From a virus: a DNA stretch of 25,322 bases. Each line of letters begins with the position of its first letter. The first letter of the stretch is position 1. A program made the translations under genes and the position numbers. The notes beneath the pieces were generated by a model. It had not been told where the DNA came from. It saw only the letters and a list, made by a program, of their open reading frames with translations, and made no database searches. Shown one piece after another: positions 1-25,322 of this stretch. The stretch lies in IMG/VR virus record IMGVR_UViG_3300036766_002282, positions 1 to 25,322 of that record. One strand, written 5' to 3'.

Positions 1-219
1 TTAGAGATCCCCTTCGCGCGCGCGTTTCCTGCTGCGCAGTATCATTTCCATCGTAGCCACACGATTCTCAATTGTGGTGTTCACGTCTTCAAGAATGATG
101 ACCTGCATCCACTTTGGAAAACGCAGGATCCGAGCTCCCAGCAACTGCCACTTCTTCAACCATTTCTTGCGCAGCTCAGCCTCTCGCCCGAAATTTTCCA
201 GAATATCAACTTCCACCAT
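1..219 (-). CDS. Small basic protein of the virus tail module, unknown function
   Basis: A 72-residue ORF that ends at the left edge of the window and reads from an ATG at 219. The frame stays open upstream to 324, but that part would overlap the previous gene, so the ATG 36 nt after that gene's stop is preferred. A TTG two codons upstream is an alternative start. The protein is rich in Lys, Arg and Glu, with a Trp/Lys patch near residues 18-25 and a basic C-terminus. No family is recognised. It is last in the visible part of the late operon, just after two tail genes, which suggests a small tail or baseplate accessory protein; that role is inferred from position only. Confidence 0.5.
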   Translation of the reverse strand: MVEVDILENFGREAELRKKWLKKWQLLGARILRFPKWMQVIILEDVNTTIENRVATMEMILRSRKRAREGDL

Positions 220-254
220 ACTCAAAACCCACAATAACCTGGTACTTGAGAAAA

Positions 255-617
255 TCACTGTGTTTCTTGAAGTGTGAGCGTGAATTTTCTGACGTTTTTC
301 CCTGCTGTATTTTCCAATGTCCAAGACACTTTCAAAACATACACGTACACATTGCTAACAGGCCTAACCGCCTGATCACTATAAAACACGACAGTGCTTC
401 CATTCTGGGCGGTTGTTTCAAAACGGTTCGCAAGGCTGCTGGCCCAGGCAACGGCGTTCTCGATGCAGTCAACAGTGTACGTGCGGACTATGCCGTAGAC
501 TTTTAACTTGCGCTTGTAACTTGAACCGCTCCAAGCATCCCATTGGCTAGCCTGAACAGAGACGTCTTCCCCCCACTTCGTCACCGTCAAACTTTGACCG
601 TCAAGAGTTGTACCCAT
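255..617 (-). CDS. Predicted tail protein, unknown family
   Basis: A beta-rich protein of about 120 residues. The chosen start is the ATG at 617, because an AGGAG lies about 10 nt upstream and overlaps the stop of the preceding gene. A TTG at 644 is an alternative start that would give 129 residues. The sequence alternates short hydrophobic and polar stretches, with many Thr, Ser and Val, as is common for virion beta-sandwich proteins. It follows the tape-measure and a long beta-rich gene in the order typical of siphoviruses, where distal tail or tail-tip components are encoded. The family is not recognised, and the tail role is inferred from position. Confidence 0.6.
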   Translation of the reverse strand: MGTTLDGQSLTVTKWGEDVSVQASQWDAWSGSSYKRKLKVYGIVRTYTVDCIENAVAWASSLANRFETTAQNGSTVVFYSDQAVRPVSNVYVYVLKVSWTLENTAGKNVRKFTLTLQETQ

Positions 618-630
618 TCCTCCCAGACTC

Positions 631-1659
631 CTAGCGAGCGTCAACTCCTATTATGCCAATGCAGCCGCCCAGGCCGTACACGATTAGATTGTTGTTAAGA
701 ATATCTTCAATATCCATCATGAAAGAAAAGGGTACGAGATCCACTCCGGAGAGGCTACTGTAATAATCGTCTACCGTACCCCACGTTATGCCATGTATTG
801 CCCCGACTCCTACGAACTTTGTTGCATTCAGGAACAGCGGCTCAAGCATACAGTAGAGCGTGCTGCCCTGGCTGAAGTAAATGTTCACGGGTACATGCAG
901 GACGTTTGGAAGAATCCATGGGCAAGCGATAACGCTTATTACAACACTTGTACTCGCATTCCGCTTGCTTATCGTGACCGTGTGACTGGATCCGACTACA
1001 AGGCTTTGCGCGCATTTGGCGCTTGCAATACCTGAGACCGCATTGCCAGAATCATCTTGAATCCGCTCATCCCAATTTTTCTGAGCTCCGTCTACGGAGA
1101 TGCTCACGCCGTTCGTGAAGTTGTCACCGACATTTTCAAAAGCTGTGTATCCCCCAGAGGTCGTTGCCCAGCATTGAACGAGATAACACGCATTCTGTAA
1201 TGCGCCCGCGGGAGTGTTTCTGTTCGCGACGGTTAAGGCGATGCCTGAGCTGTAGGTTCTAACGTTTGCTCCTTGAACATCATTAAAGGCGCTGATACCT
1301 GCTTGGAAGTTGCGAATGTACCCATAGTTGCCTGAGTATTTGCCTTCAACGAGTATATCATAGGTTCCAGCTGCTAGGTATATTGCGATGCCTACGGTTT
1401 GCCAAGAACCGGGATAATGTTGCACTTGCCCGTAGACGTAATTGCTCCCGACCTTGACCCTCAACCAAACGTTGTCACCAATGTTTACAGCGGCACATTC
1501 AAAGTCAAATTTTATCAACACGATTGCTGCGGCGCTTAAGACGATGTTTCCGTAGTCATGAACGGTGCCCCAAGTAGTACCGAACCCGTATGTCGTTGAG
1601 TCGTTTATTAGGTTTACTTCCTGAGCAACAAGCCTTTCCTGTTCAACCAACAACGGCAT
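631..1659 (-). CDS. Predicted distal tail / tail-tip structural protein
   Basis: 342 residues. The start ATG overlaps the stop of the tape-measure gene as TAATG, a sign of translational coupling. The composition is Gly, Ser, Thr, Val and Asn rich with almost no charged helices, suggesting stacked beta-sandwich domains. The region around residues 35-125 (stretches such as VWLRVKVGSNYVYGQ and GTYDILVEGKYSGNYGY) resembles a jelly-roll, carbohydrate-binding type fold, but no signature motif can be named. In siphoviruses the genes right after the tape measure encode distal tail and receptor-binding parts, so this is a good candidate for a tail-tip protein. The exact role is inferred. Confidence 0.65.
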   Translation of the reverse strand: MPLLVEQERLVAQEVNLINDSTTYGFGTTWGTVHDYGNIVLSAAAIVLIKFDFECAAVNIGDNVWLRVKVGSNYVYGQVQHYPGSWQTVGIAIYLAAGTYDILVEGKYSGNYGYIRNFQAGISAFNDVQGANVRTYSSGIALTVANRNTPAGALQNACYLVQCWATTSGGYTAFENVGDNFTNGVSISVDGAQKNWDERIQDDSGNAVSGIASAKCAQSLVVGSSHTVTISKRNASTSVVISVIACPWILPNVLHVPVNIYFSQGSTLYCMLEPLFLNATKFVGVGAIHGITWGTVDDYYSSLSGVDLVPFSFMMDIEDILNNNLIVYGLGGCIGIIGVDAR

Positions 1660-3242
1660 TAAGCAAACACGCTCCCCTGTCGAATTCTTTTCTGAGTTAC
1701 TGCAGCAGCTGAGCTCGTAGGCTCCACAATTATCGTTTGCAATGCTTGAAGGACCTGTTTCGAGGCTAGATCAGCGGTTGCCTTGTCCGCGCTGCCTTCA
1801 ATGTTCACAAGCGGCCCCTGAGTAACAAGGTTAACAACGGTAGCCTTTGATTGTCCAGTTGGAAGCGGCCCACCGAAGCCCGTTACACCTACTCCTAAAG
1901 CTCCTGATATCTGAGCCTGCGCATTGAAGTCTTTAATCGCCGCTAGGCCCTTGTTCATGCTGTCTGAAACCATTCCCACCCAGTCACCCATCGTTTTCTG
2001 GCTGCTGTCCGCAGCATTTGCAAGGGCATGCGCAAAACAGACTGAACCTATGAAGTCGCTGATAGCCTTACCAGCGCCGCCCATTGCTCCGCTGACGGCG
2101 TTGACGAAGCCACCTAAAGTATTAGCTACAGCAGAGACAGCGTCGATTATTGGTTTCACAAGGTTGTAGAACCATTGGAAGATACCGCCTAGGATCTGCC
2201 AAGCTGTTTGGAAGCTTCCAACTAAGAAATCTCCAAGAGGCTTCAGCACGCTATTCCAGAGAAAATTGCAAATGTCTGAAACAACTTTAAGGTCTGCAGA
2301 GAAGACAGCTGACAGAAAGCTTCCAAGAGGCTGAAAAACGTTCTGCCACAACCATGTTAGCACTGTAGAAAGAGCCTGCACTTCAACGATCAGGGTTGCT
2401 TCGAGAAAGCTTGCGAGTGGCTGAATAACATTCTGCCAGAACCATGTGAGGCCTACAGTAATCGCTTCAACAGCAACCTTCAAAGCACCCCCCAACACTG
2501 CCCCAATCGCATTGAGAGCGTCTCTGAAGGGCGGGCATGCGTTATAAGCTGCGATTATGATTGCTACCAGTCCGACTGTGGCCAGGCAGATTATAGCTGC
2601 AGGGTTTGCGTCCATAGCAGCGTTCAAGGCCCACTGTATTCCTTCCCAGATGCTCTCCGCGTTTGAAACAGTGTTCACAATGGCGATAAGACTGGGAACA
2701 ACTGTGAGCGCAGCCATCAACATCGAGTTGTTAACGTTGTTCTGAGCCATGCTTGCCCGTTCGTGGGCAACAGTAAGAGCATCCTGCGCAATCGAGAGTT
2801 TGTCCGCAGCGTCTTTAGCCTGCTGAGAGTCAGGACCATATTTCTCGATGGCTGCATTGTAGGCTTCCTGAGCTCTCTGCACGGCCAAGGTGCTACGTTC
2901 AACCATCAGGTGAGCTCTGTCAAGCGCGACTTCGCTGTTCTGTATTCTCTCAAAACTCATGAAAAGAGTCGCGCCGGCAAGGGCGGTGCTGTTCATGGCC
3001 ATCGCGGAGCCTGTGCAGCTGTTATTCGCAGTATCAGTGGCATCTGCCATTCCTTGAGCAGAGGTTCCAACTTGACCATAGTCACTTGCAATCTGAGACG
3101 TCGCGCTGTCCGTCGTGCTCGCAAGTTCTTGCGTGTTTCCCTCGATATCCGTGAAAGTGGTTGAAAGGTTAGAGCCTACACCTTCGATAACGCCTGAAGC
3201 CTCATCATAGCAAACTAGATGGATCTCCACTTCTGAACTCAT
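1659..3242 (-). CDS. Tail tape measure protein
   Basis: 527 residues. It sets tail length and is expelled with the DNA in siphoviruses. Evidence: an Ala/Ser/Thr-rich N-terminus; a predicted coiled coil at about residues 100-170; hydrophobic, membrane-like segments at about 174-192 and 214-233; then four W/F-rich repeats with a period of 30 residues between 265 and 370; and a Gly/Ala-rich tail. It lies directly after the frameshifting tail chaperone, the conserved order in siphoviruses. The start ATG at 3242 is only 6 nt after the stop of the frameshifted chaperone. At about 1.5 angstrom per residue, a tail of roughly 80 nm would be expected; this is an inference from the usual tape-measure rule. 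The protein is short for the family. Confidence 0.88.
   Translation of the reverse strand: MSSEVEIHLVCYDEASGVIEGVGSNLSTTFTDIEGNTQELASTTDSATSQIASDYGQVGTSAQGMADATDTANNSCTGSAMAMNSTALAGATLFMSFERIQNSEVALDRAHLMVERSTLAVQRAQEAYNAAIEKYGPDSQQAKDAADKLSIAQDALTVAHERASMAQNNVNNSMLMAALTVVPSLIAIVNTVSNAESIWEGIQWALNAAMDANPAAIICLATVGLVAIIIAAYNACPPFRDALNAIGAVLGGALKVAVEAITVGLTWFWQNVIQPLASFLEATLIVEVQALSTVLTWLWQNVFQPLGSFLSAVFSADLKVVSDICNFLWNSVLKPLGDFLVGSFQTAWQILGGIFQWFYNLVKPIIDAVSAVANTLGGFVNAVSGAMGGAGKAISDFIGSVCFAHALANAADSSQKTMGDWVGMVSDSMNKGLAAIKDFNAQAQISGALGVGVTGFGGPLPTGQSKATVVNLVTQGPLVNIEGSADKATADLASKQVLQALQTIIVEPTSSAAAVTQKRIRQGSVFA
2133..2450 (-). repeat. Four 30-residue repeats inside the tape measure
   Basis: Within the tape measure, residues 265-280, 295-310, 325-340 and 355-370 align with an exact 30-residue step. 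The units read LTWFWQNVIQPLASFL, LTWLWQNVFQPLGSFL, CNFLWNSVLKPLGDFL and FQWFYNLVKPIIDAVS. The first two are nearly identical and the last is diverged. They share an aromatic pair, a central Pro and an aromatic or aliphatic end. Confidence 0.85.
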
Positions 3243-3248
3243 TTTGGT

Positions 3249-3778
3249 CTAACCTTTCCTGTTGTAAAACCAGCGCGTCCATTCTGTAAGAAACTGGATT
3301 TGTAAGGGAGTCAAGTTCCCAATCTGTTCCAGGGTGTAGCCGTACTCATGCGCTATGAACCCGATTGTTTGGGCTGCTTCGTCGACTTCGACCCATTCTC
3401 CAACGGCTTCTGAGGAAAAAAACCACCCTCTTTCTGCAGCTTCGTCAACAGACGCACAACCACTTCGTAAGGCATTGCTTTTATGTCGTCAACAGTTAAG
3501 CCAGGGTTAGCCGGGGAGAGCATCTTGAAAAGAAGCTGCATACTACGGTCCTTGTTCTCCTTGAAGTTCTCGATGATCTCGTTAAGCTGGCTATAGCTGA
3601 GAAGACTGTACCGTATGAGGCCCAAGTCCTCGTCGTAGATTTCACGGATCTCTCTAGCCTTGTTGACAAGCTGTTTCGGGTTGAAGACCCGGACTCGCTT
3701 CAATTTTTCCTCTTCAAACTCTTTGAGACGGTTCTCCATCTCCGTTGCTTTAGCCCAATCTATCTCGTTTTCACTCAT
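3249..3778 (-). CDS. Tail assembly chaperone, predicted -1 frameshift (gpGT-like) form
   Basis: If ribosomes slip one base back on the T7 run at 3422-3416, reading as T TTT TTT in the incoming frame, translation skips the in-frame stop at 3355-3353 and continues 55 codons to a TAG at 3251-3249. The product would be about 176 residues. The extension starts with SSEAVGEWVEVDEAA and ends TEWTRWFYNRKG. It is acidic and aromatic, has no stop for 165 nt, and ends 6 nt before the tape-measure ATG. This is the classical organisation of the lambda G/GT pair, in which the T extension binds the tail tube. The shift itself has not been demonstrated. Confidence 0.75.
3353..3778 (-). CDS. Tail assembly chaperone, short (gpG-like) form
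   Basis: 141 residues from the ATG at 3778, which has AGGTGA about 6 nt upstream; the longer GTG start at 3787 lies inside that binding site. The protein is helical and charged, with a Glu/Lys-rich N-terminus, followed by an acidic and aliphatic middle and a Pro/Lys-rich end. It sits between the tail tube gene and the tape measure, where tailed viruses encode the G and G-T tail chaperones that coat and keep soluble the tape measure during tail assembly. The reading frame contains a run of seven T residues at 3422-3416, followed by a second open frame (see the long form). Family assignment rests on position plus the frameshift architecture rather than sequence similarity. Confidence 0.8.
   Translation of the reverse strand: MSENEIDWAKATEMENRLKEFEEEKLKRVRVFNPKQLVNKAREIREIYDEDLGLIRYSLLSYSQLNEIIENFKENKDRSMQLLFKMLSPANPGLTVDDIKAMPYEVVVRLLTKLQKEGGFFPQKPLENGSKSTKQPKQSGS
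3416..3422 (-). promoter_or_regulatory. Slippery T7 run for programmed -1 frameshifting
   Basis: On the coding (minus) strand the sequence is GGT TTT TTT CCT, which contains the X XXY YYZ-type heptamer T TTT TTT. It lies at codons 123-124 counted from the GTG at 3787, 20 codons before the zero-frame stop. A short self-complementary stretch (GTCGAAGTCGAC) follows about 30 nt downstream and is at best a weak stimulator. Transcriptional slippage on the homopolymer is an alternative route to the same product. Confidence 0.7.
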
Positions 3779-3800
3779 ACATGTCACCTTGAAATGTTGA

Positions 3801-3843
3801 AACTAGGAATTCCGTAAAAACGGGGAAACTAGGAAAGGGAAAC
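3801..3843 (-). terminator. U-rich spacer after the tail tube gene
   Basis: The 65-nt spacer between the tail tube stop and the chaperone start holds repeated pyrimidine tracts on the coding strand (TTTCCC, CTAGTTTCCCC) and a tiny hairpin CCGT-TTTT-ACGG. Archaeal termination commonly occurs at U-tracts. The spacer could lower expression downstream of an abundant virion protein. This is a weak call. Confidence 0.35.
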
Positions 3844-4233
3844 TTAGAATGTGGTCCACAGAACATCGCTGGCCTCGCCTGCAACCTTCTCGCCTACAAT
3901 GCCTTTTTGGTCAAATTTCATATCCCAAGCAGTGAACGTGCAAGTCTTGTACGTTATCTTCTCCTTTCCTGTGCTTGTACCTGCTGGAGCAAAAATCAGG
4001 TCAACAGATGCACCACTGTAAACTTGCTGTGCATACGTCTTGTCAATGTACATCTTGTCAACTGTAAATTTGAAATGCTTGTTTCCATCTTCCAAGATGG
4101 CAGGCTTGTCACTGTTCAACTGAAACTCTTTGATCAGGTCAGCAGTCATGTTCGCTGTGACGCCCTGCGCGAAGCCAACCGTGGTCCCGCCTATCTGCAC
4201 AACCGCATTGCGGCCTACTAATGGCGTACTCAT
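3844..4233 (-). CDS. Major tail (tube) protein
   Basis: 129 residues with an AGGTGA about 9 nt before the ATG. The N-terminus MSTPLVGRNAVVQIGGTTVG, followed by a short helix and then alternating strands ending in EASDVLWTTF, fits the small tail-tube fold of siphoviruses, with a beta-sandwich and one helix. Phrases such as FAQGVTANMTADLIKEFQLNSD are typical of tube proteins that form a hexameric ring. It lies before the chaperone pair and tape measure, exactly where tube proteins are encoded, and a U-rich spacer follows. The call rests on fold-like pattern and position; no catalytic residues are expected. Confidence 0.8.
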   Translation of the reverse strand: MSTPLVGRNAVVQIGGTTVGFAQGVTANMTADLIKEFQLNSDKPAILEDGNKHFKFTVDKMYIDKTYAQQVYSGASVDLIFAPAGTSTGKEKITYKTCTFTAWDMKFDQKGIVGEKVAGEASDVLWTTF

Positions 4234-4248
4234 TCCGTCTTTTCACCT

Positions 4249-4794
4249 CTATTGCTGCTCATTAGCGTGTCTCGAAGCTGAAGGAAAACCTTCAAGCTTT
4301 TTCGAGCACAAATTACAAAGGTTATTCGCAAGAAGAATTTCCTGAAAGACACGTTTGTGCGCGTCAAAATACTCTTTGGGAAAGGCGCCCTTCATATCAA
4401 AGTCCCATTGAGCTCGCACAGAAGCAAGAAACTCTTCGAAGCCCATGCCTTGCTGCTGCATTTCCACGGCATCATGAACGAGCAGGAAGAAGAGGCCAAG
4501 CCACTGCCGATAATAACGGTCCGTATCGCCCAGGTACGTCAGAAGCTTCCGGCTGAGCTCCAGAACATTAAGAAAATGCCTATCCCTAAGCGTCTTGACT
4601 GCTTGATAGGGCACGTCGTCGAAGCGGCCGCAGAATGCTTCCAGTCTATAGGCCTGCAGCAGCTTCGTGTACACGTCCTCGAGCAGCCGGGTCTGAGGAT
4701 ACTCAGGATCCCGACAGGGCACGAGCCGGTTCAGAACACGCACGGTAAGGTTAATCAGCTTCTTGCGTACGTGAAGGGAGACCCACTTGTCCAA
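4249..4794 (-). CDS. Unknown protein between the gp10-like and tail tube genes
   Basis: 181 residues from a TTG start preceded by GGGTGA about 7 nt upstream. It is a helical, basic protein with many Leu, Arg and Tyr, an amphipathic N-terminal half, and a Cys pair C160-x2-C163 near the C-terminus, which alone is too little for a zinc site. No family is recognised. It lies 6 nt after the gp10-like gene and 15 nt before the tail tube gene, so it is probably expressed with the tail-completion set. It could be a tail-assembly or archaeal-virus-specific factor. The function is unknown. Confidence 0.7.
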   Translation of the reverse strand: MDKWVSLHVRKKLINLTVRVLNRLVPCRDPEYPQTRLLEDVYTKLLQAYRLEAFCGRFDDVPYQAVKTLRDRHFLNVLELSRKLLTYLGDTDRYYRQWLGLFFLLVHDAVEMQQQGMGFEEFLASVRAQWDFDMKGAFPKEYFDAHKRVFQEILLANNLCNLCSKKLEGFPSASRHANEQQ

Positions 4795-4800
4795 AGGGTT

Positions 4801-5172
4801 TCACCCGAACATGTTCGCGGCAAGATTGGCTATGCCATTCCAGATTTCCGTCTGAACCTCGTCCTTATGCAGTTCAAACGCCCTGGTCATAAACAGCCGC
4901 GGGGCCATGCGACTCGTACCCCACTCGACGAAAGGCGCGTAGAACGCACGCGCATAAATAACGAAGGCCCAACCTCCGACTTCCTCCATGCTCTCCGTAC
5001 TCAGCAAAAACCCCGTGCGCACCGGCGTAAAACGCCTCATATCCTCCAACATACGAGCTCCGACTATTGCTAGGCTGTCCTGCACCTGCTGCTTCAAGGC
5101 TTCACTGAAGTTTTCAAGACTCACAACCAGGGTCGTGTCGCCCTGCACACTTACCTGAATGGACACGCTCAA
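4801..5172 (-). CDS. HK97 gp10-like head-tail / tail completion protein
   Basis: About 123 residues with a TTG start at 5172, or a GTG two codons later. The central TPVRTGFLLSTES followed by YARAFYAPFVEWGTSRM is the hallmark of the HK97 gp10-type family (tail-component proteins): a Thr-Pro-x-x-T-G-x-L turn, then Y-A-x-x-x-E-x-G-T. In this family the protein joins head completion and tail assembly. The length matches the family's usual 110-150 residues. It lies between the tail-terminator-like gene and the tail tube gene, as in many siphoviruses. Confidence 0.85.
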   Translation of the reverse strand: MSVSIQVSVQGDTTLVVSLENFSEALKQQVQDSLAIVGARMLEDMRRFTPVRTGFLLSTESMEEVGGWAFVIYARAFYAPFVEWGTSRMAPRLFMTRAFELHKDEVQTEIWNGIANLAANMFG

Positions 5173-5182
5173 GGTTCCTCGC

Positions 5183-5626
5183 CTACGCTATCACGTGAAA
5201 GGTTAGGCATGCAACTTGTAACGTCACACGAACAAGGTCAGGACCTTCATTCTTGCCTGTCTCACGCTCAACATACACGTCGACTATGCCCGGAATCTTC
5301 AGCTCCTGAGTATGGAGAATCGTGTAAACTGCCTGCTTCATGTTTTCGCGGACAACCGTCGCATCCGCTGGCGAAGTAGTCACCTTCACGTAAACATCGA
5401 CGAGAACACGTTCAACCTGCTGCCAAGCTTCCCTACTCAGCGGAGTCACCTGCGTAGGGCTCGGAGGGTTATAGCAGCATACACCGTAGTTTTTGCCCGA
5501 GTTTAGAAAGGTTGCAGCATCGACTCTTGTCGTAGACCACAGGATATCGCTTGCCTTTGGGCTGCTGAGCTGCCAATTCGCCTGCAAAGCAGACGACAGA
5601 ACCGAAGCATTATCAGGCGTAGACAC
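5183..5626 (-). CDS. Tail terminator / completion-like protein
   Basis: 147 residues starting at a GTG placed directly after the stop of the upstream small ORF (TGA then GTG), so it is translationally coupled. The second half, with VERVLVDVYVKVTT, then a helix RENMKQAVYTILH and a strand pair VDVYVERETG ... VRVTLQVACLTFHV, fits the alpha-beta fold of tail terminators such as lambda gpU or HK97 gp10-neighbour proteins. The assignment is based on this secondary-structure pattern and on its place before the gp10-like gene. The N-terminal 55 residues are not recognised. Confidence 0.6.
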   Translation of the reverse strand: MSTPDNASVLSSALQANWQLSSPKASDILWSTTRVDAATFLNSGKNYGVCCYNPPSPTQVTPLSREAWQQVERVLVDVYVKVTTSPADATVVRENMKQAVYTILHTQELKIPGIVDVYVERETGKNEGPDLVRVTLQVACLTFHVIA

Positions 5627-5755
5627 TCAGCGGATCTCCTCGAGCAGCTCGTCAACCAACCTTTTCACTTCGCAACCTTGGCAATCTTGATAACTTGTCC
5701 TGGGGCAAGGCTTGCACATAATTTGGCTCAGACGCTTCAGTTTTTCAGCATTCAA
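5627..5755 (-). CDS. 42-residue Cys4 small protein
   Basis: A short ORF from a TTG at 5755. A GGAGG lies 13 nt upstream, which is a long spacing. The protein runs NAEKLKRLSQ, then MCKPC-x6-DCQGC, then an amphipathic helix EVKRLVDELLEEIR. The two C-x2-C pairs (CKPC and CQGC) suggest a small zinc or metal-binding knuckle followed by a helix. The stop abuts the GTG of the tail-terminator-like gene, supporting expression in the operon. The frame continues upstream without an ATG, so the start is uncertain. No family is recognised. Confidence 0.55.
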   Translation of the reverse strand: MNAEKLKRLSQIMCKPCPRTSYQDCQGCEVKRLVDELLEEIR

Positions 5756-5837
5756 AGGCTTTTCCCGCCCTCCGAAAGGTGAGAGAACGTACAGGAGAAG
5801 CTCCAGGGAGAAGGGCCTTTCAGAAGGTTTCAGGATC

Positions 5838-5969
5838 CTAGGTTGCCGTTACGACTTCCACGTCATAGCCATCGTTGATGAGCTGCTGCATCTCAGCGCT
5901 CGTGAGCACCTTCTTGGATCCGTTAACCTTCGCCAAGATGTAATTGCCCTTCGTAAGAACTCTGCTCAT
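5838..5969 (-). CDS. 43-residue small protein
   Basis: A short ORF starting at the ATG at 5969, 9 nt after the stop of the connector-like gene. It reads as a beta-strand, turn and helix: YILAKVNGSKKVLTSAEM, then a helix ending in a Tyr-Asp-Val-Glu-Val-Val strand. The tight spacing within the operon and the clean start support a real gene. The pattern resembles small virion or DNA-binding folds but no family can be named. The next gene begins about 80 nt further on. Confidence 0.5.
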   Translation of the reverse strand: MSRVLTKGNYILAKVNGSKKVLTSAEMQQLINDGYDVEVVTAT

Positions 5970-5978
5970 CTCGAACTC

Positions 5979-6770
5979 CTATGGGTTCATCAACCCGCCC
6001 TGATAAGTCGGAACATCATCTTTCATCGAAGCCTCCGCAGCTATAACGGGCAAGGTCAAGTTGACAAGCTGCTTCTGCAAATCATCGCTTAAACCCTGAA
6101 TCGTTCTTGCAAGCGCTGCCGCATACGGGGCTGTGCGCGCAACACGCAAATCGCCCAGGAAATAATCGTAGGCCCCGACGAGCGAGCCGCCGCTGCTGAT
6201 CACAAGAGCGCGAAGGCAAGCTAGATCCAAGGCGGCAATCTTCGCGTGTGCATACCGCTGATCAGTCGGGTCCAGGAGGCCGCCGTTAAGCGCTGTGATG
6301 TACGTGTTGGCGTAGTCCACATGAGCCTGAAGCGCTGCTTCACTCAACATCAAACCGTAAACAGTGTAATTTCCCGTCAGAGAATCATACGTCATGTTCA
6401 GGTGAGCTTCCACGTCGCCCACCGCAACGTATCCTGCGGAAGGCGCGGCCACGATTGCAGGGGATGTGAACTCTACGGCGAAATCCTGTGAAACGGGAAA
6501 GGTTTGGTTCGTTCCGTCTGGAAATGTGACCTCAAACTGTGCAGGACACGTTCCAAGATGGTCGGTGTCTCCTTGGATCCAGTCATAGCGCACTACGCCG
6601 CTTGATGGACTGACGATGGTACATGGCTTGTTAATGAGTTGTACGCCGTTCTGGAACATTTGAAAATTGACTGTTGAACCTGTCAGGTCTACCGCTGAAC
6701 CGTCACTGTACTGAAGAGTTGCCAGGATGCTAGGCCTCAAATCCCCCTTAACCATTGAGAAACCTGTCAA
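5979..6770 (-). CDS. Head-tail connector-like protein with BppU-type N-terminal domain
   Basis: About 263 residues from a TTG at 6770; an ATG at 6755 is an alternative. Residues 8-105 (DLRPSILATLQYSDGSAVDL, TGSTVNFQMF, then strands) resemble the N-terminal domain of phage baseplate upper proteins, an Ig-like beta-sandwich that starts with a G-D-x-x-P motif and ends in a strand before position 105. The C-terminal half (about 115-255) is helical and reads like a head-tail adaptor: YVAVGDVEAHL, then repeated Ala/Leu helices containing YANTYITAL and LRALVISSGG. Its place between the capsid block and the tail-completion genes fits a connector. The domain combination is unusual. Both assignments are by pattern and uncertain. 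Confidence 0.6.
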   Translation of the reverse strand: MTGFSMVKGDLRPSILATLQYSDGSAVDLTGSTVNFQMFQNGVQLINKPCTIVSPSSGVVRYDWIQGDTDHLGTCPAQFEVTFPDGTNQTFPVSQDFAVEFTSPAIVAAPSAGYVAVGDVEAHLNMTYDSLTGNYTVYGLMLSEAALQAHVDYANTYITALNGGLLDPTDQRYAHAKIAALDLACLRALVISSGGSLVGAYDYFLGDLRVARTAPYAAALARTIQGLSDDLQKQLVNLTLPVIAAEASMKDDVPTYQGGLMNP

Positions 6771-6785
6771 ACTGTTCCAGCTCCC

Positions 6786-6914
6786 CTAATTTCCCGTCAA
6801 TGTAACAGCGCCTTTGACTCCTGCTAATGTAACCGTTCCTTTCTCTCCCTGCAGAGTTACGGGGCGCACATGAGCACGCCTCATCCAGAACATTTTCTTG
6901 ACTATGGATGGCAA
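6786..6914 (-). CDS. Tiny protein with VTL/G-x-K-G repeats
   Basis: A possible 42-residue ORF from a TTG at 6914 with AGGTG 7 nt upstream; ATGs at 6893 and 6884 are alternatives. The C-terminal half is a short tandem repeat: VTLQGEKG, TVTLAGVKG, AVTLTGN, with a period of 9 residues. Such repeats look like a small beta-helix or linker strand. It lies between the LamG-like gene and the connector-like gene. Coding status is uncertain, because the ORF is short and the start is not firm. Confidence 0.4.
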   Translation of the reverse strand: MPSIVKKMFWMRRAHVRPVTLQGEKGTVTLAGVKGAVTLTGN

Positions 6915-6930
6915 GATTGAACACCTAGAT

Positions 6931-7674
6931 TCATAGTATGTCTGCCTGCGGCTCGTGCTGGGCCATTTCATACCAGGCTACACCGCCGCTTACGGCGCCA
7001 TTGTTACCCAGGCCAGAGTAGTCATTCACCACTGTTCCTACACCTTCGATCATTGGAAGCCAGAGCACCAGGCCACTGCGCACGGGGTCTACCGGGTTTT
7101 GAAGATTCCAGTCCCACTCCGCTGCTGTTAGCCTGCGATTATACACTTTAACAAGAGCCAACTGGCCGTTAAAAGGAAGTTCTAAGGTTCCGCTCCTACT
7201 CCTGATGCCAACCCAAAGGGGTTGCGTATCATAGTTGATTGAGCCTGCCAAAACTTGTGTTGTGATTGTCCTATCTACGACCAACCCCCCTGTTGTGCCA
7301 TCATAGAATCCACCGAGCCTATGCCAGCGCCCGTCAGTTACTTTGGCACCCGTAAGCAGAATGTTGCCGGCAGATGTATATACGATAACATACCCCACTC
7401 CGCTACTATCAATGCGGAGATGCCATGCTCCCGAGTACGACGTTCCATAAGGGTTGAAGAGGGCGCATGGAGCGTTCACCGTATCCGTGCTTTTGACGAA
7501 GACTTCAGCTGAGAAGTTTGCAGGTTTCAATGAGGCGGTATAGGGAATGTTCACGTATTCTGTTATTACCCGATGAAAGGTTAATCCATAGAGAGCTGCG
7601 AGTGATAGAATTGGCAGAGTTTTTGGAATTCTCACGTAAACCCTTTTTGGCTGCGGTAAGAAGGGAAGGCTCAT
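6931..7674 (-). CDS. LamG / concanavalin-like lectin-fold virion protein
   Basis: 247 residues from the ATG at 7674, which overlaps the stop of the propeller gene as ATGA. A hydrophobic N-terminus (LPILSLAALYGLTF) precedes a LamG-type fold: FSAEVFVK, then WHLRIDSSGVGYVIVYTSAG, DGRWHRLGGFYDGTTGGLVV, FNGQLALVKVYNRRLTAAEW and a C-terminal GLVLWLPMIEGVGTVVNDYS. The D-G-x-W-H-x-(L/V)-x-G-x-Y-D-G and F-x-G-x-(L/I)-x-x-V-x-(V/I)-Y-x-R-x-L-(S/T) patterns are diagnostic of laminin-G-like domains. In viruses such domains bind glycans on the host surface or decorate the virion. Glycan binding here is inferred. Confidence 0.85.
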   Translation of the reverse strand: MSLPFLPQPKRVYVRIPKTLPILSLAALYGLTFHRVITEYVNIPYTASLKPANFSAEVFVKSTDTVNAPCALFNPYGTSYSGAWHLRIDSSGVGYVIVYTSAGNILLTGAKVTDGRWHRLGGFYDGTTGGLVVDRTITTQVLAGSINYDTQPLWVGIRSRSGTLELPFNGQLALVKVYNRRLTAAEWDWNLQNPVDPVRSGLVLWLPMIEGVGTVVNDYSGLGNNGAVSGGVAWYEMAQHEPQADIL

Positions 7675-9125
7675 TCGAGCACCGCCCAAGCGCTTACTGT
7701 TGCGGCGACTGAGGGAACGAAGTTGATTGCCATCAGCCGAGCCCCATAAGTCGTCACGTACAGCGTTAAAGTATTCGCGGCGACTGCCATGGAAGCTATT
7801 GTCTTAAAGGCGCTCGCAACCTCATCCCAAGCTTGGATGTTCAGGGTTCCTGTTTGGTTGCTGATGATGTAAAACGTTTTTTTGTCCACGTATGCCCCTG
7901 AAAACCCGGGTGTTGTGCTTCCGACTGAAGTATCTGTTATGCTCTGGGCCGACCACAAATAAAGTGGTACTGGTGGAAGAAACTTGGTCATGTTTGGAAT
8001 GACTTTGTAGATTGTGTCGCTTCCATAATCGCTTATGAGAAGGTTCCCATCAGGAGTACGGTGACAATAGCCGACGTCTTGGAGAAAAGGCGGAGCTCTT
8101 CCCGCACCGTTCCATGTAGTTCCAAACCTGTTTCCGAAGAGTACCGCGAGCTTATCCAGTTTTTCAGCCTTTATGTAGGCGATAATCGCACCAATGTAAG
8201 GTGAGGTTAGCAATGCTATCCTGTTGCTCCAAACATCAACACATTCGAGTGCGTGCGCGCCAAAGGGAACGTATCTTGGAGTTGAAAAGAGAAGAGTGCC
8301 ATCCGCGTTGAGATTGTAGAAGTTGCCCGTGGTCCAGTCAACAATTAAAATGTGGTGCCAGTTATAGAAGTCCGTTACGTCTTGGGATTCGTTGCCTTGA
8401 ATCTTATGAGCATACGTTGGAAAAGACAGGGCAGGAACACAGTTAGTTGACCAGTCTCTCACAAGTGTTTTGGCGGGATAGGCAACTTCGAGAACATGCG
8501 GATAATTAGAACTGTTTCCGAAGACTATTGTATTTTCATCCGTGAATTGAACGCTTGTGGGATAGATGTTTGCGAGTGAAAGGTCCGCGCCTGTTAAGCT
8601 CCACACAATCGCGTTTTGCGGCGTAACCTCTATAATCCTGTTGTTTCCAGTGTCCGCGATTAAAGTGTCCCCGTTGGCGAGCCTGACGGCACTGTAAGGT
8701 TGATTAAGTTGGTTCGCGCCCGACCCTGCAACGCCCGTGGTACCATACTGCCACACTATCGCTTTTGTTTTAGGGTTCACCTCTATGACCCTTTGATTAA
8801 GCATATCGGCTATGAGCCAGTTTCCATTAGCAAGTTCAAACACGTCTCTTGGCCCATTTAAGCCGAGCAAACCGGTGCGGTCTGGGATGCCGATACCGTA
8901 ACTTGCAAGAACAACAGCTCCGCAAGAGAGCCCAGCAAGAGCAGTAATTACATCAGCACTTGTCAAGGCCCTTACTTGCCGAGGGTCAAGAAGATTTCCG
9001 TTTCCATCATCCAGTGCTACAACGTCTTCATATACGGTTTGACCGCTTATCGTAAGCTTTCGTTCTCTTTGGTTCTTACCCGTACTGTCAGGCGGTAATG
9101 TAATTTTATCTTCAGTTCCAGACAA
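7671..9125 (-). CDS. NHL-type beta-propeller virion protein
   Basis: 484 residues from a TTG start with AAGGTGAG about 5 nt upstream. At least two clear NHL repeats occur: residues about 89-125 (GPRDVFELANGNWLIADMLN, then QRVIEVNPKTKAIVWQYG) and about 140-175 (QPYSAVRLANGDTLIADTGN, then NRIIEVTPQ). Degenerate blades follow through about residue 390 (for example GNLLISDYGSDTIYKVIP). The N-terminal 60 residues look like a short stalk, and the C-terminal 90 form a separate beta domain ending VSAWAVLE. NHL propellers bind proteins, RNA or ligands. Between the capsid gene and a LamG gene, a head decoration or host-binding role is likely but inferred. Confidence 0.82.
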   Translation of the reverse strand: MSGTEDKITLPPDSTGKNQRERKLTISGQTVYEDVVALDDGNGNLLDPRQVRALTSADVITALAGLSCGAVVLASYGIGIPDRTGLLGLNGPRDVFELANGNWLIADMLNQRVIEVNPKTKAIVWQYGTTGVAGSGANQLNQPYSAVRLANGDTLIADTGNNRIIEVTPQNAIVWSLTGADLSLANIYPTSVQFTDENTIVFGNSSNYPHVLEVAYPAKTLVRDWSTNCVPALSFPTYAHKIQGNESQDVTDFYNWHHILIVDWTTGNFYNLNADGTLLFSTPRYVPFGAHALECVDVWSNRIALLTSPYIGAIIAYIKAEKLDKLAVLFGNRFGTTWNGAGRAPPFLQDVGYCHRTPDGNLLISDYGSDTIYKVIPNMTKFLPPVPLYLWSAQSITDTSVGSTTPGFSGAYVDKKTFYIISNQTGTLNIQAWDEVASAFKTIASMAVAANTLTLYVTTYGARLMAINFVPSVAATVSAWAVLE

Positions 9126-9152
9126 AATTTCTCACCTTTGTTTAGTGTAACT

Positions 9153-9190
9153 GTGAAAAAGAAGCTATGAGAAAACAAGAAAAAATGGGA
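9153..9190 (-). terminator. U-rich spacer after the major capsid gene
   Basis: The 90-nt spacer after the capsid stop is strongly pyrimidine-rich on the coding strand (CCCATTTTTTCTTG, then CTTCTTTTTCAC). U-tracts of this kind terminate archaeal transcription. A partial terminator here would keep capsid messages abundant relative to the genes downstream. Not experimentally supported. Confidence 0.4.
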
Positions 9191-9215
9191 AAGTGAAATT
9201 GCTGATTCGAACTTT

Positions 9216-10109
9216 CTAAGTAGTGTTTAATCCTGTTATTTTCACGATTGCTTCTCCGCATGTGACAACTGGCGAGTACCTGGTGGTCAGGGACACGTCA
9301 ACCGCGTCGAACTCCTTTTTGACATCCAGATCCGATAGCAGAGGCCTCTTGATCACGAAAAAGCCTAGGGGCGCGTATGAACCGCTTAGGTTTTGGCCCG
9401 TGCTTAGCAAGTACGCTGTGCCTACAGACACGACGTTGCTCACGTAGAAGTCAAACCCGTACACTTTGCCGATGTTACCTGTTTGCACTACTGGCTCGCC
9501 GTACTGCGCGCTTAGGCTGAAGTTTGGCAGGTACCTCAAGTCTCTGGCGTTAATCGGGTTCACCAGCAGACTGTCAGCCACAAAGTTGTAGCTTCCTATG
9601 ATGGCCTCAGCCTTCAAAATGTCTTTCGTACCCGTCCCGCCTGAAACAGTGAACTCCGTGCCCGTCGCACCCATCGTCATCCCCGTTGCCGTGATGCTGT
9701 TAGCCGCTGCACCGTCAATGCATGTGAGGCAGTCCTTGTCAATCTGGTAGGCTACACGCCTCGCTAGACGTCTCAGCTGCTGCTCAATAACTGGAATGTA
9801 CAGATCTTCAATCTGCTCGCGGGGTACACGTACCCGTTCTCCCTTCTTGTAGGGCGTAACGGTGACGTAGTCAAGCGGTGTGAAATCCATCGGAATCTCG
9901 GTGGCCTCGCCGATTGCGCTGATGCCAATGCTTCTGGACCCTTTCTCTTTGGTGAATGTTGCCGTTCGTCCCGCAACTAACGGAAATTCAGGCAACAGGC
10001 GTTTCACGATGAGGGCTGGCATCGTCAATTCGATGATGTGCTGATGCAACGCTGGATACGCTACTGCTCCAGTGTCCACCCATGTTAAGGCGTCACGAAC
10101 GAAACTCAT
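9216..10109 (-). CDS. Major capsid protein (HK97 fold)
   Basis: 297 residues from an ATG about 10 nt after the decoration gene. Recognisable features of the HK97 fold: an N-terminal helix (about 20-40), an E-loop region around 54-85 (GRTATFTKEKGSRSIGISAI), a spine helix at about 98-125 (VPREQIEDLYIPVIEQQLRR), then the P-domain and A-domain strands with DSLLVNPINARDLRYLPNFS, and a C-terminal YVSNVVSVGTAYLL ... VSLTTRYSPVV. These phrases, and the position downstream of protease, scaffold and decoration genes, support a capsid protein assembled as a T-number icosahedron. It is followed by a U-rich spacer. Confidence 0.9.
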   Translation of the reverse strand: MSFVRDALTWVDTGAVAYPALHQHIIELTMPALIVKRLLPEFPLVAGRTATFTKEKGSRSIGISAIGEATEIPMDFTPLDYVTVTPYKKGERVRVPREQIEDLYIPVIEQQLRRLARRVAYQIDKDCLTCIDGAAANSITATGMTMGATGTEFTVSGGTGTKDILKAEAIIGSYNFVADSLLVNPINARDLRYLPNFSLSAQYGEPVVQTGNIGKVYGFDFYVSNVVSVGTAYLLSTGQNLSGSYAPLGFFVIKRPLLSDLDVKKEFDAVDVSLTTRYSPVVTCGEAIVKITGLNTT

Positions 10110-10119
10110 CTAAGGCACC

Positions 10120-10530
10120 TTACCAGAGCGCTACGATTCCAACGCCGCCGCTTGCTATTGCCTGCAGTGCCTGGCCGAGAATCGTCGTGTTCTTGCTGGT
10201 ATTGTCACTGATGATGAGGCCTGCGCTAGTGCCGCCGCTTGCGGATCCAATCTGATCGCCTGCAGCTATGCTCCCCCAAGCAATTGCTCGGATAAGGCCA
10301 CGACACGCGACCGATACTGGGCTGCCGTTCTTTGCACCCGTCAACGTTATGCCTTTCACTTTCGTGCTGTTCTGAGTCTGGCATTTTTTCACTGTGAAGT
10401 CGCCTGTGATTTCAACAAGATAGCCTGGAAGCAGATCCTCGCCGGCAAGCATTGTGATGACAAAAGTGTCTGAGACAAGGCTTGCGCCGGCGCTTGCCTC
10501 AAGATTCGGATAGCCCGTAAAGTAACTCAT
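10120..10530 (-). CDS. Capsid decoration protein
   Basis: 136 residues, beta-rich and Gly/Ala/Ser heavy. The sequence ITMLAGEDLLPGYLVEITG followed by strands and VSVACRGLIRAIAWGSIAAG resembles the small head-decoration proteins (DUF2190-type, capsid stabilisers) encoded directly before HK97-type capsid genes. The order protease-scaffold, decoration, capsid is the usual one. It has no enzymatic motif. The assignment is by position and composition with moderate family resemblance. Confidence 0.72.
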   Translation of the reverse strand: MSYFTGYPNLEASAGASLVSDTFVITMLAGEDLLPGYLVEITGDFTVKKCQTQNSTKVKGITLTGAKNGSPVSVACRGLIRAIAWGSIAAGDQIGSASGGTSAGLIISDNTSKNTTILGQALQAIASGGVGIVALW

Positions 10531-10540
10531 TTGTCATTCC

Positions 10541-11047
10541 TTAACCTTTGAACCCGGCGTTAGCCAGCTTCCGAGAAGCTTTGATCAAGTCGTTGAACCA
10601 CTTGTAATCTCCGAGAGCATCAGAATCCGATAACCCTTCAATTGCCCCGACGATGCCCTTGCCACTAGCTCGCTTCGTCTCTGCACCTGAACCTGCACCG
10701 TCAGCGTCTCCTTGATCCTGTTTCGTGCCATCCCCGCCCTCTTCAGCGTCTTCGCCACTTGCCTCGCTAAGCTTCTTTGACAGCTCGCTGATTTTCCTAC
10801 TGAGCTCCGTTTTCTTCGCACGTTTCGCGAGTTCACCTTCGATATCAGCGATTTTGCTTTTCAAATCGTCTAGTTCAGCGTCAGACGCTCCGGGCTTCTG
10901 CATAATCTGCTGCTTAAGCTGCGTCAACTGGTCAATGTACTGCTGATACGTATGTTCCTTCGGCGCACCTTCTCCAGGTGCAACGTTAACTATTCCTTGC
11001 GCTTGATGCGGAGAAGCCTTCTGCTGAGCATTTTGCCGTTCAGACAT
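10541..11047 (-). CDS. Nested scaffold protein from an internal start
   Basis: An in-frame ATG at 11047 (residue 237 of the fused gene) is preceded by GAGGTGA at 11059-11053, one of the best ribosome binding sites in the window, at a spacing of 5 nt. Translation from it would give a 168-residue protein made only of the disordered, coiled-coil and acidic scaffold part. This is the arrangement of lambda C and Nu3, where scaffold is made in excess of protease from a nested start. Whether it is used is unproven, but the binding site is far stronger than expected by chance within a coding sequence. Confidence 0.7.
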   Translation of the reverse strand: MSERQNAQQKASPHQAQGIVNVAPGEGAPKEHTYQQYIDQLTQLKQQIMQKPGASDAELDDLKSKIADIEGELAKRAKKTELSRKISELSKKLSEASGEDAEEGGDGTKQDQGDADGAGSGAETKRASGKGIVGAIEGLSDSDALGDYKWFNDLIKASRKLANAGFKG

Positions 11048-11755
11048 AGGCTTCACCTCTTTTGTGTTTGAACGTTGTTTTTCAGATCCTTGCGGCTCAC
11101 GCCTAGAACCCACATCCTTGTTACCGTTAAGTAACCGTGAATTAAGCCGACAAGTTAACGAGCCCTTATTGGTGCATGCGCCTTCAACGCAAGCCCCCTC
11201 GCACATAACGAGGGATTTTATTTGGTCTTCATTCATCGCAGCCGCGAAGCCCACGGGCTTGAACTCCGTGTTCTTGTACGCTGGACTCGCTACGATACTT
11301 AGCTCGCGCACTCGAGGCTTGTGCACAATTTCCCAAGCGTCTGGGCACAGGTGAACGAGCAGACCTTCGCTGCGCGTTTGTTCTCCGCACTTGCTACACT
11401 TGACGTCGTCGCTGTCGACCTGAACGCTCACATGCGTCAGATATCCTCTGAGAACCTTCTGGATTATCGCTGCCTCGCCGATTTCAGCTCGGAACCAGGC
11501 TTCTTCACCTATCCTTTTTGCTTCAGGAACCTTACCTATCACGGCCATGGCGCTTTCAGCATGGTCTATCCGCAGCTGCGAGCCCTGAAGACTTTGAACG
11601 AAAAAGTCCAAATCCTCTTCAGGAACCTGCCACTTGTTCGAGTTGACGCTTACGTCGATTGCCGTACCCTCAATGTTGATCAGACTCTCTCTCAACGCCA
11701 GCTGAGCATCTTGTCCGGCTAGGGCCTTGAAAGGAACAAAATATTGAAGCTGCAT
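10541..11755 (-). CDS. Prohead protease fused to scaffold
   Basis: 404 residues. Residues 1-170 form a head maturation protease of the S78/U35 kind: LRIDHAESAMAVIGKV contains the catalytic His65, LRGYLTHVSVQV contains Ser110, and ELSIVASPAY marks the end of the domain. Between them C120-x2-C123 ... H135-x-C137 looks like a zinc knuckle inserted in the fold. A Cys cluster follows (C185, C189, C194, C202), then a disordered linker and a coiled-coil scaffold (about 260-330) with an acidic region and a basic C-terminus. The protease cleaves the scaffold during capsid maturation. A second start inside the gene is described separately. Confidence 0.85.
   Translation of the reverse strand: MQLQYFVPFKALAGQDAQLALRESLINIEGTAIDVSVNSNKWQVPEEDLDFFVQSLQGSQLRIDHAESAMAVIGKVPEAKRIGEEAWFRAEIGEAAIIQKVLRGYLTHVSVQVDSDDVKCSKCGEQTRSEGLLVHLCPDAWEIVHKPRVRELSIVASPAYKNTEFKPVGFAAAMNEDQIKSLVMCEGACVEGACTNKGSLTCRLNSRLLNGNKDVGSRREPQGSEKQRSNTKEVKPMSERQNAQQKASPHQAQGIVNVAPGEGAPKEHTYQQYIDQLTQLKQQIMQKPGASDAELDDLKSKIADIEGELAKRAKKTELSRKISELSKKLSEASGEDAEEGGDGTKQDQGDADGAGSGAETKRASGKGIVGAIEGLSDSDALGDYKWFNDLIKASRKLANAGFKG
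11053..11059 (-). promoter_or_regulatory. Internal ribosome binding site for scaffold
   Basis: GAGGTGA on the coding strand, complementary to the conserved 3' end of 16S rRNA, 5 nt before the internal ATG of the protease-scaffold gene. Confidence 0.75.
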
Positions 11756-11758
11756 CTT

Positions 11759-12190
11759 CTACGCCACCACAAAAGCACGTTTACCCTGAGACCTAAACCA
11801 CTCTATCTGATAGGCCTTGAACGTTTCAGCGTCAAGCATGCTCTTCCTTTTCGCTGGACTGTAACCCTTACAACCGGGCACACTGCACGGCGGGTGTTCC
11901 AGGCCAACCGTTTTGTAAGCATTGAGTAAGATGTCGTGAGCTCTCTTCTGCAGTGCAGGGCTCAGCTTTGTATGGGTGCACCTTGCCATCGCGTTACGAA
12001 GATGTGAAAGGTCGATTTTGCCGTTCTTATCCTTGTAGGGAAGGTGTCTCAAGCTTCTGGGAACAGTCTTGCCTTCACTGTCCTTCTTGCCGCCAGACTC
12101 GACTAGAGCAAAACTGCTGTCCGGAAGGTCATTTATGTATCCAGTACTCCATTCTGCTGCTTCAAAACCCATTTTTTCATCACTCAACAT
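11759..12190 (-). CDS. Head morphogenesis accessory protein (PDSxFA motif domain)
   Basis: About 143 residues from the ATG at 12190, which overlaps the end of the upstream gene by 11 nt; an ATG at 12172 is an alternative. The core reads NDLPDSSFALVESGG ... RSLRHLPYKDKNGKIDLSHL, then RNAMARC and a helix TKLSPALQKRAHDIL. The LPDS-x-F-A and R-x-L-P-x-x-D-x-x-G motifs recur in archaeal and bacterial head-protease neighbours, where they form a small domain often joined to the prohead protease. Here it is a separate gene 3 nt before the protease. The function is unknown but it is very probably a head assembly factor. A C-x4-C pair follows the domain. Confidence 0.68.
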   Translation of the reverse strand: MLSDEKMGFEAAEWSTGYINDLPDSSFALVESGGKKDSEGKTVPRSLRHLPYKDKNGKIDLSHLRNAMARCTHTKLSPALQKRAHDILLNAYKTVGLEHPPCSVPGCKGYSPAKRKSMLDAETFKAYQIEWFRSQGKRAFVVA

Positions 12191-12491
12191 TCGAGATTTG
12201 AACATAAGCGTTAACAACGCGGCGCCTGTACTCGTTCCACGCCCTAAAATCCAAGAGAGTCTGAATTTCACGCTTCAAGTGACTGTCGAGCCACTTGCGG
12301 ACCTGGTCAGCAGCCTTGAACTGGGCCTTCTCAAAGATGTAGTTCTGAATTTCCCATCGTTCCGACCCCTTCACTTTTCCAACAGTGATTTTGACGCCTT
12401 TGCCGAGATCTTTAACCTTTACTCTCTCAAACTTGCCCTGATCAGCGATTTTATACCGCCAAACAGTTTTATCCTCTTCAAGACCATGCAT
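12180..12491 (-). CDS. Small head-module protein with helical WL-x-H motif
   Basis: 103 residues from the ATG at 12491, 14 nt after the stop of the previous gene; a GGTGG lies about 9 nt upstream. It reads as strands (WRYKIADQ, GVKITVGKV, ERWEIQNYIFEK) followed by a helix with ADQVRKWLDSHLKREIQTLL. The pattern of an aromatic strand then A-x-x-V-R-K-W-L-x-x-H resembles a short domain found next to prohead proteases in many tailed viruses. It is placed upstream of the protease accessory gene, overlapping it. The function is unknown. Confidence 0.65.
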   Translation of the reverse strand: MHGLEEDKTVWRYKIADQGKFERVKVKDLGKGVKITVGKVKGSERWEIQNYIFEKAQFKAADQVRKWLDSHLKREIQTLLDFRAWNEYRRRVVNAYVQISNVE

Positions 12492-12505
12492 TCTTCATAC
12501 CACCA

Positions 12506-12808
12506 TTAGTTGGCAAGCCATTCACAAAGCGTGAGCAGCCGCTTCAAAACCGCGGCCTTTAGCTTCGCATGACGCCTCCCCTTATCAATGAACATGACGT
12601 ACGTCTCACAATCCTGCGGCATCACAACCCGCATCAACTTGTTGTAACGAAATTTCTTCCTGTCCAATTTACCATAGAAAAACCGTCTAACCCTGCAGAA
12701 GATGCAAGTAAGATGAGGCCTTCGCATCTGATTGCTGTACCCGCACAGCGGGTGACAGGCAAACCTCACTCTCAAGTTCTTCACCCGAGAGCTCAAGTTC
12801 AACCTCAT
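12506..12808 (-). CDS. Small basic protein with zinc-type Cys pairs
   Basis: 100 residues. The start ATG overlaps the portal stop as ATGA. C18-x3-C22 and C35-x2-C38 form two Cys pairs separated by 12 residues, followed by a strongly basic stretch (RRFFYGKLDRKKFRYNK) and a helix at the C-terminus. This could be a zinc-binding nucleic-acid protein. It sits between the portal and the head accessory genes, where head completion factors are coded. No family is recognised. Confidence 0.6.
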   Translation of the reverse strand: MRLNLSSRVKNLRVRFACHPLCGYSNQMRRPHLTCIFCRVRRFFYGKLDRKKFRYNKLMRVVMPQDCETYVMFIDKGRRHAKLKAAVLKRLLTLCEWLAN

Positions 12809-14166
12809 TTTCCGGCCTTGCCCTCCTTAACCATCGTGACAGAGGATCCAGCAGACGCATCACGAACTCCCTGCTCAGGCATCTGCTCCGGATACCCGAG
12901 CTGAGGCCGTGCCTCTTCGAGCGCTACTATTCCCTCTTTAACCAGGTTCGTGATGTACGCCGCCTTGACGTCAAGCGTGGGCTCCCACACGGGCCGCCAT
13001 TTCACATGTGGAATTTCTTGGCCTTCTCCCCACTTATCCCGTATCAGCTGCTTGAACAGACCCGATTCCAAAGTGTCGCCGATGAGCTCCTGGAACATCC
13101 GTTCCTCCGTGACATACTCTTGCATGACGATGTCGGCTGTGGCCCTGTTCGTCTTTTCGCTTTCGCCCATGAAGATTTTCGGAACGCCCAGCACGGCGCA
13201 ACGTTGAGTAGTTAGATAGTTCAGCCACCACTGAATGTTCACTTCTTTCGTCATGCTTTGAACAACGGTGACTTCAACGTCGCCACGGACAAATACGTCT
13301 GTCGCAGGTTTGCGGTCGCGAAAAGCCTCCATGAGACTCTGCAACTGCGGATCTGAAAAGGGCCTCTCCGGCGTGCCAGCTCTGACGACTAGCATAGGCT
13401 TCGTGTAAATATGCATGATAAGCGACATGTCGTCTTCCATCTGGTCGATGAGCGCCTGCACCTTCAACAGCGACCTCAACAGCGACGTGCCATAGCAAGA
13501 CTCGAACCACCAGCTCTTCGCTCCGTAACGGAAATGCACTATGTCATCCGCAACAAAGGCGACTGGGGGAAAGGTTAGCAGTTGAATGTAGCCGAACACG
13601 TTGCCGTACGCGTCCCTGCGCACCCGCATGTGCACTGGATCCAACGGTTTAAGCCAGGCAACTTCGCCTGTCTGCTCATCCCGGCAGATCTCGAGGTAAG
13701 CGTTCCCAAAAACAATCATGTCCGTTCCGATTATTCTCAACGTGCCAAGAATGTTCTGTTCATCAAGCCAATCCATAAGCCACTCGCGAACCTGGTCCTC
13801 GCCGCCTTCCAGTTCGAAACCCTGCGCAATGGCCATGTTCACTCTAACGTCTACGCTGGCTTTGATGTACGGCTTGAAAGTGTAGGATTCCTTGTAAGTG
13901 GGGAGGTCCTCAACGGGAGTTGCGCCCCAGAGCCTTTCCCAGTAGGCCATGTATGGAGGAGTGACGAAGCCGGCGCCAGAGCCCTTAAGCATATACTTGG
14001 TGACGTAGCCCCAGAGCATGTTGTCCTGTTTCCAACTCACAGGAACCTCCTCTTCAAGCTGTTTCCTAGCCACATCAGGAGGAACCTTGCGCTCGGCAAC
14101 AAGTCTGGCAGCGGCCTGCCTAACGCTATTGAAGCCCTTCCGAATTTTCTCAGCGACGAAACTCAT
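12805..14166 (-). CDS. Portal protein
   Basis: 453 residues, typical for HK97/SPP1-class portals. Recognisable phrases: the helical N-terminal part; IGTDMIVFGNAYLEICRD followed by WLKPLDPVHMRVRRDAYGNV, the portal P-L-D-P and D-x-x-G-N-V core; ADDIVHFRYG with CYGTSLLRSLL, the conserved D-x-I-x-H-x-R ... Y-G-x-S motif; and CAVLGVPKIFMGESEKTNR, the G-V-P stretch. It forms the dodecameric ring through which DNA is packaged and ejected. It lies 10 nt downstream of the large terminase and overlaps the next gene. Confidence 0.92.
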   Translation of the reverse strand: MSFVAEKIRKGFNSVRQAAARLVAERKVPPDVARKQLEEEVPVSWKQDNMLWGYVTKYMLKGSGAGFVTPPYMAYWERLWGATPVEDLPTYKESYTFKPYIKASVDVRVNMAIAQGFELEGGEDQVREWLMDWLDEQNILGTLRIIGTDMIVFGNAYLEICRDEQTGEVAWLKPLDPVHMRVRRDAYGNVFGYIQLLTFPPVAFVADDIVHFRYGAKSWWFESCYGTSLLRSLLKVQALIDQMEDDMSLIMHIYTKPMLVVRAGTPERPFSDPQLQSLMEAFRDRKPATDVFVRGDVEVTVVQSMTKEVNIQWWLNYLTTQRCAVLGVPKIFMGESEKTNRATADIVMQEYVTEERMFQELIGDTLESGLFKQLIRDKWGEGQEIPHVKWRPVWEPTLDVKAAYITNLVKEGIVALEEARPQLGYPEQMPEQGVRDASAGSSVTMVKEGKAGK

Positions 14167-14176
14167 TCTTCACATC

Positions 14177-15559
14177 TCAGTGTGGAAGCATGACGGCGCC
14201 CCTTCCAGGCAACGGGCTCTGGACAGAAGCGTACACGGCCAAGGCCGCGCTCCAGAAGACGTCGTCGTGGCCGCCCTCCGGGTGACTGAACCGAAGGTGC
14301 CCTGTCTTCATCAACTCATATTTTTCAATGTTAAGTTCAGCCGTCAAGTCGACGTCTTCAAGCTTTCTCGCGGGCACGTATGGAATCTTCACTTCGCTCC
14401 CGCGCATCTTCTCCCGCAGAATCGTGGCCATCTCCTCCTTCGATTGCACCGTGAACGTCACGCCGGTCACGCCTTGGATTCCGCTGCGAACCATGTCCTC
14501 AACAATGTAGTTTCCGACACCTGTGACGTCAGCGTAAACGGCGCGCACTGATGGCCAGCGGTCCTGAAGACTCTTCACGTAGCCGATTACCGAGGCGTAC
14601 TCGGTTTTCAACGGAAACCTGTGCACGTGCACGATGCGCAGGGCCCCGCCGCTCTTGTCCGCAACCAGGACAACGCTGAAATCTTGTTCCTTGCCGAAGT
14701 CGATGCCAACGTAAAACTCGCCCTGGGGCACTTCTTGAAAATCGTAGGGCTGCAAGTTACTCTCAATGCAGCTGACAATCAAACTCTGTGTCAGCCACGC
14801 GTCCACGTCTTCAACGAACTCTGACATGAACTCGCGTTGAAAACGTTCGAAAGGCAGTTGACTTTTCATTTCATCTATGAAACTCTGCTTTACGAGGCCG
14901 GTGCGTACAACGTCCTCGCATGTGACGACGTGCCTGCTGAAGTCGCTGCTCTGGCACATCCGATAAAACACGCTGTCCCTGTTCCAGGGCGTGCTTGACG
15001 CGATGAGCGCACCGTCAGTGGTACTGAGCATCGGATACAATACGTTGTAAAACACCAAGTCATCGTCCTTGAAAAAGTTAGCTTCATCAGCAAGAACCTG
15101 ATTTGCAGTGTACCCACGCAGCAGCTGAGGACTGTTAGGCAACGCCACGATGCGACTGCCGTTCTTGAAGCGGACCGTAGCTCTCTGCAACTTTTCAATT
15201 ATCTGCACGTGTCTATCCTTGGGCAAGCTTGCAAGAAAATCCTGAATCCGATCGCTCATAATCATTGATTGCCGCAGTGACGGTGCCACAATCAACGTCA
15301 AAGTTTTCGGGTGCACAATCGCAAACCAAATCGCCCTCAAAGCGATACAAGTGGTCTTACCAGACTGCCGGCTCCACCTGACAACAATACGCTTGGAAGC
15401 ATCCCGCAAAAGCTTCGCCTGGTACTCATTACACTTAAACCCGAAGAGAGAAAGTGCAAACGTCACTGGATCCAGAGGGAGCTCAGCCATTTGACTTTTC
15501 AGGCGCGCTTCCAACTGCTCCTTCAACCGTTTCAGCTTGGCCTTTTGGGCTTGCTTCAT
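14177..15559 (-). CDS. terL: Terminase large subunit (ATPase-nuclease)
   Basis: 460 residues. Walker A is RWSRQSGKTT (about 61-70), Walker B is VLADEA (155-160) and the coupling motif is ALIASSTP (184-191). The nuclease domain follows: YVGIDFGKEQDFS with D287, AVYADVTGVG with D344, and a terminal GGHDDVFWSAALAVYA that supplies the third acidic cluster. All motifs expected of a packaging motor with headful or site-specific cleavage are present, so the enzyme should be active. It overlaps the small-terminase-like gene by 77 nt and is followed by the portal gene 10 nt later, the standard order. Confidence 0.95.
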   Translation of the reverse strand: MKQAQKAKLKRLKEQLEARLKSQMAELPLDPVTFALSLFGFKCNEYQAKLLRDASKRIVVRWSRQSGKTTCIALRAIWFAIVHPKTLTLIVAPSLRQSMIMSDRIQDFLASLPKDRHVQIIEKLQRATVRFKNGSRIVALPNSPQLLRGYTANQVLADEANFFKDDDLVFYNVLYPMLSTTDGALIASSTPWNRDSVFYRMCQSSDFSRHVVTCEDVVRTGLVKQSFIDEMKSQLPFERFQREFMSEFVEDVDAWLTQSLIVSCIESNLQPYDFQEVPQGEFYVGIDFGKEQDFSVVLVADKSGGALRIVHVHRFPLKTEYASVIGYVKSLQDRWPSVRAVYADVTGVGNYIVEDMVRSGIQGVTGVTFTVQSKEEMATILREKMRGSEVKIPYVPARKLEDVDLTAELNIEKYELMKTGHLRFSHPEGGHDDVFWSAALAVYASVQSPLPGRGAVMLPH

Positions 15560-15905
15560 TCACAAGTCTCTCCAGTTCAGCCAGGTCCTCATCAACCTGC
15601 TTCTCGTCGAACCCATTGGTAACGTTCTGCAGGATTTGGGCGATGTACCCGGCGACCTTAGTCCAGCCCTGCCTCTCCTTCAATGTAATAGGATGCATTT
15701 TTCCCTCAATACGTTGATACTGAACCTGGCCACGAGCAATTGCAGAAGCAAAATCGAAAAGCTGCTCCAACTGCCTAATCGTCTTCGTGCGCAGCTGCTG
15801 CGTGTCGAGCTTCACCCGACGTCTCAACTGAAAAATACGGCCGGCCAACACATCGTTGTAAGATCCACGAACCCGCAACGACGGCCTCTCACCTGCTTTT
15901 CTCAA
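15483..15905 (-). CDS. Probable terminase small subunit
   Basis: 140 residues starting at a TTG that overlaps the previous stop as TTGA. It is helical: an N-terminal basic segment, long helices with DTQQLRTKTIRQLEQLFDFA and ERQGWTKVAGYIAQILQNV, and an acidic C-terminal helix EDLAELERLVNEA. The size, the helical character and its place directly before and overlapping terL fit a small terminase that recognises viral DNA. No sequence family is recognisable, so the call rests mainly on synteny. Confidence 0.6.
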   Translation of the reverse strand: MRKAGERPSLRVRGSYNDVLAGRIFQLRRRVKLDTQQLRTKTIRQLEQLFDFASAIARGQVQYQRIEGKMHPITLKERQGWTKVAGYIAQILQNVTNGFDEKQVDEDLAELERLVNEASPKGQAETVEGAVGSAPEKSNG

Positions 15906-16135
15906 CGTTGAAAGCTCCCGAGGCCACGACTATCAACCAAGATTTCGCCCCTTTCAAGTTCTGGTACAAGATCAATCTGAACGGGCTCCTTCAACTGTGC
16001 TAGCACGTCTGTGCGAGTCATTCTGCAGACTGTTTCGTATCGAACTCGGTCACAGAAACTGTTGGAGAGGATGATTCTGCGAACTTTTCTTAGCTGTTCT
16101 TTTTCTCTGCTTCTTCTATGCGTCAAGGTTCCCAC
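15902..16135 (-). CDS. First gene of the late operon, small basic protein
   Basis: 77 residues from a GTG start. The N-terminal 30 residues are very basic (THRRSREKEQLRKVRRIILS). A short region DRVRYETVCRMTRTDVLAQL follows, and a C-terminal acidic stretch ends the protein. It overlaps the next gene by 4 nt, so it belongs to the operon. The position before terminase is where many viruses carry a DNA-binding or HNH-type gene, but no HNH motif is seen. The function is unknown. Confidence 0.55.
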   Translation of the reverse strand: MGTLTHRRSREKEQLRKVRRIILSNSFCDRVRYETVCRMTRTDVLAQLKEPVQIDLVPELERGEILVDSRGLGSFQR

Positions 16136-16207
16136 TCACACCACTCAACGGCGGCGAACTTCGAATTCTATACGCACAGAATACATCTGGGAATTGAAAT
16201 AGGACAC

Positions 16208-16237
16208 GGTACTGCGTGCGGTACCTTGCGCAGTACC
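16208..16237. promoter_or_regulatory. 30-bp dyad, operator candidate
   Basis: Perfect 9-bp arms GGTACTGCG (16208-16216) and CGCAGTACC (16229-16237) are centred exactly on a GGTACC palindrome (16220-16225). The whole is a nested symmetric site about 70 bp upstream of the first late gene. It is the right size for a dimeric or tetrameric repressor. Confidence 0.6.
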
Positions 16238-16380
16238 TTACGAAGGCCTTTGCCCCACAAAAGCAGGCGCGTACAGAGAGATGTCAAGAAAAGAAATGGT
16301 GCAAGAAAACGTGTTCACACGCGTTGCGCGCGCTTAACAAGAAAGCGGCCATCTGACAAGGAAGAGAATGTAATGAACAG

Positions 16381-16420
16381 GGTTGGTTTGGATAAAACTT
16401 TACCCCAACCAAACCAAACT
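16381..16420 (+). repeat. Hairpin motif, copy A
   Basis: The 19-nt core GGATAAAACTTTACCCCAA is at 16390-16408, flanked by GGTTGGTTTGG on the left and CCAACCAAACC on the right. The same core recurs in inverse orientation at 17918-17936, so the two copies flank the nuclease gene as inverted repeats. Confidence 0.7.
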
Positions 16421-16597
16421 TCTGAACGGCAGCTGATTTAACTGTGTGTGGAAAAAAGAAGCAAAGGCAGTATACTCGGTTCAGAGCATAGTGTGATTGA
16501 TTGCAATAACCAAGGTAGGAAGTAAATCAGTACCATAATAGGGTGGGTATATAGGTAGTATCGGAATCGAGTATCCGCTCCGGGAACTGATACAGCA

Positions 16598-16614
16598 CGT
16601 TGGCTCGCCCAACG
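16598..16614. repeat. Perfect 6-bp hairpin
   Basis: CGTTGG, loop CTCGC, CCAACG. It lies about 50 bp upstream of the nuclease gene start. It could be a weak terminator of an upstream transcript or a protein-binding site. Confidence 0.35.
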
Positions 16615-16636
16615 AATTCTGACAAATGCAAAGACT

Positions 16637-16645
16637 GATTAAACA
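16637..16645 (+). promoter_or_regulatory. TATA-like box for the nuclease gene
   Basis: GATTAAACA, centred about 23 bp before the ATG at 16664. With the usual archaeal TATA-to-start distance of about 25 bp, the message would be nearly leaderless. No strong ribosome binding site is present. Confidence 0.4.
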
Positions 16646-16663
16646 TCAAATACGACAGATAGG

Positions 16664-17872
16664 ATGGGTATTAGCATGACAGAGAAAGCTTTGTACTATC
16701 CTGCGTTGAATGGCGAAGGCACCATCAATGTCCCAAACCTTCATTTTCTTCCCCCTAAGACCCTAGAGGGCTTTGATGGGTTCAGCCCGATAGTTATACT
16801 TGGTGGAACTGTCGATTTTGTTACGCTTCAGGAAAAGGAATACGAATGCGCCAGAATTGAAAGAGAGGCATTTAATTCTCTTCAGAAAGGGAATGTTGTA
16901 TGTCTGACTGCAAATGTAGACAGCCTGATGGGAAGCATTCTTGGAAGGATAGGTGCAGGATTTCATTCTTCTTCACAGCGAGATCTACGGGTTGACCACA
17001 TAGTGAAAAGATCAGAGTTCCTCCCGTTCTACCAAGGATTTGTCTCATTGCATGGTAACTTTGTTGGCGGGCCTTTTGACGACGTAATCTGCGAAAATGC
17101 AGACAGAGGGGTTATCGGTTTTGCCAAGAAAGTGGACAAGGGTGTTCTGATTGCTTTACCCTGTCATATGCCTATCGACAAATTTTCTGACTATTTCTAC
17201 TTAGATAAATTCCTGAACTCATTGTTTGACGCTCTGGATAAGTATGGCCCTAAAATCCAGTACAAACCACCGCTCTGGATCGACTCCTTCACATTTCCCA
17301 AAGAAATCACTGTATTGTCCACGGTTCACAAGCTTCAGAACGAACTCAGCTCCCAGGAAAAAGTGTTGGAGAGGTACAAGAGGCTCAAAGAAGTCCTGTG
17401 GTTCAGGAACAACGAGTTAGTCGACTCGGTCATCAAGTTCTTCGAGAGCATGGGATTGAGGACAAAGAGGGAAGAGAAATACGAAGAAGATTTTTGGATT
17501 TTGGATGGTGAAGAGGAAGGAATCATTGTAGAGGTAAAAGGGCTAGATAAAAACCTGACAAGGCAACACATAAGTCAGTTGGACGAGCACAGAGCGGCAA
17601 GGGAAAAACCTGACGACTTCCCAGCATTACTAGTCGTCAACAGTTTCAACAAAGCGGCTTCTTTGGAGGAAAAGAACAAGCCTTTTGCCCCAAATGAAAT
17701 AAAGAAGGCCGTTCAAACAAATGTTCTCTTGATGAGAACGTTTGATCTGTGTCAGGTCTTTTCCATGATCGAAGAAAAAGAATTGAATGCTACGAAACTG
17801 ATTAGCATCATCAAGACGAAAAAAGGTTGGTTGAAAGCAGCAGGTTCCAACCTGGAAATCAAATATGAATAG
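16664..17872 (+). CDS. Orphan restriction-endonuclease-like protein
   Basis: 402 residues; an ATG at 16676 is an alternative start. The C-terminal domain (about 245-335) is a PD-(D/E)XK nuclease by motif: a helix with NNELVDSVIKFFESMG and Glu251, then EDFWILDGEEEGIIVEVKG with Asp281 and the catalytic E290-V-K292, then a Gln-containing helix. A basic coiled-coil linker (about 215-245) precedes it. The N-terminal 200 residues are not recognised; they show alternating strands and helices (IVILGGTVDF, GVLIALPCH) like a Rossmann-type sensor domain. The layout of sensor plus nuclease suggests a single-gene defence effector; this is inferred. It is the only large plus-strand gene, with its own promoter. 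Confidence 0.7.
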   Translation: MGISMTEKALYYPALNGEGTINVPNLHFLPPKTLEGFDGFSPIVILGGTVDFVTLQEKEYECARIEREAFNSLQKGNVVCLTANVDSLMGSILGRIGAGFHSSSQRDLRVDHIVKRSEFLPFYQGFVSLHGNFVGGPFDDVICENADRGVIGFAKKVDKGVLIALPCHMPIDKFSDYFYLDKFLNSLFDALDKYGPKIQYKPPLWIDSFTFPKEITVLSTVHKLQNELSSQEKVLERYKRLKEVLWFRNNELVDSVIKFFESMGLRTKREEKYEEDFWILDGEEEGIIVEVKGLDKNLTRQHISQLDEHRAAREKPDDFPALLVVNSFNKAASLEEKNKPFAPNEIKKAVQTNVLLMRTFDLCQVFSMIEEKELNATKLISIIKTKKGWLKAAGSNLEIKYE

Positions 17873-17910
17873 AGTATCGATCGATCGATCGGAAGAAACA
17901 ATCCGTAGAG

Positions 17911-17944
17911 TTTGGGTTTGGGGTAAAGTTTTATCCCAAACACA
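17911..17944. terminator. Hairpin motif copy B, candidate bidirectional terminator
   Basis: TTTGGGGTAAA (17917-17927), loop, then TTTATCCCAAA (17930-17940) form an 11-bp RNA stem with one G-U pair. The site lies between the stops of two convergent genes (17872 and 17947), the position expected of a terminator used from both sides. Its core is the inverse of copy A at 16390-16408. Confidence 0.6.
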
Positions 17945-17946
17945 CA

Positions 17947-18311
17947 CTAACCTAATGCGCTATGAAGTGCTTTTATTCTTGCAATGGCAATTCTTGCCCG
18001 CTCTAGAAGATCATCAAAAGTCATCACACTTATTGATGAATACAGCTGATTCACTCTGTTGAGCTCTTCACGGAATCTTGCGTTTGAACCGAATTTCTGT
18101 GAATGTTCTCTGCCAATTATTATAAGACTGCGATGATTTCTTATGCTAGGAAATTCTTGAAGGTAATCTCCAAAGCGCCGGATTATTTCGTCCCACACTG
18201 ATACTTGGTTTACTGCTTGTGTCAGTTGATATGACGGGCGAGCATCGTCACCAACAAGGATGGGCTTTGACGGTCGCTCCACTTCTACCAACATATAAGT
18301 ATTATCACGAT
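17947..18311 (-). pseudogene. Shedu (SduA, DUF4263) nuclease C-terminal fragment
   Basis: An ORF of 115 residues from an ATG at 18294, with the frame open to the inverted repeat at 18312. The sequence YMLVEVERPSKPIL, then SYQLTQAVNQVSVWDEI, then RNHRSLIIIGREHS, then NRVNQLYSSISVMTFDDLL follows the Shedu nuclease core: the E-x-E-R-P catalytic strand, the Gln of the Q-V helix, the I-I-G-R strand and the T-x-D-D-L end. Full SduA proteins are about 350-400 residues, so the N-terminal sensing half is absent here. The break falls at the 52-bp repeat. The remnant is probably inactive, or was part of a longer gene before rearrangement. Confidence 0.7.
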
Positions 18312-18363
18312 AGGTTCTGTTAACTTCTCATGGGATTGCTCTACGTGTTAACTGTCGTGGGAT
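18312..18363. repeat. 52-bp inverted repeat, left copy
   Basis: Begins AGGTTCTGTTAACTTCTCAT on the plus strand and is the exact reverse complement of 24242-24293 over 52 bp. It contains two GTTAAC hexamers about 28 bp apart. It abuts the truncated Shedu gene on one side and the specificity-subunit gene on the other. Confidence 0.95.
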
Positions 18364-18370
18364 AACCTCG

Positions 18371-19777
18371 TCAGGACATAAAACCCAGTGATTTGACAAA
18401 TTCAGTCTTTGAGAGTTCTACGTTTTCCAAGTATTCTTTTTTGGCTGTGAGGGATTTGTTTTCATGGTTGTAGGCTGAATCTGCAAACTTCTTCTGGTCT
18501 TGTGAGGATTTGGGAAAAACTATGACTACGTCTTGAATGTAATCCTCGTTTAACTCTGTTTGTCCAGTGCTTCCGACAGTAAATCTGTTGAACTGTTTTT
18601 GTGCGAAAGAAGACCGCAAATAGAAATTCATGTAAAATGGATCAAGTTCATGTTTTTTCTCATCCATAATTCTAAGAACAGTCACATGACCATCTGATAC
18701 ACATTCAGTTTCTTTATCGAGCATGTCTACTCTTCCGATTGTGCCATCTCCAGTAGATGTGAGAAGTACATCATTCTTTTTCAGATGAAGGTCAGGGTTT
18801 CTATCAAAAAAAGGACGGAGAACAAAATCGGTATCCCAATCTATTCCTTCACCTGTCACATTTCGTAGCTTTATGATTGGAACCCCAACTGAAACATAAA
18901 TCTTCGCAGTTTTCCCTCTAAAAACCTGACACAAAATTCCTAGAGTTTCCTTTACATAACCTTCTCTCTCAAGATGTTCGATTTCCTTCTGTAGTCGAGA
19001 ATGGAGTGGATTATGGTATTCAAAGTCGAATCGTCGCTCGTCTATACTGAGTGTCTTGAGATAGAACTTCTTTGTTTCAAACTTACTTGATTCAGGCACA
19101 AGATTGATCTTCGCTTCAATCTTCTCTGTCGCATATTCTTCTCTTTTCTGAAGGGCTTTGGTCATGCATTCATCCGCGATCTTGACTTTCTGAAGTTGTT
19201 CATCCTTGTTTTCTGGATAGATGATTAGAAACTTGTCAATGTTCTTCAGGTGAGTCTGTCCAGTGCTTCCAACTGTAAATCTGTCAAACTGCATCCGTCC
19301 AAAGACCGAACGCAGATAATGCAGAAGGTATGAAGGATGTATTTTCTGACTAGCTCGCAATGCCACGACATCTACCGCTATCATGGCTCCTTCGCGATCA
19401 ACCATGTCCGACCTTCCAATAGTCCCATCGCCCGTAGCAGTCACTAATACATCATCCATTTCAACATGACATTCAGGGTTCTCATCGTAGAACTGTCGTA
19501 TGACGAAGTCCGAGTTCCAATTCAAACCTTCATTTGTCACATTTCGAAGTTTGATTATTGGAACACCCGTGCTTACGTATTCTTCACTTGTCTTTCCATT
19601 AAAGATGCGAGAACATACGTCACTCAAACAATCGACTCTATACTTCTTCTCTTTTGCGAGACTTCTGAGCTTCGTTTCCATTCTCTCGTGTCGAGGGTCT
19701 AACCATTCAAAGTCTATTCGCGGCATGTCGGTTGATAGAACATGAAGGCTAAACCTCGATTTTTGCGTCCAGCTCAT
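18371..19777 (-). CDS. hsdS: Type I-like restriction specificity subunit (HsdS)
   Basis: 468 residues from the ATG at 19777, which overlaps the methylase stop as ATGA. The protein is a tandem duplication: each half has a lead-in (LSTDMPRIDFEW / LSIDERRFDFEY), then VSTGVPIIKLRNVT / VSVGVPIIKLRNVT, a TGDGTIGR motif, and FDRFTVGSTGQT / FNRFTVGSTGQT. Spacer helices (about 200-235 and at the C-terminus) separate the halves. The TIGR-type, VGSTGQT and VPIIKLRN phrases are typical of HsdS target recognition domains, which read the DNA target for the methylase. Unlike most HsdS proteins, the two halves are very similar. Confidence 0.9.
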   Translation of the reverse strand: MSWTQKSRFSLHVLSTDMPRIDFEWLDPRHERMETKLRSLAKEKKYRVDCLSDVCSRIFNGKTSEEYVSTGVPIIKLRNVTNEGLNWNSDFVIRQFYDENPECHVEMDDVLVTATGDGTIGRSDMVDREGAMIAVDVVALRASQKIHPSYLLHYLRSVFGRMQFDRFTVGSTGQTHLKNIDKFLIIYPENKDEQLQKVKIADECMTKALQKREEYATEKIEAKINLVPESSKFETKKFYLKTLSIDERRFDFEYHNPLHSRLQKEIEHLEREGYVKETLGILCQVFRGKTAKIYVSVGVPIIKLRNVTGEGIDWDTDFVLRPFFDRNPDLHLKKNDVLLTSTGDGTIGRVDMLDKETECVSDGHVTVLRIMDEKKHELDPFYMNFYLRSSFAQKQFNRFTVGSTGQTELNEDYIQDVVIVFPKSSQDQKKFADSAYNHENKSLTAKKEYLENVELSKTEFVKSLGFMS

Positions 19778-21744
19778 AGCTTTCCACTGGTTTGAAATTC
19801 CTTCCATTTCTTGAGAACTACAGGTTCTAAGTCGCTTCTGGACGGGTCGAGTTTCTGAACATTATCAGGATCAAACCCAGTGTTCTCGCTCATACCATAG
19901 AATGTGGCTGGTTGCCCTTCTTTCGAAGTTTGCTTTTTGGCAAGGTAAAGAATTGATGTCTTGACATTTGCGCCAGCTCTGCGAAACGTCATTCGTGGCA
20001 GAGAGATTATGGCTTTGACAAGAAAATTCTCAAAAATGAAATCTCTCGCTGGCTTGTCCGTATCTGTATTGAGTACGCTTTCATCTATGACAGTTATAAG
20101 TTTGCCATCTTCGGCTAAGAGTTCATGATAGCGTTCAAGAAACATAACGTTCGATTCTAGAGAAGATCGCAGCTTTCGGGTTTTTTTCTTTGTCAAGTAA
20201 TATGCGAGATTGTATTTTTCCAGAATAGTCTTTGCGTCTTTTTCGCGAGCCTTTTTTGGCATGGCAAAGGGCGGATTAGTCAGGATAACATTGAACTTCA
20301 CATTCCGTAACAATTCTCGTAGTTCTTCTCTTTCTGCCTTCACTTCAGGCGTGAGCGTATCTTCTATTTTGACATCTTTGTCTAGTGCATCTGCGAAATA
20401 GACACGGCTACCGCCGTCTTCATGGAGATACATGTTGATTCTTGCTATCTGTGCCATACGTGGCTCTTGGCCTATGTCAATTCCGACGAGCCGATTGTCT
20501 CGAATCTCCTTTATCAACTCCTCCTTCTGCTTGTCGTTTAGGTTTTGCCTATGCCTAACTTGTCTCGCCATCTCCGTCATCGCTTCGATAAGGAAGCCGC
20601 CAGTTCCGCAACATCCATCCAACACCCGATCTATGCGTTTCTCATCAGCCTGCAAGTCTGCAAGTTTTGTCATAAATTCAACTACTGTTCGTGGAGTGAA
20701 GAATTGTCCAAGTTTTTCTCCACGCATGGTGGCACTAAGAAAAGTTTCGAATAAGCGACCATTCAAATCCTCATCAATTCCAAAAAGGTCAAGATGTTCC
20801 AGCAACTTGACTATCTCTTTTACCGTGTCGGGCTTTAGCTTGATATTTTCATTATCATCGAAGATACGCTTCTTCTTTTTGTTGATGATTTCTAGTTCCA
20901 ACAGTTCCCTTAACTGCTTGAAGAGTATGGTGTTGACAGGATGAGGTTCAGAATCTTCATTCTGGACTATCCAGTGGATTGAGAATCTCACTTTTTCGCG
21001 GGGTAGTGGCTTACCTGCTTCGATTAGCTTCTCGATGTCGGGGTCAGTGCGTAACCTCTTGTCTTCATTTAACTTGACAAACATGACTTTAGTGAACTCA
21101 TAAAAGGCTCCTTCTTGTCCAATTGCGTCTCTTCTCCTGATTATGTCGTGGCATGCTTCAAAGATGCCTGTCACTTCTGACATTTTTGGGGGTTTATGAA
21201 ATTCAAAAGGTTCTGAACCTGAAAAAACGGATTTCGAAAGAGCTGACCTTGAAAAAGTGGTTTTGAATGATTCAAACTTGGGTTTGCCATCTTGGAAATC
21301 GGAGAATTGAAGGTCTTGCTCTGTCTTGTTGCTGTCATAGTGTTTGATTATCGTTCTAACGCCATTACAGCCTATGCAATGCTGCACTGGTTTTGGTTCA
21401 TCAAGTGCCCTGCGAATTACGGCAGTGTAGAGTTGAGCATCTTCAACTCCCTCTTCTGCGTTCTCTGTTGGACTCTTTGCATCCACAATCAGTACAGGTC
21501 TGTTGTGAGCCTTGTCGGAATAGCATACATAGTCAGGTTTGTACACTCTTTTTTTCTTGCCCTTGCCAATATTCTTCTCTGGGAGTCTTTCAGTTTCTCT
21601 ATAATCCTCTGTGAAGCCTAACTCGTCCAAGAGTGGAGCAAGAAACAACTCACGGACATCAGTTTCATTTTTCAGGTTTTTCAGATTGCAGTACTTGTTT
21701 TTCAGGTCTTCCCCGAACTGCTCTAGAGCCAACTCTATTCCCAT
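19774..21744 (-). CDS. hsdM: Methyltransferase with N-terminal nuclease-like domain (HsdM-type fusion)
   Basis: 656 residues. Residues 30-110 form an HsdR-N-like PD-(D/E)XK domain: KPDYVCYSDKAHNRPVLIVDAKSP region with Asp71, Asp88 and Lys90, and a following QLYTAV helix. The rest is an N6-adenine methylase: LGQFFTPRTVVEFM (about 345-358), SAM motif I DGCCGTGGF (376-384), catalytic NPPF (490-493). No helicase domain is present here or nearby. Together with the specificity subunit it should methylate adenine at a bipartite target. The fused nuclease might cut unmethylated DNA without ATP-driven translocation, or act as a modification-linked sensor; this is inferred. Confidence 0.9.
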   Translation of the reverse strand: MGIELALEQFGEDLKNKYCNLKNLKNETDVRELFLAPLLDELGFTEDYRETERLPEKNIGKGKKKRVYKPDYVCYSDKAHNRPVLIVDAKSPTENAEEGVEDAQLYTAVIRRALDEPKPVQHCIGCNGVRTIIKHYDSNKTEQDLQFSDFQDGKPKFESFKTTFSRSALSKSVFSGSEPFEFHKPPKMSEVTGIFEACHDIIRRRDAIGQEGAFYEFTKVMFVKLNEDKRLRTDPDIEKLIEAGKPLPREKVRFSIHWIVQNEDSEPHPVNTILFKQLRELLELEIINKKKKRIFDDNENIKLKPDTVKEIVKLLEHLDLFGIDEDLNGRLFETFLSATMRGEKLGQFFTPRTVVEFMTKLADLQADEKRIDRVLDGCCGTGGFLIEAMTEMARQVRHRQNLNDKQKEELIKEIRDNRLVGIDIGQEPRMAQIARINMYLHEDGGSRVYFADALDKDVKIEDTLTPEVKAEREELRELLRNVKFNVILTNPPFAMPKKAREKDAKTILEKYNLAYYLTKKKTRKLRSSLESNVMFLERYHELLAEDGKLITVIDESVLNTDTDKPARDFIFENFLVKAIISLPRMTFRRAGANVKTSILYLAKKQTSKEGQPATFYGMSENTGFDPDNVQKLDPSRSDLEPVVLKKWKEFQTSGKL

Positions 21745-21763
21745 ACAAGAGTATGGGCTACAC

Positions 21764-21772
21764 TATTTAGAG
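21764..21772 (-). promoter_or_regulatory. TATA-like box for the methylase-specificity operon
   Basis: On the minus strand CTCTAAATA, preceded by a purine-rich GGAAAA that fits a BRE, centred about 23 bp before the ATG at 21744. The message would be nearly leaderless. Confidence 0.5.
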
Positions 21773-21841
21773 TTTTCCTGTCCTTTCTTTGTTTCAGGTG
21801 ATCTTGGCTTCTTTGTTCGTGGGCGATTCCAGTAAGGGCTT

Positions 21842-22120
21842 TTGCGCGCGCGCATCAACGCTATCAAACTTAGAGGTGACATGAACAATAACAAGATGGA
21901 AAGGTTTAATGGAGAAGTCCGAGACAGAGAGAAAGTTATGAGAAGTCTGAAGAAGGAGGATACACCGATACTCTCGGGATACCAAATCTACCATAACTTT
22001 GTTAGACCCCACATAGCTTTAGATGGAAAAACTCCTTCTGAACTGTGTGGTCTAAAAGTCGAAGGAGAAAACAAATGGAAAACCTTGATTCAGAATGCAT
22101 CCAAGACTCAAAAGAATTGA
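21842..22120 (+). pseudogene. Transposase remnant, C-terminal part of a DDE enzyme
   Basis: A 92-residue ORF that starts abruptly after a GCGCGCGC tract. It keeps the last catalytic region of an IS transposase: NNNKMERFNGEVRDREKVM with the third catalytic Glu, then SGYQIYHNFVRPHIALDGKT and PSELCGLKVEGENKWKTL. The first two Asp of the DDE triad and most of the protein are absent, so it is inactive. Archaeal IS elements with this C-terminal pattern are common. No inverted repeats of an IS are seen around it. Confidence 0.8.
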
Positions 22121-22259
22121 AAATTAGGGGTCAATCATCGTTAGGACTCTCCATCGCTTCATTGAATAGTGACAACAAGCGTTTAGAAGAGAAGGGGTGC
22201 AGAGTGAGGGCAGACTTAATGAGAAGGAAGTGTCATAAGAACATTAAGAGAGTCTGTTT

Positions 22260-22373
22260 ATGAGTAGGCGTAGACGGTTTGACAGACTCGAATGTCAGGG
22301 CTGCATTTACAAAAGCAGCACGTACTGCTGGAGACAATGCCCGTACAACATCTGGAAGAAGGAAGAATACTAA
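22260..22373 (+). CDS. 37-residue Cys4 micro-protein
   Basis: A short ORF from an ATG at 22260: an Arg-rich start (MSRRRRFDRL), then ECQGC-x7-YCWRQC, then NIWKKEEY. Two Cys pairs (C-x2-C and C-x3-C) spaced 7 residues apart suggest a zinc knuckle with a basic N-terminus, as in small nucleic-acid-binding proteins. It lies between two transposase remnants, with a possible TATA about 45 bp upstream and only a weak ribosome binding site. It may be a real gene or a chance ORF. Confidence 0.4.
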   Translation: MSRRRRFDRLECQGCIYKSSTYCWRQCPYNIWKKEEY

Positions 22374-22412
22374 ATCTTGCACTGAGCGAATGCAACGACT
22401 ACACCCTCTCGC

Positions 22413-22532
22413 GCACGCCGAGGGCATGAAGGGCTCGGAGGCAAAACTCCTAGTGAAGCTTGCAGAATAAAAGTAGAAGGAAAAAACAAGTGGCTAACGC
22501 TCATTCAAAATGCGAAGCTTCAGCAATCTTAG
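22413..22532 (+). pseudogene. Second transposase remnant, extreme C-terminus
   Basis: A 39-codon open frame reading GHEGLGGKTPSEACRIKVEG, then KNKWLTLIQNAKLQQS and a stop. It aligns with the end of the first remnant (DGKTPSEL ... IKVEG-type then NKWKTLIQNA) but is clearly a different copy. No start codon or catalytic residues remain. Like the first remnant, it begins in a GC-rich tract (TCGCGCACGCCG). Its stop overlaps the stop of the opposite membrane-protein gene. Confidence 0.72.
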
Positions 22533-22813
22533 ACCACCATTACATCGTTTGATTCAACTTTCTTCTCTTCAAATTTCTTTTGTCTTTTGCTTCTATCCGC
22601 AAGAAGCTTTAGAACTATTACGCTTACGACCGATCCAGATATTGCTCCTTCAATGAAGGAAAGAGAACTTGTGCCTATCACCTTTTCGATCTGTGGTCTT
22701 ACATTTAGAACATATTCTGGAAAAGCGAAAAACAAGGTTAAAAAGGTCAAAAATGCAGTAACGATGGCTTTCCAAGACAATTTATCTAAAAATCCGTTGG
22801 AATTGTTGGACAA
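22529..22813 (-). CDS. Small membrane protein, two predicted helices
   Basis: 94 residues. Two hydrophobic segments: AIVTAFLTFLTLFFAFPEYV (about 16-35) and IEGAISGSVVSVIVLKLL (about 54-71), separated by a short polar loop, then a basic and acidic tail (DRSKRQKKFEEKKVE). Topology suggests both ends on the same side. It starts 2 nt after the stop of another small membrane protein, so the pair is co-translated. Possible roles include holin-like lysis factor or defence effector, but nothing in the sequence decides between them. Confidence 0.6.
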   Translation of the reverse strand: MSNNSNGFLDKLSWKAIVTAFLTFLTLFFAFPEYVLNVRPQIEKVIGTSSLSFIEGAISGSVVSVIVLKLLADRSKRQKKFEEKKVESNDVMVV

Positions 22814-22815
22814 GG

Positions 22816-23073
22816 TTAGAGTTTCCCTCTCTTTCCCAAAATATACACTATGATGGCGATTACAAAGAGAACTATTAGCACTTGACCAATTTGCGGATAT
22901 AGCCCTGTAACTGCGTGAAGAAACTGTGTAAATTGAGTAGGTGCAACAACCACTAAAATGGCTATGAGCAGAATCAAGACTAGAAAATATGTTGCGATAG
23001 AACTTTCCTGTTTCTTCCTAGATGCACTCTTAGGCATTTTCTCGTTACCGTCTTGTAGTTCACCTCCATTCAC
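22816..23073 (-). CDS. Small membrane protein, two predicted helices
   Basis: 85 residues from a GTG at 23073, or 73 from an ATG at 23037; the start is uncertain. A Lys/Ser-rich head (MPKSASRKKQ) precedes two hydrophobic segments, ATYFLVLILLIAILVVVA and VLIVLFVIAIIVYIL, with a QFTQFLHAVTGLYPQ link. It is placed between a small basic protein and the other membrane protein, all read in the same direction. No family is recognised. Confidence 0.6.
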   Translation of the reverse strand: MNGGELQDGNEKMPKSASRKKQESSIATYFLVLILLIAILVVVAPTQFTQFLHAVTGLYPQIGQVLIVLFVIAIIVYILGKRGKL

Positions 23074-23109
23074 TTTTATCGCTTTCCATTCACAAAAAAT
23101 AGAGGTGTT

Positions 23110-23319
23110 TCATGAGTGCCAGCGTTTTCTTCTCCAATCCTTTTCACGAACCATGAATTTAACATCAGAACCCTTGTAAGCCCTGTTCAATTCTCTAGCT
23201 TCTCTTTCAGCTTTCTTCTTTGTCCTGAAACGTTCTCCAGCAACAACTCGGATAGGACTGTTGCCTTTTCTCCTAACAACAAGATAACTGGATGAACTGC
23301 CACGCTTATGATAACTCAA
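23110..23319 (-). CDS. Small very basic protein
   Basis: 69 residues from a TTG at 23319. A strand (YLVVRRKGNSPIRVVAGERF), then a helix (KKKAEREARELNRAYKG), then a basic end (VREKDWRRKRWHS). The strand-strand-helix pattern with many Arg and Lys resembles small DNA- or RNA-binding domains such as AP2/integrase N-terminal domains, but no specific motif is present. It lies 40 nt after a strongly acidic peptide gene. The pair of opposite charge is striking. Confidence 0.55.
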   Translation of the reverse strand: MSYHKRGSSSSYLVVRRKGNSPIRVVAGERFRTKKKAEREARELNRAYKGSDVKFMVREKDWRRKRWHS

Positions 23320-23359
23320 ACAAACTCACAGAAGAAAAAAAAGAACCGACTTTTGGCTG

Positions 23360-23449
23360 TTAATCGTCATCATCTGTCCCATCGTCATCATCGAAGTCCT
23401 CATCTGACCCTTCTTCTCCGCCTTCTTGTTCACCATCAGGTTCGCCCAT
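23360..23449 (-). CDS. 29-residue highly acidic peptide
   Basis: An ORF starting at the ATG at 23449 with a near-perfect ribosome binding site (AAAGGAGGTG) 5 nt upstream. The peptide has 17 Asp or Glu in 29 residues, no Lys or Arg, and ends in two runs of four Asp. Such peptides can mimic DNA or bind basic partners; here a very basic protein is encoded 40 nt downstream. The strength of the binding site argues that it is translated. No relatives are recognised. Confidence 0.6.
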   Translation of the reverse strand: MGEPDGEQEGGEEGSDEDFDDDDGTDDDD

Positions 23450-23454
23450 TTACG

Positions 23455-23464
23455 CACCTCCTTT
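23455..23464 (-). promoter_or_regulatory. Strong ribosome binding site of the acidic peptide
   Basis: AAAGGAGGTG on the minus strand, 5 nt from the ATG; the best match to the anti-Shine-Dalgarno sequence in the right half of the window. Confidence 0.75.
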
Positions 23465-23536
23465 GAACGAACTGCCCTATCGACTGCATGGCGATAAACG
23501 TTTGTGTGTAATATCGCCTATCACCCGACCTGTAAC

Positions 23537-23665
23537 ATGAAGGTTAGTCACTCTGATGATAGACCAGAACCAGAAAAAGGCATATGGGCTCGTTTCGGCA
23601 AAGCATCCGACGAATTTTCACAAGGACAAGCATCCGACGACAACTTCACAGAACCCAACCGATGA
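23537..23665 (+). CDS. Possible 42-residue acidic ORF
   Basis: ATG at 23537, with no ribosome binding site. The first 19 residues (MKVSHSDDRPEPEKGIWAR) have a paralogous counterpart near 24180-24235 (reading PSPEDRPEPFWALMEKQ). The second half contains a repeat of ASDE/ASDD. The upstream region is part of an imperfect direct repeat. It may be a real small gene or part of a repeated non-coding element. Confidence 0.3.
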   Translation: MKVSHSDDRPEPEKGIWARFGKASDEFSQGQASDDNFTEPNR

Positions 23666-23674
23666 CTTACAGCA

Positions 23675-23842
23675 CTACTTCTGTTCTATCTCTCTAATAT
23701 GTGCTTTTACGGGAACCTTTCTGCCATCGGCAAGCGTTCGCATGCTTTTTGACACTGCTATTTCTCTTGTTCTTGGTTTGCCTCTCCAAGTGTCACTGAC
23801 CAAATCGGCAAATGACTTTTCTTTCTTAGGCTTGGTGGGCAT
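23675..23842 (-). CDS. 55-residue basic protein
   Basis: ATG at 23842 with GGGGAGG 3 nt upstream and a TATA-like CATAAAG region about 30 bp further up. The sequence reads MPTKPKKEKSFADLVSDTWR, then REIAVSKSMRTLADGRKVPV and ends in a helix HIREIEQK. Lys and Arg are abundant. The good ribosome binding site supports a real gene. No family is recognised. It is convergent with the plus-strand ORF that ends at 23665. Confidence 0.5.
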   Translation of the reverse strand: MPTKPKKEKSFADLVSDTWRGKPRTREIAVSKSMRTLADGRKVPVKAHIREIEQK

Positions 23843-24033
23843 TTGCCTCCCCAATCGTATTGAGTGAGTGAACTTTATGAATTTTATTTCCTATGAATAC
23901 TTATGCTGTTTTCTTATTGATACTCTCAGTATGCTCGTAGTAATGTTATCAACCGAAAAGTAACAGCATCAAGAAATAGGCTCGTCAACCGAAGAGGTAA
24001 CAGTACCCTAGCCTATCAGACCTATAAGAAACA

Positions 24034-24108
24034 ATGGACATAGATAGACTCGGTAAGAAGATGCCAAAGAAAAGAGCACACGCAGGACTCAAGAAGAAGA
24101 AACGCTAA
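24034..24108 (+). CDS. Possible 24-residue basic peptide
   Basis: ATG at 24034; sequence MDIDRLGKKMPKKRAHAGLK followed by four more basic residues and a stop. Nine Lys and three Arg in 24. A CTATAAG box 9-15 bp upstream is too near to act as its TATA. No ribosome binding site. Weakly supported. Confidence 0.25.
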   Translation: MDIDRLGKKMPKKRAHAGLKKKKR

Positions 24109-24241
24109 GAAACATAATCAACGCGCACGCGCCAATAGAATGAGAATAATATCGCCTCCATCACCCGACTTGTTACAGGATAAACCATCACCCGAAGATA
24201 GACCAGAACCATTTTGGGCTTTAATGGAAAAACAATGAGTC

Positions 24242-24293
24242 ATCCCACGACAGTTAACACGTAGAGCAATCCCATGAGAAGTTAACAGAACCT
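24242..24293. repeat. 52-bp inverted repeat, right copy
   Basis: Begins ATCCCACGACAGTTAACACG on the plus strand and is the exact reverse complement of 18312-18363. It contains the last codons of the Cas1 remnant frame. No short target duplication is visible outside the two copies. Confidence 0.95.
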
Positions 24294-24605
24294 TCTAGGA
24301 ACCCAAACAGTTTTTTCATTCCTCAAATACATAGCCAACAGCAAAGCCTCTCCATTGATTAACGTCTCAATTTCCTGTTTCTTTCCCATTCTAATTCGTG
24401 GAGTCTCAACTTTGCTCTGGAAGTATTCGTTCAAGCTTTTAATTAGACCATGTGTCAGAGAATCGTTGAGGTATTCCCTCTTTCCCCTTCGGTTCGTTGA
24501 AAAGTCCTTATTCTTCATGATGAAATCTCCCTTCTGAAGGTTACGGCAGTATTGAATGATGAAGTCATCCATGAGATAGCGGTATAAGCGCGCGCTAAGA
24601 GGCAT
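24282..24605 (-). pseudogene. Cas1 C-terminal remnant
   Basis: 107 residues that begin just before a GCGCGC tract. LYRYLMDDFIIQYCRNLQKG, then DFIMKN, then YLNDSLTHGLIKSLNEYF and finally KQEIETLINGEALLLAMYLR followed by VWVP. These match the closing helices of Cas1: the helix following the E-L-Y-R segment, the basic linker, and the I-x-x-x-(A/L)-x-x-L-A-x-Y-L end. The metal-binding Glu, His and Asp of Cas1 lie upstream of this part and are missing, so it cannot integrate spacers. No Cas2, other cas gene or CRISPR array is nearby. An ATG at 24518 with GGGAG upstream could still allow translation of the tail. Confidence 0.6.
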
Positions 24606-24624
24606 AGTCCAGAGCGGAGGTCGG

Positions 24625-25008
24625 CTAGATGTCGGGAAGCTTCCACCCTTCTTTTTTCCTCTCTCGGATGAGTTTCTGGGTTTTGGGGTTGGCTATGGCG
24701 AATTTGATGTGGCGGCAACTGCTTTGTTTGCATTCTGCACATTCGAGTCCTTTGGGGGTGATGAGGATCTGCACGGTTTTCTTGAGGTTCTTGTCATAGA
24801 GTAGTGGGCCTAACTCGTTTGCGTTGATGTCTAGCAATGATATGTTTCCGGGGTAGACTCCGAGCTGTTCAAAGCGTATGCGGACGGCATCTGCAACAAA
24901 GTCTGCGATGCTCTTGTAGCTCGCTTGTGGGTTTTCTTTGATCAAATCTTCGATTGTCTCGACGAGCTCTTTTGAGAGGCTTATGCTGCGGTATTTTCCT
25001 TCCGGCAT
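24625..25008 (-). CDS. Ribbon-helix-helix regulator with Cys/His motif
   Basis: 127 residues. The N-terminal 50 form a ribbon-helix-helix DNA-binding domain (KYRSISLSKELVETIEDL strand and helix, then a second helix SIADFVADAVRIRFEQLG). The C-terminal half has C90-x2-C93-x4-C98-x-H100 (CAECKQSSCRH), a zinc-binding motif close to the SWIM type, after a strand pair VQILITPKGLE. It is likely a transcriptional regulator, probably as a dimer on a short palindrome. The promoter TATA box is clear, and it is divergent from another RHH gene. Confidence 0.85.
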   Translation of the reverse strand: MPEGKYRSISLSKELVETIEDLIKENPQASYKSIADFVADAVRIRFEQLGVYPGNISLLDINANELGPLLYDKNLKKTVQILITPKGLECAECKQSSCRHIKFAIANPKTQKLIRERKKEGWKLPDI

Positions 25009-25038
25009 ACCTTACCCATGCTGTATTGTTTGCACAAG

Positions 25039-25050
25039 GATATATAAAAA
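25039..25050 (-). promoter_or_regulatory. TATA box for the RHH regulator
   Basis: TTTTTATATATC on the minus strand, 31-42 bp before the ATG at 25008, giving a leader of about 10 nt. This is the clearest archaeal-type promoter element in the window. Confidence 0.7.
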
Positions 25051-25154
25051 TTGCCAGTCACGGTTGTTGAAGGTGATGTGTTGAATGTACTTCATGGATG
25101 CGGTAAGCCTTAAATGTTTGATGCTGTATGGGTGCTGGATGAGTGCGGTATAAG

Positions 25155-25322
25155 ATGGCGCGGAAAGTCGTCAGAGTCTATCTATCAATTGAACAGAAGA
25201 AGCTTCTCGAAAGAATGTGCAAAACCCTGGGAATGGACGAAAGTGAAGCCCTCCGCGAAGCCTTCATGGACTATGCCAAATCAATAAGCCTGATAACAGA
25301 GAAAGTTCACGGAAAAATCTAA
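25155..25322 (+). CDS. Small ribbon-helix-helix (CopG/Arc-type) protein
   Basis: 55 residues ending at the right edge with its stop. MARKVVRVYLSIEQKKLLER forms the strand and first helix; MDESEALREAFMDYAKS is the second helix, as in CopG-like repressors and many archaeal virus regulators. A TATA-like CTTAAATG lies about 40 bp upstream. It is divergent from the other RHH gene, 146 bp away, so the two may control one another. It could also be the antitoxin of a pair continuing beyond the window, but nothing here shows it. Confidence 0.78.
   Translation: MARKVVRVYLSIEQKKLLERMCKTLGMDESEALREAFMDYAKSISLITEKVHGKI

Follow-up and report, generated by a model that had tools for sequence, protein, structure and literature searches.

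The slip site at which phage lambda shifts from G to the G-T fusion of its tail assembly chaperone is G GGA AAG. In the assembly of the lambda tail, the T part of the fusion brings tube subunits to a tape measure protein that is coated with G (reviewed in PMC5009743). The same -1 G/GT device has been reported for the haloarchaeal siphoviruses HVTV-1 and HCTV-1, -2 and -5 (PMC8211752, PMC5009743) and for Hardycor1 (PMC7911831), and a +1 variant has been reported for HSTV-2 and perhaps for the HF1 group (PMC7230728). A cellular case is the fucA1 gene of Sulfolobus, in which a -1 shift on A-AAA-AAT was shown by in vitro translation (PMC8211752). Reported archaeal -1 cases are few; besides this enzyme gene and the tail genes of a few haloviruses, they include a shift predicted for a magnesium chelatase. 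Frameshifting and tail chaperones are unmentioned in the paper on the Bathyarchaeia viruses Fuxiviridae and Kunpengviridae (PMC10848311), and a full-text search of the literature that combined frameshift, Bathyarchaeia, virus and tail returned two reviews, the retrieved portions of which contain no such case.

The window analysed here is a stretch of 25,322 nucleotides, an IMG/VR virus record that carries hallmark genes of the Caudoviricetes (terminase, portal, capsid and tape measure). In it, two overlapping open reading frames (ORFs) are flanked by the genes for the tail tube and the tape measure protein. We consider it highly probable (about 0.93) that they form the tail assembly chaperone gene of a Caudoviricetes virus of Bathyarchaeia, which makes G and, by a -1 slip, a G-T fusion.

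Organization of the chaperone locus

The whole chaperone feature lies on the minus strand (Table 1). The first-pass annotation had described a T TTT TTT heptamer 20 codons ahead of the chaperone stop and a 55-codon -1 extension ending 6 nt before the tape-measure ATG. Both descriptions are exact on the minus-strand coordinates: 20 sense codons lie between the heptamer and the zero-frame stop, and the ATG at 3242 comes six bases past the extension's stop at 3251-3249. From stop to stop the chaperone ORF spans 3802-3353, with the ATG at 3778 as the more likely start and a GTG at 3787 as an alternative. Reading in the -1 frame can run without interruption from 3488 down to its stop, and the extension holds a conserved core, IGFIAHEYGYTL..IG.LTPFQ..FL. 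The site is more than would be expected by chance: the other late genes, which amount to 4,368 codons, contain nine in-frame heptamers of the form X XXY YYZ, and T TTT TTN is not among them.

Table 1. Positions of the chaperone locus and of other features in the window
Feature	Position	Strand	Basis and remarks
Tape measure protein, 527 aa	1659..3242	-	Matches to tail length tape measure families of PHROGs, of which phrog_4197 scores best (5.2e-13)
-1 frame extension (gpT-like domain)	3249..3416	-	55 codons + stop 3251-3249
Zero-frame stop codon, ends short product	3353..3355	-	ORF reading
Zero-frame tail assembly chaperone (predicted, gpG-like)	3356..3778	-	141 aa from ATG 3778; ORF, homologous loci and predicted fold
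Slippery heptamer T TTT TTT	3416..3422	-	A7 on the plus strand; read GGT-TTT-TTT
Tail tube (major tail) protein, 129 aa	3844..4233	-	AlphaFold model; directly upstream of the chaperone
BppU_N-like gene	5979..6770	-	1.3e-6
LamG/concanavalin-like lectin gene	6931..7689	-	7.1e-16
484-aa gene	7671..9125	-	
Major capsid protein	9216..10109	-	Pfam Phage_capsid_4 3e-9; PHROGs major head protein 1.6e-15
Portal protein	12805..14166	-	Pfam Phage_portal 3.6e-13
Large terminase	14177..15559	-	Pfam Terminase_6N 2.5e-12; served for finding relatives and host
115-aa ORF, SduA-like	17947..18294	-	Matches SduA (DUF4263) defence proteins in their C-terminal part, PADLOC 2.8e-14
Type I restriction-modification specificity subunit	18371..19807	-	Methylase_S 9.4e-15
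Type I restriction-modification methyltransferase subunit	19774..21744	-	N6_Mtase 1.6e-30

The resemblance to the lambda G/GT arrangement that had been pointed out holds for gene order, which is tube, chaperone and tape measure in both viruses. The locus differs from that of lambda in its slip site, in its archaeal host and in sequence, as neither half of the chaperone gave a significant match in PHROGs or INPHARED (tblastn). The top PHROGs match of the tape measure gene is a family named endolysin (phrog_971, 7.3e-29). The model of the tail tube protein, of modest confidence (pLDDT 66), is a beta sandwich with a helix; both Foldseek (E 1.1e-5) and VIA (Z up to 8.5) match it to Hcp and to the tail tube proteins of phages. 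In about 110 loci a homologue of this protein precedes the chaperone.

Elsewhere in the window, the BppU_N-like gene, the lectin gene and a 484-aa gene with no Pfam match lie between the capsid and tail genes. The record also encodes specificity and methyltransferase subunits of a type I restriction-modification system, and no nuclease subunit of such a system was identified on it. Beside them lies the SduA-like ORF, which looks like a fragment.

The identification of the zero-frame product as a tail chaperone draws on a structure model built from 14 sequences (mean pLDDT 74.5), which is folded to about residue 118 and in which the zero-frame residues past the slip point are disordered. Structural comparison with VIA placed the HK97 tail assembly chaperone (2ob9, Z 6.8), 3klu (Bacillus YqbN, Z 6.3) and 3fgx (Z 5.5) in the top three rows, with the next row at 2.5. 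For a single match taken alone, a Z of 6.8 does not reach the level at which it can be relied on, and identity to the three structures is 10-12% over the aligned residues. With Foldseek the model had no significant match in PDB or BFVD, several named tail assembly chaperones of BFVD appearing at E 0.14-0.43. Because the top structural rows agree with the position of the gene between tube and tape measure, we accept the predicted gpG-like fold, and the earlier naming of the gene as a tail chaperone is supported by the model.

Conservation among relatives

Relatives were collected by two scans. The terminase scan gave 67 viral loci, 48 of whose records were searched with the chaperone; 25 had a homologue. 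Records with no match were not taken as absences, as many of them stop short of the tail genes, and in distant terminase relatives the chaperone may have diverged beyond detection. The other scan, for which an alignment of just the extension (A3) served as query, gave 80 loci. Seven further copies came from Bathyarchaeota genome bins, bringing the total to 113 loci with the window included; some records are in both scans, so that the count that matters is that of distinct sequences, namely 82 DNA sequences falling into 25 clusters at 70% and 19 clusters at 60% protein identity.

Each of the 113 loci (82 distinct) has a -1 extension, and where the two frames overlap each has an in-frame heptamer of the type X XXY YYZ. 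In the first set, an open -1 extension with the conserved sequence and an in-frame heptamer were found in 25 of 25, and every one of the 80 loci from the extension-only scan has a zero-frame chaperone ORF upstream, a -1 extension and a heptamer in the overlap. Relatives that lack both the T-run and the open -1 frame, a case raised by the first-pass annotation, were thus not encountered. The comparison of homologues that it proposed bore out the conservation of heptamer and extension, while the T7 run itself is not conserved. An arrangement fused in frame, or one needing a +1 shift, was found in none of the 113 loci.

These counts also bear on the concern, likewise raised at the outset, that a sequencing error hides a single ORF, and on the related readings of an assembly error or of a former single ORF in decay. 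Artefacts at homopolymers are common, and degraded copies of the chaperone do exist in host genomes. However, the same break recurs with differing heptamers in 113 loci, which come from numerous metagenomes and genome assemblies, and no in-frame fused version is among the loci examined; this contradicts such an error and leaves these explanations a negligible chance.

Translation of the extension

The pattern of sequence differences indicates that the extension is translated. Upstream, in the zero frame, the ten sequences of the closest group differ by 0.21/0.17/0.48 at the three codon positions. In the overlap the profile is even (0.25/0.22/0.30), as expected where two frames are read, and past the zero-frame stop it becomes 0.21/0.14/0.44 in the -1 frame. 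Two other groups have the same tendency. Since variation beyond the zero-frame stop concentrates at the third positions of the -1 frame, we conclude on this comparative evidence that the extension is translated. Together with the presence of heptamer and extension throughout the family, this supports the programmed -1 frameshift that had been suggested.

A frame that stays open and conserved beyond the zero-frame stop could also be a separate gene, whose translation starts independently or is coupled to termination at the chaperone stop, with the heptamer being incidental. However, in the stretch of the -1 frame that leads from the preceding in-frame stop to the conserved core, none of the 82 sequences has an ATG, and in 77 of them ATG, GTG and TTG are all absent. 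In many loci that preceding stop is no more than one or two codons away from the heptamer. Moreover, alignable -1-frame sequence begins at the heptamer, and no locus lacks a heptamer. A separate gene is thus extremely improbable. As the extension has no start codon of its own, separate initiation is unlikely, and fusion to the upstream protein would be the simple reading. The predicted junction peptide of the G-T fusion is EGGFFSSEAVGEW.

Slip-site variants

The 82 distinct slip sites are TTTTTTA (26), TTTTTTT (20), TTTTTTC (14), TTTTTTG (13), GGGTTTT alone (7), AAATTTT alone (1) and TTTCCCT (1), the last being a single weak case (L189). A UUU codon is present in 81 of them. In every T-type site the codon preceding TTT TTN ends in T, against a background in these genes in which 18% of glycines are encoded by GGT and 22% of serines by AGT. 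Taken together, the two synonymous preferences (a preceding codon ending in T, and Phe as TTT) have a joint probability of about 1e-20, a rough figure computed from one sequence per 70% cluster with the clusters treated as independent.

The variants help to decide between the two kinds of slippage, ribosomal and transcriptional, that the first-pass annotation had held possible. In transcriptional slippage the polymerase would stutter on the T7 run, so that some mRNAs have an altered number of U and the frames are fused. Homopolymer runs can be slippery for polymerases, and a seven-T run is present in the window and its closest relatives (20 of the 82 sequences). On the other hand, 51 sequences have six T only, and in others the T-run is replaced by G GGT TTT (7 sequences) or A AAT TTT (1 sequence), the longest T run in these loci being four. 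The T that precedes TTT TTN in every T-type site also matches what tandem tRNA slippage requires. Transcriptional slippage as the source of the fusion is therefore very unlikely. Because what the family keeps is a tandem-slippage heptamer and not a homopolymer, the comparison favours ribosomal slippage, so that the ribosomal half of the original suggestion stands and the transcriptional half is disfavoured. In the T7 loci, polymerase slippage could add to ribosomal slippage.

Tandem heptamers one codon apart occur in 26 of the 82 sequences (for example L159, L161 and L190), where G GGT TTT overlaps T TTT TTN (20 sequences) or A AAT TTT overlaps T TTT TTC (6 sequences); some relatives retain only one of the two (compare L146-L151 with L159-L163). 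In one cluster, members with GGT-TTT-TTA stand beside members with ATG-GGT-TTT, and it looks as though the slip site has moved by one codon within the cluster.

No downstream stimulatory RNA structure was detected in 60-nt windows at 16 offsets in the 82 sequences (mean z -0.3 to +0.33), and Shine-Dalgarno-like elements upstream of the slip site had no clear enrichment (17 of 82 observed, about 12 expected). Since neither element emerged from the comparison, no stimulator was identified. Rfam gave no match in the window. As nearly all sites contain a UUU codon, while neither an RNA structure after the site nor a Shine-Dalgarno-like element before it was detected, one can speculate, in what is a doubtful proposal, that the ratio of G to GT depends on the tRNA-Phe of the host, for example on a wyosine-type modification at position 37, in place of an mRNA stimulator. 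The double sites G GGT TTT TTN and A AAT TTT TTC would then be intermediates in an evolutionary migration of the slip site by one codon.

Host of the virus

When the terminase profile was run against 84,980 species genomes, 14 loci were found. Thirteen of them belong to 11 Bathyarchaeota genomes, which stem from several independent studies, and the remaining one is in a Diapherotrites genome (31% identity). Three of the 11 genomes, the bins bog_991, bog_990 and PFL2, also contain intact chaperone homologues with the -1 extension. An intact copy on a 77 kb contig and a degraded copy on a 195 kb contig have cellular genes beside them; these genes are not diagnostic of archaea, and the assignment rests on the agreement of the bins. 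It is thus most likely, judging from metagenome bins, that the virus infects Bathyarchaeia archaea, and the terminase relatives uphold the original description of an archaeal virus.

The alternative is a bacterial host, with the Bathyarchaeota genomes containing mis-binned viral contigs. The use of metagenome bins for host inference leaves room for it, and the terminase matches to isolated phages, which are distant, are mostly to phages of bacteria. Yet mis-binning would have to account for Bathyarchaeota in 13 of 14 loci among so many species genomes and across independent studies, as well as for chaperone copies on the two contigs with cellular genes, and we regard a bacterial host as highly improbable.

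Three chaperone copies in Bathyarchaeota genomes (L118, L121 and L122) are degraded by stops or truncation, which suggests that they are decayed proviruses. The bog_991 genome has eight chaperone matches, several of them full-length.

Discussion

By analogy with lambda, a model for the function of this locus can be proposed. Most ribosomes would stop at 3353 and release the 141-aa G-like protein. A minority would slip back by one base on T TTT TTT, where the tRNA-Phe molecules in the P and A sites re-pair in the -1 frame, and would go on to read 55 more codons, thus making the G-T fusion. As in lambda, the G part would coat the tape measure protein, the T part would recruit tail tube subunits to the G-coated tape measure, and the ratio of G to GT would set up tail assembly. 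We infer slippage in vivo, and likewise its efficiency and the contact between T and the tube.

The -1 G/GT device is already known in haloarchaeal tailed viruses. HVTV-1, HCTV-1, -2 and -5 and Hardycor1 have the same device in archaeal tailed viruses, and there too it is predicted from sequence. The present set differs from theirs in the UUU codon that is found in 81 of 82 sites and in its hosts, which are Bathyarchaeia (Thermoproteota) and not halophiles. The fucA1 gene of Sulfolobus is likewise a case of an archaeal -1 shift on a homopolymer-like heptamer. However, fucA1 is a cellular enzyme gene that is split in few strains, whereas the gene described here is a viral structural gene that is split in all relatives examined. 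What is new is a set of Bathyarchaeia viruses for which the comparative support is unusually strong.

For the annotation of these genomes, the finding supplies the T part of the chaperone, which standard gene callers miss. To the few archaeal -1 cases it adds a large set, strictly conserved and with natural variants of the slip site, from viruses of the Bathyarchaeia, a lineage abundant in sediments. These variants are ready substrates for testing how archaeal ribosomes slip on U-rich sites. As far as sequence comparison can tell, control of tail assembly of the lambda type would persist in the viruses of Bathyarchaeia.
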